This document shows, piece after piece, positions 1 through 53,416 of a DNA stretch of 53,416 nucleotides (position 1 is its first letter; each line of letters begins with the position of its first letter). Position numbers and translations under genes: made by a program. The notes under the pieces are model-generated. The model had not been told where the DNA came from, did not search any database, and was given only the letters and a program-made list of their open reading frames with translations. The DNA comes from an uncultured Alphaproteobacteria bacterium (GTDB lineage: Bacteria; Pseudomonadota; Alphaproteobacteria; RF32; CAG-239). Location: contig CALYAX010000012.1 in the NCBI GenBank assembly GCA_944393665.1, positions 1-53,416 of the forward strand, read 5' to 3'.

Positions 1-1
1 G

Positions 2-1786
2 TCATTACAGCAGACGGCAAAGCTGCAGGACCTGACCCAGAACCGCCTCGCCACCGGACTCAAAGTCAATTCCGCGATAGACAATCCCTCCTCTTATTAC
101 ACCGCCCAGTCCTTAAACAACCGCGCCGAGGATTTGAATGTTCTTTTGGACGCCATGAGCCAGGGGATACAGACCTTAAAAGCGGTGAATGAAAGTATTG
201 AAGCCGGAACCAAGTTTCTGGAACAGGCGAAGTCCGTCGCAAGTTCGGCGATGGAAACCGCCCAGCCGGTAGTAGCGAGAGTATCAACGGAGGCGGAACT
301 TTTAGCCGCTATTGACAGCGGTAAAAAGGGATTAATTGTCCTGACTTCTGATATTACCATGTCCACCAATCAGAATATAGTTTTAAACGACGGGCAGTCC
401 CTGGTCGGCGCAAGATATTTGGATAAAAACGCTGCCCAGACCAAGCTGACGTTTAATTTTGACACAGAACCGATGTCCGGGATTGTTATCACCGGGACTT
501 CTTTGGTTAGTGACTTAGAGCTGGAATTGACAGGGAACATCGGCACTTCGCAGACAGATTCTAAAGGGGTAGTGAGTTTACAAGCCGGTTCCCAAAACTC
601 AACATTAAAAAACCTTGATATTTCTTACCAGATACTTCATGGTTACAACCGTTACGCCGGAATTGTTGCTGGCGGCAACACTGTTAATTTTACTTTGGCC
701 GGAAAGGTTAATATTATTGAGCACGGGGTTGTTAATTCTGATCCCTCACCGGAAGTAAACATATATACCCGTGGAATTGCCGGCGGGGTAAAAGATAACA
801 AAGCACTTATTACATTAGCTAAAGACAGCGTCTTAAACATAAAAACCAATGGTAAATATTCGCACGGTTTGGCTTATGTTGATTTAAGAACTTCGGCCGG
901 AAGTGTCATAAACATCGAAACCAACGGCTATAATGCACAGGCCGTCGCCTTTTCCGACCTTGAATTAAACGATAATGCCCAATTGAATTTCAACGGTGTT
1001 GCTACCGGGGGCTTGCTGGAAATCAGCAATATCAGGCTGAACGGGGCACAAAGCATAATTAATGCAAGCATAAATAGCACAATTGCTTTTCCGGAATCTT
1101 CCCTTACGGCGGTTGGCGGTTCCCATATGGTGATTAACGGCAAAGTTTATCAAGCCCAGACCGACATCACGACCCCGGTCAACCTCCCTTTTGGTGTAAT
1201 TCCACCGGCTGAATTGACCGAAATTACCGGTGCAACAGTTCCGTCGCTTCCCGACGTTGATGACGAAATGGCTAAGCCGGCAAATGAGCAAACACAAGAT
1301 GATAAAAGCGCCATGGATCAGTTTAATCAAATCCTGACCCAATATGACAATTTGATTAATGACAGCTGGTATAAGGGCGTTAACCTGCTTAAAAGCCAGG
1401 ATTTAAAAGTGGTGTTTAATGAGTCCCGAACGTCTGATTTAGACATCAAAGGCGTTGACGCCACGGCCAAAGGCTTGGGACTGGAAACCGCCGACTGGAG
1501 CAGCGCTGCCGGGGTGCAGATCTCGCTCGACCAAATCGACGGCGCCATTAACCAGCTACGGCTATATGCCTCGGAGTTCGGTAATTATTATCAGATTGTC
1601 ACCACCCGCGAGAATTTTACCAACTCGCTGATAAATGTACTTACCGAGGGCGCCGACGCGCTCACTCTGGCGGACATGAACCAGGAAAGCGCCAACATGC
1701 TGGCCTTGCAGACCCGCCAGCAGCTGGCGGTTAATTCCCTCTCGCTTGCCTCTCAGGCCAGCCAGTCCGTTTTGAAGTTGTTTTAA
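2..1786 (+). CDS. flagellin with beta-helix-like central insert (5' partial)
   Basis: Main subunit of the flagellar filament, or a variant of it. The reading frame is open from base 2, so the start lies upstream of the window. The N-terminal segment visible (QNRLATGLKVNSAIDNPSSY) is the conserved flagellin D0/D1 helix, and the last roughly 90 residues (ISLDQIDGAINQLR through SQASQSVLKLF) are the matching C-terminal D1/D0 helix. Between them lie about 330 residues rich in G, N, V, I and T, with a pectate-lyase-like opening (LLAAIDSGKKGLIVLTSDI) and repeated short beta-strand patterns. This looks like a right-handed beta-helix replacing the usual variable D2/D3 domain. The flagellin identity is well supported by both ends. 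The beta-helix reading is inference from sequence pattern. An internal ATG at 134 lies inside the conserved domain and is not the start. Confidence 0.88.
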   Translation, partial: SLQQTAKLQDLTQNRLATGLKVNSAIDNPSSYYTAQSLNNRAEDLNVLLDAMSQGIQTLKAVNESIEAGTKFLEQAKSVASSAMETAQPVVARVSTEAELLAAIDSGKKGLIVLTSDITMSTNQNIVLNDGQSLVGARYLDKNAAQTKLTFNFDTEPMSGIVITGTSLVSDLELELTGNIGTSQTDSKGVVSLQAGSQNSTLKNLDISYQILHGYNRYAGIVAGGNTVNFTLAGKVNIIEHGVVNSDPSPEVNIYTRGIAGGVKDNKALITLAKDSVLNIKTNGKYSHGLAYVDLRTSAGSVINIETNGYNAQAVAFSDLELNDNAQLNFNGVATGGLLEISNIRLNGAQSIINASINSTIAFPESSLTAVGGSHMVINGKVYQAQTDITTPVNLPFGVIPPAELTEITGATVPSLPDVDDEMAKPANEQTQDDKSAMDQFNQILTQYDNLINDSWYKGVNLLKSQDLKVVFNESRTSDLDIKGVDATAKGLGLETADWSSAAGVQISLDQIDGAINQLRLYASEFGNYYQIVTTRENFTNSLINVLTEGADALTLADMNQESANMLALQTRQQLAVNSLSLASQASQSVLKLF

Positions 1787-1858
1787 TCACACATAAACAA
1801 CCCCCGCCAGAACAACTCCCCGCTTGACGCCCTCAGGTCAAAACACACTCAAACGTTT

Positions 1859-2701
1859 TTAATTTTTAGAAACAAAAGTCAGGAAAACATATTTTGTCAG
1901 CGGCGCCGGTTTTTTTATGACGATACTGATTGCCAAACGTCCGCCGGGTTTTAAAGATGTCATCGTTGGAATCTGATCCAGACTTTGCAGCATAACGGCA
2001 TCGCTGTCCAGCAATTCGACATGGACAACCGGCAGTGCAATTTCATGATCTGTCGGATTAGCGATAAAACCTTTCACCTCCAGATTACCGACGTAATCTT
2101 CTTCAAACTTGTTCCAGGTAATATTCTGAAACTGCAGCCCCTCTCCGGGAATCGTTGCCCGGATTCCCATCGCCTGATAGACCTTATCAAGCACTGGAAG
2201 TTTGCGGACAATTTCATAACGGAAAGCATAAGATGACAGCGCAAGCAAAACCAAAATCACTACCGGATACAACCATCGGTTGGTTTTACTGGTCAGCCCC
2301 AGCAATTGCTTCAGTTTATAAGCAATTTTTTTTGGCAGCGGCAACTCTTGCTCGGCTTTGAATAAATCTTCGGTTTGTACGGAAAGCCGCTCAAAAATAT
2401 TTTTCAGTTCATCGGTTTCGGCGGCCGGTTTTTCTCCCTTCTCCGCCGGAGAATTTTTATTGTCCTGCGGCCCGGAAATTTCTTCAACAGCCGGCGGCTC
2501 TTCATTTTCCGGGGAATTTGCGTCACCGGCTGACGGCGCGGCCTTTTCCGGACGGCGCATTTCGGCAGAAGGCAGCAAATCAGCCGGCGTAACGTTAAAA
2601 ACGCAGCGACAGCCGGAACAGCGGACTTTCTTGCCGTTTTCAGGGATTAAATCAGGATTAATTTCATATCCGGTCTTACAATCGGGACAATAAATACGCA
2701 T
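1859..2701 (-). CDS. zinc-ribbon (MJ0042-type) / DUF3426 membrane protein
   Basis: A 280-residue protein of unknown function, typical of alphaproteobacteria. The N-terminus MRIYCPDCKTGYEI, followed by a second CxxC (RCSGCRCVF), is an MJ0042-type zinc ribbon with four cysteines. A long acidic, proline-rich linker follows. One membrane segment (WLYPVVILVLLALSSYAF) then leads to a C-terminal domain resembling DUF3426, ending VFLTFVSKN. The frame is open further upstream, but the start at 2701 is right: it gives the canonical zinc-ribbon N-terminus and has GAGGT five bases ahead. It is divergent from ftsE, a common arrangement in this class. The zinc ribbon probably sits in the cytoplasm and the C-terminal domain outside (inference). 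Confidence 0.85.
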   Translation of the reverse strand: MRIYCPDCKTGYEINPDLIPENGKKVRCSGCRCVFNVTPADLLPSAEMRRPEKAAPSAGDANSPENEEPPAVEEISGPQDNKNSPAEKGEKPAAETDELKNIFERLSVQTEDLFKAEQELPLPKKIAYKLKQLLGLTSKTNRWLYPVVILVLLALSSYAFRYEIVRKLPVLDKVYQAMGIRATIPGEGLQFQNITWNKFEEDYVGNLEVKGFIANPTDHEIALPVVHVELLDSDAVMLQSLDQIPTMTSLKPGGRLAISIVIKKPAPLTKYVFLTFVSKN

Positions 2702-2788
2702 TTTTACCTCTTGAGCACAATATAGAATGAAAAACCATTTAATCAAAGTAAAAAAACACTTTATTAAATAAATAATTGCGGTATCCTG

Positions 2789-3541
2789 ATGACAACGGAT
2801 AAGGAGAAAGAAGCATTGCCAAGCTCTGCCAACAACAATTTTAATATTATCGAAATGAATAATGTCGGCCTGCGTTATGACCAGGGCCCGGAAATTTTGA
2901 GCGATATTAAACTGGCGCTTAAAAAGGGTTCTTTTCATTTTCTGACCGGCAAATCCGGCGCCGGCAAAACCTCGCTGCTGAGCCTGATGTACCTGGCTCA
3001 AAAGCCGAGCCGCGGTGCCGTTAGTGTTTTCGGCAATAATGTTAACTTTACCCACCGTGACAATCTGGCGCTGCTGCGCCGCAAAATCGGCGTGGTTTTT
3101 CAGGACTTTCGCCTTCTTGATCATCTTTCTGCTTTTGACAACGTCGCTCTTCCGCTGCGTGTCTGCGGTATGAACGAACGCGAGGTTCGCAAACGCGTAA
3201 CCGAATTGCTAAGCTGGGTAGAACTCGACCGCCATATGCAGGATACCACTGCCACCCTGTCCGGCGGAGAGAAACAGCGAATTGCCATCGCCCGCGCGGT
3301 AATCAACCGCCCTGACCTGCTGCTCGCCGATGAGCCGACCGGCAACGTTGATAATGATATTGCCCCCAAACTGATGAAACTGTTTGTGGAACTGAACAAA
3401 CTTGGCACCACGGTTGTCATTGCTACCCACTCCGAAAAGCTGATCAACGATTTTGCCTATCCACGCCTGCATTTGCAGGACCGCGGCCTCCATATTTATT
3501 ATCCTTCCGATATTTCCGCTCTGGGAGGAATTCATGCCTAA
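2789..3541 (+). CDS. ftsE: cell division ATP-binding protein FtsE
   Basis: ATPase of the FtsEX complex, which activates cell-wall hydrolases at the division septum. It shows the complete ABC set: Walker A (GKSGAGKTS), the Q-loop (VFQDFRLLDHL), the signature LSGGEKQR, Walker B (LLLADEPTG) and the H-loop histidine (VIATHSE). Length (250) is slightly above normal because of an N-terminal extension of about 20 residues before MNNVGLRYD. The ATG at 2789 has no clear Shine-Dalgarno. An AAGGAG inside the reading frame stands nine bases before an in-frame TTG at 2816, so translation may really begin there. The 3' end overlaps ftsX by 8 bases, implying coupled translation. Confidence 0.96.
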   Translation: MTTDKEKEALPSSANNNFNIIEMNNVGLRYDQGPEILSDIKLALKKGSFHFLTGKSGAGKTSLLSLMYLAQKPSRGAVSVFGNNVNFTHRDNLALLRRKIGVVFQDFRLLDHLSAFDNVALPLRVCGMNEREVRKRVTELLSWVELDRHMQDTTATLSGGEKQRIAIARAVINRPDLLLADEPTGNVDNDIAPKLMKLFVELNKLGTTVVIATHSEKLINDFAYPRLHLQDRGLHIYYPSDISALGGIHA

Positions 3542-4448
3542 ACAACCTTACATTGCCCGCAAACAGGAACTGCCGTTAAGCGGCGACGCCACCAGCTTAT
3601 TTCTGCAGATTATGATTTCCATCGCGGTGTTTATCTTTGCCCTGACTTTGTCGGGCGTGCTGTCAATTAACTCCATGCTCTATAACTGGAACCAAAGCAT
3701 TTTAGGGTCGCTGACGGTTCAAATTATGCCGGTCAATAACGCCAACAAAGAAAAGGCCCGGGCTGAAACCCTGACTTATCAACAAAATGCGGTTGACTTT
3801 TTGCAAAAGGTCGACGGCGTCACCAAAGTCACCCCTCTTTCCGATGAACAACTGAAAAAACTGATCGAACCCTGGCTCGGTGACGGGGTTAACATAGAGA
3901 ATCTGCCTATGCCGCGGATTATCGACGTCAAACTGGCACCCGATGCCGAACTGAATTTTCCTAAACTGGCGCGGGACTTGTCTCAGGCCTCGCCTCTGGC
4001 TTCTCTTGACAACCACAAACTTTGGCTGTCCAAGCTGATTAAATTTGCTGACGGCCTCAAACTGATGGCACTGACAATTCTGGTTTTAGTTCTGGCGATT
4101 ACCTCCGGAGCCATCTTTTATACCACGCGTATGTCGCTGGGGCTGCACCGTTTCACGATTGAAATTCTCCACACCATGGGCGCCAAGGATACTTATGTTG
4201 CCCAGCAATACGCGCGGCGCATGGCCTTTTTAGGGCTCACCGGCGGTTTAGTCGGGTTGTTTTTTGCCGTGCCGAGTGTTTTCTTTATTGCCTCGCTGGC
4301 ACAGGGAATTGAAGGCGGCATCATCAGCGAAGCAAACCTGAGCTTCAACGACTGGCTTCTAATTGCCAGCCTGCCGCTGTTTGCCATGACTATTGCCATG
4401 CTCACAGCTTATTACACGGTTAAACGGACATTACAGAAAATGCTATGA
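3534..4448 (+). CDS. ftsX: cell division permease-like protein FtsX
   Basis: Membrane partner of FtsE. The 304-residue protein has a cytoplasmic N-tail, a first membrane segment (MISIAVFIFALTLSGVL), a periplasmic domain of about 120 residues, and three further membrane segments. The second of these (LMALTILVLVLAITSGAIF) is followed by the conserved cytoplasmic loop with HRFTIEILHTMGA that contacts FtsE. The start at 3534 has GGGAGGA just upstream and overlaps the ftsE stop. An upstream extension of 27 codons is open but lies inside ftsE and would put a spurious peptide before the tail. It is the second gene of a five-gene operon running to 6914. Confidence 0.95.
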   Translation: MPKQPYIARKQELPLSGDATSLFLQIMISIAVFIFALTLSGVLSINSMLYNWNQSILGSLTVQIMPVNNANKEKARAETLTYQQNAVDFLQKVDGVTKVTPLSDEQLKKLIEPWLGDGVNIENLPMPRIIDVKLAPDAELNFPKLARDLSQASPLASLDNHKLWLSKLIKFADGLKLMALTILVLVLAITSGAIFYTTRMSLGLHRFTIEILHTMGAKDTYVAQQYARRMAFLGLTGGLVGLFFAVPSVFFIASLAQGIEGGIISEANLSFNDWLLIASLPLFAMTIAMLTAYYTVKRTLQKML

Positions 4449-5023
4449 AAAAAATTCTGCTCAGCATATTGATTATTTTAATCGCCTTCTGGCTGGCCGG
4501 CTTTTTGGTTTTTGCCGACATTATCAACTCTTATTCGGCAGCTGAAGATGAGCCGACAGAAGCAATTATCGCCCTGACCGGCGGCCGCAACCGCATTGCC
4601 GAAGCCGTGCGCCTGCTCAATCAGGGCAAAGCCGGCAAACTGTTTATTTCCGGCGTTAACAAAGCAACTGACCTCAAAGCCATCCAGGAGCGGCAGGACC
4701 TGAAAATCGATACCGACCGGGAAATCGCCCTCGGCACCGAGGCGACCAACACCGTTGAGAACGCCATTGAAACCAAAGAGTGGCTGGAAAAGAATCATAT
4801 CAAATCGATTCGCCTGGTAACATCAAATTACCATATTCCGCGGTCGATTATTGAGTTTAAAGTGCACAATCCGTCCCTTAAAATCATCATTCATCCGGTT
4901 TATTCCGAAAAAGTCGATAAAAAGTGGTGGAAGAGTTGGCATACTTTCTCGCTTATTTTTTTAGAATATAATAAATTTTTATATGTCTATGTTTTCAGTA
5001 ACTTACAGCTGCGGGGAATCTAA
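4445..5023 (+). CDS. YdcF-like DUF218 protein
   Basis: A 192-residue protein of the YdcF/SanA/ElyC-type DUF218 family. These proteins are associated with envelope maintenance, but their reaction is mostly unproven. An N-terminal signal anchor (ILLSILIILIAFWLAGFLVF) places the domain outside the inner membrane. Family motifs visible are ALTGGRNRIAEA near residue 45, the nucleotide-fold segment GKLFISG, TNTVENAIETKEWL and VTSNYHIPRS. Its ATG overlaps the ftsX stop (ATGA), and its stop overlaps the plsC-like start by one base. It is therefore translationally coupled within the ftsEX operon, which is the usual alphaproteobacterial context. Confidence 0.88.
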   Translation: MKKILLSILIILIAFWLAGFLVFADIINSYSAAEDEPTEAIIALTGGRNRIAEAVRLLNQGKAGKLFISGVNKATDLKAIQERQDLKIDTDREIALGTEATNTVENAIETKEWLEKNHIKSIRLVTSNYHIPRSIIEFKVHNPSLKIIIHPVYSEKVDKKWWKSWHTFSLIFLEYNKFLYVYVFSNLQLRGI

Positions 5024-5787
5024 TGGTCTATCTGCGTTCATTTATTTTTAATATTGTTTGTTATTCAACCCTGACGGTCGGCTGTATTTTTAACTCCGTT
5101 ATCGGTGTTTTTGCTCCCCGGGCCACCATTAAAATCTGGAATTATACTTTCATTCCTTTCCTTGTCTGGGCACTGAAATACCTCGCCGGAATCGAAATTG
5201 AAATCCGCGGACGCCAATACCTGCGGCAGGAAGGCTGCATTTATGCCGGGAAACATGAGTCGGCCTTGGAAACCTACTGCCTGTCCAATTATATCAAAAA
5301 AGTTTCCTTTGTCCTGAAAAAAGAACTGACTTACATCCCGGTTTTTGGCTGGGCCCAATATTTTTACGGAATGATTCCGGTTGACCGTTCCGCCGGGTCG
5401 GCAGCAATGAAAAGCATGCTCCGCTGCGCCAAAGACCGCTTGTCCCAAAAACGCCCGGTAATTATCTTTCCGGAAGGAACACGCCGCAAACCGGGAGCAA
5501 AACCGGTTTATAAACCCGGTGCAGCATTGCTCTACCAAAACCTGAATGTTCCGGTTATTCCCATTGCCACCAACACCGGTTTTTTCTGGAAAAAAAGTTC
5601 CTTTATGCGCTATCCCGGCAAAGTCATTTTTGAATTTATGGAACCGATCGAGCCCGGATTAAACAAAACCCAGTTCATGACCGAACTTCAAAACCGCATT
5701 GAAAGCAAATGCGCCGAACTTAATGCCGAAACGGTCAAGAACTATCCTTATGTCGCCAAAATGGCAGCAACACCGGAGGAACAATAA
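5023..5787 (+). CDS. plsC: 1-acyl-sn-glycerol-3-phosphate acyltransferase (PlsC family)
   Basis: Transfers an acyl chain to lysophosphatidic acid in phospholipid synthesis at the inner membrane. The 254-residue protein has an N-terminal hydrophobic stretch. Family motif I appears as KHESALET; this is H-x4-E where most members have H-x4-D. The arginine-bearing motif II is MIPVDRS, motif III is FPEGTR, and motif IV is NVPVIPIA. It is coupled to the genes on both sides (overlap of one base upstream, 2-base gap downstream). The acyltransferase family is certain. Which lysolipid it uses is inferred from similarity to plsC. Confidence 0.9.
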   Translation: MVYLRSFIFNIVCYSTLTVGCIFNSVIGVFAPRATIKIWNYTFIPFLVWALKYLAGIEIEIRGRQYLRQEGCIYAGKHESALETYCLSNYIKKVSFVLKKELTYIPVFGWAQYFYGMIPVDRSAGSAAMKSMLRCAKDRLSQKRPVIIFPEGTRRKPGAKPVYKPGAALLYQNLNVPVIPIATNTGFFWKKSSFMRYPGKVIFEFMEPIEPGLNKTQFMTELQNRIESKCAELNAETVKNYPYVAKMAATPEEQ

Positions 5788-5789
5788 GC

Positions 5790-6914
5790 GTGATTGAAAA
5801 ACTTAAGAACATCTTTTCTGCCTGCCGGCAATCTCCCGGCCGCGTTTTGTCGTTCTTAAAATCCAATCTCTGGGGAACTCTGGCATTTATCCTGGCTTTT
5901 CTGCTCGGCCTGTTTTTTATCAATCTGACCATGAGCCGCACCTATGCCGTCAAACAGCTTAAATCTGCTTTACTCAACCTGGAAAGCTATCTCAACGAAT
6001 TCAACCTTGACTTAGCTTATGACAATTATTCAACCAGCTCAATTTATACCCAGCCGCTGATTCGCTTTACGAATTTTGAACTTTACCGCCCCGGAAAATG
6101 GGCGCTTAAAATTCCGGAACTGCGGATTCGCAATTCTGTTTGGAATGCCGGGCGTTTTTACCTTATTCTCGGCGATGAGCAGATTCTTTCTTTCGGCAAG
6201 GATGAAAATATCACCATTACCGCTGATAATGCCGACCTTCAGATCGCTGCCAATTCTGCCGGTAATCTGGAATTGCTTCTTGCCCAAATCAAAAACATCA
6301 ACGTTAAAAATTATTTCAAAATTCAAGAGCTTAATCTTGCCGGACGCCGTGTCGGAACGCATAATAACGGCGGCCTGGCCCTCTCGGTATTTGAAAATCA
6401 TCTTGAAGCTAAGAACATCACCCTGAACGGTTTGCTGAATTACCCTCTCAGTTCCGGCATCAGCCGTATTTATGCAAAGACAAACTTTGTCGGAGCCCTT
6501 AACCCCGAAGGATCATTCACCGCAGCCATGGAAAACTGGCTTCATCAGGGAGGCTACATCGGTATTCCCAACCTGGTTGTCAATTGGAGTCCCCTCCTTC
6601 TGGTTGGCCGCGGCGAAATAAACTTTAATGAAAGGCTGGAGCCGTCGCTCCATTTAATGACCTCGTCCAAAGGCCTGACCAAACTGATGGATGACTTGCA
6701 GGAACGTGATTTTCTGGAAAGAAAAGGTGTTTTTGTCGCCAAGATTCTGCTGGCAAACAAATCATTCAAACTGTCAGAAGAAGATCGTTATTCCAGTGTT
6801 ATTACGCCGCTTGATTTCAGCGACGGCAAAATTTCGGTTGAAAACATCACCGTCCGCGGTGCCCGGCAGACGCCGCGTTCGTCAACAACTCTCACACCGC
6901 TTAAACAGCCCTGA
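5790..6914 (+). CDS. DUF2125-like envelope protein
   Basis: A 374-residue protein of unknown role. It begins at a GTG, 2 bases after the plsC-like stop, with GGAGGA upstream. One membrane segment near residues 30-50 (LAFILAFLLGLFFINL) is followed by a long, probably periplasmic, beta-rich domain (repeats of L-x-I and N-L-V patterns). This matches the layout of DUF2125 proteins, which follow this type of operon in alphaproteobacteria. The family assignment is a recognition from pattern and context rather than from a catalytic motif. The 3' end overlaps the convergent rsmD by 14 bases. Confidence 0.7.
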   Translation: MIEKLKNIFSACRQSPGRVLSFLKSNLWGTLAFILAFLLGLFFINLTMSRTYAVKQLKSALLNLESYLNEFNLDLAYDNYSTSSIYTQPLIRFTNFELYRPGKWALKIPELRIRNSVWNAGRFYLILGDEQILSFGKDENITITADNADLQIAANSAGNLELLLAQIKNINVKNYFKIQELNLAGRRVGTHNNGGLALSVFENHLEAKNITLNGLLNYPLSSGISRIYAKTNFVGALNPEGSFTAAMENWLHQGGYIGIPNLVVNWSPLLLVGRGEINFNERLEPSLHLMTSSKGLTKLMDDLQERDFLERKGVFVAKILLANKSFKLSEEDRYSSVITPLDFSDGKISVENITVRGARQTPRSSTTLTPLKQP

Positions 6915-7449
6915 ATTTGGCAAAAATAACCTTGGCTATCCCGTAACGCCGCTCATCTGTCTGCTCAAAAAAAGGCGGCAAGACAAGCAGCTCGTCTTTA
7001 TGAACCTCAATCAGGCACAAAGCGCCATTTTTCAGCCAGCCTTTTGCCGCCAGCTCCTTCAGAGCCGGTTCGCTCAAATTTTTACGGTAAGGCGCATCCA
7101 TAAATAAAACATCATACGCATTCGGCGCAGCCGGAAGACGGCAGGCATCCGCCCTGATAACCTTGATTCGCGCAGTTTCTGCCGAAAACAACCTCACATT
7201 TTTTTGTAAGGGCTGCGGATCAATATCAACCAGCGCCACTTCGGCAAAACCCTGTGACATTGCTTCCAGCCCGAAAGCGCCGCTGCCGGCAAACACATCG
7301 ACTAATTTGAGAGAGCTGAAATCAAACCCCAGCTTGGATCGCAAAATGCTGAACAAAGCCTCGCGGGCCCGGTCAGATGTCGGGCGAACCAAATCACTGC
7401 CGGGAGAAAACAAATTTTTGCCGCGATATTTTCCGCCGATAATTCTCAT
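6901..7449 (-). CDS. rsmD: 16S rRNA (guanine(966)-N2)-methyltransferase RsmD
   Basis: Methylates G966 of 16S rRNA. The 182-residue protein begins with the typical MRIIGGKYRG. It has VRPTSDRAREALFSIL (substrate-binding region), the SAM-binding motif LVDVFAGSGAFGLEA, and the catalytic motif as MDAPY in place of the usual DPPY. Length is normal. It lies three bases downstream of the rluB-type gene, so the two form one transcript, as in many alphaproteobacteria. The end is convergent with, and overlaps, the DUF2125-like gene. Confidence 0.94.
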   Translation of the reverse strand: MRIIGGKYRGKNLFSPGSDLVRPTSDRAREALFSILRSKLGFDFSSLKLVDVFAGSGAFGLEAMSQGFAEVALVDIDPQPLQKNVRLFSAETARIKVIRADACRLPAAPNAYDVLFMDAPYRKNLSEPALKELAAKGWLKNGALCLIEVHKDELLVLPPFFEQTDERRYGIAKVIFAKFRAV

Positions 7450-7452
7450 CGC

Positions 7453-8175
7453 TTATAACTCAAACTTAGCGCCTAATTGTTCACGCAGGACTTTGGCGGG
7501 AACCTCCCGCACTTCGCCTTTCCGCAGGCTGCCCAGTTGAAACGGCCCGTATGACAGCCGGATCAGCCGCGAAACCTCCAAACCGATGGATTTCATCACT
7601 CTACGAATCTCACGGTTTTTACCTTCGCTTAAGATGACCGACAACCAGCTGTTGGTTCCCTGCGCACTTTCCAGCTCGGCCTTTACCGGACCATATTCTA
7701 CGCCGTCAACAATCGTTCCTTTGGCCAGTGCTGCCAGCTTCTTCGGATCAACAAAACCATGAACCCGCACCTTATAACGACGGGTCCAGCCGTTGCTGGG
7801 CAATTCAAGCTTGCGCGACAAATCGCCGTTGTTCGTCAGCAGCAGCAGCCCTTCGGAATTCAAATCCAGCCGTCCCACTGAAATAACCCGCGGCATTCCG
7901 GCAGGCATCTGTTCAAAAACAGTCGGACGCCCTTTTTCATCTTTATGCGTTGTCACCAAACCGGTTGGCTTATAATACAGCCACAGCCGGGTTTCCTCCC
8001 GGGCAGCAATTTTCTCGCCGTCAAGACGGATATCTTCGCTGCCTTCAACATTAAAGGCCGGGCTTTCAATAGTTTCACCATTCACGGTCACCCGTTTTTG
8101 GTTAATCAGCTCTTCGGCGCCGCGGCGGGAAGCTACTCCGCACCGGGCCAGAAATTTGGCTATTCTTTCAGACAT
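7453..8175 (-). CDS. rluB: rRNA pseudouridine synthase, RluB/RsuA family
   Basis: Converts a uridine of rRNA to pseudouridine. The 240-residue protein has an N-terminal S4 RNA-binding domain (IAKFLARCGVASRRGAEELI). The catalytic domain holds the aspartate motif GRLDLNSEGLLLLTN and the family motif KNREIRRVMKSIGLEV. The RluB assignment (23S U2605) is more likely than RsuA or RluE from the S4 domain and the pairing with rsmD, but specificity cannot be read directly. The start at 8175 has GGAAGT upstream on the minus strand. Confidence 0.9.
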   Translation of the reverse strand: MSERIAKFLARCGVASRRGAEELINQKRVTVNGETIESPAFNVEGSEDIRLDGEKIAAREETRLWLYYKPTGLVTTHKDEKGRPTVFEQMPAGMPRVISVGRLDLNSEGLLLLTNNGDLSRKLELPSNGWTRRYKVRVHGFVDPKKLAALAKGTIVDGVEYGPVKAELESAQGTNSWLSVILSEGKNREIRRVMKSIGLEVSRLIRLSYGPFQLGSLRKGEVREVPAKVLREQLGAKFEL

Positions 8176-8245
8176 TTTAAACTTCCTTTTTGATTTTACT
8201 TCAATATAATCGAATTAAATCAGAAGTCCATCAAAAAGGAAAATC

Positions 8246-8716
8246 ATGGAAAACAAATATATGCAGCGGGCTTATGAACTGGCCCTGGCAGCGGCTGCCC
8301 AGGATGAAGTCCCGATTGGCTGCGTCATTGTCAACCCTGCGGACGGCGCCGTCGTGGCCGAAAGTTTCAATCTCAGCCAGCACAGCGAAGATGCCACCGC
8401 CCATGCCGAAATAAAAGCCATCCAGCAGGCTTGTGCCAAATACGGCACCAACCGCCTGCGCGGTCTGGATTTATATGTCACTTTAGAACCTTGTACCATG
8501 TGCGCGGCGGCAATATCCTTCGCCCGGATCGAAAATTTATATTTCGGCGCAACCGATCCCAAAGGCGGCGCGGTCATCAGCGGCGTAAAGTTTTATGACC
8601 AGCCGACCTGCCATCACCGCCCCAGGGTTCATGCCGGACTGATGGAAGAGCAATGCTCCGTCTTGCTTAAAAACTTTTTTAAAAGCAAACGCACTCCCCG
8701 CTCAACGGCCAAATAA
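8246..8716 (+). CDS. tadA: tRNA-specific adenosine deaminase TadA
   Basis: Deaminates A34 of tRNA-Arg(ACG) to inosine. The 156-residue protein has the zinc and proton-shuttle motif HAEIKAI, the PCTMC zinc ligands (LEPCTMCAAA) and the family ending with H-R-P-R-V (CHHRPRVHAGLMEEQC). The start has AAAAAGGA upstream, and a TATAAT at 8205-8210 may be its -10 box. It is divergent from the rluB-type gene. Confidence 0.95.
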   Translation: MENKYMQRAYELALAAAAQDEVPIGCVIVNPADGAVVAESFNLSQHSEDATAHAEIKAIQQACAKYGTNRLRGLDLYVTLEPCTMCAAAISFARIENLYFGATDPKGGAVISGVKFYDQPTCHHRPRVHAGLMEEQCSVLLKNFFKSKRTPRSTAK

Positions 8717-8763
8717 CTCTCAAAACTTTTTTCTGCCCGTTTTTTGCGGAAAACAACAAAAAA

Positions 8764-8779
8764 GGGAGCTAACGCTCCC
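8764..8779 (-). terminator. intrinsic terminator overlapping the 3' end of the 8769-9302 gene
   Basis: A six-base-pair stem (GGGAGC / GCTCCC) with a four-base loop is followed, on the minus strand, by a run of T. The stop codon of the minus-strand gene (TAG at 8769-8771) falls in the hairpin. Confidence 0.75.
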
Positions 8780-9302
8780 CCGGATTTTGTAAAATAATCA
8801 AAACTTTGTGAACTTCCCCGTCGGGGGCTTTCAATATTTTTCCTTCATCCATATCATACGAAAGGAAATGTCCTCTCGCTTTACTGGACAACCAGTACTT
8901 TCCATAAATCAGGGGCTTGCCCAAAAGATGCAGTTTCTGATTGACTGCTTCCAGATTTTCATGGATTTGAGCAGCTTCGTCAGCCGTCGGAAAGCGGCAG
9001 AAAACTTTTTCAGGATCATAGCATTTAAAAGTAAATGCATATTGTCTGCGAAAATAATCGGCCTTATCATGGGATAAAAGCTCATCCGCAGTAAAAATTC
9101 CCAACCGGAACTGCTCCATTGCCAACCCGTTGACTGTTTTTTGCACTAACAGAAACGGACTTTGCGTTCCGTCGGTGTAAAGAAACTTTATGCGGTTGTT
9201 ACTTTCGTCATGCTCCAACGAATAAGTCACAAAGTCCTGCAGTTTAAGATTGTTTCTTTCTAAAAATCTCAGGATTCTTTCAAAAATATTTTCCGCTTCC
9301 AT
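8769..9302 (-). CDS. uncharacterised protein, paralogue of its neighbour
   Basis: A 177-residue, probably soluble protein of no family I recognise, without signal peptide or membrane segment. It shares two blocks with the gene just upstream (9307-9864): IKFLYTDGTQS against LRFVYKDGVSS, and LLGKPLIYGKYW against LMGKPAISGKYW, at similar places. The two are therefore diverged tandem duplicates. Its ATG is four bases after the neighbour's stop, so translation is probably coupled. The stop lies in its terminator. Confidence 0.75.
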   Translation of the reverse strand: MEAENIFERILRFLERNNLKLQDFVTYSLEHDESNNRIKFLYTDGTQSPFLLVQKTVNGLAMEQFRLGIFTADELLSHDKADYFRRQYAFTFKCYDPEKVFCRFPTADEAAQIHENLEAVNQKLHLLGKPLIYGKYWLSSKARGHFLSYDMDEGKILKAPDGEVHKVLIILQNPGER

Positions 9303-9306
9303 AATA

Positions 9307-9864
9307 TCATATTTTAATTTGTTTAACTTCTAAAACCGGCAGAGCCTTCAATATTTCATTTCCGCTGTTTTCCCGGGTTACACCGTTATAACATTGGGTT
9401 CCGCGGTCAAAATCAAAAGTCTTGACCAGCGAACCGCCCTTGGAAATAAAGTCATTGCTCCAGTACTTCCCCGAAATTGCCGGCTTGCCCATTAAAAGAA
9501 AAGCCAGAGAAATTTCATCGCGGAACTGAAACAGCTGTTCCAGTTCGTTAAATTTTGCTCCCCGGCATATCATCTGCGGAGGAAGCACCGGTAAAACAGA
9601 TTTGTAGTTTCTAAAATACCGCAGAAGCTCATTATAATTTTTCGCCGGTTCCGGAAGCCTGCTTCCAATCAAAATACCGTCAATCTTGAGCCCGATCAGC
9701 CATTTATTCCTTACAAACCCCGAGCTTACCCCGTCTTTATAAACAAATCGCAGATTAGGAAAATAATTCTCCTGATTCTTAATCCAAAAACCAAACGCAC
9801 CGCCGTTGGCACTCCCGCCAATCAATTCCAGCGCTTTTTCAAAGTTTTCAATTATTTTTTCCAT
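9307..9864 (-). CDS. uncharacterised protein, first gene of a paralogous pair
   Basis: A 185-residue soluble protein of unknown function and the upstream member of a two-gene unit with 8769-9302. The shared blocks (LRFVYKDG near residue 37 and LMGKPAISGKYW near 130) identify a common fold. No catalytic motif, signal peptide or membrane segment is evident. The region ahead of the start is strongly AT-rich. Small paralogous pairs of this kind are often accessory (immunity-like or phage-derived) genes, but nothing here proves that. Confidence 0.72.
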   Translation of the reverse strand: MEKIIENFEKALELIGGSANGGAFGFWIKNQENYFPNLRFVYKDGVSSGFVRNKWLIGLKIDGILIGSRLPEPAKNYNELLRYFRNYKSVLPVLPPQMICRGAKFNELEQLFQFRDEISLAFLLMGKPAISGKYWSNDFISKGGSLVKTFDFDRGTQCYNGVTRENSGNEILKALPVLEVKQIKI

Positions 9865-10054
9865 ATACTTTAATTAATAATTTATACGTCTTAATTGTCG
9901 GCATTTAGTATACAAAAATGAGATTTTTTGTCAAATTATTTATGGAATTTCTTGAAACTGCTTTTTGCAGAAACTTCGGGCTGCCATTAAAGAAGCAGCC
10001 TGACTGCAAAGACAAAGGGAAACGACCATAAAACCATGACTCACAATCAATACC

Positions 10055-10531
10055 CTAGTTGGCCATCAGCCGCGCTTTTTGAATTTTCCAGTCGCGATCC
10101 TTAATCGTCTCGCGCTTATCATACAGCTTTTTACCGCGCCCCAAACCAACTTCCAGCTTGGCCCGTCCCTGATCATTAAAAAACAACCGGATAGCCACCA
10201 AGGTATAGCCTTTGCGTGACAGCTCGCCGATAATCTGGTTAATTTCTTTCTTTTTCAGCAACAGTTTGCGATCGCGTTTCTCGGCATGGCTGGCATATCC
10301 CTTATTGGAATATTCGGCGATAAACATATTGGAGATAAAAAGCTCGCCGTCTTTTTCTATCCCGTAGGCATCATTGATATTGGCATGCCCCAAGCGCAAC
10401 GACTTAACTTCCGTTCCCGTCAGCTCAAGTCCCGCAACATATTTTTCGCTGATTTCATAGTCAAAATGAGCCCGGCGGTTATTGGCAACCGGCCCGGTAG
10501 AAATGAAATCGCTTTTTACTTTTTTAGCCAT
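10055..10531 (-). CDS. smpB: SsrA-binding protein SmpB
   Basis: Delivers tmRNA to stalled ribosomes (trans-translation). The 158-residue protein carries the family signatures NRRAHFDYEI, GLELTGTEVKSLR, and a basic C-terminal tail (KLYDKRETIKDRDWKIQKAR) that enters the mRNA channel. Length is normal. It lies 19 bases after the tilS stop, in the same direction. No tmRNA gene was recognised in this window. Confidence 0.96.
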   Translation of the reverse strand: MAKKVKSDFISTGPVANNRRAHFDYEISEKYVAGLELTGTEVKSLRLGHANINDAYGIEKDGELFISNMFIAEYSNKGYASHAEKRDRKLLLKKKEINQIIGELSRKGYTLVAIRLFFNDQGRAKLEVGLGRGKKLYDKRETIKDRDWKIQKARLMAN

Positions 10532-10550
10532 TGTTAAAATCCTCTGGCCT

Positions 10551-11645
10551 TTATATACATGTTTTTTGCTGATTTAGCAAGTAGATTGCTTGCCGGACCT
10601 TATACGGCAGATCAACATTTTGCAATTCCGGAAACCGCTGCACCCATTCTGCCCAGACTTCCCGCCGTAAGACCGGTTTGTTCCTAATTTCCGGCAAAAT
10701 CCAAATTTTGCCCCGGCAGCTGATAATTTCACAGTCCCCAAGAGTGCACCCTTTAAAATCCGGCTTCACGATAAGACTGCTCAACCGCAACAATTCTTCA
10801 GATTCGGGAGCATACTTCCGGTGTCCGGTTACCCGGATTAACGCCGCCAAAATCCGAAACAACAGCTCGCTGTGCCAGCTTTTTAGTATTTGCTGCGGCA
10901 GCGATTTGACAATTCCCTGCCAGTCAGCCACATTTTCTGCAATTTCCTGCCGGACCAGCTGTTCTATCAGACTGCGGCTGCGCGCCAAAACCGCGGCGGT
11001 TTCTGCCAGCCTTTCCCGGGTCAGCCCGGTTCTCTTTTCCAATTCAGGCAAATAATGACGGATCCGGGTCCGGAAAAAATCTTCGCTTTGGTTGGAAAGG
11101 TCTTCTTTCCACGCCACACCCAGCTGTTGCAAAAGGTTTCGCAAATCTTCCGGCTGCTGCTCCAGTTGCGGACGCACGAGCGTTATTCCCCAGCACTCTG
11201 TTACCGGCAGCATCGCACTTAGCCCGTAAACCCCGCTGCCGCGGCACAACCGCATTAAAAAAGTTTCTGCCTGATCTTGCATATGATGGCCGACGGCTAA
11301 CGTTTTGACGCCGTTTTTAAGGCACCAGCCCGCCATCAGGCTGTAACGGGCCTCGCGGGCCCGGGCTTCAATATCGCCGGAAGGTTTTTCCCCTTCCCAG
11401 ACCAAAAGATGGTGTTCGATCCCCCAGTCTGCCATCAGACCGGCAACATACAACGCTTCCTCGCGCGATTCGCGGCGCAGACCGTGATCAACCGTAAGGG
11501 CAACAATCCGCCGCCCGTTTCTTTCCGCCCATTGTTTCAACTGCCACACCAGCGCTAATGAATCAGCGCCGCCGGAAACTCCGGCGGCGATAACTTGGTC
11601 TTCAATTCCATATGTTCTAAAAAACGCTTCCACTACTGACCGCAC
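10551..11645 (-). CDS. tilS: tRNA(Ile)-lysidine synthase TilS
   Basis: Makes lysidine at C34 of tRNA-Ile(CAU), using ATP and lysine. The 364-residue protein has the PP-loop SGGADSLAL near residue 24, the DHGLR motif and the conserved GHHMQDQAETFLMRL segment. The start is a GTG at 11645 that overlaps the end of cpoB by 13 bases, so translation is likely coupled. The order pal-cpoB-tilS is a standard alphaproteobacterial arrangement; here the next gene is smpB rather than ftsH. Confidence 0.94.
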   Translation of the reverse strand: MRSVVEAFFRTYGIEDQVIAAGVSGGADSLALVWQLKQWAERNGRRIVALTVDHGLRRESREEALYVAGLMADWGIEHHLLVWEGEKPSGDIEARAREARYSLMAGWCLKNGVKTLAVGHHMQDQAETFLMRLCRGSGVYGLSAMLPVTECWGITLVRPQLEQQPEDLRNLLQQLGVAWKEDLSNQSEDFFRTRIRHYLPELEKRTGLTRERLAETAAVLARSRSLIEQLVRQEIAENVADWQGIVKSLPQQILKSWHSELLFRILAALIRVTGHRKYAPESEELLRLSSLIVKPDFKGCTLGDCEIISCRGKIWILPEIRNKPVLRREVWAEWVQRFPELQNVDLPYKVRQAIYLLNQQKTCI

Positions 11646-12487
11646 TTTAACTCGCCGGCTTGTTTTCTGGCTTTTTCAGCCACGGCTGCTTCCGCCTTTG
11701 GAAACTCTTTCGGCATGCTTACAAAAGCAGCGCAGGCTTCAGCTTTCTTGCCGAGCTCTTTCATCGACATACCCAGCTTAAAGAGACTGTCAGCTCCTTT
11801 ATTGCCGTTTTTATATTTCTGATACCCCTTGGCAAAAGCAACTGCCGCCTTGGCAAAATCTTTCTTGCTGTAATATGCTTCACCCAGCCAATACTGCGCA
11901 TTTCCCGCTAATTTATGATCCGGGAATTTCGTCAGCACCACCGTAAATTTCTGCTCGGCCAAATCCGGATTTCCGCCGTTAAGCGCATCAAGACCCTGCT
12001 GATAGATTTGCTCTGCCGATTCGGTCTTAACGGCCGGCAAATCATCGCCTTTGGCAATACTGTCACCGACAATTGATTTTGGCGCGCTTGACGCTACCGG
12101 AGCCTGAAATTTGGGAGCCGCCGCCAAAGGCACCGTACCCATGCCGCCCTCAATCGGCTTTCCCTCAATCATTTTGATACGAACATCAATATCCTTATTC
12201 ATCAGCTCCATTTTTTCCTGCAGCTGTTTGAGTTTGTATTCCAGCTCATCAACATGGCCGACCAGTTGGCGCAAAGTTTCATCAAACGCACCCATTTTGA
12301 CAGCCACATCCTGCGCTGAGGCCGGCGTAATTCCGTTTTCTTTATCACGATAAGCCTGACGCTGCAACACTTGCACATCTTCGCGCAAAGCTGCCAGCTC
12401 CCGTTCAATCGCCGCCGTCTGCGCTTGTGCCGGAGAAATCCCGGCTGACAAAAATACCGCGGCAACCGCCATAAATCCAAACTTCAT
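11633..12487 (-). CDS. cpoB: Tol-Pal-associated periplasmic coordinator CpoB (YbgF)
   Basis: Links Tol-Pal outer-membrane constriction to peptidoglycan synthesis during division. The 284-residue protein has a signal peptide ending near PAQAQ, an N-terminal coiled coil that mediates trimerisation (ELAALREDVQVLQRQ; YKLKQLQEKMEL) and a C-terminal TPR domain beginning at AEQIYQQGLDALN with repeats such as YWLGEAYYSKKDFAKAA. ATG 12487 is chosen over an upstream TTG because GGGAGT stands at proper spacing from the ATG and directly abuts the TTG. It is transcribed after pal, separated by a terminator and about 300 bases. Confidence 0.92.
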   Translation of the reverse strand: MKFGFMAVAAVFLSAGISPAQAQTAAIERELAALREDVQVLQRQAYRDKENGITPASAQDVAVKMGAFDETLRQLVGHVDELEYKLKQLQEKMELMNKDIDVRIKMIEGKPIEGGMGTVPLAAAPKFQAPVASSAPKSIVGDSIAKGDDLPAVKTESAEQIYQQGLDALNGGNPDLAEQKFTVVLTKFPDHKLAGNAQYWLGEAYYSKKDFAKAAVAFAKGYQKYKNGNKGADSLFKLGMSMKELGKKAEACAAFVSMPKEFPKAEAAVAEKARKQAGELKCGQ

Positions 12488-12802
12488 TTGCAACAACTCC
12501 CTAAATTCTTTTTCTTAGATTTTAATTAGTTTTTGCATAATTACAAGCACAAAAAGACACTCTCCGCTATCGCCCGGTCACTTCCCCGAAAGCTTCGGCA
12601 TGCCCGTCATCACGGCACTCCCGGAAACCCTTCCAAAGATCCCTCTTCATAACCTGCCATAAGGGCGCCCCGGACCAGCTCTCCGTAATCATATCCCCGG
12701 CATCTCATAAAAGTCTTTCAATACGGCCGAAAAAATTTTTCCACATACAAAAAAACGTGCCCCAAAAGGCACGTTCTTTCTGTAATGCTTGTATATCAGT
12801 AA
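12488..12802. other. intergenic region between pal and cpoB
   Basis: About 315 bases. The pal terminator lies at the right-hand end (12749-12774). Otherwise I see an unremarkable, moderately GC-rich stretch with no convincing reading frame; a cpoB promoter must lie here or upstream. Confidence 0.5.
12749..12774 (-). terminator. intrinsic terminator of pal
   Basis: Perfect seven-base stem ACGTGCC / GGCACGT (12755-12761 with 12768-12774), six-base loop, followed on the minus strand by seven T. It lies 29 bases after the pal stop. Confidence 0.88.
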
Positions 12803-13267
12803 TTAGTTACCAGCTCTGATAACAGTTACAGCGCGACGGTTCTGAGCCCAGGCAGCTTCGTTGCTGCCGAGAACAGCCGGACGCTCTTTACCGTAAGAGA
12901 TGGTCGAAATACGGTCGGCGGCAATACCCTGAGATACCAGATACTGTTTTACAGCATTGGCACGACGCTCGCCGAGGGCCAGGTTGTATTCACGGGTACC
13001 GCGTTCATCGCAGTAACCTTGAACGATAACGTTAACGTTGCTGAATTTTTTCAGCCATTTTACCTGGGTATCCAGAATTTCAGCAGAATCAGGCGAAATA
13101 GCCGAGCTGTCGAAAGCGAAGAAGACGCGGTCTTCAGCATTTTCCATGAAATTGCGGGCCAGTTTAGATTCGCACTCGCTGCCGCCGAACAGACCACCGT
13201 TAGAGCCGGTGCTGGAACAAGCCGACAGAGCAATAATTGCGCAGAACAAACTTAAAAGTTTTTTCAT
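12803..13267 (-). CDS. pal: peptidoglycan-associated lipoprotein Pal
   Basis: Outer-membrane lipoprotein that binds peptidoglycan and TolB. The 154-residue protein has a type II signal peptide with lipobox LSAC. The OmpA-like domain includes RVFFAFDSS, IVQGYCDERGTREYNLALG and RRANAVKQYL, with the diaminopimelate-binding aspartate and arginine. ATG 13267 is preferred over one five codons upstream because GGAG lies nine bases ahead and the signal peptide then begins MKKLL. Tol genes are outside the window. Confidence 0.95.
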   Translation of the reverse strand: MKKLLSLFCAIIALSACSSTGSNGGLFGGSECESKLARNFMENAEDRVFFAFDSSAISPDSAEILDTQVKWLKKFSNVNVIVQGYCDERGTREYNLALGERRANAVKQYLVSQGIAADRISTISYGKERPAVLGSNEAAWAQNRRAVTVIRAGN

Positions 13268-13583
13268 TTTATTAATCTCCATATGGGTTAAAAACTTTAA
13301 TTGTTAAACAACTAATACAGCATTAACTTAAGCAATAAAAAGATAATTTTCAATAACAAAAATGCAACAACTATCAAAAAACAACAAAATTATCTAATTA
13401 AGCAGATTCTTAAACTGTAATTCGGTTTGTTTCTGGTGAGTCATCACTTTTTATTCATCAAAAACTATTTTTTATTACCATTAGATAAGACTTAACTACG
13501 AGTCTTAAATACTACTTTAGTATGAAAATGTTTAAAAAGCCGAAGAGGCGCCCGTAAAAGACACCTCTTCTGATAAATAATTT
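13268..13583. other. AT-rich intergenic region upstream of pal
   Basis: About 315 bases, very AT-rich. It holds the terminator of the 13584-14324 gene (13534-13570) and must contain the pal promoter. I could not pick a confident -35/-10 pair, and I see no small gene. Confidence 0.45.
13534..13570 (-). terminator. intrinsic terminator of the 13584-14324 gene
   Basis: Ten-base stem with two G-U pairs (13542-13551 with 13561-13570, GAAGAGG / CCTCTTC core), nine-base loop, followed on the minus strand by GGC and five T. Confidence 0.8.
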
Positions 13584-14324
13584 TTATTTTCTCCATTCGA
13601 GATTCTTATGATCTCCGAAACGGAAAAAATTATACTTTGTTTTAAAGTAACAGCCGTAAGCGCTGTTTACTTCTGTCAGGTTAATGTCTTTTTCTTCGAC
13701 ATTAACCAAAATTTTGCCGTTGTCAGCAAGACAAAGCATAAATTTCTTTGCCTTTTTCCGGCTAAGGGTTTCAACAACCAGGGCACCGGTATTTTCCAAC
13801 GTACTCCCCTTATAATTAATGGTTCCTGTCGCCCAAAACGGATTTCCGACCAGTTTCAATTCTTTTCGCCAGGCAATCGAAGTGAATGCCCGCAAAATTT
13901 TAGAGTATTTCAACTGGTCTTCATCACCCAGCAAAGGAATAGCCCGCCAAGTTTCCAAATTCCCTGTCACCAAAAAAGTCATGGCACAGAGAATGCGATT
14001 CTCTTCGGCTGTGCGGTTGCATACGGCCCCTTTCGATTTGAAACATTTCAATCCTTCTTCCGGATCGATTTTTATTTGCAAACCGTCTACCTCATGGTCA
14101 TTGCCGTATTGGTAAACATTCGGCCCCTCTTCGACGGTAATTTGAATAACCGTGTTATTCTTAATCCGCGGATCAAACATACAGAGCTTTTGAAATTCTC
14201 TCCCCTCAATAAAGTTAAGGATTCTCTGTTCATTAGAAACTTTTTTAAAATTCCTTTTATTAAAAGTTTCATACTTGGCATCGACTTGATAGACTTTGCC
14301 TCTGGATGTTAATAATGTTGCCAT
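13584..14324 (-). CDS. uncharacterised protein
   Basis: A 246-residue soluble protein that I do not recognise. It begins MATLLTSRGKVYQVD and has alternating beta-like stretches (NTVIQITVEEGPNVYQYG; KFMLCLADNGKILVNVEE). Neither a signal peptide nor a membrane segment is seen. No Shine-Dalgarno is obvious before the ATG. It stands alone, with its own terminator downstream and about 180 bases before the next gene. It is the first of four small genes of unknown function here, all on the minus strand. Confidence 0.7.
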   Translation of the reverse strand: MATLLTSRGKVYQVDAKYETFNKRNFKKVSNEQRILNFIEGREFQKLCMFDPRIKNNTVIQITVEEGPNVYQYGNDHEVDGLQIKIDPEEGLKCFKSKGAVCNRTAEENRILCAMTFLVTGNLETWRAIPLLGDEDQLKYSKILRAFTSIAWRKELKLVGNPFWATGTINYKGSTLENTGALVVETLSRKKAKKFMLCLADNGKILVNVEEKDINLTEVNSAYGCYFKTKYNFFRFGDHKNLEWRK

Positions 14325-14459
14325 ATCACTGGATTTTTATACGGGTCACAAATCTGTTCATTAATCTGCTCCCGTGTGGTACAATAAAAGTTCATAATTA
14401 CACTCAAAATCTCTTTTATCATTTTTAGACAAAAACGTCAACAAGATTTTGCCCGGGCA

Positions 14460-14493
14460 CAAAAAAAGGTGCCGCAGTCAGCCTGCAACACCT
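14460..14493 (-). terminator. intrinsic terminator of the 14504-14890 gene
   Basis: Ten-base stem (14467-14476 with 14484-14493, two G-U pairs; AGGTG / CACCT outer part), seven-base loop, followed on the minus strand by seven T. Confidence 0.85.
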
Positions 14494-14503
14494 GATTAAT
14501 TTT

Positions 14504-14890
14504 TCACTCTCCGTCCGATTTCTCATCATCATCAGAGAAATCATAAAACTTCCTTACCGGCTCCCAGCTCGAATGCTTGCGGATCTCGAGTATTCCCGGC
14601 AACCTGTTTTCCATCAGCTCTTGAATACTGGGATAATATTCGAACTGAAGGGGAAGCCATTCACAAAGAAATTTCTGTTCCGTCTCCTCCAGAACATCTT
14701 TTGCAATCAGCATTTCTGCCATACGCTGCAAACATTCTTGGATTCTCAAAGTCCCGCGTTCGACATATTTAAACATTTCTGGGCTGTCGAGTAGCTCATA
14801 GCCGGCCAATGAAATTTTAGAGTTGCATTCAAAGCGCACAATTAACAATCTTCTAAACAATGCGCTTGCAGATAATTCTTTCTTTTTCAT
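14504..14890 (-). CDS. uncharacterised small protein
   Basis: A 128-residue protein of unknown family, predicted helical and without signal or membrane segment. It starts MKKKELSASALFRRLLIV and ends in an acidic tail (FSDDDEKSDGE). No good ribosome-binding site precedes the ATG. It is followed within 11 bases by a strong terminator, so it is a stand-alone transcription unit. Confidence 0.68.
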   Translation of the reverse strand: MKKKELSASALFRRLLIVRFECNSKISLAGYELLDSPEMFKYVERGTLRIQECLQRMAEMLIAKDVLEETEQKFLCEWLPLQFEYYPSIQELMENRLPGILEIRKHSSWEPVRKFYDFSDDDEKSDGE

Positions 14891-15043
14891 AATTTCTGGG
14901 TTTTAAAATGAACCGATTAGTGAACGGTTAATGAATACATCATCATTTGTACAATAATCGGCATAAATTTAATTAATTACCCAGAAATTAACATAGATAT
15001 TTTACAAAGTAAATAGACAAAATAAGCTTTTGGCAATTTTTTC

Positions 15044-15071
15044 AAAAAAAAGAGTGCCGATCCGGCACTCT
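15044..15071 (-). terminator. intrinsic terminator of the 15077 gene
   Basis: Perfect nine-base stem AGAGTGCCG / CGGCACTCT (15051-15059 with 15063-15071), three-base loop, followed on the minus strand by seven T. It lies six bases after the gene's stop. Confidence 0.9.
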
Positions 15072-15076
15072 CCTTG

Positions 15077-15589
15077 TCATTTCAACCCCGTACGGCGAAA
15101 AAAACTGATTAAATCCAGTAATCCATCCGACGGACTGCCGGCTTTTTCAGCCAGATTTTTCAGTTCGGCGGCAAAAATCTGCACCGCTTGCGGATAAACC
15201 GGCAAGAGTTGTTTCACAGCCTCTCTTCCGCAATTGAGGAAAGCCTGGTCATCCATGTTAAATATGACATCGGCGGCGATTCGCAATAAAACCCTTTCGG
15301 CTAACTCGTTTGTAATCGCCGGATTTTCTGCCAACTCCCGAAAGAGAACCTGATTGACCTCGACATTGGTCTGTAAATCAACCGGCATTACCGCAATCAT
15401 CTCACACATTTTCTCTAAGACAACTGGCGAAAGATGTTCCCGCGCAGCGCCGTTCACATCTTCAACAGACATAACTTTTAAGAGTTCGGAAATTGCTTTT
15501 TGCAATAGTTCATACCGATTGGTAATGTCCAAAACATGGTGCATAAAACCCAAAAATAATCTGACTTCCTGCAATAAATTCATAAGCAT
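15077..15589 (-). CDS. uncharacterised helical protein
   Basis: About 170 residues, almost entirely helical by eye (ELLQKAISELLKVMSVEDV; ELAERVLLRIAADVIF). No recognised family. ATG codons at 15589 and 15583 are the first credible starts. The frame is open a further 58 codons upstream, but only from a TTG overlapping the preceding gene and with no ribosome-binding site. That extension contains two hydrophobic stretches, so a membrane-anchored longer form is possible but unlikely. It is probably co-transcribed with 15744-16154. Confidence 0.62.
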   Translation of the reverse strand: MLMNLLQEVRLFLGFMHHVLDITNRYELLQKAISELLKVMSVEDVNGAAREHLSPVVLEKMCEMIAVMPVDLQTNVEVNQVLFRELAENPAITNELAERVLLRIAADVIFNMDDQAFLNCGREAVKQLLPVYPQAVQIFAAELKNLAEKAGSPSDGLLDLISFFRRTGLK

Positions 15590-15743
15590 TGGTTTTAAAT
15601 GAATAATAAAAAAATAAGCACTAAAAATTTTAATACCTATTTCATTTATCCGCCGGTTAAAAATATTCAAGGCCCAAAAAATAATGCCGGCCAAACCGAC
15701 ATTACAATTTTCCGCTTTCGTTAATTCAATAATTTTCAACTGC

Positions 15744-16154
15744 TTACCCGGCCAGCTCTTCAAGATAAAACCGGTATTGTTTCCTTTTATCTGTTCCGGG
15801 AACCATCATCAGCCGCTTATTCTTTTCTAAAAACCTGATAATTTTCGCTGCATAACCCGAACGTTTTTCAAGTTCTTTCGAACATTCCTTAAGAAGCATC
15901 TTCCAAAAAGGACCGTAAACCGACTGTGCCATCTCCGGAAACTCTTCAAATAAAGTCAGCAAACTGTCCCAGTCTTTAATATCCTTGTCTTTCTGGGTAA
16001 GAGCACAAAGTTCAAAATATAGGTAATTTTTTAACAACCCCCGTATTTTATTAACTTGCAATTCTAAAATATCTCGTTCCAAATAATCATTGGAAGGATT
16101 ATCTTTTAAAATTTTCAACCCTCTGCAGTTTTCTAAAATTGCTTTAAATTCCAT
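15744..16154 (-). CDS. uncharacterised small protein
   Basis: A 136-residue helical protein of unknown function, rich in leucine, lysine and glutamate (DILELQVNKIRGLLKNYL). No signal peptide or membrane segment. It ends in YRFYLEELAG. The upstream region is an intergenic repeat region rather than an ordinary promoter stretch. It forms the head of a possible two-gene unit with 15077-15589. Confidence 0.65.
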   Translation of the reverse strand: MEFKAILENCRGLKILKDNPSNDYLERDILELQVNKIRGLLKNYLYFELCALTQKDKDIKDWDSLLTLFEEFPEMAQSVYGPFWKMLLKECSKELEKRSGYAAKIIRFLEKNKRLMMVPGTDKRKQYRFYLEELAG

Positions 16155-16289
16155 AGTAAATAATTGTTAGTGTGACATAATAAGTTTTTAAATATGCCCC
16201 AATTTACCCGGCTTGGCCTGATTTGTCAAATTTTAAAACCAAAAAACAGCAGCCGGCACCGGCAGCCTTTGTTGAAATATCATGCAAAA

Positions 16290-16540
16290 AATTAAGTCCG
16301 CGCCCAAATTTCCGATTCTGTATCAGGCGCCCGCAAATTTCAAAGACAGGGATATGAGGCTTACAATAAGAAAAAGTTCCTTTAGCGACAGAAGTGTACA
16401 AAGAAGTACATGACTTAGCCTAATCACAAGTAGATAAAAATTCGGAGAACGAGAAAAATAATAAGAGCCGAAAATTTTTGTGAAGCGGAGTGTACAAAAT
16501 AGGACATGACCGAACAAAAATTTTCGACTCTGTATTAGTT
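16290..16540. repeat. intergenic repeat region downstream of ppdK
   Basis: Several internal repeats are visible. A 22-base unit starting AGTGTACAAA and ending ACATGAC occurs at 16393-16414 and again at 16489-16510, with three mismatches, 96 bases apart. Versions of TCCGATTCTGTATCAG occur at 16311-16326 and 16524-16538. GCGCCC(GC)AAATTT occurs twice near 16299 and 16327. A 17-base inverted repeat with one mismatch (16465-16481 with 16514-16530) encloses the second 22-base unit and could terminate ppdK transcription. Short frames here translate to low-complexity peptides repeating the same units, so I regard them as repeat-derived and not genes. Confidence 0.6.
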
Positions 16541-16558
16541 TTCCGTTATACGGATTTT

Positions 16559-19243
<2,685 letters not shown>

Positions 19244-20100
19244 GGTTATTTCAGCTCCTAAGTAGCGTAGCCCCGGACGGGGCATTGTTAAAACAAAATC
19301 AACGGGGCAAAAGCCCCTTTGACGAACTAATTCGATGATAAGTTATACCAGCGATTACGATTCTACAAGAAAAATCTGCTTCCTGTCCTCAAAAACCGTG
19401 TTTTTCCCGCCCGGTAAAAATTTATATCCTGCGGCTTTCCGGCAGAAAAAAGCAAGCTGCCAGAGACCGGATGCCCCAAAACGGAACCCCCGTCTTTCCG
19501 ACTCGGATCCGCGCGAGTCGGAAGCCAAAAACAATTTTTAAGAGCACGATAGAGCCACAAACAACCGGATTTCCGGGATTCGGTTTTGACAAATTTTTCA
19601 TCTAAAAACGGCCTGTCAACGCCTAAATGAAAAAAATTTCTCCTTAATAACCCTTTTTTAACGCTCAAAATCGCGACTCGTAAAAATTGATTCTGCCCCG
19701 AAACAATTTTTGAGATTTCCCGATTCGCCAAATTCGCTTCCAGATTCCTTTTGAGTCCGGTCTGCCGTTTTTTTCGATTCGTTTGCATAAAAAAATGTTT
19801 TCCGCTGCGTTCTTCTTCTTTGCTGTTTTTATCTGCCGGCCGGACTCGCTGGCACCGCTCATTTTTGGCGATTTTGTAAATTTATGGACACAGAGTCAAA
19901 GGTTACAAATTTATTAAAATTCGTCAAAAACCCATGCTAAGCCTATCTTTTTATTGCCAATTCATGCGTTTTATGTTATATTCATAATTGACAAATCTTA
20001 TTATATTCCATTATCTACGCAATTATTTTCAACATCTGGAGTTTTTAGGTGACAGGGCTAGCATGCTTTTTACTTAAAAATCTATCGTTAACAGAAATAT
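19244..20100. other. long intergenic stretch without a convincing gene
   Basis: About 860 bases between ppdK and the hairpin-rich pair. Near ppdK are two GC hairpins (GGGGC / GCCCC at 19304-19317 and CCCCGGACGGGG at 19271-19282), probably in the ppdK leader. A perfect ten-base inverted repeat TTCCGACTCG / CGAGTCGGAA lies at 19496-19523. Frames of 60-140 codons exist on both strands, but they have no ribosome-binding sites and low-complexity products, and I do not call them. The last 200 bases are AT-rich and lead into the promoter at 19988. Confidence 0.5.
19988..20016 (+). promoter_or_regulatory. possible promoter ahead of the lipoprotein gene
   Basis: TTGACA at 19988-19993, 17-base spacer, TTATCT at 20011-20016. 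The -35 is perfect and the -10 is weak. It lies 175 bases upstream of the ATG, leaving room for a structured leader. Confidence 0.4.
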
Positions 20101-20118
20101 TCCGTAGCTAATGATTCA

Positions 20119-20146
20119 ACTTCGCCATTAATTATTATCGCGAAGT
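20119..20146 (+). other. leader hairpin of the lipoprotein gene
   Basis: Perfect seven-base inverted repeat ACTTCGC (20119-20125) / GCGAAGT (20140-20146) with a 14-base AT-rich loop, 44 bases upstream of the start codon. No T-run follows, so it is not a simple terminator. It is the first of the series of stem-loops that continues through the coding region. Confidence 0.55.
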
Positions 20147-20190
20147 CCGGCAATGAAAAAAAAATAATAACAATAAAAAAAACAAAAATC

Positions 20191-22479
20191 ATGGAAAAAT
20201 CTTTTTCAAGCATTCTTATGCTTTGCTGGATGGTCATGGCCTCAGCATTATTATTATCTTTGTCCTCTTGTTCCAAGGATGAAGAAATCTTCGGTGGTGA
20301 TCCGCAGTGGAACGGCGGCAATGGTGACACCACCACCATTATAACCACAGACTCTCTGTGGTTTGAGAAGAACATGATTGATGCAGAACGCATCAATTGT
20401 GGCCTTGTTCAACTGGGAGAAGCTCAGGCTTCCCTGGAAGACGAGGAGTTAACCCTCACCTTCCACGGTGAGATGTCAGCCAAATTTAAGTTCACCTATC
20501 GGTGGGCAGACAAAGAGGCTGACACCGTAAGAACCGTTAAATTCAATTCCGATAATATCGGAAAATTTAACGGACTGCTGTCTATCAAGGTAGACAGTGA
20601 TTCCCTTCCCCACTTGTCCGAACGGACTTATATGTGGGAGAAAGGCGCCTTCAACGTGGAAGGAACCCTTCTGCCGACCTCATTCGTGAATAAGACCGAT
20701 GTCCTCACTTATGTGGATGGTCATCGTGTTTTTTCACACGAAGATGGAACGCTGTGCGGTGTGGATGTTGTTGAAGCAACACTAAAGTTCAGAAATCTGA
20801 CTTTAGTGGAAGGTTCTGAAACAACCTACCGCGCAGAAAAGGTAATTACCGTTACCTTTTCGGAGGGAGGAGAGAGAGAATATATCCTCTCCGATGGTTT
20901 AATCATCACGTCTGAAAAAGACGAGGTGGTTTATACCGTCGAGAACATCGTTGAGAACGAGAAAGATCAAATTTCCTTCGAGGTGGTTGAAAAACACACC
21001 ATCGACACGGAAAAAGACATTCGCGTTCCGATGTCGTTCTTCCGGGACACCAAAATTGCCGCTGGCAAAAAGGTGAGCCGGGAAGAGGAATCAAAAAATA
21101 TTTCTCTGAACGCCAGTGTCCCTGGGAACTGGACTTACGTAAGTAAGTTCACCCAAGGTACTATCAGCGGCCAGGTAATGGAACAGGTTACGACCTATTC
21201 CTTCCAGGTTGCCAGTGGTATCTTTGAGACATTGGTAACTCTGACCACTGTACGCAACGTAACAGTTGAGTACAAAGGTCAGACTTTGGAAGTAAACCTT
21301 TCAGACCCGACCACCAATATGGTCAGTCTGGAAGAAACATCTTCCAAAGAAGAGAAATATTACAATATTTTCTCGTTCGAAACCGTATTTTGCGCTGCTT
21401 TCAACGGAGTGAACAGCAACATTACCACTGTTCAGGAAATTGAAATCAGCGTGAAAAAACAAGATACCGTTACTGGAATCTCATTTTTAAGTGACGAATT
21501 CCAGAAACGGGGTACGGAATTATTCAGCCTGATTAATTACCAGGTAGAATATACCGTATCGGCTCCTGCCAACGCAAGTTGCGAATTGAACCGAAATCTG
21601 AAAATTTCAGACAACGGTAAGATTTCAACGACCGTTGACGCTAACAGCCTTGAAGGAGGTAAAACGAACACCGTGAAAGTATCTGACGTTAAGTCGGACA
21701 CCACCAGCGGTGAACGGACCACGACCACCTATACCGCTACTTTCGGCGGCAAGGCTGTAGAGGTTAAAGTATCCGTGGACAGTAAAATGTCCTGGAGAGG
21801 CAACGCATTGAAAGATGCAACGCCATCTTTAATCTCCGCTGAGGCTAAGGAAACCTCTGCTAAAATGGAGGGTGCTTATATGGTTAAAACCTACGACTTG
21901 ATCACCATGTGGTCAGTTGGCGGCGAGACCTTTGAGCACGTCCAAACTGCAGAGGTAAGACATATAGCTCTTGACCCCACGTTCGAAGGATATACCATTG
22001 AACGGGCAGACGTAACCTTGGCTTATACCAAGAGTGGTCGTCTACCGGGACAGGGGATCACCTTCATGTGTGGGGTAGCTAAAGAAATCGGCGGAAACGG
22101 CAACAAATACTTTGCAATCAACGTTGCAAAGTACAATGAAGCTTATAACGGAGACGTTAAAGCTGCATTGGCTGCCGAAGGCGTAATGCAAGTTTGGGAC
22201 AATGTAAATCTGAGCAATTTAACCAATTATTGCTCGGTTATTTACACGTTGGCCAATACCAACGCCTTTGAACCCGCCGATATGGCTGGAGCAAACGGGA
22301 CGAATTTCGCTGATTGGAAACAATCAGGAAATTCTTGGGATTATCTTTCTTTAATCGATGGTCACGTTCACGGTTTTTCACCGGTAACTGGTACCATTGA
22401 AAGGTATTCCAACCCGTTAATCGAGTCAGTAGTAAAAGTAAACGGAGTATTCTCTCACGGGAATATTGCCGTTTTTTAA
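20191..22479 (+). CDS. surface-lipoprotein-like protein of Bacteroidota type, hairpin-tiled coding sequence
   Basis: A 762-residue predicted lipoprotein of no recognised family. The type II signal peptide ends in lipobox LSSC, giving a mature start CSKDEE. A lysine then acidic residues directly after the lipid-bearing cysteine match the Bacteroidota lipoprotein export signal that sends proteins to the cell surface. The rest is beta-rich and threonine-rich (DTTTIITTD; TTTTYTATFGG), suggesting Ig-like or beta-sandwich domains. The leader is A-rich with no Shine-Dalgarno, as in Bacteroidota and unlike the genes around. The coding DNA is filled with inverted repeats (separate entry), and the last codons form its own terminator. 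Transfer from Bacteroidota is inferred. A joined contig is the alternative. Confidence 0.82.
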   Translation: MEKSFSSILMLCWMVMASALLLSLSSCSKDEEIFGGDPQWNGGNGDTTTIITTDSLWFEKNMIDAERINCGLVQLGEAQASLEDEELTLTFHGEMSAKFKFTYRWADKEADTVRTVKFNSDNIGKFNGLLSIKVDSDSLPHLSERTYMWEKGAFNVEGTLLPTSFVNKTDVLTYVDGHRVFSHEDGTLCGVDVVEATLKFRNLTLVEGSETTYRAEKVITVTFSEGGEREYILSDGLIITSEKDEVVYTVENIVENEKDQISFEVVEKHTIDTEKDIRVPMSFFRDTKIAAGKKVSREEESKNISLNASVPGNWTYVSKFTQGTISGQVMEQVTTYSFQVASGIFETLVTLTTVRNVTVEYKGQTLEVNLSDPTTNMVSLEETSSKEEKYYNIFSFETVFCAAFNGVNSNITTVQEIEISVKKQDTVTGISFLSDEFQKRGTELFSLINYQVEYTVSAPANASCELNRNLKISDNGKISTTVDANSLEGGKTNTVKVSDVKSDTTSGERTTTTYTATFGGKAVEVKVSVDSKMSWRGNALKDATPSLISAEAKETSAKMEGAYMVKTYDLITMWSVGGETFEHVQTAEVRHIALDPTFEGYTIERADVTLAYTKSGRLPGQGITFMCGVAKEIGGNGNKYFAINVAKYNEAYNGDVKAALAAEGVMQVWDNVNLSNLTNYCSVIYTLANTNAFEPADMAGANGTNFADWKQSGNSWDYLSLIDGHVHGFSPVTGTIERYSNPLIESVVKVNGVFSHGNIAVF
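22440..22477 (+). terminator. terminator formed by the last codons of the lipoprotein gene
   Basis: AAACGG (22440-22445) pairs with CCGTTT (22469-22474), and inside it TATTC (22448-22452) pairs with GAATA (22461-22465). Six T follow the CCG, and the stop codon TAA (22477-22479) begins in that T-run. The whole stem is coding sequence. Confidence 0.75.
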
Positions 22480-22507
22480 CGATTTTTTTATTATAAAGTT
22501 AAACCCT

Positions 22508-22549
22508 GCTCCTGTGTGTCAAAAAATATTATGAACAGCACACAGGAGC
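22508..22549 (+). other. 11-bp leader hairpin of the outer-membrane-protein-like gene
   Basis: Perfect inverted repeat GCTCCTGTGTG (22508-22518) / CACACAGGAGC (22539-22549) around a 20-base AT-rich loop, 17 bases before the ATG at 22567. There is no T-run after it. The right arm contains AGGAG, the only Shine-Dalgarno-like element nearby, so the stem would hide it. Confidence 0.7.
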
Positions 22550-22566
22550 CCCTAATAACCCAGTAT

Positions 22567-23292
22567 ATGAAAACAAGAAATATAGCGGCTACTATCTTGA
22601 TGGTCGTGCTTGCCATCGCCGCTCAAAGCGCACAAGCACAGAATAGTCTGTCTGACTTCCTGTCTGCAACGACAGTGTCAGACAGCGCAAAAACGGCTTC
22701 CGCCGTTGTCGATACTACTCACCAGAGTAGTACCGTCGAAGAGACCAATCCGGTCATCTTCGACGGCCAGTTCTACGGCTATGCTTCGGCATCTGCCGTA
22801 GTAACCGACGACGGTGTCGGTGGCGAAGCCAGATTTGGCTTAGCCAAAAACCGGTGGGCATTTTTCGCTTTCGGGCGATATGTCCAGGACCGTTCAGGTC
22901 TCGGTATCGGGATCCGCCGGGACCTTGTTGGTAAGAGCGAAAACCGTTTCTTTCTCTCCGGAGAAATAATGGTTGGAGCCCTCCAGCAAAATGCAGGGAT
23001 CCGGAGTGATATAACCGTGAAAGACCTCGAAGGAGGCTTATATCACGGATATATCACCAAAAAATTGAGACCCCAGCTCGAAGCTGGTCTCAATCTCCAA
23101 ATCCGCCTCGGCAACAAGACGTTCTTGAACGTCTTCGGGGGAGGGATTTGGAGGTGCTGCGACGGTGACAAGCTGTCGCTGAACTCCGAAGTCAACTTCC
23201 CTAACGCGGAAGTTATTCGGGGGGAGATGAACTCCTTTAAGAAGGAGTTTGGATTCAAATGCGGTCTCGGCATTGAATTCAGAATTTTTTAG
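22567..23292 (+). CDS. outer-membrane-protein-like secreted protein, hairpin-tiled coding sequence
   Basis: A 241-residue protein with signal peptide (MKTRNIAATILMVVLAIAAQ, cleavage near AQAQ). A threonine/serine-rich segment follows, then a beta-rich domain with alternating patterns and C-terminal IEFRIF, an aromatic ending typical of outer-membrane barrels. Unusual internal residues are adjacent cysteines (WRCCDGD). ATG 22567 is chosen because it begins the signal peptide; an in-frame ATG 12 codons earlier lies in the leader hairpin. It has its own terminator. The DNA is even denser in inverted repeats than the preceding gene. The two may form a functional pair (surface lipoprotein plus barrel); that is inference from adjacency and shared DNA structure. 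Confidence 0.78.
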   Translation: MKTRNIAATILMVVLAIAAQSAQAQNSLSDFLSATTVSDSAKTASAVVDTTHQSSTVEETNPVIFDGQFYGYASASAVVTDDGVGGEARFGLAKNRWAFFAFGRYVQDRSGLGIGIRRDLVGKSENRFFLSGEIMVGALQQNAGIRSDITVKDLEGGLYHGYITKKLRPQLEAGLNLQIRLGNKTFLNVFGGGIWRCCDGDKLSLNSEVNFPNAEVIRGEMNSFKKEFGFKCGLGIEFRIF

Positions 23293-23317
23293 AGACAATT
23301 ATTAAACACAAATATAG

Positions 23318-23352
23318 ACAGCCGCATAGCAATATGCGGCTGTTGCCTTTTA
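23318..23352 (+). terminator. intrinsic terminator after the outer-membrane-protein-like gene
   Basis: Perfect 11-base stem ACAGCCGCATA / TATGCGGCTGT (23318-23328 with 23333-23343) with a GCAA tetraloop, followed by TGCCTTTTAA. Confidence 0.85.
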
Positions 23353-23521
23353 AACTCTCCCACTCCATTTTTTACCGCGGCCGTTGCCGGCCGGACAATC
23401 TCCCGCCCGGCCCGTTCTTTTTTCTCAACCCGGCTCGCCGCTGTCCGGGAAAGCCGCGCCCCGCATTCTGCCGTTAACATTCCCGCTCATTCACAAGCCG
23501 TTTCTTGCCCCCATAAACCAC

Positions 23522-23550
23522 TTGTCAGCCATAAATAATGACTATATAAT
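23522..23550 (+). promoter_or_regulatory. strong sigma-70-type promoter
   Basis: TTGTCA at 23522-23527, exactly 17 bases, then TATAAT at 23545-23550, 33 bases before the ATG at 23584. The preceding 170 bases (23350-23520) are GC-rich and hold no gene that I can support. Confidence 0.75.
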
Positions 23551-23583
23551 ATGCTGACTTAATTTTATAATGAGGTGGTTTTC

Positions 23584-24327
23584 ATGAAATGTTTTGTTCA
23601 ACTTGCTTTTGCCTGCGGCCTGGTTCTGTCTTCCGCCGCTTTTGCCCAGGCACCGGATTCCAACGGCTCCGCCGCGCCTGCCGCTTCGGCAGAAACCCCG
23701 GCTTGGAAACCCAACCCCGCCCATAACAAAATTCTTGACCCCATCGCCCAAACCATCGGCCAGTCAGCCTTGCAAAACATCACCGACGCCGAGCAGGTTT
23801 TCTGCTACCAAATCACCACCAAACCGGACAACTATACCGGTTACACGCTCGATGGCATGGCTGTTGTCGGTTTTTGCGGCGTTATCAATCCTGAACTCAA
23901 AACCATGATTTCGTCCGAGCTGTTCATGAATCCCAACAACGTTTTGTTTGACGTGACCGAAGATTGCGTTATCCGCCCGCGGATTATGCTCCGTTTTGTC
24001 CGCGGTGTCGATTCGACCGACGTTTTGCTGTCTTCGCCCTGCCATGCCTTTGCCATTTTCTACGGCGGCCGGGTCAATGCTTTTAATGCCAAACCTGCCG
24101 CTCCGATTATCGACGCGCTGATTGATCCGCTGGTTAAGGGACGTATTGATTTTGCCTCCCCGGCGCTGTTTAACCAGCTGCTGCCCATCGGCGTGGCCCA
24201 GACTGACGAGCAAAAAGCCCTGCTCAATAAGAAAAACGAACCCATCCGCAACTGGGTCAAAACCCAGCAGGAAGAAGAAAAAAGCACCAAATCCAAAGGC
24301 TGGAACAATCTTAACCTCAATCTTTAG
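23584..24327 (+). CDS. uncharacterised secreted protein
   Basis: A 247-residue exported protein with signal peptide MKCFVQLAFACGLVLSSA and cleavage near AFAQA. The mature part has a proline/alanine-rich start, a compact domain around residues 45-200 containing four cysteines (VFCYQI, GFCGVI, EDCVIR, SSPCHAF) that could form two disulfides, and a lysine-rich tail. I do not recognise the family. ATG 23584 is favoured over a GTG three codons earlier because GAGGTGG stands five bases ahead of it. It lies 9 bases before pheA in the same direction, so it shares the promoter at 23522. Confidence 0.78.
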   Translation: MKCFVQLAFACGLVLSSAAFAQAPDSNGSAAPAASAETPAWKPNPAHNKILDPIAQTIGQSALQNITDAEQVFCYQITTKPDNYTGYTLDGMAVVGFCGVINPELKTMISSELFMNPNNVLFDVTEDCVIRPRIMLRFVRGVDSTDVLLSSPCHAFAIFYGGRVNAFNAKPAAPIIDALIDPLVKGRIDFASPALFNQLLPIGVAQTDEQKALLNKKNEPIRNWVKTQQEEEKSTKSKGWNNLNLNL

Positions 24328-24336
24328 AGAACCGAC

Positions 24337-25173
24337 ATGAAACTTAAAATCGCTTATCAGGGCGTGGCCGGCGCCTATTCCCATATTGCCAGCCAGACAG
24401 TTTATCCCGGAGCCGACTATCTGGCCTGTGCCAGTTTTGAAGAGGCCATGGCCGCCGTCACCGACAAAAAGGTCGATCTGGCAATGATTCCGGTTGAAAA
24501 CTCTAATGCCGGCCGGGTCAGCGATGTCCACTTCCTCCTCCCCTCCACCGGACTGCATATTGTCGGAGAATTTTTTCTGCGGATTGAACACCAGCTTCTG
24601 GGCCTGCCCGGAGCCAGACTTTCCGGCATCAAAACGGCTTCTTCCCACCCGCAGGCGCTCGCCCAGTGTTCAGAATTTCTCAAAAACCATCATATTCAGC
24701 CGGTTCAGCGGATTGATACCGCCCTTTCCTGCCAGGATGTCCTGCGGGATCAGGATCCTGCCAAAGCCGCTATTGCCTCGCGTCTGGCCGGAGAAATTTA
24801 CGGGTTGGAAATTCTGGCTCCCAATATCGAAAATGCCAGCAACAATACCACGCGTTTTTTGATTATGTCGCGTGACAGCCTGATCCCCGAATATGACGGC
24901 GGCAAATTTATTACCTCGTTTATTTTCAAGGCAAAAAATATCCCGGCGGCCTTATACAAAGCCCTCGGCGGTTTTGCGACCAACGGCATCAACCTGACCA
25001 AGCTGGAGAGCTACCTTCTGGAAGGCAAATTTATTTCAGCGCAGTTTTATGTCGAGGTTGAAGCCCATCCCGACCAGCACGCATTCCGCAACGCCTTTGA
25101 CGAACTGCGCTTTTTTGCCGATGAAGTTCATCTCCTCGGCTCTTATGCGGCCCACCCTTACCGCTATCTCTAA
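24337..25173 (+). CDS. pheA: prephenate dehydratase
   Basis: Converts prephenate to phenylpyruvate in phenylalanine synthesis. The 278-residue protein has the catalytic domain (IAYQGVAGAYSHIAS; MIPVENSNAGRV; the key NTTRF with active-site threonine and arginine) and a C-terminal ACT domain (GINLTKLESYLLEGKFISAQ) that binds phenylalanine for feedback control; the ESYL motif is intact. It is the monofunctional form, without a chorismate mutase domain. It follows the secreted unknown by 9 bases. Confidence 0.95.
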   Translation: MKLKIAYQGVAGAYSHIASQTVYPGADYLACASFEEAMAAVTDKKVDLAMIPVENSNAGRVSDVHFLLPSTGLHIVGEFFLRIEHQLLGLPGARLSGIKTASSHPQALAQCSEFLKNHHIQPVQRIDTALSCQDVLRDQDPAKAAIASRLAGEIYGLEILAPNIENASNNTTRFLIMSRDSLIPEYDGGKFITSFIFKAKNIPAALYKALGGFATNGINLTKLESYLLEGKFISAQFYVEVEAHPDQHAFRNAFDELRFFADEVHLLGSYAAHPYRYL

Positions 25174-25234
25174 AACTTTGGTCCTATTGCCGCAGCGGCC
25201 TGTTCTGCTTATTTCTACAGATAAGGAGAACAAA

Positions 25235-25708
25235 ATGTCTGACATTATCATTGAAGAATTTCAGCCCCAGCACTTTGAACAGGCTTTGCGCATTCTGCAC
25301 GAGTCAAACTGCCTGCACGCCAAAAACGATCCCCAGCAGTTTCTTTGCGCCCCGGAGAGCAACTCTATCCCCTATCTTCAATGCATCCTGTCGCACCCTG
25401 ACAACTTCGGCTATGTTGCGCTGGACGGCAGCAAAGTTGTCGGCCTTCTCTGCGCCGGAGAACTCGTCCGTGATGAAAATATTTATGTCAACCAGAAATA
25501 TTATCAGATTTTTGATATTGTCGTCAGCAGCACGCATCAAAAACGCGGTATCGGAAAAAAATTGATTGCCCGCCTGGCTGAAGAAGCCAAAACAGACGGC
25601 ATTAAACAAATTGAACTGGAAGTCTTCAGTTTCAACAACAATGCGGTAGCCTTTTACCGGCACCTCAATTTTCGGGAAACCTCCCGCAACATGAGCTTGT
25701 ATTTATAA
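25235..25708 (+). CDS. GNAT family N-acetyltransferase
   Basis: A 157-residue acetyltransferase of unknown substrate. The acetyl-CoA motif is seen as VSSTHQKRGIGKKLIARLAE, followed by the family's EVFSFNNNAVAFYRHLNF, and the N-terminal half carries VALDGSKVVGLLCAGE. ATG 25235 has AAGGAG eight bases ahead; the frame is open further upstream into pheA, but without support. A terminator follows. Confidence 0.88.
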   Translation: MSDIIIEEFQPQHFEQALRILHESNCLHAKNDPQQFLCAPESNSIPYLQCILSHPDNFGYVALDGSKVVGLLCAGELVRDENIYVNQKYYQIFDIVVSSTHQKRGIGKKLIARLAEEAKTDGIKQIELEVFSFNNNAVAFYRHLNFRETSRNMSLYL

Positions 25709-25750
25709 TTTCCCGGCTCTGCTTTTCCGGAATTTTCCGGCTGCAAAAAA

Positions 25751-25773
25751 ACGCCGGAAACCGGCGTCTTTTT
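25751..25773 (+). terminator. bidirectional terminator between the GNAT gene and atpF
   Basis: Perfect stem ACGCCGG / CCGGCGT (25751-25757 with 25761-25767), three-base loop, T-run on the plus side and seven A before it, so it also works for atpF on the minus strand. Confidence 0.88.
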
Positions 25774-25787
25774 AAGCTATGGCAACA

Positions 25788-26399
25788 CTATTTCAAACGG
25801 GCCAGCTCGTCTATGGACTGGTCTATCAGCTTATCCTGAGCTTTGTCATCAAGCCCTTTAAGCAATGCAGCACGAACCACGGCGATTGTTTTTTCTGCTG
25901 CCGCCGCTGAAATTTCCTTAACGGCATCTTGCCGGGCCGTTGCAATTCTGGCCTTGGTATCGGCTTCTTTAACCGCCATGTCATGTTCCATTTTCGCCAG
26001 GCTGTCATTTTTGAGGATAGTAACTTCCCGCTCTGACTTGGCCAAAATATCTTTTGCTTCCTGCTGGGCCAGACGATACTGTTTTTCATATTGAGCCAGC
26101 AGTTTTTGAGCCTCTTCTTTAAGCTCTGCCGCCGAATGGATACGCTCGGCGATATTCTCGCCGCGTTTTTTGAGCATGGAATAAAGAATTTTACCAACCG
26201 GCCGGGCCAGTGCCACTACCACCAGCACAAAAGAAACCGCCACCCAAAACTCGGCGCTCTGATAAAAAAGCTCCCCGTGGCCGCTGATTTCATGAGCCGT
26301 ATTTTCAATCGCTGCAACCACATTATCTGCCGCATTCAAAACCGCATCCTGTGTTGCGTCAATAAGCTCGCGATTGGGTAAATTCTCTTCCATTGCCAT
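25788..26399 (-). CDS. atpF: ATP synthase Fo subunit b
   Basis: Peripheral stalk subunit. The 203-residue protein has an N-terminal extension, one membrane segment (FWVAVSFVLVVVALARPVG) and a long charged coiled coil (AAELKEEAQKLLAQYEKQ). It is the last gene of the Fo operon, three bases after the b' gene. Having both b and b' genes is a hallmark of photosynthetic-type and alphaproteobacterial ATP synthases. ATG 26399 or 26393 could be the start; the sequence does not decide. Confidence 0.92.
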   Translation of the reverse strand: MAMEENLPNRELIDATQDAVLNAADNVVAAIENTAHEISGHGELFYQSAEFWVAVSFVLVVVALARPVGKILYSMLKKRGENIAERIHSAAELKEEAQKLLAQYEKQYRLAQQEAKDILAKSEREVTILKNDSLAKMEHDMAVKEADTKARIATARQDAVKEISAAAAEKTIAVVRAALLKGLDDKAQDKLIDQSIDELARLK

Positions 26400-26402
26400 T
26401 GT

Positions 26403-26885
26403 TTATTCTTTCTCTACAACTGCCGCCGCTTTGCTGATTTCCGCTTTAGACAGGTTAAAACCCAGCTTGCGGATAATTTCCGCCGCCAAATCCTCCGTCA
26501 TTGCGTCAACCTGCTTCATGGCTTTGGCCTTGCTGTCGCGGATTTGCTGTTCGCCCTCTTTAATCTGGCGGCTGAGTTCTTCATTCAGTTCAGCCTGTTT
26601 GCGTTCAATCAGATTTTTCATTTCCTGCTTGGTTTTCTGGAGCGAAAGATTAGCCTCGTCCGTTGCCTCTTTCAGCGCCCGGTGATAGTTTTCCAGCGCC
26701 TGTTCCGAGCGGGCCTTGAAATCAGCCGCGCTGTCAAGATAATCATCAATCTTTTCCTTGCGCAGATTAATCATCTCCGCAATTTTCGGAATAATGATTT
26801 TGCTCATAAGAAACAGCATTGTAAAAAAGCTGATACAGAGCCAGAATAACTGCGACGGAAAAACGCTGAAATCTAATTGTGGCAT
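26403..26885 (-). CDS. atpF': ATP synthase Fo subunit b'
   Basis: Second peripheral stalk subunit, forming a heterodimer with b. The 160-residue protein has an N-terminal membrane segment (LFWLCISFFTMLFLMSK) after the family's PQLDFSVFPSQ, then a coiled coil (KEKIDDYLDSAADFKARSEQ). It lies downstream of atpE, separated by a 150-base stretch that contains a large inverted repeat. Confidence 0.92.
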   Translation of the reverse strand: MPQLDFSVFPSQLFWLCISFFTMLFLMSKIIIPKIAEMINLRKEKIDDYLDSAADFKARSEQALENYHRALKEATDEANLSLQKTKQEMKNLIERKQAELNEELSRQIKEGEQQIRDSKAKAMKQVDAMTEDLAAEIIRKLGFNLSKAEISKAAAVVEKE

Positions 26886-26911
26886 AAGACTTTCCTATTA
26901 TTTAAGATGTA

Positions 26912-27031
26912 AAAACGGTTTTAGGGTGATGAATGGCGGTGAGGAACGGAGCACAGCCTCGGAGCGTAGATTAGAAGTACGTAAGAAGCGGGCACCGTAC
27001 CGCGCCGCTAGTCATCCGATAAAACCGTTTT
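26912..27031. repeat. palindromic element inside the ATP synthase operon
   Basis: A perfect 12-base inverted repeat, AAAACGGTTTTA (26912-26923) / TAAAACCGTTTT (27020-27031), bounds an imperfect palindrome: the inner arms match in blocks (GATGA, GCGG, ACGG, GC), with interspersed mismatches or G-U pairs, down to a loop near 26970. The whole element is about 120 nt, is GC-richer than the surrounding intergenic DNA, and has no reading frame. It resembles a REP/MITE-like unit or a structured RNA, placed exactly between atpE and atpF'. Confidence 0.7.
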
Positions 27032-27038
27032 GAAAAAA

Positions 27039-27260
27039 TTAATTTCCGGTAAGCATAACCAGCGCAATAACCAAAGCATACAGGGCAATCGCCTCAACGG
27101 CGGCAAATCCGGCCCAGCCATAGATATCAACATCTTTTTTAACCTGCGGATTGCGGCCGACAGTCGAAATAATCGTCGTCCAAACCTGACTTACACCCCA
27201 GGCGGCAACAGTCATTGACAATGCGCACATACCGGCGCCCACATAAGCTAAAGGTTCCAT
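27039..27260 (-). CDS. atpE: ATP synthase Fo subunit c
   Basis: Rotor ring subunit that carries protons. The 73-residue protein is a hairpin of two membrane helices. Helix 1 ends in VGRNPQVKKD, containing the conserved polar-loop R-N-P. Helix 2 carries the proton-binding glutamate in AAVEAIALYALVIAL. No sodium-binding pattern is evident. It lies in the order atpB-atpE-atpF'. Length and motif are normal. Confidence 0.96.
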   Translation of the reverse strand: MEPLAYVGAGMCALSMTVAAWGVSQVWTTIISTVGRNPQVKKDVDIYGWAGFAAVEAIALYALVIALVMLTGN

Positions 27261-27398
27261 TTTATATCCTTTCCAAAGTTTAATTAATCATGCTTACAAT
27301 AATACTGTTTATGTTATTTTTTGGTTAACAAGCTTCCCGGCGTTCCTTACCCGGCCCGCACAAATAATGGCCGGAAGCCTCGTCACGCCAAAAAGATT

Positions 27399-28121
27399 TT
27401 AGTGCTCGTGAATGGCGTCTCCCAGATAAATGCAGGACAAGACAGTATAAATAAAAGCCTGCAACAGCGCGATAAAAATTTCAAAACAGACAATCGCGCT
27501 GTTAAACAAAACAGGAACAATTCCCGCAACACCCAGCGCAACCACAAAACCGGCGATAATTTTCAGCATAATATGCCCCACGGTCATATTGGCAACCAGA
27601 CGAACAGTCAGGCTGAACGGCTTGGACAGGAAAGAAATCATTTCAATCGGCACAATCAGCGGCGCCAAAGCCAGAGGAATTCCCCGCGGCAGAAAAGTCC
27701 GCAGCCAGCCGAGCTTTTTCTTTTTAATCCCGATCATAACGTTAAACAATAATGCAATCAGGGACAGGGAGCCCACTGCCGTCAAATGCGATGTCCAGGT
27801 AAAGGCATAGGGAAACAACCCCAGCAGATTGCCGAAGGCGACAAATAAAAACAACGTAAAGATAAACGGAAAATACTTCAGCCCTTCAACCCCGACATTT
27901 TCTTTCAACAGCCCGGAAATAAATTCATACAGCGTTTCGGGTATGGATTGGGCCACGGTCGGGACAATACTGCGTTTGCGCAGGCACACCCCCAGCAGCA
28001 ATGTCGAAACTGCCACAGCCAAAACCATAAACAAGGCCGAATTGGTAAAGGAAATATCAACGCCGCCCACCTCAAGAGGGACCAGCGGTTTGATGACAAA
28101 TTGTTCCATCGGGTTGGACAC
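27399..28121 (-). CDS. atpB: ATP synthase Fo subunit a
   Basis: Proton channel subunit. About 240 residues with five or six membrane helices. The essential arginine lies in SLTVRLVANMTVGHI, and the family's C-terminal helix ends FIYTVLSCIYLGDAIHEH. The start is most likely the GTG at 28121, nine bases after AAGGAG. A TTG at 28127 sits too close to that site, and an ATG at 28109 is rather far. The 138-base gap to atpE holds a GC hairpin (CCGGCC / GGCCGG, 27352-27375) without a T-run. Confidence 0.93.
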   Translation of the reverse strand: MSNPMEQFVIKPLVPLEVGGVDISFTNSALFMVLAVAVSTLLLGVCLRKRSIVPTVAQSIPETLYEFISGLLKENVGVEGLKYFPFIFTLFLFVAFGNLLGLFPYAFTWTSHLTAVGSLSLIALLFNVMIGIKKKKLGWLRTFLPRGIPLALAPLIVPIEMISFLSKPFSLTVRLVANMTVGHIMLKIIAGFVVALGVAGIVPVLFNSAIVCFEIFIALLQAFIYTVLSCIYLGDAIHEH

Positions 28122-28127
28122 GATCAA

Positions 28128-28433
28128 TTACTCCTTAGTCTTGCGCTCTTCACCTTGCACAAAGCGATAAACATTCAGCATGCCCGCCGCGCCGCCGATA
28201 AGCAGAAACGCAACCAGCAGCCAGGGTTTTGTCCCAAACCAGTCATCCAGCAGATAACCGATTGCCGCCCCGACCACCACTGCCGAAATCAGTTCGGTAG
28301 CAACCCGGAAACCAGCCTTGGAAGCATGGGCGTATTCCGATTCCGGTTTGTCTTTCCGTGCCGCTGCTTCTTTCCGCTTGAGCTCGGCAATACGTTTTTC
28401 GAGCTGCTTAATGTCATCGGGCTTTTGGGTCAT
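28128..28433 (-). CDS. atpI: ATP synthase assembly protein AtpI
   Basis: Small accessory membrane protein thought to help c-ring assembly. The 101-residue protein has a charged coiled-coil N-terminus and two membrane segments (VATELISAVVVGAAIGYLL; LLVAFLLIGGAAGMLNVYR), the usual AtpI layout in alphaproteobacteria. First gene of the Fo operon. Its stop lies about one codon before the atpB start, so translation is likely coupled. Confidence 0.9.
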   Translation of the reverse strand: MTQKPDDIKQLEKRIAELKRKEAAARKDKPESEYAHASKAGFRVATELISAVVVGAAIGYLLDDWFGTKPWLLVAFLLIGGAAGMLNVYRFVQGEERKTKE

Positions 28434-28484
28434 ACTCTTCTTTATCCCAAGTTATTACGGAGTTATTAAAGAAGTCCTAAGATT

Positions 28485-29210
28485 TTAATTATTCGCTAAT
28501 TTTTGAGTAAAAATTTCCTCAAGCTTTTCCATTGTCGGCGCCCCGGCAAGCAATTCTTTTCCTGCGGCGGAACTTATCACGAACGATGGTGTTCCCTGAA
28601 TTCCCAGCTGGGTAATACCGTCTTGGCGGGTTTGCAGAATCTCCTGGGCTACCGTGTCATTTTTGAGGCAGGTTTCGGCCTTTTCAGCAGGAACCCCGCT
28701 TAAAGCGGCATACTGCTTGAGAACTTTTTCCGGATCCCGTGACATTCCCCATTCCCGTTGCTTTTTAAACAGCAAATCAGTAAAAGCAAAATATTTGTCT
28801 GCCGGCACACATTCTGCCAGCATGGTCGCGCTCATTGAGGCCCGGTCAATCGGAAATGGCACAAATACCAGGCGGACCTGGCCGTTATCAATATATTTTT
28901 CCTTAATTTTAGGCAGCGTATTCAAATGAAAATCCGCGCAATGAAAACATCCGAAAGAAGAATATTCATAAATTGTCACCGGAGCTGACGAGTCGCCGAT
29001 AACATGGCTTTCCGGCATCACATAATTGGCGGGAATAACCTTCGGCGCCGGAGCTTCTTCTGCCGCATAGGCCGCGTTAACCAAAACCAGCTCGCCGTTT
29101 TCGTTCATCTCAAAGCCCTTCACCGACAGATAAAACCCGGCGGCCAGGAAGAAAACCACAAAAGCGGCAATAAAACCGCTCACTTTCTTAATAATGTTTT
29201 CAAATTTCAT
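28485..29210 (-). CDS. DsbA-family thiol:disulfide oxidoreductase
   Basis: Periplasmic disulfide-forming or -isomerising enzyme. The 241-residue protein has an N-terminal signal anchor (FIAAFVVFFLAAGFYLSV), a linker with a possible second cleavage site (AAYAAEEA), and a thioredoxin fold with active site SFGCFHC and the cis-proline as GTPSFV. The start at 29210 is preferred to a GTG overlapping the preceding gene. It is immediately downstream of the DciA-like gene, probably in the same operon; the related order mutY-DUF721-dsbA is seen in other alphaproteobacteria. Confidence 0.9.
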   Translation of the reverse strand: MKFENIIKKVSGFIAAFVVFFLAAGFYLSVKGFEMNENGELVLVNAAYAAEEAPAPKVIPANYVMPESHVIGDSSAPVTIYEYSSFGCFHCADFHLNTLPKIKEKYIDNGQVRLVFVPFPIDRASMSATMLAECVPADKYFAFTDLLFKKQREWGMSRDPEKVLKQYAALSGVPAEKAETCLKNDTVAQEILQTRQDGITQLGIQGTPSFVISSAAGKELLAGAPTMEKLEEIFTQKLANN

Positions 29211-29211
29211 C

Positions 29212-29748
29212 TTACTTCTTTTCACCTTTATTATGATTGATAATACTAAAGCCGAGCCGCCGGAGAACTTCCTGCAAAGCCGGATTTTCCACCTCTTCGC
29301 TTAATTTTTTAATATAAGTTTCTTCCTCGGCAGTTACAAGAGATTTTTTTGGTTTCCCCGACTTTTCAACCGCCCCCGTATTTTGCGGCAATCCGCTGTT
29401 TTGAATTATTTTCATGGCGGCAACCGCATTGTAGCCGAAATAAGTGTTAATTTTGCTGATAACAGCTTTTTCCCGGTGCTGCAGCTCCACCGCAAAAGCA
29501 CCTGACGGAACCGCCACCAGAAGCGTGCCCCCGGTTTTTTCGCCGCGCTTGAAATCAATCGACTGCGGAAAAGCATAAGCTGCCAGCTCGGCGCCGACAA
29601 TCTTGTCCCAATCAGTCAGAATATCAATTTCCACAAACCCCTTTTTCCCTAAAATGGTTTTGGCCAGCGGCAGAATTGTCCGCGCCACAGACTGGAGATC
29701 ATAGGTTTTGCGTTCATCGCTGATATGGAAAGCACTTTCTTTTTTCAT
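29212..29748 (-). CDS. DUF721 / DciA-like protein
   Basis: A 178-residue protein of the DUF721 family, which includes the replicative helicase loader DciA. The recognisable block is FVEIDILTDWDKIVGAELA followed by AFPQSIDF and GGTLLVAVPSGAFAVELQHR, matching the family's order of W-x-x-I-V-G and strand-rich core. Whether it loads DnaB here is inference. It sits 1-2 bases upstream of the dsbA-like gene and is divergent from fliO. Confidence 0.82.
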   Translation of the reverse strand: MKKESAFHISDERKTYDLQSVARTILPLAKTILGKKGFVEIDILTDWDKIVGAELAAYAFPQSIDFKRGEKTGGTLLVAVPSGAFAVELQHREKAVISKINTYFGYNAVAAMKIIQNSGLPQNTGAVEKSGKPKKSLVTAEEETYIKKLSEEVENPALQEVLRRLGFSIINHNKGEKK

Positions 29749-29791
29749 GCTGTCACGATAGCAAACAATATCAACAAGGGCAAGCCTTTTA

Positions 29792-29820
29792 TTGACGCGG
29801 ACGCAGACGCGGCCTATAAT
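29792..29820 (+). promoter_or_regulatory. sigma-70-type promoter of fliO-fliP
   Basis: TTGACG at 29792-29797, exactly 17 bases, then perfect TATAAT at 29815-29820, 27 bases before the fliO start. The spacer is GC-rich (repeated GACGC). Confidence 0.75.
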
Positions 29821-29847
29821 TCAGCACAACCAACCGGGAGAACTTTT

Positions 29848-30144
29848 ATGGAATGGCAAGACATTTTACAGGCCGTTTTATCGCTGATATTTGTTATCGG
29901 CCTGCTGCTGCTGACTTTGTGGGTATTTAAATACTGCGAATTGAAAGGCCTCAAATGCAGGCTGGTTAAAAACCTTAAAGCCGGACAACGCCTTGAAGTT
30001 ATCGAGTTTCGCCGCCTGGACAGCAAAAACTCGGTCGTTCTCCTGCGCTGCGATGACCGCGAATATCTGCTTTTGCTCGGCACTAATTCTGCCCGGATGC
30101 TGGACAACACACCTTTGATAACGGGACCCTCAAACAATGACTAA
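29848..30144 (+). CDS. fliO: flagellar export protein FliO
   Basis: Small chaperone for assembly of the FliP ring in the flagellar type III export gate. The 98-residue protein has one membrane segment (LSLIFVIGLLLLTLWVF) and a cytoplasmic domain with the family pattern LKAGQRLEVIEFRRLDSKNS and REYLLLLGT. ATG 29848 has GGGAG upstream. It overlaps fliP by 8 bases. Confidence 0.88.
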   Translation: MEWQDILQAVLSLIFVIGLLLLTLWVFKYCELKGLKCRLVKNLKAGQRLEVIEFRRLDSKNSVVLLRCDDREYLLLLGTNSARMLDNTPLITGPSNND

Positions 30145-30877
30145 AAAATTGCTCGGCTTGGCCGCTCTGACATTTATAATCTGCCTCTTCACCGCCGATC
30201 CGGCCTGGGCACAAAGCCTGAATGTCAACATGGAAGGCACCGGCGGCTCGGCAACGGCGCGGATTTTCAGCGTCATTATGATGATTACGGTTTTATCGCT
30301 GGCGCCGTCGATTTTAATTATGATGACCTCTTTTACCCGGATTGCCGTTGTCTTGTCGATTACCCGCTCCGCTTTGGCCACCAACGCCACGCCCCCCAAC
30401 ATGGTCCTGATTTCTTTGGCCATCTTTCTGACGCTTTTTGTGATGAGCCCCACCCTGGAACGTTCCTGGGAGGAAGGAATTAAACCGATGATTGATGAAA
30501 AAGTCGAAGTAATGGACGGCTTGGAAAAAGCAGCCGAACCGATAAAAGAATTTATGGTCCGCAACACCCGCGAAAAGGATTTGCTGCTGTTTACCGATCT
30601 GGCCAAAGAAAAACCGGCTGCAAGTGTGGCTGAAACGCCGCTCAAAATAGCCATTCCCGCTTTTATGATCAGCGAATTGCGCCGCGCTTTTGAAATCGGC
30701 TTTTTAATCTTTGTACCGTTTCTGATCATTGACATGGTTATTGCCTCCGTTTTAATGTCTATGGGTATGATGATGCTGCCCCCGACAGTTCTGGCCCTGC
30801 CATTCAAAGTCATCTTTTTTGTCCTGGTTGACGGCTGGTACATGTTGGCCGGTTCGCTGGTCAACAGTTTTAAATAA
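30137..30877 (+). CDS. fliP: flagellar export gate protein FliP
   Basis: Core of the flagellar protein-export channel. The 246-residue protein has a cleavable signal peptide (LAALTFIICLFTADPAWAQS), then the conserved membrane core (MMITVLSLAPSILIMMTSFT; RIAVVLSITRSALA; PNMVLISLAIFLTLFVM) and the C-terminal IGFLIFVPFLIIDMVIASVL, ending in MMMLPPTVLALPFK. Length and motifs are normal. A terminator follows directly, so fliO-fliP is a two-gene unit. Confidence 0.97.
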   Translation: MTKKLLGLAALTFIICLFTADPAWAQSLNVNMEGTGGSATARIFSVIMMITVLSLAPSILIMMTSFTRIAVVLSITRSALATNATPPNMVLISLAIFLTLFVMSPTLERSWEEGIKPMIDEKVEVMDGLEKAAEPIKEFMVRNTREKDLLLFTDLAKEKPAASVAETPLKIAIPAFMISELRRAFEIGFLIFVPFLIIDMVIASVLMSMGMMMLPPTVLALPFKVIFFVLVDGWYMLAGSLVNSFK

Positions 30878-30881
30878 AAAC

Positions 30882-30911
30882 AAAAAATCCCCGGGAAACC
30901 GGGGATTTTTT
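30882..30911 (+). terminator. bidirectional terminator between fliP and the OMP gene
   Basis: Perfect 13-base stem (30882-30894 with 30899-30911; core TCCCCGG / CCGGGGA), GAAA tetraloop, A-run before and T-run after, so it can serve both convergent genes. Confidence 0.92.
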
Positions 30912-30925
30912 CAAACAGCTTTTTC

Positions 30926-31525
30926 TTAGAACGTAAAGCGCAAACCGCCGTACCATTCATGAACATTAATATTGGCCTTGTTGATGTCACCCATATCCAG
31001 ATAACGGTAACCGGCATCAATGTTCAGACAACGATTCAGCCGGATGGACAAACCGCCGCCCAAAGCCCAGGTAAAGTTATCTTTACTATAGGTAACTTTG
31101 TCCCCTCCGGGATCCTGATTACTCAAATCCAGGCGGGTAATACCGATACCGGCGTTAAGATAAGGGCTGACCCAGTAATTCGGCATAAGATCCAAATAGA
31201 TATTGGCCATAAAAGAATCAGATTCCAAAGACGATTTATAAGTACTGCGGCCGGAGGGATATTCGTCATCAATATCATCGCGATAAATATATTCGCCTTC
31301 AATACGGAAATATTTATATTTATAACCCAATGCGCCCGACATCATCCAGGTATCGCCAAATTCAGCGCGTGATTTAGAAGCCGCGTTGTCTTCTTTGTCA
31401 TTCATATTATAATCAGTATTACCGCCGCGCAATGCAACATAAAACCCATCCCGGGCCGAGGCCGGAGCCGCAACTGCCATTGTCAATACCAGAGCCGAAG
31501 CCATCGTTACCAAAGTCTTTTTCAT
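30926..31525 (-). CDS. outer-membrane beta-barrel protein (opacity-protein / Omp25-like)
   Basis: A 199-residue secreted barrel. The signal peptide MKKTLVTMASALVLTMAVAA is cleaved near PASA. The mature start RDGFYVALRGGNTDYN is typical of small 8-strand barrels. The strands alternate, with surface loops rich in D, S and N, and the protein ends GGLRFTF with the terminal phenylalanine recognised by BamA. GGAG precedes the start at 31525. The long AT-rich leader (31526-31690) suggests a stand-alone, well-expressed gene. Confidence 0.9.
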   Translation of the reverse strand: MKKTLVTMASALVLTMAVAAPASARDGFYVALRGGNTDYNMNDKEDNAASKSRAEFGDTWMMSGALGYKYKYFRIEGEYIYRDDIDDEYPSGRSTYKSSLESDSFMANIYLDLMPNYWVSPYLNAGIGITRLDLSNQDPGGDKVTYSKDNFTWALGGGLSIRLNRCLNIDAGYRYLDMGDINKANINVHEWYGGLRFTF

Positions 31526-31690
31526 AGATTTCTCCAAAAGTTCATTTTGTAAATTTTGTCTATTTTATAAACTACATTTCTAAAATAAGCAAGCAAAAAA
31601 TTGTAATTATTTTTATTAGTTAAGCTAAAAATATCACCGAGTGGTTAGGATTTTATTAATAAGGAAACACTTTCACCATATTTTAAACAC

Positions 31691-31720
31691 AAAAAACGGC
31701 TGCCAAAACAGCCGTTTTTT
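31691..31720 (-). terminator. intrinsic terminator of the prepilin-like adhesin gene
   Basis: Perfect 12-base stem (31691-31702 with 31709-31720; ACGGCTG / CAGCCGT core), six-base loop, A/T runs on both flanks, 15 bases after the stop. Confidence 0.9.
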
Positions 31721-31734
31721 TCTTGATCCCGCTT

Positions 31735-34700
31735 TTACCAGGGCTCACTGTATCCGAGCGCCGGATCATCCAAGCGTTTTTGATAAGCTCCGTTATCCTT
31801 GTCACTGCTAAGGGTTCTGAAGTTGGTCAGCTGGTTATATCCGGTATCAACCAAAGAGGAATCCCACTTAAAAGTTTCCCCGCTTACTGCTCTTCGTTCA
31901 AAATAACAGTAAACGTTAGCAATCGCCGTTAATTCTTCATTATAAACCGGAAACAGATTCCAAACGATCTTTCCGTCCAGATTACCGCCTCCGACACCAG
32001 CCAGATAATCATGATAATCCGTGCCGTGATATAAGAAACCCATAATCGCATGCCAGCCGGCAAATTCTGCATCGCGCGACGAACTGCTGTTGGTTCCCGA
32101 TGCCGTCCCCCCGACCTTAACGCCGGCAATCGTGGTATTCAGCCAGGTATTGGTCTGGAAAGTCAGCGGCATACCATAACCTGACGGAACCGTATGGGTA
32201 TGGCTTCCCGAAGAACCATCCACCGAAGAAAGTTCAAACCGGGCTTTAAAAGGATCTCGCGGCGCAATAAAGAAAGCTTTAAAGCGGTTGGCATCCCAGC
32301 TGGAACCGGTAGGCGTCATCGCCACTGAATAAGCTTCGGCCATCTTCCAGCGGATCGGATTAATTGTAATGACCTTTGAATATCCCGGAGGACATTGCGG
32401 CGTGGGCACAAATCCCAGCCACGGGGTTGTAATACAATTCGCCTTGTTGCTGCCCGTACACTCGCTCGGCTGCCCCGAGATCGACAAAGTTCCGCCGCTT
32501 TTAGTAACCGTATAACTCTCCCAGTTTTTACTGCCGGTTGCTTCATTATAAGTATTATCAATCACATAAATACCTTTATTAATAAAGTCAGGCAGAATAT
32601 CGCTCAAACGGGCATTGCCGCGGGTGGTCAGTTTAATATCATGCATCACCGAGGTATAAGCCGGATTGACCTGATAAGCATCATACGGGGCAGAACCGCG
32701 CCGCGGGTTTCCGGCAGCAATCGCGCCGTTGGACGAACTGCTGTAAGGATAAGTCTGGTTGGAAACAATCCGGTCCAGTTTAACATACCCGGGAGTATCC
32801 TGCTTTCCCTGCCCGGTCGGCAAAACCGTACGCCCGGACACGCTGGCCTTTGTCGGCAGCGTAATCATTCCTTCGCGGCGGATTAACACGCCGTCATTAA
32901 TAACACCGTTGCTGAAACTGTTGCTGGAATATCCTAAAGTATCCGCTCCTGAAGCAGCCAAAGCCATCCGGTCTTTATTCACGAACAAATAGTTAGCGGA
33001 AGAAGAATCTGCATTATTTGAAACATTGGCACCGAAAATCAAGGCATCATTACCCAAGCTGATAAAACGGTTATTAGCTCCGGAAGTCAGGCGGACACTA
33101 TTGCTGCCGGCCTTAACCGAGCTGGATGGGCTTTTCAAAATTGCCGTTCCGCTGGCGGAAACCGTCGCATCACCGCCAGTTGCCGTCACCTCAGCCTTAG
33201 TTCCGGACAAAGTGCTGGATGTACTATTCAACGTTAAGGTTCCGCTGCCTCCCTGAATTTTAGCCTGGGTTCCCGCTACGGCATTAACTTCAGTACCGCT
33301 TGCTTTTACATAGTTAGAGGCACTAGATTGAATATAAGCGCCATTGGAACTGGTCGCACCGACTTCAATAGCTCCGACCCCCATCGCACCGCCGGCATCG
33401 CTCGTCTCCAAAACGCTGCCGACCTTAAAGACATTTCCGGCAATATCAACCCGGGTATTGGTTGCCTTAAAATTATAATTTGACCCGGAAATTAAACCGC
33501 CGCCCAGTTCGGTTCGCCCATAAATTTTATTGGCGCTGAACTCTCCGTCAATATAAAGATTACCCTTTACACGGGCATTGTTTTCAACCAACAGGCTGCC
33601 GCCGGTCTTTCTGTCTGCTCCGGCTGTTTTACTAACAACAAGACTGTAAACATTGCTTGCGCCGTTAACCGTTTCAGTAGAAACCTGCCCCTTGGCTGTC
33701 AAACCGCTTTGGACCTCGGCAGCATTTTTTACTGTCAATTTGCCGGAAACGTCAGCAGTCCCGTCAATCGTTGTTTTATCTAAAGTGGTATCCCCGGTCA
33801 CATCCAAACCGCCGGACGAAACGGTTACTTTCTTATTGGAACTGACGCCGCCGCTGTTAACCTCAAACGTACTGGCAATATTGGCACTTCCTGCCGTCAG
33901 CAGATCGCGGATTGTACCCGCGCCTCTGACATACAGATTACCGTCAGCCTTGTTTTCGCCCACAATTTCAATCGTGTTGGCAGTTCCCTCGTCGGAACCG
34001 CGGGTTCCCAAAGCAATCAGCTGGTTAACTTCCTCAATCGGATTTCCGTCCATCAGCAGGCTGGTCTGCATCCGGTTATAAGAATCATCACCCATACTGT
34101 TGTCACGGAACAAAACGTGTTCCGAACCAGCGCCCGAGCTGGCGTTAATCGCATGCAGCGAAATCGAGGCAATGCTGCCCTCTTTGGGAGCTGTCACGCC
34201 ATAATCTTTAGGCTCGGCAAACCAGGTGCCCTGTACCCCGCAGAACTGATTCTTCTGGGCACCGTCCAAACCCGCGCATTTCTTATACACGCTGCCGTTA
34301 GCCCCGATCATGGAGGCAATTTTGGCCGAACGGATTCCCGGCAGATCGCCGCTGGTAGGAGAAACCACAATACCGGTCAGCGTGGCATGCGCCGTAACGC
34401 CGGATCCCTGAATCACGCGTTTGATTGCCATTTCCGGCTGTTCAAACAGCTTGCTGTCTTTCAGGTTAAACCCATAGGGCAGATAACTTTTGATGTCATC
34501 TTCCGTCACTTCCCAGTATCCCGGTGTTTTATCAATGGTAAAATCGGTATAATTGTCTTTGATATAATCGTCCAAAGCCTTGGAAATCGTCCGCATCTGT
34601 GCTGCTGCGTTAATATCCTGCAGCTCGGTCGTGCGCTCGGCAGCTTTTTTATACAAAACCGGAGTAACCATGGCAATCAGGCCCAGCATCGCCAAAGCCT

Positions 34701-34749
34701 CCACCATCATGCTGCCCTTCTGGCCGGTTAGTTTAAGATTATTGGTCAT
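31735..34749 (-). CDS. giant prepilin-like adhesin with type IV pilin N-terminus
   Basis: A 1004-residue protein. The N-terminus LTGQKGSMMVEALAMLGLIA is a class-III prepilin leader: cleavage after the glycine, methylatable S/M, glutamate at +5 and a long hydrophobic helix. A pilin-like head follows (residues about 50-250). Then come some 350 residues of G/S/T/N/V-rich, repetitive beta-solenoid-like sequence (VSGKLTVKNAAEVQSGLTAK; TLSGTKAEVTATGGDATVSA), and a C-terminal globular region with SHTHTVPSGYG, resembling phage tail-fibre tips, and several cysteines. The architecture resembles pilus-tip adhesins such as PilV of conjugative pili. AGGAG precedes the start. No prepilin peptidase or pilus motor is in the window. 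Confidence 0.82.
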   Translation of the reverse strand: MTNNLKLTGQKGSMMVEALAMLGLIAMVTPVLYKKAAERTTELQDINAAAQMRTISKALDDYIKDNYTDFTIDKTPGYWEVTEDDIKSYLPYGFNLKDSKLFEQPEMAIKRVIQGSGVTAHATLTGIVVSPTSGDLPGIRSAKIASMIGANGSVYKKCAGLDGAQKNQFCGVQGTWFAEPKDYGVTAPKEGSIASISLHAINASSGAGSEHVLFRDNSMGDDSYNRMQTSLLMDGNPIEEVNQLIALGTRGSDEGTANTIEIVGENKADGNLYVRGAGTIRDLLTAGSANIASTFEVNSGGVSSNKKVTVSSGGLDVTGDTTLDKTTIDGTADVSGKLTVKNAAEVQSGLTAKGQVSTETVNGASNVYSLVVSKTAGADRKTGGSLLVENNARVKGNLYIDGEFSANKIYGRTELGGGLISGSNYNFKATNTRVDIAGNVFKVGSVLETSDAGGAMGVGAIEVGATSSNGAYIQSSASNYVKASGTEVNAVAGTQAKIQGGSGTLTLNSTSSTLSGTKAEVTATGGDATVSASGTAILKSPSSSVKAGSNSVRLTSGANNRFISLGNDALIFGANVSNNADSSSANYLFVNKDRMALAASGADTLGYSSNSFSNGVINDGVLIRREGMITLPTKASVSGRTVLPTGQGKQDTPGYVKLDRIVSNQTYPYSSSSNGAIAAGNPRRGSAPYDAYQVNPAYTSVMHDIKLTTRGNARLSDILPDFINKGIYVIDNTYNEATGSKNWESYTVTKSGGTLSISGQPSECTGSNKANCITTPWLGFVPTPQCPPGYSKVITINPIRWKMAEAYSVAMTPTGSSWDANRFKAFFIAPRDPFKARFELSSVDGSSGSHTHTVPSGYGMPLTFQTNTWLNTTIAGVKVGGTASGTNSSSSRDAEFAGWHAIMGFLYHGTDYHDYLAGVGGGNLDGKIVWNLFPVYNEELTAIANVYCYFERRAVSGETFKWDSSLVDTGYNQLTNFRTLSSDKDNGAYQKRLDDPALGYSEPW

Positions 34750-34776
34750 GGTCTTTCTCCTAAGTTAGCTGCCCGG

Positions 34777-35442
34777 TTAAATGCCCGATAGGTAAACCAG
34801 GCAGGAATACCCCTTGCTGAGATCGCACGCTTTTTTAAAATTCGTATCATTTACAATCGCTTTCGGAACAAAAATATCATCGCGGTCACGGTCCACAATC
34901 TGCATATCGGACCCGGAAACATTCCGGATTGAATCCGGATGAAATGCCTTGACCGTATAGCCGAAAAATGTTCCCCCGTCCACGGTGTTGCGGAGGGCAT
35001 TCATCAAATCCTCATTCGGCTGCTCGCCGTCAGCGCCCATATTCCGCCACCTTAGCGGAATCGGCCCGTACGTGGCCACCATTTTTTTGTTTTTGCGGAC
35101 ACTGCAGGCACTGCTGTCAGAATAAGAAACCGTCATATCCTCATTCATGCAAAAAATCTGGCTGACAAACTCGTCTGAAATCTCATGCCCGAAATAAGCA
35201 TATCCCTCCAGTTCCGTATCACTGATTATACCCGGGGCATATTCCACAATCGAGGGATTGGCCGTATAGGGTTTCTTGCGAAAGCGGACATAATCGCGGG
35301 CGGCCTGATGTTTGGTTACGATTTTAGACAACGTGGCTTCCGCCTGCGGCTCAATAGCCAGCTGGCGGTAATCGGCCCGGGGCGCCAAGGTATAAGACGC
35401 CAGAATGGCCAGAAACGTTGCCAATATCACCCAAATATACAT
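34777..35442 (-). CDS. membrane-anchored partner of the prepilin-like adhesin, unknown family
   Basis: A 221-residue protein with an N-terminal membrane helix (MYIWVILATFLAILASYTLA) and an extracytoplasmic domain that contains four or more cysteines (QIFCMNED, SSACSVRK, KKACDLSKGYSCLVYL). It lacks the glycine/glutamate prepilin motif, so it is a plain signal-anchored protein. It is 27 bases upstream of, and co-transcribed with, the 1004-residue adhesin, so it likely assists its display (inference). ATG 35442 has GAGG seven bases ahead; a TTG four codons earlier is not favoured. Confidence 0.75.
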   Translation of the reverse strand: MYIWVILATFLAILASYTLAPRADYRQLAIEPQAEATLSKIVTKHQAARDYVRFRKKPYTANPSIVEYAPGIISDTELEGYAYFGHEISDEFVSQIFCMNEDMTVSYSDSSACSVRKNKKMVATYGPIPLRWRNMGADGEQPNEDLMNALRNTVDGGTFFGYTVKAFHPDSIRNVSGSDMQIVDRDRDDIFVPKAIVNDTNFKKACDLSKGYSCLVYLSGI

Positions 35443-35738
35443 TTTATGCCTCAAACAGATTTACACCTATTCTAACTTTACCACAAAAAAGGTTTCTAAT
35501 CTATTAAATACCCGTCTTATTTAACAAATTTCACAATTCTGCAACAATATCCGACACTTGTATTTCTGCCAGATTAGACAAAACCAGGTCCCTTATCCGG
35601 AACGACTGTTCATCCTGCATCCCAGCCTTGCGCAAAGCCGTGTTTTCCTGCTAATAACTAGCACTTTAACGTTTATTTATGTTTTAAATTATATATTATA
35701 AAAATCAGTTAGCTGACTAAATAATTCCGGAGTGTTCA
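35443..35738. other. AT-rich divergent intergenic region
   Basis: About 295 bases between the adhesin operon and fliL, very AT-rich next to fliL. It must contain promoters for both directions. I do not see a convincing sigma-54 or sigma-28 element and no small gene. Confidence 0.45.
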
Positions 35739-36275
35739 ATGGAACGGGAAGACGATTTCGATTCCGATAATGAAGAAGCCGCGGCCGCACCGGCCAACCG
35801 GCGTAAAATTTTACTGATAGTCATCCCGGTTGTGATTGCAATCGGTTTGGCGGTAGGCCTGTATTTTACCTTCAATCATAAATATGACGGAACGGCTGCG
35901 CTGAATTACAGCGTGGTTAAAAACATGACGGAGGAGAACGGCCAGGCAACTGAATCCGTAACCGTTTTTTATGACCTGCCCGAAATCAAAGCCCAGATTA
36001 AAACCGAAGACGGCGCCGCAGCGCTTGTCGTTGCCCGCTTAAGCGTCGAGCTTTCCAAAGTGGAAGATGTCGCCGCTGTGGAGAAACTGCTGCCCCGCAT
36101 TACTGACAGCGTTATTGCCCATACCGTTGAACTGACACCCGCAGAGGTGGAAGGATCCGCCGGGCTCTACTGGCTGAGGGAAGAACTGCTCTACCGCATG
36201 AACCTGCTGACCGCCCCTGTCAAAATCAACAACCTGAATTTCAAAAAATTTGAAATTCAGCAAAATGAACAATAG
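35739..36275 (+). CDS. fliL: flagellar basal body-associated protein FliL
   Basis: Single-pass protein that surrounds the stator and supports torque. The 178-residue protein has an acidic cytoplasmic N-terminus (EREDDFDSDNEEA), one membrane helix (ILLIVIPVVIAIGLAVGLYF) and a periplasmic domain with the family's strand pattern (FYDLPEIKAQI; LVVARLSVELS) and final EELLYRMN-type helix. First gene of a five-gene flagellar unit, 11 bases before fliM. Confidence 0.85.
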   Translation: MEREDDFDSDNEEAAAAPANRRKILLIVIPVVIAIGLAVGLYFTFNHKYDGTAALNYSVVKNMTEENGQATESVTVFYDLPEIKAQIKTEDGAAALVVARLSVELSKVEDVAAVEKLLPRITDSVIAHTVELTPAEVEGSAGLYWLREELLYRMNLLTAPVKINNLNFKKFEIQQNEQ

Positions 36276-36286
36276 AGGATACTGCC

Positions 36287-37345
36287 GTGGCTGAAGAAGC
36301 AAATAACGCAACAACACCCAGTCAGGACTGGACCGAAGGACTCGCTCCCGAAACCGGAACCCCTGCTGCTGACGGAACCGATTCTAAAATCCTGAATCAG
36401 GAAGAAATCGACAGCCTGCTCGGATTCGGCAGCGACGAAGAAAACGAATACAATCCCAATAAGACCGGTGTCCGCGCCATCCTTAACTCCAGCATGGTTT
36501 CCTATGAGCGCCTGCCCATGCTGGAAATTGTCTTTGACCGCCTGATCCGTCTGATGGCAACCAGCCTGCGTAATTTTACCCAGGATAACGTGGAGGTTTC
36601 TCTGGATAGTATCGAGTCCATGCGCTTTGGCGAATATATCGATTCGCTGACGCTGCCGACCCTGTTAAACGTTTTTAAGGCCGAAGAATGGGATAATTAC
36701 GGCCTGATGTCGCTTGACAGCGCCCTGATTTACTCCATGGTGGACGTTTTGCTCGGCGGCCGCCGCGGAACTGCCGCCATGCGCATCGAAGGGCGCCCCT
36801 ATACCACCATTGAGCTGAATATCGTCAAAGATATGATCCAGCTGATACTGACAGACCTCTCCACGGCATTTGACCCCATAACCTCCGTTAACTTTGCTTT
36901 TGACCGGCTGGAAACCAATCCGCGTTTTGCCACGATTTCGCGCCTCTCCAACGCAGTTATCGTCGCCCATCTGCGCATTGACATGGAAGACCGCGGCGGC
37001 AAAATTGACCTGATGATTCCCTATGCCACCCTGGAACCGGTCCGCGAATTGCTGCTGCAAATGTTCATGGGAGAACGTTTCGGCCGCGATACGATTTGGG
37101 AAAACCACCTCATGTCCCAATTGTGGGAAACCGATGTGGAAATCAAAGCGGTTCTGAATGAAGTCGATATCCGCCTCGGCGAAATTTCTACCTGGGAAAA
37201 GGGATCTTTCCTGCCTCTGGATATGACCCCTCATGAAAAAGTGACCGTTTACTGCGGCGATGTTCCCCTGATTGAAGGATCCATGGGCCGCAAATCCGAC
37301 CATATTGTTATCAAAGTTGAATCCAAGGCTGAAAAAAATGGATAA
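36287..37345 (+). CDS. fliM: flagellar motor switch protein FliM
   Basis: C-ring switch protein that binds CheY-P. The 352-residue protein has the N-terminal CheY-binding/LNQEEIDSLLGF motif near residues 37-48, a middle domain (FDRLIRLMATSLRNFT; VLLGGRRGTAA), and a C-terminal SpoA domain beginning LWETDVEIKAVLNEVDIRLG and ending PLIEGSMGRKSDHIVIKVE. Start is GTG 36287 with GAGGA upstream. The intact CheY motif implies chemotactic switching. It overlaps the next gene by 8 bases. Confidence 0.96.
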   Translation: MAEEANNATTPSQDWTEGLAPETGTPAADGTDSKILNQEEIDSLLGFGSDEENEYNPNKTGVRAILNSSMVSYERLPMLEIVFDRLIRLMATSLRNFTQDNVEVSLDSIESMRFGEYIDSLTLPTLLNVFKAEEWDNYGLMSLDSALIYSMVDVLLGGRRGTAAMRIEGRPYTTIELNIVKDMIQLILTDLSTAFDPITSVNFAFDRLETNPRFATISRLSNAVIVAHLRIDMEDRGGKIDLMIPYATLEPVRELLLQMFMGERFGRDTIWENHLMSQLWETDVEIKAVLNEVDIRLGEISTWEKGSFLPLDMTPHEKVTVYCGDVPLIEGSMGRKSDHIVIKVESKAEKNG

Positions 37346-37811
37346 TTTAGAACTCTTAATTAATTTAATCATCATTGCTTTGTTGCTTCCGGCAATCCTA
37401 TTTGCTTACCGCCTGAATAAAAACCTTGAGGTTTTACGCCGTAACCAAAGCAGTCTTGCCCAGTTGGTGGAAGCCTTGAATGACGCGACCTTTAAAGCGG
37501 AAAACAGCATCCCCAAACTTAAGTCGGTAACCGAACATTCTGCAGAAGGGCTCAAGGAAGTGGTCGACAGCGCCAAAGAACTTAAAGACGACCTCTTGTT
37601 CATCAACGAACGTGCCGATAACCTGGCCGACCGTTTGGAACAGGTTATTTCTGACGGGCGCCAGATAAAAACGGCTCCGGCTTCCCGTGAGCAGTTTGCC
37701 GCCCCGCTGAATCAGCCGGGCATCAGCCGTGAAGAAGATACGCCGGCAATTGCCGACAGCCGCTCGGAAGCCGAGCTTGAATTGCTTAAAGCCCTGCGCT
37801 CCATTAAATAA
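37338..37811 (+). CDS. DUF6468 flagellar-operon protein
   Basis: A 157-residue single-pass protein. An N-terminal membrane helix (LLINLIIIALLLPAILFAYR) is followed by a coiled coil (NLEVLRRNQSSLAQLVEALN through KELKDDLLFINERADNLADR) and a variable tail. This matches proteins annotated DUF6468 found between fliM and motE in Rhodospirillales-type alphaproteobacteria. Function unknown. ATG 37338 lies inside fliM, so translation is coupled. Confidence 0.78.
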   Translation: MDNLELLINLIIIALLLPAILFAYRLNKNLEVLRRNQSSLAQLVEALNDATFKAENSIPKLKSVTEHSAEGLKEVVDSAKELKDDLLFINERADNLADRLEQVISDGRQIKTAPASREQFAAPLNQPGISREEDTPAIADSRSEAELELLKALRSIK

Positions 37812-37828
37812 AGTTTTAAGGTAGAAAA

Positions 37829-38479
37829 ATGACCCACCAAACCCAAAAATTCCGTTTTCGCATCCTTCCGGTATTTATCTTCGTTGCCGGCCTGACGCTG
37901 ACATTTAAAATCAGCAGCGTGTTTGACCGCTTTAACCACCCGGATCAACCCAAAATCCAGCTGGTTTCCACCCAGGCACTGGCAGAGGAACAAACGGTTA
38001 AGGAAACCGCCGCTTTGGCAAAAATGCTCGGACAGGGCGGACCGGACCAGCCGGCAAACGTTGAAAATCCCAATACCGCATTTTCCCAGTCGGAAATTTT
38101 GATTTTGCAGGAACTGGCCGAACGCCGCGAGGCTTTGGATGTCAGGGCAAAAGAAATTGACAAGCGCGCAATTCAGCTCAAAGTGGCCGAAGATGAAATC
38201 GATAAAAAACTCAAACAGCTGAAAGCTTACGAGTCCAAACTCGAAAAACTGATTCAGCAATACAGCAAAAAAGAGCAGGAAAACATCAATTCTCTGGTAA
38301 AACTTTATACCTCCATGAAACCCAAAGACGCCGCGCGTATTTTCAATACCCTGGATATGGATATCACCGTCGCGCTGTTAAAGGGGATGAAACCTTCCGC
38401 CTCTTCGGCAATTCTGTCGCAGATGAATTCCGAAAAAGCAAAAGCTGTCACCTCACAGCTGATTGGCAATAACATTTAA
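37829..38479 (+). CDS. motE: flagellar protein MotE
   Basis: Periplasmic chaperone-type factor for the stator/MotC in alphaproteobacteria. The 216-residue protein has an N-terminal hydrophobic helix (RILPVFIFVAGLTLTFKI), a long coiled coil (ELAERREALDVRAKEIDKRA; DKKLKQLKAYESKLEKL) and a C-terminal MgtE-N-like domain (YTSMKPKDAARIFNTLDMDI; GMKPSASSAILSQMN), the diagnostic layout. It lies between the DUF6468 gene and the TPR gene. Confidence 0.88.
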   Translation: MTHQTQKFRFRILPVFIFVAGLTLTFKISSVFDRFNHPDQPKIQLVSTQALAEEQTVKETAALAKMLGQGGPDQPANVENPNTAFSQSEILILQELAERREALDVRAKEIDKRAIQLKVAEDEIDKKLKQLKAYESKLEKLIQQYSKKEQENINSLVKLYTSMKPKDAARIFNTLDMDITVALLKGMKPSASSAILSQMNSEKAKAVTSQLIGNNI

Positions 38480-38493
38480 CCGGGATAAACCGC

Positions 38494-41073
38494 GTGTTCA
38501 GACAATATGGAAATAGGCAGATTTGGTTAAGCTGGAGTTTCGCTTTCAGCTTGTTGTTTGCCGTTCCTGTTTTTGCACAGCCGGTTGCCGCGCCGGCAGC
38601 CCCCACCCCGGCGATTCAGGTAGAAGACCTGGCCACCCCGGCCCCCCACCGGCCGATTACCGCGGCAGCCAGCCGGGCCTTGCGCCAAACCGTTCCGTTA
38701 AGCTCGCCGCAAATGATGCCCAAACTTCCGCGTATGGCCAGCCTGAGCTTTTCCTGGAATATGCCGGTAAGCCTGGCTGTTTTCAAACGTGATGAAAAAT
38801 TATGGGTTGTCTTTGACCGTCCGATGAACCTCAACCTGGATGAACTGAAAAAATCAGCCGAAGGACTGGCAACGGATATCATCCAGTTTCCCCATCCCGG
38901 TGCAACCATTATCCAAATGCGTCCATTGCCCGGAGTACGTTTTTCTGTCCGTAAAGAAGGTTTATTGTGGGTTGTCGACCTCCTGACCGGCGATATCCCG
39001 CCGCGCCCGGTAAAAGATATGGAAGTTTTTACCCAGTATGACAGCCTGAAACGTCCCTATTTGTTTATTCCCGGTGAAAATGCCGGCAATCTGGTCCTGG
39101 CAATTGACCCGGATGTCGGCGATGTCATCACCATCGCTCCCAATGCGGACCTCGGCTTAGGATTTAACCGTACTTACTTTTATCCTGAATTTGCCATCCT
39201 GAACTCGGTACAGGGTATGGCGATGGTTATCAAAGCCCCGGATATTATACTCAACCGCGGCAATACCGGCCTGACCCTGCGCGCTTTTGACCGCGGCCTC
39301 AACATCTCCGACAACCTGGAAACCATGAAACGGCAGCAGATTCTGCGCGAAAGCGGTGACACGCTGGCCGCTTTTGACCTGGAAATCTCTCCGCAGCTGC
39401 TGCGCATGAATTTTGCGGAAGCCGTCGATCAGCTTAAAAATGATATTATCGCCGCGGATCCTAACAAAAAAAATACGGCCCGGCTGGAACTGGTAAAATA
39501 CTATCTTTCCAAAGGGTTGGGAACCGAGGCGCTGAATATCCTCCGCCAGATGGAAAAAGCCAAAACCCCGGAAACTTCATCCGACAAGTTTCATGCCCTG
39601 CTCGGTGTGGCAAATTTTTTAACCCGGCGCTATGCCGAGTCTGTTCTTAATTTTGAGCACGGCAGCCTGCCGGCAATCAACGAAGCGGTATTCTGGCGTA
39701 CTTTGTCTTCCAGCGCCCTGGAATTCAAACAGGAAGATGACGCCGTTTTGTTCTCTTTTATCTCGCTGATTAAAGATTACCCGCCGGAACTCAAAGACCG
39801 CATCGCCCTTGTCGCCGCCAACACGGCGCTTTTATCCGGTGATGACCTTGCTGCCCAGAACTTCATTGATATCTTACGCACGCAGGAAGAACGCCTGATT
39901 GACCGCACCCCGCAGGTAGCTTATCTTTCCGCTAAAAAACTTGAACTTCAGGGCTATCCCCGCAATGCGATTCGCGATTACCGGCGCATTGCCGACATGA
40001 ACAATGCCATGTACTCGGCGCTTGCCCGTTACGATGCAACGGTGCTCAGCCAGCAGCTCGGCCTGCTTCCTCTGAAAGAGGCCATTGCCGAACTGGAAAA
40101 ACTGCGCTATGCCTGGGGAGAAACCGGGTTTAAGTGGAAACTTCTCAACAAACTGGCCGAACTTTATGTAAAAAACCATGATTATTACAACGGCCTGCGC
40201 ACGCTTAATGAAAACCTGGCCTTGTCAACCCCGGCCCAAAAAGAACTTTTATCCAACCGCATGCTCGGCTGGTTTGAGGATATTTACCTCAACAACCAGG
40301 CAGATACCACTTTATCCGCCATCAAAGCCCTTGCCCTTTATCAGGATTTCAACTGGCTGGCATTGCGCAGCACCCAGCACGACCGGATTATTCAAAAACT
40401 CGCCGACCGTCTGGTGGCTGTCGACTTGCTTCCCCGGGCCTCTCAGCTGTTGGAAGAATTATTGCAGGATCCCCGCCTCCCCGTGGAAGACCGTGCTAAA
40501 GTCGGTGCCCGTCTGGCAATCATTCATTTGTTTGAACGCGATTCCACCCTGGCGCTGGAAGTCCTGAACGCAACAGAAAATCCCGGCATCTCTGAAGAAC
40601 TTCAGGCCCACCGCCGCGTTATCCGTTCCCGGACGCTTGCTAACCTGGGTGAAATTGAAAAAGCGCTTAACCTGCTTGACCGCGATTACAGCAAAAACTC
40701 CCTGCTGCTCCAGGCTGATATTTATTGGAACGGCGGCCAATGGGCTCAGGCTTCCGATACCCTGAAATATCTGGTGGAAAAACCGGTAAAAGGCAAACCC
40801 TTGTCAAATGAACAAATCGGCTATATCTTAGATTGGGCAACCGCACTGAAAAAGGCTGGAAAAGAAACCGTGCTGGTACGTCTCCGCAATAAATTTATGC
40901 CTTGGTTTAAAGAAACAAAATATCATAGCGCATTTAATATCTTAACCAACCGGCTGGAACCTGATAAAATCGACCTCAAACAAATTACCAATGTGGTGGA
41001 CGACGTTCAGAATTACAGCAACTTTGCTAAAGTTTACAACGATTCGCTAAAAAATTTGGATTTAAATAAATAA
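38494..41073 (+). CDS. large secreted TPR protein in the flagellar operon
   Basis: An 859-residue protein, probably periplasmic. It starts at a GTG with a signal peptide (SWSFAFSLLFAVPVFAQ). A beta-rich N-terminal part (residues about 60-270; SLAVFKRDEKLWVVFDRPM) resembles AMIN-type surface-binding modules. The rest is a helical solenoid of TPR-like repeats (LGTEALNILRQMEKAKT; ILRTQEERLIDRTPQVAYLS; LARYDATVLSQQLGLLPLKE). Similar large TPR proteins follow motE in related species, and a role in stator or basal-body assembly is inferred. It is the last gene of the fliL-fliM-DUF6468-motE unit. Confidence 0.8.
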   Translation: MFRQYGNRQIWLSWSFAFSLLFAVPVFAQPVAAPAAPTPAIQVEDLATPAPHRPITAAASRALRQTVPLSSPQMMPKLPRMASLSFSWNMPVSLAVFKRDEKLWVVFDRPMNLNLDELKKSAEGLATDIIQFPHPGATIIQMRPLPGVRFSVRKEGLLWVVDLLTGDIPPRPVKDMEVFTQYDSLKRPYLFIPGENAGNLVLAIDPDVGDVITIAPNADLGLGFNRTYFYPEFAILNSVQGMAMVIKAPDIILNRGNTGLTLRAFDRGLNISDNLETMKRQQILRESGDTLAAFDLEISPQLLRMNFAEAVDQLKNDIIAADPNKKNTARLELVKYYLSKGLGTEALNILRQMEKAKTPETSSDKFHALLGVANFLTRRYAESVLNFEHGSLPAINEAVFWRTLSSSALEFKQEDDAVLFSFISLIKDYPPELKDRIALVAANTALLSGDDLAAQNFIDILRTQEERLIDRTPQVAYLSAKKLELQGYPRNAIRDYRRIADMNNAMYSALARYDATVLSQQLGLLPLKEAIAELEKLRYAWGETGFKWKLLNKLAELYVKNHDYYNGLRTLNENLALSTPAQKELLSNRMLGWFEDIYLNNQADTTLSAIKALALYQDFNWLALRSTQHDRIIQKLADRLVAVDLLPRASQLLEELLQDPRLPVEDRAKVGARLAIIHLFERDSTLALEVLNATENPGISEELQAHRRVIRSRTLANLGEIEKALNLLDRDYSKNSLLLQADIYWNGGQWAQASDTLKYLVEKPVKGKPLSNEQIGYILDWATALKKAGKETVLVRLRNKFMPWFKETKYHSAFNILTNRLEPDKIDLKQITNVVDDVQNYSNFAKVYNDSLKNLDLNK

Positions 41074-41082
41074 GCTGCAGCC

Positions 41083-43062
41083 ATGACTTGCGAATATAAA
41101 TTAGAAAGTCCGTTTGAACCGGCAGGCGATCAGCCGCAGGCAATTAAAGAGCTCTGCGACGGGATTAACCGCGGCGTCAGGAATCAGGTTCTGCTCGGGG
41201 TAACCGGAAGCGGTAAAACCTATACGATGGCTAAAGTTATTGAACAAACCGGGCGGCCGGCGCTGATTATGGCTCCCAACAAAATTCTTGCGGCGCAGTT
41301 ATACAGCGAGATGAAAGAATTTTTTCCTCACGACAAAGTCGAGTACTTTGTTTCCTATTATGATTATTACCAGCCTGAGGCTTATGTCCCCAAAACCGAC
41401 ACCTACATAGAAAAAGATTCCGCCATCAATGAGCAGATTGACCGGATGCGCAACTCTGCAACCCGTAATATTTTGGAGGCTCAGGACGTTATTATTGTCG
41501 CTTCGGTTTCCTGCATTTACGGCTTAGGCGATGTTGAATCTTACGCGGCAATGACAATTCCGCTGGAAATCGGCCAGCAGATTGAACAAAAAGAACTCTG
41601 CCGCCATCTTGCCGAACTTCAGTATGAGCGCAACCAGCAAAATTTCGTCCGTTCGACTTTCCGCGTCAACGGCGATGTTCTGGATATTTTCCCCGCCCAC
41701 TACGAAGACCGTGCCTGGCGGATTTCCTTTTTCGGCGACGAAATAGAAAATATTTATGAATTCGATTCGCTGACCGGAAAACGGACTGCCGAACTTAAAT
41801 CTGTCGTTATTTACCCCGCCAACCATTATGTTACGCCGCGTCCGGCAATTTCTCAGGCGATTGTCAACATTCGCAAAGAACTCGGCGAACAAATTGAAAT
41901 TTTTAAACAGCAGAACAAACTCCTGGAAGCCCAGCGGATTGAACAACGCACCCGCTTTGATTTGGAGATGCTGGAAACCACCGGCCATTGCAAAGGAATT
42001 GAAAATTACTCCCGCTACCTTACCGGACGCAAACCCGGAGAACCGCCGCCGACCTTATTTGAATATCTGCCGTCCAATGCCCTGATCTTTGTTGACGAAA
42101 GTCATGTTTCCGTCCCCCAAATCGGCGGGATGTTCCGTGGTGACTTCAACCGCAAGAGCACGCTGGCCGATTACGGCTTTCGCCTTCCCTCCTGCGTAGA
42201 CAACCGCCCGCTTAAATTTGAGGAATGGAATGCTATGCGCGGACAGACCATCTTTGTTTCCGCCACTCCCGGAGACTGGGAATTGGAACAAACCCGGGGA
42301 ATTTTTGCCGAACAGGTTATTCGTCCCACCGGACTGACTGATCCTTTGTGCATCGTCCGCCCGGTAGAAAACCAGATTGACGATTTAATGGAAGAATGTC
42401 GTAAAACTGCGGCAAAAGGCGAGCGTGTCCTCGTCACCACCCTGACTAAAAAAATGGCGGAAGATCTGACCGAATATTTGAACGATAACGGGATTAAGGT
42501 GCGTTATCTCCATTCCGACATTGATACCCTGGAACGCATTGAAATTATCCGCGACCTCCGCCTGGGTGTTTTTGACGTTCTGGTCGGAATTAACCTGCTT
42601 CGCGAGGGACTGGATATTCCCGAGTGCTCGCTGGTTGCGATCTTGGACGCCGATAAAGAAGGTTTTCTGCGCTCAGAACGCTCGCTTATTCAAACTATCG
42701 GCCGCGCAGCCCGCAATGCCGAAGGCCGGGTGATCTTGTATGCCGATAAAATGACCGGTTCGCTTACGGCTGCTTTGAATGAAACCAACCGCCGCCGGCA
42801 GAAACAGATCGCCTACAACACCGAAAACGGTATCACGCCGCAAACAATTAAAAAGAAAATATCCAGCGCCTTGAGCGAAATGACAGCCGCCGATTATCTT
42901 GAAACCAAACCCGAAGAAGCCGAACAGATTAAAGATATTGATAAAAAACTGCGTGAATATAATAAACTGATGAAAGAAGCCGCAGCCAACCTTGAGTTTG
43001 AAGCCGCAGTTGTTTACCGCGACAAAATCCGCGAGCTGGAGCAAATCTACCTGCGCAGCTAA
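41083..43062 (+). CDS. uvrB: excinuclease ABC subunit B
   Basis: Damage-verifying helicase-like subunit of nucleotide excision repair. The 659-residue protein has Walker A ([16 protein letters not shown]), the beta-hairpin region ([20 protein letters not shown]), the DEAD-like box ([14 protein letters not shown]), helicase motif VI ([20 protein letters not shown]) and the C-terminal UVR motif ([18 protein letters not shown]). Length is normal. It follows the TPR gene by 9 bases and has a poor ribosome-binding site. Confidence 0.97.
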
Positions 43063-43130
43063 ATTTTGCACCGCCCCGCGGCGCCCCTTTCCTTAAATCC
43101 GGACACCTGCCCGAAAATCGTTTCCAAGAG

Positions 43131-43649
43131 TTAAATTTTTCCCAAAGCTTTCAAAGTTTTCAAAATATTATCCTTGTTGCGCTTTTTAATGGGACGGATC
43201 GGGCGGCCGGCATACACCGTCCAAGGTTCAAATTTATAATTGGCCGGCACAAAACTCAAAGCGCCGATTGCCACACCTTCGGGAATATCATTGTTCGGCA
43301 TAATCACCGTATTGGTCCCCACGCCGGTATATTTTCCCAGCGTCACATTCCCCTGAATCTCTTTCACGGTTGGCAAAGAATGCGTCACCAGCTCATTAAC
43401 ATAGTCATTGCTGGACAGCCAGACCCTGACACCGGCTGCCAGGCTGGAGCAGCTGCCCATCTTAAACTTTAATTTGCCATCACCGCCGGAAATGTAAGTA
43501 CCGCTGGCAATTTCACAATCCGAACCTATCTCGCAGGCAGAAGAAATCCGGCAAAAATCCGAAATCCGCACATTGTCGCCGGCTGTTACCAGTTCCGGCT
43601 TCTTAATAATCACATACTCGCCTAACTTAAAATTCTTTCCGTGTTGCAT
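43131..43649 (-). CDS. hexapeptide-repeat acyltransferase
   Basis: A 172-residue left-handed beta-helix acyltransferase (LbH/XAT-like), probably an O-acetyltransferase acting on a surface sugar. Hexapeptide repeats are visible throughout (ISDFCRISSACEIGSDCEIA; GNVTLGKYTGVGTNTVIMPN), with the C-terminal PIRPIKKR tail. AGGAGG precedes the start at 43649. The frame continues 20 codons upstream without support. It stands alone between uvrB and pssA. Confidence 0.85.
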   Translation of the reverse strand: MQHGKNFKLGEYVIIKKPELVTAGDNVRISDFCRISSACEIGSDCEIASGTYISGGDGKLKFKMGSCSSLAAGVRVWLSSNDYVNELVTHSLPTVKEIQGNVTLGKYTGVGTNTVIMPNNDIPEGVAIGALSFVPANYKFEPWTVYAGRPIRPIKKRNKDNILKTLKALGKI

Positions 43650-43786
43650 CTTCGTCCTCCTAAGATAATACCGGAAGTTTAAAGAGCAAATTGCTCTTCC
43701 GCAACTCAAAAAATATTTTACAATATTTCATAATGCTTTGATTTTACGCAATATATAGAAATATTTTGTGAAACCCTGACAAACAA

Positions 43787-43812
43787 AAAACCGCTTATTG
43801 CTAAGCGGTTTT
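43787..43812 (-). terminator. intrinsic terminator of psd-pssA
   Basis: Perfect 11-base stem AAAACCGCTTA / TAAGCGGTTTT (43787-43797 with 43802-43812), four-base loop, A-run on the left that reads as T on the minus strand. Confidence 0.88.
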
Positions 43813-43827
43813 CTGAGCTTCTTAAAG

Positions 43828-44610
43828 TTACTCAGCCTCAAACCTGGCTTTTTCCCTCCAAAAAACGACAACACCCACCGGGATCGACAAAGCATATAGA
43901 ACCACCATGATACCCAGTGTCAGCCAGGGCTGAGTGATGATGAAACTGGCAAACAAAGCCACAATCAGCATCATCGGCATAAACATATAGGTCGGGACCT
44001 TGAGTTTTTTGGTGGAAAAAGTCGGAATCCGGCTGACCATCAGGAAAGAAACCAAAACCAGAAGCGTCGCGCAAAAAGCATGGCTGCGGACAACCGTCAG
44101 TTCCGGAAAGTCAAACGAAATCATCACCGGCATCATCGCCAACGCAGCTGCCGCAGGAGCCGGCACGCCGACAAAGAAATGATTCCAGTATTCCGGCTGC
44201 GGCTCTTCGTCCAGCATGGTATTAAACCGCGCCAGGCGCATTGCCATGCCGATGGACATCAGCAGGCAGAAAAACCAGCCGAACTTCGGCAGATCAAACA
44301 AAGACCATTGATACAGCAAAATTGCCGGCGCAACGCCGAAGCTGACAAAATCGGACAAAGAATCCAGCTCGGCACCGAACTTGGTCGAGCCCTTCAGCAT
44401 TCTGGCCACGCGGCCGTCCAAACCGTCAAAAAACGCTGCAATAAAAATACAAAAAACCGCTTTAACCCAGTCTTCCTGTATTGAATACCGGATAGAAGTC
44501 ACCCCGGCGCATAGCGCCAGCATGGTGACAATATTCGGCGCAATCTTCCGAAACGGCAAACTTGTTAACTTCTGCCGTGACAGCATAAGTTTGTTATTGA
44601 TATTTTCCAT
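43828..44610 (-). CDS. pssA: CDP-diacylglycerol--serine O-phosphatidyltransferase
   Basis: Makes phosphatidylserine from CDP-diacylglycerol and serine. The 260-residue membrane protein has the CDP-alcohol phosphotransferase motif DGLDGRVARMLKGSTKFGAELDSLSD with its four aspartates and arginine, and six or more membrane helices. It overlaps psd by one base (ATG/TAA), so the two steps to phosphatidylethanolamine are translated together. Confidence 0.94.
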   Translation of the reverse strand: MENINNKLMLSRQKLTSLPFRKIAPNIVTMLALCAGVTSIRYSIQEDWVKAVFCIFIAAFFDGLDGRVARMLKGSTKFGAELDSLSDFVSFGVAPAILLYQWSLFDLPKFGWFFCLLMSIGMAMRLARFNTMLDEEPQPEYWNHFFVGVPAPAAAALAMMPVMISFDFPELTVVRSHAFCATLLVLVSFLMVSRIPTFSTKKLKVPTYMFMPMMLIVALFASFIITQPWLTLGIMVVLYALSIPVGVVVFWREKARFEAE

Positions 44611-45317
44611 TAGCTGGCCGCTCCTGTCATCGCCGGAGCATTACTTTCCAGATTGGCAATTATACTCTCGCCGGCAACCATCGTTTGTCCCAGAACAACT
44701 TGAGGTTCTACGCCTTCCGGCAAATAAACATCCAGCCGCGACCCAAAACGGATCATGCCGAAACGCTCGCCGGCCTTATACTCTTGCCCGACAGCGGCAT
44801 CACAGACGATTCGCCGCGCAACCAGGCCGGCAATCTGCACAAAACAGATATCTTTGCCGCTTTTGGTTTTCATTGCCAGCAGCTGACGTTCATTATCTTT
44901 GCTGGCTTTATCCAGCGTAGCATTCAAAAACTTGCCGGGAACATAAACCGACTGGGTAATTTTTCCCTCTGCCGGCGCCCGGTTGACATGAACGTTAAAA
45001 ACACTCATAAAAACGCTGACCCGGGTAAATTCCTGATTACCCATTTTCAGCTCTTCCGGAGCTTTAACTTTGGCAATCATCTGCACAATGCCGTCAGCCG
45101 GAGAAACCACAACATTGTCAATCTGCGGGGTGACACGTTCCGGATCACGAAAAAAGTAATAGCACCAAATTGTTAAGACCAGTCCAATCCAGCCCAGAGG
45201 TTCCCAGAGAATTGCCAGTAACGCTGTTACTGCAGCAAAAATTCCGACAAACCGCCAGCCTTCATTGTGAATATTCGGCAGCAGATAAGTGCGCCAGGAG
45301 ATATCAATACTTTTCAT
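44610..45317 (-). CDS. psd: phosphatidylserine decarboxylase, short form
   Basis: Converts phosphatidylserine to phosphatidylethanolamine. The 235-residue protein has an N-terminal membrane stretch ([18 protein letters not shown]) and the family segments [26 protein letters not shown] and the autocleavage/pyruvoyl site [11 protein letters not shown], where the Gly-Ser bond is cut. This is the short alphaproteobacterial/archaeal-type enzyme. It is the first gene of the psd-pssA unit. Confidence 0.94.
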
Positions 45318-45466
45318 AAGTAAGTTCCTTAAAAAAGAACCTGCCCGGTTTCTGCCGCTGCCGTGACGCTGTCAACTGCCGCAAACGGTCTCCGCCCTGC
45401 AGGTCGGATTGTTAACTCCATTACTAAATCACAGATTGATAAAGAACTCAAGCTGATTTTAATACA

Positions 45467-46612
45467 TCAGTTTTTCATGGTCTTGCAAATAATCTGCCAG
45501 TCTTTGATTCTTTCCCCCAGCTCAACCGCCTTATTTTTATAGTGCTTTTTTTCTTTTTTCCGTAAAAACAACGCGAAAAGACGGCATTTAAGATATTTTA
45601 CCCATAACCCTCCATAACTTTTCTGAGGACTATTCATTAAATAGAGCCAGGCCGCTTTTTTGAAACTGCCGGCCAGAACAAACTCCAAAAACATCTTTTC
45701 CCACGGCGACAAAGCTTTAAAATCATACTCTTTGTAATCTCTCAGCGGACGATAAGCCTCTGACAGCTTTTCAAAATATCTGACTTTTAATTCGGGACGT
45801 ATCTTCTTAAAAAATGCGATTGCGTTTTTGGTCGCCGCAACCCAGAAAGCCTCTTCAAATTCTTTATAATTTTCAAGAACGGAAACACGTCTCCAGGCTT
45901 CCATAATTTGAACCGGAATTTGAATTAACCGCTCATCCGAACGGGAGGTTGATGAAAAATTTCCGGCTTCCTGCCGGTAATGAAGCAGGCTTTGATGCAC
46001 AACCGAAATTTTTTTTGCCCTTGCCAAGGCCTCAAACATAAAAGACAAGTCCTGATAAGCAGCTGACTTTGTCTCCGTAAATTTTAAGTGCTTTATAAAA
46101 TCTGCTTTATATAAACTTGCCCAAACCGAGGAATGAAATGTGAACAAAGCCGGATATTCCGAGATTTTGAAAGCCTTGTCATCGGGAGCCAGCTGGCTGA
46201 GAATATTATCAGAGCGGTCTTGCGGTTCTTGAAAAGAGTCATAATTAAAAAAATCACATTTCACCAAATCTGAATCATATTTGAGAGCGCTGGCCAGCAG
46301 CCGCTCATATAAATCAGGTTCGGCAAAATCATCGGATTCAACCATGCCGACATAATCACCGCCTGCCGCCGCAATCCCGTTGTTATAGGCGTTTCCCAGT
46401 CCTCCGTTAGGCTGGTGCAAAACTCTTATCCGCCGGTCAAGCGCGGCATATTCATCACAGATTTTTCCGCAGTTATCCCGGCTCCCGTCATCAACCAGAA
46501 TTATTTCCAAATTCCGATAGGTCTGAACCAGCAGGCTGTCCAAACATTCGCGAAGATATTTTTCGACGTTATAAATCGGTACAATAACCGAAATAAGCGG
46601 GGCAGAGGACAT
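45467..46612 (-). CDS. family 2 glycosyltransferase
   Basis: Inverting GT-A transferase for a surface polysaccharide. The 381-residue protein has the family start SVIVPIYNVEKYLRECLDSL, EIILVDDGSRDNCGKI and the metal-binding ESDDFAEPDLY. The C-terminal part is basic and lacks membrane segments. Its ATG overlaps the stop of the DUF4422-GT8 gene by one base. It is the last gene of the polysaccharide unit in this direction. Sugar specificity is unknown. Confidence 0.9.
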   Translation of the reverse strand: MSSAPLISVIVPIYNVEKYLRECLDSLLVQTYRNLEIILVDDGSRDNCGKICDEYAALDRRIRVLHQPNGGLGNAYNNGIAAAGGDYVGMVESDDFAEPDLYERLLASALKYDSDLVKCDFFNYDSFQEPQDRSDNILSQLAPDDKAFKISEYPALFTFHSSVWASLYKADFIKHLKFTETKSAAYQDLSFMFEALARAKKISVVHQSLLHYRQEAGNFSSTSRSDERLIQIPVQIMEAWRRVSVLENYKEFEEAFWVAATKNAIAFFKKIRPELKVRYFEKLSEAYRPLRDYKEYDFKALSPWEKMFLEFVLAGSFKKAAWLYLMNSPQKSYGGLWVKYLKCRLFALFLRKKEKKHYKNKAVELGERIKDWQIICKTMKN

Positions 46613-48624
46613 TATATTCCCTTAAAAAAAGCTTTAACAGCTTTTAATCTGGCTTTAATATCTTTTTTCTTTTGTTTGTACTTTTTACGTTTTTTGCCAA
46701 AAGTGATTTTTGAAAGCAGCTTATAAAAATAATATTTAAGCTTATAATAAGTATATCGGATAGCATCCCTAATAACCATCTCATTAGGTTTTTGAACGAT
46801 CTGCTGAATTGTTGTACTATTTCCTTTCAAATTATCATAAAGAATTTCGTGATAAAAGGGAGAACTGACAGCATATTTCCAAAAATAGCCGCTCATTTCC
46901 AAACAAGCATTATGCCATGGCTTTTTACTCCCTGCATAATGGACAATCCAAGGATTCTCTCTGCTTTCAATATAGTCATATAACATACTGACAGGCATTG
47001 TTTGCATCCAGTCTCTGTGCCAGACCGGAATATGAAATTCCACATTCCACCTTGCATCCAAAAACAACACCCTATTTTCACAGACAATATTGAAAATATC
47101 CTGGTCTACAAATTTTGGAAACCGTATCCGTTCTAATGTGTCAAACAACTTTTGACACGTATTTTCTCGTCGCATCTGCTGGATATTCATTAACAGCACG
47201 CCACTTTGAAAATAATTTAGGCCATTTGACAAGTTCAGGAAATTTCCGAAATAAGAAATCCCGAAATTTTTATCTTTGCTTGCCCAACGGATGCATTCAT
47301 AATCCCGGACAGCAGCAACTAAATATTTATCATCTAAAACAGTATCATATAATTCCGCAATATCCTTATCGGCTACCAAATCGCAATCCAAATACAACAC
47401 TTTTGAATATTCTTTAAAAATTTGGGATATAAAAAAACGATTATACACAGCCTTCGTAAAATGAGAACGTGTAAAAAAAATGTCTGGTAAATGAGAATAA
47501 TACGGCCTGAGTGAAATAAAACGGATAGAAATATTTTCTCGCTTCATTTGCAAAATTTTTTTCTGCTGCGCAACAGGTAGTGTTTCATATAACACATTAA
47601 TATCATAATTATTTCTTGAACTTGAATTATCAATGATTGATTGAATAGCTACTCCTAAATAAGGAATATAATTTTGATCTGTTGAAAAACAGATTGCAAT
47701 ATTGTTTTTCTTAAAAGCCGGCGAGATAAATCCTTTTATTTCAGGTGTCGTATCTTCTATAAAAGTCCGTTTCAACTCTAATATTTTAACTTTTTTTGTT
47801 TGCTTAAGATACGTAAGCCAAATGCCGAACAACCATTCCGAAATATAACCTAAGGCTCTGGCTTCTGAAACATTGTAACGGGAGATGTCAATACGCTTTT
47901 CGGCTTCAAATATAATGGGAAATATCCAAGAAGCATAATCTTCAAACAGTTTCCTTTTCATGACAAAGATATTCGTAAAATAGGCATATTGTGAAGAATT
48001 ATAAGTTTTTACAGCTTCTTCATATTCGGGATGTTTTTCCTGTATAATTTTTAATACTGCATCATAATCTTCTATATGCTGGACAGAGGGATTAGCATTT
48101 AAATAATGATTATAGCAGTTAAAGGTTCCAATTTTTTCCAGATCGCATTTTTCAGCCACAACAACATCATATTGTTCAACAACCTTTTCAACTTCCTCTG
48201 CAGTCAAATGGAATTTTTTTATATAGTCGTCATCAATTTGTTTATTATAGATAAGCCCGACGCGATTAGGTACATCTGTATTCTCGAGGTTAAAGCAAAG
48301 GTGCCGACGATAATGCATTAAACCGATATAATCCGGATTACCCAATTGCTCATAATTTTTCCAAGCCCAGTATAGAGCCGTTAATTCATTAATTCTGCGA
48401 TTTTTAGCTGATATATGCTCTCCAGTATTATCACCAATTGTGTTATTCTTCATCCAATCTAAATATTCTTGAATGCTTGTCCCATCCTTTGAGCATTGTT
48501 CAGCAACTTCTCTTCCGACATGAATAGGTGTAAAAACACGATCTTTCAATAAGCTACACGGCGTATGGCAAGCTATTAAAATTTTGATATTCGACTTTTT
48601 TACTGCACTAGTTGTTTTATTCAT
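46612..48624 (-). CDS. DUF4422-GT8 fusion glycosyltransferase
   Basis: A 670-residue two-domain transferase. Residues about 12-270 are DUF4422 (KILIACHTPCSLL; ELTALYWAWKNYEQLGNPDY; IGLMHYRRHL), a predicted GT-A-like domain. Residues about 310-570 are GT8 (ICFSTDQNYIPYLGVAIQSI; metal-binding YLDCDLVADKD; HYAGSKKPW). A very basic C-terminal tail (GKKRKKYKQKKKDIKARL) probably touches the membrane. It is a paralogue of the first two domains of the 949-residue protein upstream. It presumably adds two sugars of the repeat unit; donors are unknown. Confidence 0.88.
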   Translation of the reverse strand: MNKTTSAVKKSNIKILIACHTPCSLLKDRVFTPIHVGREVAEQCSKDGTSIQEYLDWMKNNTIGDNTGEHISAKNRRINELTALYWAWKNYEQLGNPDYIGLMHYRRHLCFNLENTDVPNRVGLIYNKQIDDDYIKKFHLTAEEVEKVVEQYDVVVAEKCDLEKIGTFNCYNHYLNANPSVQHIEDYDAVLKIIQEKHPEYEEAVKTYNSSQYAYFTNIFVMKRKLFEDYASWIFPIIFEAEKRIDISRYNVSEARALGYISEWLFGIWLTYLKQTKKVKILELKRTFIEDTTPEIKGFISPAFKKNNIAICFSTDQNYIPYLGVAIQSIIDNSSSRNNYDINVLYETLPVAQQKKILQMKRENISIRFISLRPYYSHLPDIFFTRSHFTKAVYNRFFISQIFKEYSKVLYLDCDLVADKDIAELYDTVLDDKYLVAAVRDYECIRWASKDKNFGISYFGNFLNLSNGLNYFQSGVLLMNIQQMRRENTCQKLFDTLERIRFPKFVDQDIFNIVCENRVLFLDARWNVEFHIPVWHRDWMQTMPVSMLYDYIESRENPWIVHYAGSKKPWHNACLEMSGYFWKYAVSSPFYHEILYDNLKGNSTTIQQIVQKPNEMVIRDAIRYTYYKLKYYFYKLLSKITFGKKRKKYKQKKKDIKARLKAVKAFFKGI

Positions 48625-48653
48625 ATTACGACCCTAACAAACCAATTAATACA

Positions 48654-49310
48654 CTAAATATTTACCACTTCCAAAAGATATTGCTTTTTACTATTTTTGA
48701 TGGCACCCCCCACCAGTATACAATTTTTAGGATATTCATGATTTGTAACAACTGAATGACAGGCCACGACAGAACCGTCTTTAATATGGCTGCCCTTTAA
48801 AATTAATGCATTTTCACAAAACCAGACATGTGAACCGACAAAAATATTCTCGGCGACATTAACTCTTTGACCAGAATTAATATCAAAAATTGAGTGCCCA
48901 TCCGATGTTACAAGTTTAACATTTTTAGCAAAAAGACAATCTTCACCGATACTTATATGCGAATTTTCCTCTCCACACTCAAGAGAGATATTATCCCCAT
49001 TAAAATTACATTTATCAGCAATAGAAATGGAACAGTTATCTCCTTTAAAATAAGGACCACCAGAATAGAAACATAAATACAAGTTTCTCTTAATTATACA
49101 ATTTTCACCAATTGTAACCGAATTATTATTGCCATCAAAATGAATATGAATTCTGCCCAATAAATGAATATCGCCTTTAATAACAAAGCTGTTGTTTATC
49201 CCACTTATTTGAAAATCAAGCTTTGAAGGATCAATAGCTTCGGGATAAATAATCTGATTGTTATTTTCATCTTCAATATGATAAAAACTACCAATTTTAT
49301 ATCGGTTCAT
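48654..49310 (-). CDS. hexapeptide-repeat acyltransferase
   Basis: A 218-residue left-handed beta-helix protein, probably an acetyltransferase that decorates the polysaccharide. Hexapeptide coils run through most of it (SVTIGENCIIKRNLYLC; SISIADKCNFNGDNISLE; HISIGEDCLFAKNVKLV), followed by the catalytic-loop region with VGSHVWFCENALILKGSHIK. Its ATG overlaps the end of the 949-residue gene by four bases. Codon use is AT-rich, like the neighbouring transferases and unlike the housekeeping genes. Confidence 0.85.
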   Translation of the reverse strand: MNRYKIGSFYHIEDENNNQIIYPEAIDPSKLDFQISGINNSFVIKGDIHLLGRIHIHFDGNNNSVTIGENCIIKRNLYLCFYSGGPYFKGDNCSISIADKCNFNGDNISLECGEENSHISIGEDCLFAKNVKLVTSDGHSIFDINSGQRVNVAENIFVGSHVWFCENALILKGSHIKDGSVVACHSVVTNHEYPKNCILVGGAIKNSKKQYLLEVVNI

Positions 49311-52156
49311 TTTCCACCTTTTGCTTTTATTAATTCTTTCATAAGCAGGGCTTCCTTTTCAAAATCATGTCCTGATGAACGAGCCTTTCGTTCGACATCA
49401 GACTGATTTTCCTTAAAATAATGAACCGCATAATTCTCCGGAACATCTGAATAGAAATTGAAACCATAAAAATCAACATTCTTAAAATTTTTAAGGACTT
49501 TAGAAAGAAAATATATTAAGTTTGCACCGCTCGTCGTAAATTTTATGTCTATTTTCTGATGAAACTCACGAATAATCTCTTCAGAAATATACAGACAGGG
49601 TATTTTATGTTCTAAAATAAAATACTTATAAAAATCAGAATGGAAACCCCAAAAATATCTGACATCTTGTGCAAAAATAACAGCTTTAAAATTTTCTTTT
49701 CTGAGCAAAACATCATCACCGCCACAGCCTACAAGCCATATATCGGTTTTGGCACCATAATCTTCCTGATATTCATATTCCGTAGCATAATTATTCATAC
49801 GAATAACAATATCATGGGCATCAATTTCTGTACCTTTCTTCTTACCCAGATGACTAGGTCCGTTGCCAACAACGGCTATTGTCTTACCGTATAATAAACT
49901 TTCTAAAACCGCAGAATTAGTTACCCTGTTAAAAGCATCATAGATATCTGCGGTCTGCCTGATATTCTGTAAGTGGTAATACCCATGTTGCGAAGCAAAA
50001 TATGCCAGATTTAGTTTTTTATCAAAATCTTTGTCTCCAAACCTTTTTGTATATGATTCTAATAACCTTTTAGCTGTATCTTCATCTCCAGTTTCAAGAA
50101 CCATAGCCATATATAAAAGGTGCATACGTGCATCATTGGTGAGAGTGACAAATTGCTTCGCCAATTCCAGCATGGCAGGCGAATTTCCGTACACGGTGTA
50201 CGGAAATATAAAATGACGCCATATTTGCATACGGTTTTCCAATTCGTTTGCACAAACAGAAATTTTGTTTGCTCCATTCAGCTTATGTTTACTCTTTTTC
50301 AATCCCCAAAAATTATAAACTGTCTCAACACTATCTGAAATACATTTTTTATAATACAGTAGCCCCAATATTCTCTTGGTAATCTTATGAGGCTTTTTCT
50401 TAACGGTTTTAATCGGAATATTAAAAAGCTTAATCTGCTTTATTTCCGGAGTTTTAATCTTTTGAAACACTTTAAAGCTTTTTTCTGCTTTTTCGCCTTT
50501 TTCCTTATAGTCAGCCCAGGGAGTCAATGACAAATAATAATTATAAATATCTTTATACGGATGGTTTGTATTCGGCGTCCAAGGTTTTGCCTTTCCAACA
50601 AAATGCACCACTGTGGGATCTTGGCAAGAATCCGCAAAATCAGTAGCATCTGTCGGCCTAAATCCGCCCAGCAGCTTATGAAATTTAAAAAACATATTAT
50701 ATCGATAACTGATAAGTTGAATCTTATCATGAAAAGCATCATTCAAAACATCTTGATCGCAGATGTAATAATTTTGATAATTCTGCTCGACAACATCTTG
50801 CATAAATTTTAAGTAATCATTTTCCCGGCAAGCCTTAGCATCAATTAACAACACTCCGCTGTTGATGTATTTATCATCAGGAAGTTTTATACAACGGGCC
50901 AGATTTGGTGCATTGATATCTTCGACACCACCAAACCAGCTGTCTTTCATTTCTATAGACATCATATTATTCAGATCTTTTAGAACCACCAAGTCAGAAT
51001 CGAGATAAATAACCTTATTGACAGCCGGCAGGACATCCGGAATTAAAAGCCTTACATAAGCACTCATATTTATATGCTCAGGCCTTCTTATTTTTTTAAA
51101 AATATCCAGCTTCTTCCTGTCAATCTTAGGATAATCTATGGTGAAAGATCGCATTTTTCTCAATTTTTGAAGCTTCCGCTTATTTACCAAAGATAAATCT
51201 TCGGACAAAATATGAAAATGATATCTGTCAAGTGCATTCGCATTCTTTAAAACTGAGGCCATTGCCGCTGCAGTATGATGAACATAATTATTGTCCGTCC
51301 CCAAACACACATCAATGTCCACACCCAGCTGTACTCTCTTCTGATCTTTATTATCTATATAATACAAAGGGAAAGTTTTAACCTTCAATGACGATAAACT
51401 CTGTTTATACTCCTTAAAAATATTAAGCAGAAATTCTGAGAGAAATCCACAAACTCGTTGTTGTTCCAAAGAATATTTTTGCCATTTTATGCGTTTCTCC
51501 AACTGAGCAAAAACATCAAAAACAAATGAAGCATATTCAAAGAAAAGTTCTTTTTTCATCACGAATATGCCATACCAACTGATTTTAGATGAATGGTATA
51601 AAACTTTATCAACACTTTCTGCCATCTCCGGATAACTCTTCTTAATAATTTTTTGCAGCTCTTCTAGATCTTCTCGATTATGTTCAACTGCATACTGCTC
51701 AAATATATTATCAAGAAACTTTTTGCTTTTATTAGACCAAGCCCCCAACGGCTCGGATAAAATCATGTCGCTGCCAGAACAAGCTTTTACGATTTTTTCA
51801 TCCAGCAACCCCTGAAAACTTTTATCTTCCTTATTATTAGAAAAATTAAGCAATCTCCTATAATGCATTAATCCGATATAATCCGGATTTTCTAATTTTT
51901 CATAATTTTTCCATACCCAATAAAGTGCTGTCAGCTCTGCATACAAACGATTCTTTCCTGATAAGTTTTTACCCGTATCATCTCCGTCCATATTATCTAA
52001 CAGCCAAAGATAATCGTCATAATCCATTATGCCGTCTTTAGAGGCCTGGGTGGCCAAAGTACGTCCCAAATGAATTGGAAACAAAATATCGGATTTAAAC
52101 AATATCGCCGGCTTGTGATAACCTACCATAATTTTTACTTTAGGCTGTTTCTTCAT
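49307..52156 (-). CDS. three-domain glycosyltransferase: DUF4422-GT8-GT29 (sialyltransferase-like)
   Basis: A 949-residue fusion. Residues about 5-260 are DUF4422 (LTALYWVWKNYEKLENPDY; IGLMHYRRLL). Residues about 281-545 are GT8 (DVCLGTDNNYVHHTAAAMAS; metal-binding YLDSDLVVLKD; VVHFVGKAKPW). Residues 560-755 are a basic, helical TPR-like linker. Residues 756-949 resemble GT29: an L-motif-like IAVVGNGPSHL with IDAHDIVIRMN, an S-motif-like FTTSGANLIYFL with VDFYGF, a motif-III-like HYF and a VS-like HDFEKE. GT29 is the animal-type sialyltransferase family and is uncommon in bacteria. Whether this domain uses CMP-sialic acid or another CMP-sugar cannot be read. It overlaps the glf stop by four bases. 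Confidence 0.85.
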   Translation of the reverse strand: MKKQPKVKIMVGYHKPAILFKSDILFPIHLGRTLATQASKDGIMDYDDYLWLLDNMDGDDTGKNLSGKNRLYAELTALYWVWKNYEKLENPDYIGLMHYRRLLNFSNNKEDKSFQGLLDEKIVKACSGSDMILSEPLGAWSNKSKKFLDNIFEQYAVEHNREDLEELQKIIKKSYPEMAESVDKVLYHSSKISWYGIFVMKKELFFEYASFVFDVFAQLEKRIKWQKYSLEQQRVCGFLSEFLLNIFKEYKQSLSSLKVKTFPLYYIDNKDQKRVQLGVDIDVCLGTDNNYVHHTAAAMASVLKNANALDRYHFHILSEDLSLVNKRKLQKLRKMRSFTIDYPKIDRKKLDIFKKIRRPEHINMSAYVRLLIPDVLPAVNKVIYLDSDLVVLKDLNNMMSIEMKDSWFGGVEDINAPNLARCIKLPDDKYINSGVLLIDAKACRENDYLKFMQDVVEQNYQNYYICDQDVLNDAFHDKIQLISYRYNMFFKFHKLLGGFRPTDATDFADSCQDPTVVHFVGKAKPWTPNTNHPYKDIYNYYLSLTPWADYKEKGEKAEKSFKVFQKIKTPEIKQIKLFNIPIKTVKKKPHKITKRILGLLYYKKCISDSVETVYNFWGLKKSKHKLNGANKISVCANELENRMQIWRHFIFPYTVYGNSPAMLELAKQFVTLTNDARMHLLYMAMVLETGDEDTAKRLLESYTKRFGDKDFDKKLNLAYFASQHGYYHLQNIRQTADIYDAFNRVTNSAVLESLLYGKTIAVVGNGPSHLGKKKGTEIDAHDIVIRMNNYATEYEYQEDYGAKTDIWLVGCGGDDVLLRKENFKAVIFAQDVRYFWGFHSDFYKYFILEHKIPCLYISEEIIREFHQKIDIKFTTSGANLIYFLSKVLKNFKNVDFYGFNFYSDVPENYAVHYFKENQSDVERKARSSGHDFEKEALLMKELIKAKGGK
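50183..50207. repeat. 25-base perfect palindrome inside the three-domain gene
   Basis: ATTTCCGTACAC / GTGTACGGAAAT, 12-base arms around a single G. It is coding for part of the linker (FPYTVYGNS, around residues 650-658) between the GT8 and GT29 domains. Confidence 0.75.
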
Positions 52157-53271
52157 TTTACTTCCTCAAACAAATTCAAAGCACGTTCAACAGTTTGATC
52201 CATGTTATAATACTTGTAATCACCGAGCCGGCCGGCAAAATAAACGTTTTTAAGCCGCGTTGCCTTTTCCCGATAAGCGTCAAACAACTTCTGATTCTTT
52301 TCTTCAGGAATGGGATAATACCGTTCGTTCTTCCCCTCCTCATAAGGACAGGGATACTCATAAGACAAAATTGTCCGGGAAGAATGTTCATCCAGATAAT
52401 ATTTATATTCTACCGAACGGGTATAATCGTAATTTTCCGGAAAATTCAATTGCGGGCCTGACTGCAGATACTCTTTGTCATAAGTTTTGAAAACAATATC
52501 TAAGCTCCGGTACGGCAGCCTGCCCAGCTCATAATCAAAATATTCATCAATAGCCCCGGTAAAAAACAAACGCTCACAATCAATTTGCTCTCTGATCTCG
52601 CGAAAATCTGTTTTTAACCTCACCTTGATTAAAGGATGGCTGATAATTTTGTCGGCCATGGCCGTATAGCCTTCTGCCGGGATTCCCTGATATTTATCTT
52701 GAAAATAACGGTCATCCCGGCTGATATAAACCGGAATACGCCCGCTCACCGAAGGGTCCAGGTCCTCAGGTTTGACGCCCCACTGTTTGACCGTATACCC
52801 CAGAAAAACCTTTTGATAAACATATTCGGCCAAAAATTCCAGATCCGGATCTTTGCTCTGGCGCAACTCTAAAATCGGCACCTTTTTATTAAAACCAAAT
52901 TTTTCAATCAGCTTGCTCTCCAGCTTTTCCGCCATTTGTTTCGGAAAAACCTTATGCAGGCTGTCAAGATTAAAAGGAATATTAACTTCAATACCGTCAA
53001 TAACCGCTTTGACGCGATACATAAACCGGTGCCATTCCGTAAACCGGCTCAGATACTCCCATACCTGCCGGTTGTTTGTGTGAAAGACATGCGGGCCGTA
53101 CTGATGAACAGTAATTTCATTATTTTTATCCTTGTAGTCATAAATATTGCCGCCAATATGATCACGCCGGTCAATAATCAAAACATCTTCCTGTCTTATG
53201 CTGGCCAGCCTTTCCGCTAAAACCATCCCTGTCAGACCGCAGCCAACAATTAGATTCGTTACTTTAGTCAC
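52153..53271 (-). CDS. glf: UDP-galactopyranose mutase
   Basis: Flavoenzyme that converts UDP-galactopyranose to UDP-galactofuranose. The 372-residue protein has the FAD-binding GCGLTGMVLAERLA near the N-terminus, IIDRRDHIGGNIYDY, the family block YGPHVFHTNN, the substrate-binding WGVKPEDLDPSVSGRIPVY and the C-terminal AGRLGDYKYYNMDQTVERAL. It starts at a GTG and follows the galE-like gene by two bases. It implies a galactofuranose-containing glycan. Confidence 0.95.
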   Translation of the reverse strand: MTKVTNLIVGCGLTGMVLAERLASIRQEDVLIIDRRDHIGGNIYDYKDKNNEITVHQYGPHVFHTNNRQVWEYLSRFTEWHRFMYRVKAVIDGIEVNIPFNLDSLHKVFPKQMAEKLESKLIEKFGFNKKVPILELRQSKDPDLEFLAEYVYQKVFLGYTVKQWGVKPEDLDPSVSGRIPVYISRDDRYFQDKYQGIPAEGYTAMADKIISHPLIKVRLKTDFREIREQIDCERLFFTGAIDEYFDYELGRLPYRSLDIVFKTYDKEYLQSGPQLNFPENYDYTRSVEYKYYLDEHSSRTILSYEYPCPYEEGKNERYYPIPEEKNQKLFDAYREKATRLKNVYFAGRLGDYKYYNMDQTVERALNLFEEVK

Positions 53272-53273
53272 TT

Positions 53274-53416
53274 TTAGTACCTCTTGTTTAATTCCCAGTT
53301 CCAGGCTGTATGAATAATATCTTTAATATCAGAATATTCGGGTTCCCAGCCCAGTATTTCCCTGGCTTTGGTATTGTCGGCAAAAAGCCGGGCCGGATCA
53401 CCCGGTCGGCGCGCCG
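53274..53416 (-). CDS. galE: UDP-glucose 4-epimerase-like protein (C-terminal part only)
   Basis: Only the last 46 codons are in the window; the gene continues past its right end. The translation reads RRPGDPARLFADNTKAREI, LGWEPEYSDI and a final AWNWELNKRY, which is the usual GalE C-terminus. As a 4-epimerase it would supply UDP-galactose to Glf next to it. Confidence 0.85.
   Translation of the reverse strand, partial: ARRPGDPARLFADNTKAREILGWEPEYSDIKDIIHTAWNWELNKRY

Follow-up and report, generated by a model that had tools for sequence, protein, structure and literature searches.

Two adjacent genes of a bacterial operon, ORF1 and ORF2, are tiled over most of their coding length with short predicted hairpins, and selection very probably acts on them at the RNA level. 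The dense stem-loops are real. We regard it as an even call that this chromosomal operon bears an ordered architecture of the RNA-virus type throughout its genus, in which single hairpins are replaceable, the starts are open and the overall closure is inherited. The window, that is the whole stretch of DNA analyzed (53,416 nucleotides), returns no match with described RNA families at gathering scores. Its gene content suggests that the host is probably an alphaproteobacterium of the gut. The following features are referred to below:

16559..19285, minus strand: pyruvate phosphate dikinase (PPDK) gene, conserved left flank, used as an unstructured control.
20119..20146, plus strand: leader hairpin with 10-bp arms, one mismatch and an 8-nt loop (z -3.0).
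20155..20190, plus strand: A-rich leader devoid of a Shine-Dalgarno-like site, adjoining the ORF1 ATG, in a weakly structured start region (read from the sequence).
20191..22479, plus strand: ORF1, a predicted lipoprotein of 762 residues (lipobox Cys27 assigned by eye), with hairpins tiling the coding body from about 20331.
22508..22549, plus strand: intergenic hairpin with perfect 11-bp arms and a 20-nt A-rich loop (z -6.2).
22567..23292, plus strand: ORF2, predicted to be an exported outer-membrane barrel of 241 residues and eight strands, its coding body tiled with hairpins.
23318..23343, plus strand: terminator-like hairpin with perfect 11-bp arms and a GCAA loop (z -6.3).
23575..24327, plus strand: gene of a conserved exported protein of 240-250 residues, right flank, an unstructured control.
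24337..25173, plus strand: prephenate dehydratase (PDT) gene, by which the locus is found in relatives, an unstructured control.

Between 20119 and 23343, 32 perfect inverted repeats are counted (arms of at least 7, loops of 3-20), in agreement with the "more than thirty" of the initial annotation, and equal non-overlapping stretches of the window hold 0-13. The ORF1 and ORF2 frames contain 29 of these repeats, as compared with 4.8 +/- 2.1, and at most 13, in 200 codon shuffles. Among 272 sampled 3.2-kb stretches of the same genome, the maximum is 22 and the average 5.2, a value slightly too low because 2 of 16 sampled stretches read all N; the two top-count stretches, L023 and L025, are AT-rich at those spots and carry little or no energy signal. 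Perfect repeats reach 8.3 and 13.8 per kb in the two genes, versus 0 to 3.1 in MS2. Four of the five hairpins first singled out (20534-20573, 21467-21510, 22733-22766 and 23095-23153) are in the repeat list, three of them folding strongly (z -4.4, -4.3 and -6.4), while 23105-23145, the inner part of the 23095-23153 hairpin, reaches a z of only -1.5 and the fifth, 22040-22064, makes a poor hairpin (z +0.55). Similarly, the proposed tetraloop letters are present as GAAA at 22317, TTCG at 22785, CTTG at 23124 and GCAA at 23329, but there is no GAGA at 22051. The tiling itself, described as running from 20119 to 23343, holds for the gene bodies with an onset near 20331, but not for the start regions and a few weak inner folding windows (21891, -1.2; 22011, -0.4; 22311, -1.8; 22371, -1.4; 22911, -1.3). 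The leader, intergenic and terminator hairpins are separate good hairpins. The loop of the intergenic one holds an in-frame ORF2 ATG at 22531, where ORF2 possibly starts instead of at 22567; two homologous proteins, P0003 and P0005, also have an upstream start.

Folding energies against dinucleotide shuffles average a z of -4.6 on the plus strand over 26 folding windows, 81% of which lie below -2, and -3.1 on the minus strand, the remainder of the window averaging -0.3 to -0.7. Codon shuffles return z-scores of -11.8 and -9.4 for the two genes and of 0.0 to -6.2 for 12 other ORFs of the window. The comparison with shuffles and neighbors that the initial annotation had suggested thus places ORF1 and ORF2 far beyond both neighboring genes and synonymous shuffles. 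Expressed per nucleotide against codon shuffles, the folding excess amounts to -0.080 kcal/mol for ORF1 and -0.125 kcal/mol for ORF2; the MS2 genes score -0.072, -0.076 and -0.083 kcal/mol, and 33 E. coli genes average -0.009.

The two genes belong to a family found in 28 of the 35 genomes of the genus, whose proteins are often less than 30% identical to each other. The mean excess of 61 family genes is -0.064 kcal/mol per nt, carried by pairs spanning under 50 nt, and 53 of them fall below -0.035, a level passed by 21 of 629 other sampled ORFs of the same genome and 9 of 207 neighboring ORFs of relatives. The eight weak genes include the G001 and G012 pairs and the second G006 copy. Set 1 comprises 31 genes from the PPDK-PDT interval, chosen by position and look (a lipoprotein beside a barrel), and may lean towards structured genes, because it was chosen after the z-scores were known; it retains three lipoprotein genes cut by contig ends (G020, the first G027 copy and G032). 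Set 2 comprises 30 genes, profile hits and their operon partners, listed after their folding scores were known; the weak G001, G012 and second G006 genes are retained in it, and the L069 lipoprotein, a set 1 gene, is omitted.

Two protein searches report at least 16 and at least 17 ORF1 relatives among the matches listed, and protein search yields 4 ORF2 relatives. The 80-98% homologues, P0007-P0021, are known as proteins only, and the DNA-level tests cover other homologues. Scans of genome contigs and of viral contigs, and phage and plasmid records, returned no relative of ORF1. Of the RNA-borne or single-stranded replicative stage that had been put forward, no sign appears in the viral contigs or in the phage and plasmid records; no RNA replication of the operon is known or was found. 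The ORF2 model (pLDDT 71.5, strands within residues 69-240) returns Foldseek hits with NspA, OmpA and, at a TM of 0.84 by target length, the OprF barrel 4rlc. In its predicted eight strands ORF2 would resemble the OmpA/OprF/NspA-type barrels, but it differs from them in an identity of only 8-10% in these fold matches and in the lack of any Pfam match. The fold model of the ORF1 lipoprotein was set aside (pLDDT 37).

The energy scores, the mismatches within stems and the synonymous sites support what was initially proposed, selection bearing on the RNA, here the sense RNA, together with a coexistence of coding and dense structure. In stems of the 3+X+3 type from the 61 genes, the observed over expected values are 2.19 for G-U, 1.30 for A-C and 1.27 for other mismatches, and the ratio of G-U to A-C is 1.68 (z 4.97; set by set, 1.66 and 1.54), as compared with 1.01 in 192 neighbors. 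At other stem sizes the ratios are smaller or fall short of significance (1.35 with z 1.3 for set 1 at 3+4; 1.66 with z 1.8 for both sets at 4+4), a first and stricter scan of mismatched stems counted 31 G-U and 25 A-C, and the window's own gene pair is poor in G-U stems, with G-U to A-C counts of 9:2 at 3+3, 1:1 at 4+3 and 0:1 at 4+4. The sense fold exceeds the antisense one in 43 of the 61 genes (23 of 31, p 0.0003; 20 of 30, p 0.0013), and MS2 deviates in the same direction. In all 15 gene pairs, drawn from 9 genome pairs, four-fold sites have changed less often when paired (0.238) than when unpaired (0.348); control genes give 0.480 and 0.446. Sites paired only in the sense and only in the antisense fold differ with p 0.11 in each direction, or 0.02 when both directions of the same pairs are pooled. 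Stem arms carry 2.01 differences and are unchanged in 34% of cases, against 2.76 and 17% for random arms.

Individual stems nonetheless turn over. The covariation of arms between homologues that the initial annotation had looked to does not appear: of 276 projected stems (ungapped, arms of at least 7, 18 gene pairs, both directions), 64 are unchanged, 212 broken and none compensated as a whole. Unconditioned stem pairs decay in homologues equally to G-U and A-C (148:153; 1109:1203), and only mostly kept stems lean to G-U (44:22 under the strictest of the score-7 filters; controls 12:13). The p-values of the stem-projection, decay, arm-difference and four-fold control tests are too small, because both directions are counted and species are shared.

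The start regions depart from the bodies. At both start codons the folding windows score weakly, from -0.4 to -1.1 at 20151-20271 and -0.5 at 22551; family genes have zero excess in their first 60 nt and the full excess from about 150 nt, and pairing in the lipoprotein genes is 0.44 at -30 to -1 versus 0.63-0.73 in the body. Of 29 lipoprotein genes none has a Shine-Dalgarno-like site, and of 20 barrel genes 3 do, as compared with 185 of 297 host genes, the starts being rule-assigned for 29 of 33 lipoprotein and 20 of 28 barrel genes. Our tentative reading, which we hold at somewhat less than even confidence, is that the body folds into short sense hairpins and that selection keeps this body closed and the starts open. 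Ribosomes would find the start as an unpaired A-rich window within a closed RNA, hairpins spanning less than 50 nt would reform behind each ribosome, and closure might reduce spurious internal entry and shield the RNA between ribosomes. Single hairpins would then be replaceable and would turn over because it is the overall closure that is kept.

That closure serves start-site choice and shielding is a possibility we consider rather doubtful. Start choice by an unpaired window is reported for mRNAs lacking Shine-Dalgarno sites (PMC3121790), and open windows at internal ATGs are reduced here to 3.9% from 9.7% in shuffles. However, the concealment of internal ATGs barely exceeds that of positions overall, for which the figure goes from 13.5% to 6.2%, and open A-rich 5-mers are not reduced. 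Missing Shine-Dalgarno sites are likewise unsupported as a general cause: host genes without such sites are not more structured than those with them (112 versus 185, p 0.51), 24 Bacteroides plasmid genes average an excess of -0.009, which also argues against a start-site role, and, outside the family, A-rich leaders go with no significant structure excess (p 0.14; the L069 lipoprotein stayed among the rows of other genes of relatives in this comparison and in that of exported proteins).

Alternatively, the hairpins could be an armor that mainly slows ribonucleases and so prolongs the life of the mRNA of a surface operon with sparse translation, which we judge unlikely; in a mammalian system, structured coding sequences are reported to extend the functional half-life (PMC6883848). 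Codon adaptation is low (19th percentile for ORF1 and 3rd for ORF2 among 523 ORFs), so ribosomes may be sparse on the operon, and high expression was rejected as a cause of the structure on the same ground. Unpaired runs of at least 8 drop from 5.44 to 4.23 per kb, but open sites of the RNase E-like pattern RNWUU are unchanged (3.21 versus 3.18 per kb), open AU-rich 5-mers drop merely from 27.4 to 26.1, and the coding part of E. coli ompA, whose mRNA is stable, stands at -0.005.

It is less probable again, and in our view quite improbable, that the tiling masks Rho-loading sites, hiding C-rich single-stranded stretches of the RNA and thereby sparing a poorly translated operon early termination. 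Open C/pyrimidine-rich, G-free 5-mers do drop from 16.62 to 11.85 per kb, beyond the change predicted from energy (residual z -5.3). However, MS2 RNA, which is not a product of host RNA polymerase, has the same residual (z -2.9), and the loss of open 5-mers may therefore mark folded RNA in general.

If the speed of translation were controlled during secretion, as suggested in the initial annotation, hairpins would slow the ribosomes once the signal peptide has emerged. The excess begins past about 50 codons, export is predicted for both proteins, and the structure of E. coli ORFs is reported to anticorrelate with translation efficiency (rho -0.76, PMC5318159). We assign little probability to this explanation, as the adjacent genes of exported barrels of another type have no structure excess (19 rows averaging +0.0007, at least one gene counted twice); moreover, a predicted signal peptide or lipobox does not go with more structure in the same genome, where 112 other ORFs that have one do not exceed the 417 that lack one (p 0.26).

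About as remote is the proposal that template switching during DNA replication makes or repairs palindromes, the RNA structure being a mutational by-product. It was first suspected because the stems turn over and unconditioned decay to G-U equals that to A-C, and the near-perfect stems resemble the RNA hairpins for which the mechanism is described (PMC8794818). Within changed segments, reverse-complement copies outnumber the reversed or complemented controls, but direct copies are as frequent, so that this comparison does not discriminate. The perfecting of palindromes by such repair should change one arm only; yet among stems with at least 3 differences this is the case for 18 of 125 (14%), as compared with 19% for random arm pairs. 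Template switching was set aside because of this lack of a one-arm excess, and because the paired sites of the family are constrained and favor G-U over A-C, neither of which it predicts; nor does it predict confinement to one operon. Lastly, an artefact of base composition, codon usage or protein sequence, which the predicted beta-rich proteins and the internal and tandem duplications of some relatives might suggest, has next to no probability overall, since codon shuffles preserve protein and codon usage and yet the signal vanishes; the shuffles refute it for 53 of the 61 family genes, and it is possible for the weak ones.

Folding selection on bacterial coding sequences is usually weak and acts gene by gene. 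Here, within a single operon, it reaches RNA-phage strength, is repeated over many species with proteins diverged beyond easy recognition and is absent from the neighbors, other exported barrels included. If the reading in which the body is kept closed and the starts open is correct, this would be an unusual organization for a bacterial message. The operon may serve as a natural test bed, with codon-shuffled controls, for relating coding-region structure to start choice, decay and ribosome traffic, and its synonymous-site constraint is strong enough for analyses of codon usage and dN/dS in fast-evolving surface proteins to be misled by it. As to known systems, start selection without Shine-Dalgarno sites (PMC3121790) is similar in the lack of such sites, the open start window and the structured internal AUGs, but whole-gene tiling is not described in its abstract, and host genes lacking these sites have no structure excess here. 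The extreme coding-sequence structure of PMC6544989 is alike in that the synonymous codon order is more structured than same-codon shuffles; that survey of 73 species reports no structure correlation between homologues, whereas here the members of a family have the structure in common throughout a genus. There is also a likeness with the genome-scale ordered structure of RNA viruses, for which MS2 is our yardstick: the excess per nucleotide is of the same size, sense exceeds antisense and the structure spreads over whole genes, but here it is borne by an operon on a chromosomal contig, with perfect repeats denser than in MS2.

The two adjacent genes and their predicted products are as follows.

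20191-22479 (+): ORF1, a predicted 762-aa lipoprotein, its lipoprotein signal assigned by eye
22567-23292 (+): ORF2, a predicted 241-aa outer-membrane barrel of eight strands, with Foldseek matches to NspA, OmpA and the OprF barrel domain

ORF1 returns no Pfam domain at the Pfam cut-off. The pair is flanked by genes for pyruvate phosphate dikinase (PPDK) and prephenate dehydratase (PDT), an interval that holds related pairs in many species of the genus. Of 35 genomes of the genus, profile searches find the lipoprotein family in 28 and the barrel family in 26; among 385 genomes drawn from the class, the lipoprotein family occurs in two, both belonging to this genus. The relatives were grouped into 61 family genes, 31 from the PPDK-PDT interval (set 1) and 30 profile hits or operon partners (set 2). 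The family proteins are fast-evolving: ORF1 shares 23-26% identity with those relatives in set-1 species that blastp detects, the neighbouring dehydratase 61-82% where full length. Tandem copies of the lipoprotein gene occur in two relatives' genomes, G014 and G027 (DNA stretches L027:6607-14371 and L028), and the homologous protein P0007 contains an internal duplication, which suggests recombination inside the family. Short tandem repeats also adjoin the pair at L075:833-1150, L075:6088-6750 and L079:5437-5838, where mechanical ORFs read as repetitive peptides (QNDRKRNT..., SCHPEPL...).

The initial annotation described both genes as tiled with stem-loops, and counting bears this out: 20119-23343 contains 32 perfect inverted repeats (arms of at least 7, loops of 3-20), compared with 0-13 in same-size stretches elsewhere in the 53-kb window. 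Inside both frames there are 29, against 4.8 ± 2.1 in codon shuffles (n=200). Of its five named hairpins, one, 22040-22064, is not a good hairpin. Folding of 120-nt windows gives a mean z of -4.6 on the sense and -3.1 on the other strand, the remainder of the 53-kb window lying between -0.3 and -0.7; the start regions of both genes, and some inner windows as well, are weakly structured. Neither the protein sequence nor the codon usage accounts for the folding: relative to codon shuffles, ORF1 reaches a z of -11.8 and ORF2 of -9.4.

The folding trait follows the gene family. Excess folding, in kcal/mol per nt relative to codon shuffles, averages -0.064 over the 61 genes, 53 of which fall below -0.035; the excess is weak in, among others, the G001 and G012 pairs, the second G006 copy and the G023 barrel. 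The 41% of the own genome that was sampled contains 629 other ORFs, with 21 below -0.035 and two below -0.06; in relatives, 9 of 207 neighbouring ORFs score below -0.035. The RNA phage MS2, scored identically, yields -0.072, -0.076 and -0.083, and the mean for 33 E. coli genes is -0.009, with ompA at -0.005. For neighbouring exported barrels that belong to a different type, the mean is +0.0007 across 19 rows, in which at least one gene appears twice. A conserved exported barrel gene of ~200 aa ('ARDGFY') adjoins the pair in many species, has no structure excess and serves as a natural control (L043, L044, L046, L050, L052 and others). Separately, a 246-aa gene at 13584-14324 (-) is also structured (codon-shuffle z -6.2); its divergent relatives adjoin the same locus in other species, with z of -8.1 (L027:2008-2787), -4.2 (L030:16187-16972), and -0.4 and -0.1 (L048, L049). 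In the own genome, L104:2684-3652 encodes another predicted lipoprotein, with an ORF1-like A-rich leader and an excess of -0.05 per nt, and the short mechanical ORFs L016:8072-8377 and L101:18851-19222 show -0.082 and -0.064 per nt.

Selection, as the initial annotation proposed, very probably acts at the RNA level. Inside short stems, G-U replaces Watson-Crick pairs more often than A-C does (observed/expected ratio 1.68, z 4.97, across all 61 genes; the sets taken singly give 1.66 and 1.54, and 192 neighbours give 1.01), with weak ratios at some stem sizes and few G-U stems in the window's own pair. In set 1 the sense strand is rich in A and C, with 0.81 as the ratio of G-U to A-C expected, so a simple mutational bias of the coding strand towards G and T would be no easy explanation. 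Sense excess exceeds antisense in 43 of 61 genes (23/31 in set 1, 20/30 in set 2), and MS2 genes lean in the same direction. Four-fold sites are changed less where predicted paired (0.238) than unpaired (0.348), a difference seen in all 15 gene pairs, which come from nine genome pairs; by fold, the rates are 0.311 for sense-only paired, 0.388 antisense-only, 0.336 neither and 0.221 both. Control genes give 0.480 paired and 0.446 unpaired, and their two-fold effect is reversed. The covariation between homologues looked for on the initial annotation's suggestion was not found, none of the whole stems being compensated, and unconditioned projection of stems onto homologues yields no G-U excess (G-U equals A-C). 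In kept stems, G-U to A-C counts are 44:22, 61:35 and 28:11 under three filters, and 12:13 and 38:29 in controls under two of these. We read this as selection on overall closure, with individual hairpins coming and going, so that G-U tolerance is visible in kept stems only.

The base pairs that make up the excess have spans below 50 nt, and the excess is absent from the first 60 nt of genes and full from ~150 nt. Lipoprotein genes have A-rich leaders, and none of 29 (of 33, those with an assigned start) carries a Shine-Dalgarno-like site, versus 185 of 297 own-genome genes; barrel genes carry one in 3 of 20. The intergenic hairpin has an A-rich loop (22519-22538) containing an in-frame ATG at 22531, the point at which the homologous proteins P0003 and P0005 begin, with MNSTQE. 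The model that fits best is a message whose body is closed and whose starts are open. Such a body may limit ribosome entry to the true start and may shield the RNA; excerpts of PMC3121790 state that at starts lacking Shine-Dalgarno sites local unfolding suffices, internal AUGs being usually structured. Internal ATGs lie in open windows in 3.9% of cases, versus 9.7% after shuffling. Openness at all positions drops nearly as much (13.5% to 6.2%), host genes without Shine-Dalgarno-like sites show no extra structure and open A-rich patches are not reduced, and for these reasons this double role is kept as a tentative, rather doubtful proposal. Of other roles, keeping Rho off the message would leave a pattern that is equally present in MS2, and no site-specific signal supports the idea that the hairpins are armour against RNase E.

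Stem-loops above shuffle level are known across 40 bacterial genomes, according to excerpts of PMC1590033. Among the matches listed by a word-based search of the open-licence part of PubMed Central, there was no comparable operon. Excerpts of a 73-species survey (PMC6544989) state that structural selection acts on 2-3% of ORFs, and report no correlation among homologues, whereas here the trait is common to a family. The structure equals viral ordered RNA structure in degree but differs in location, being carried by a bacterial chromosome.
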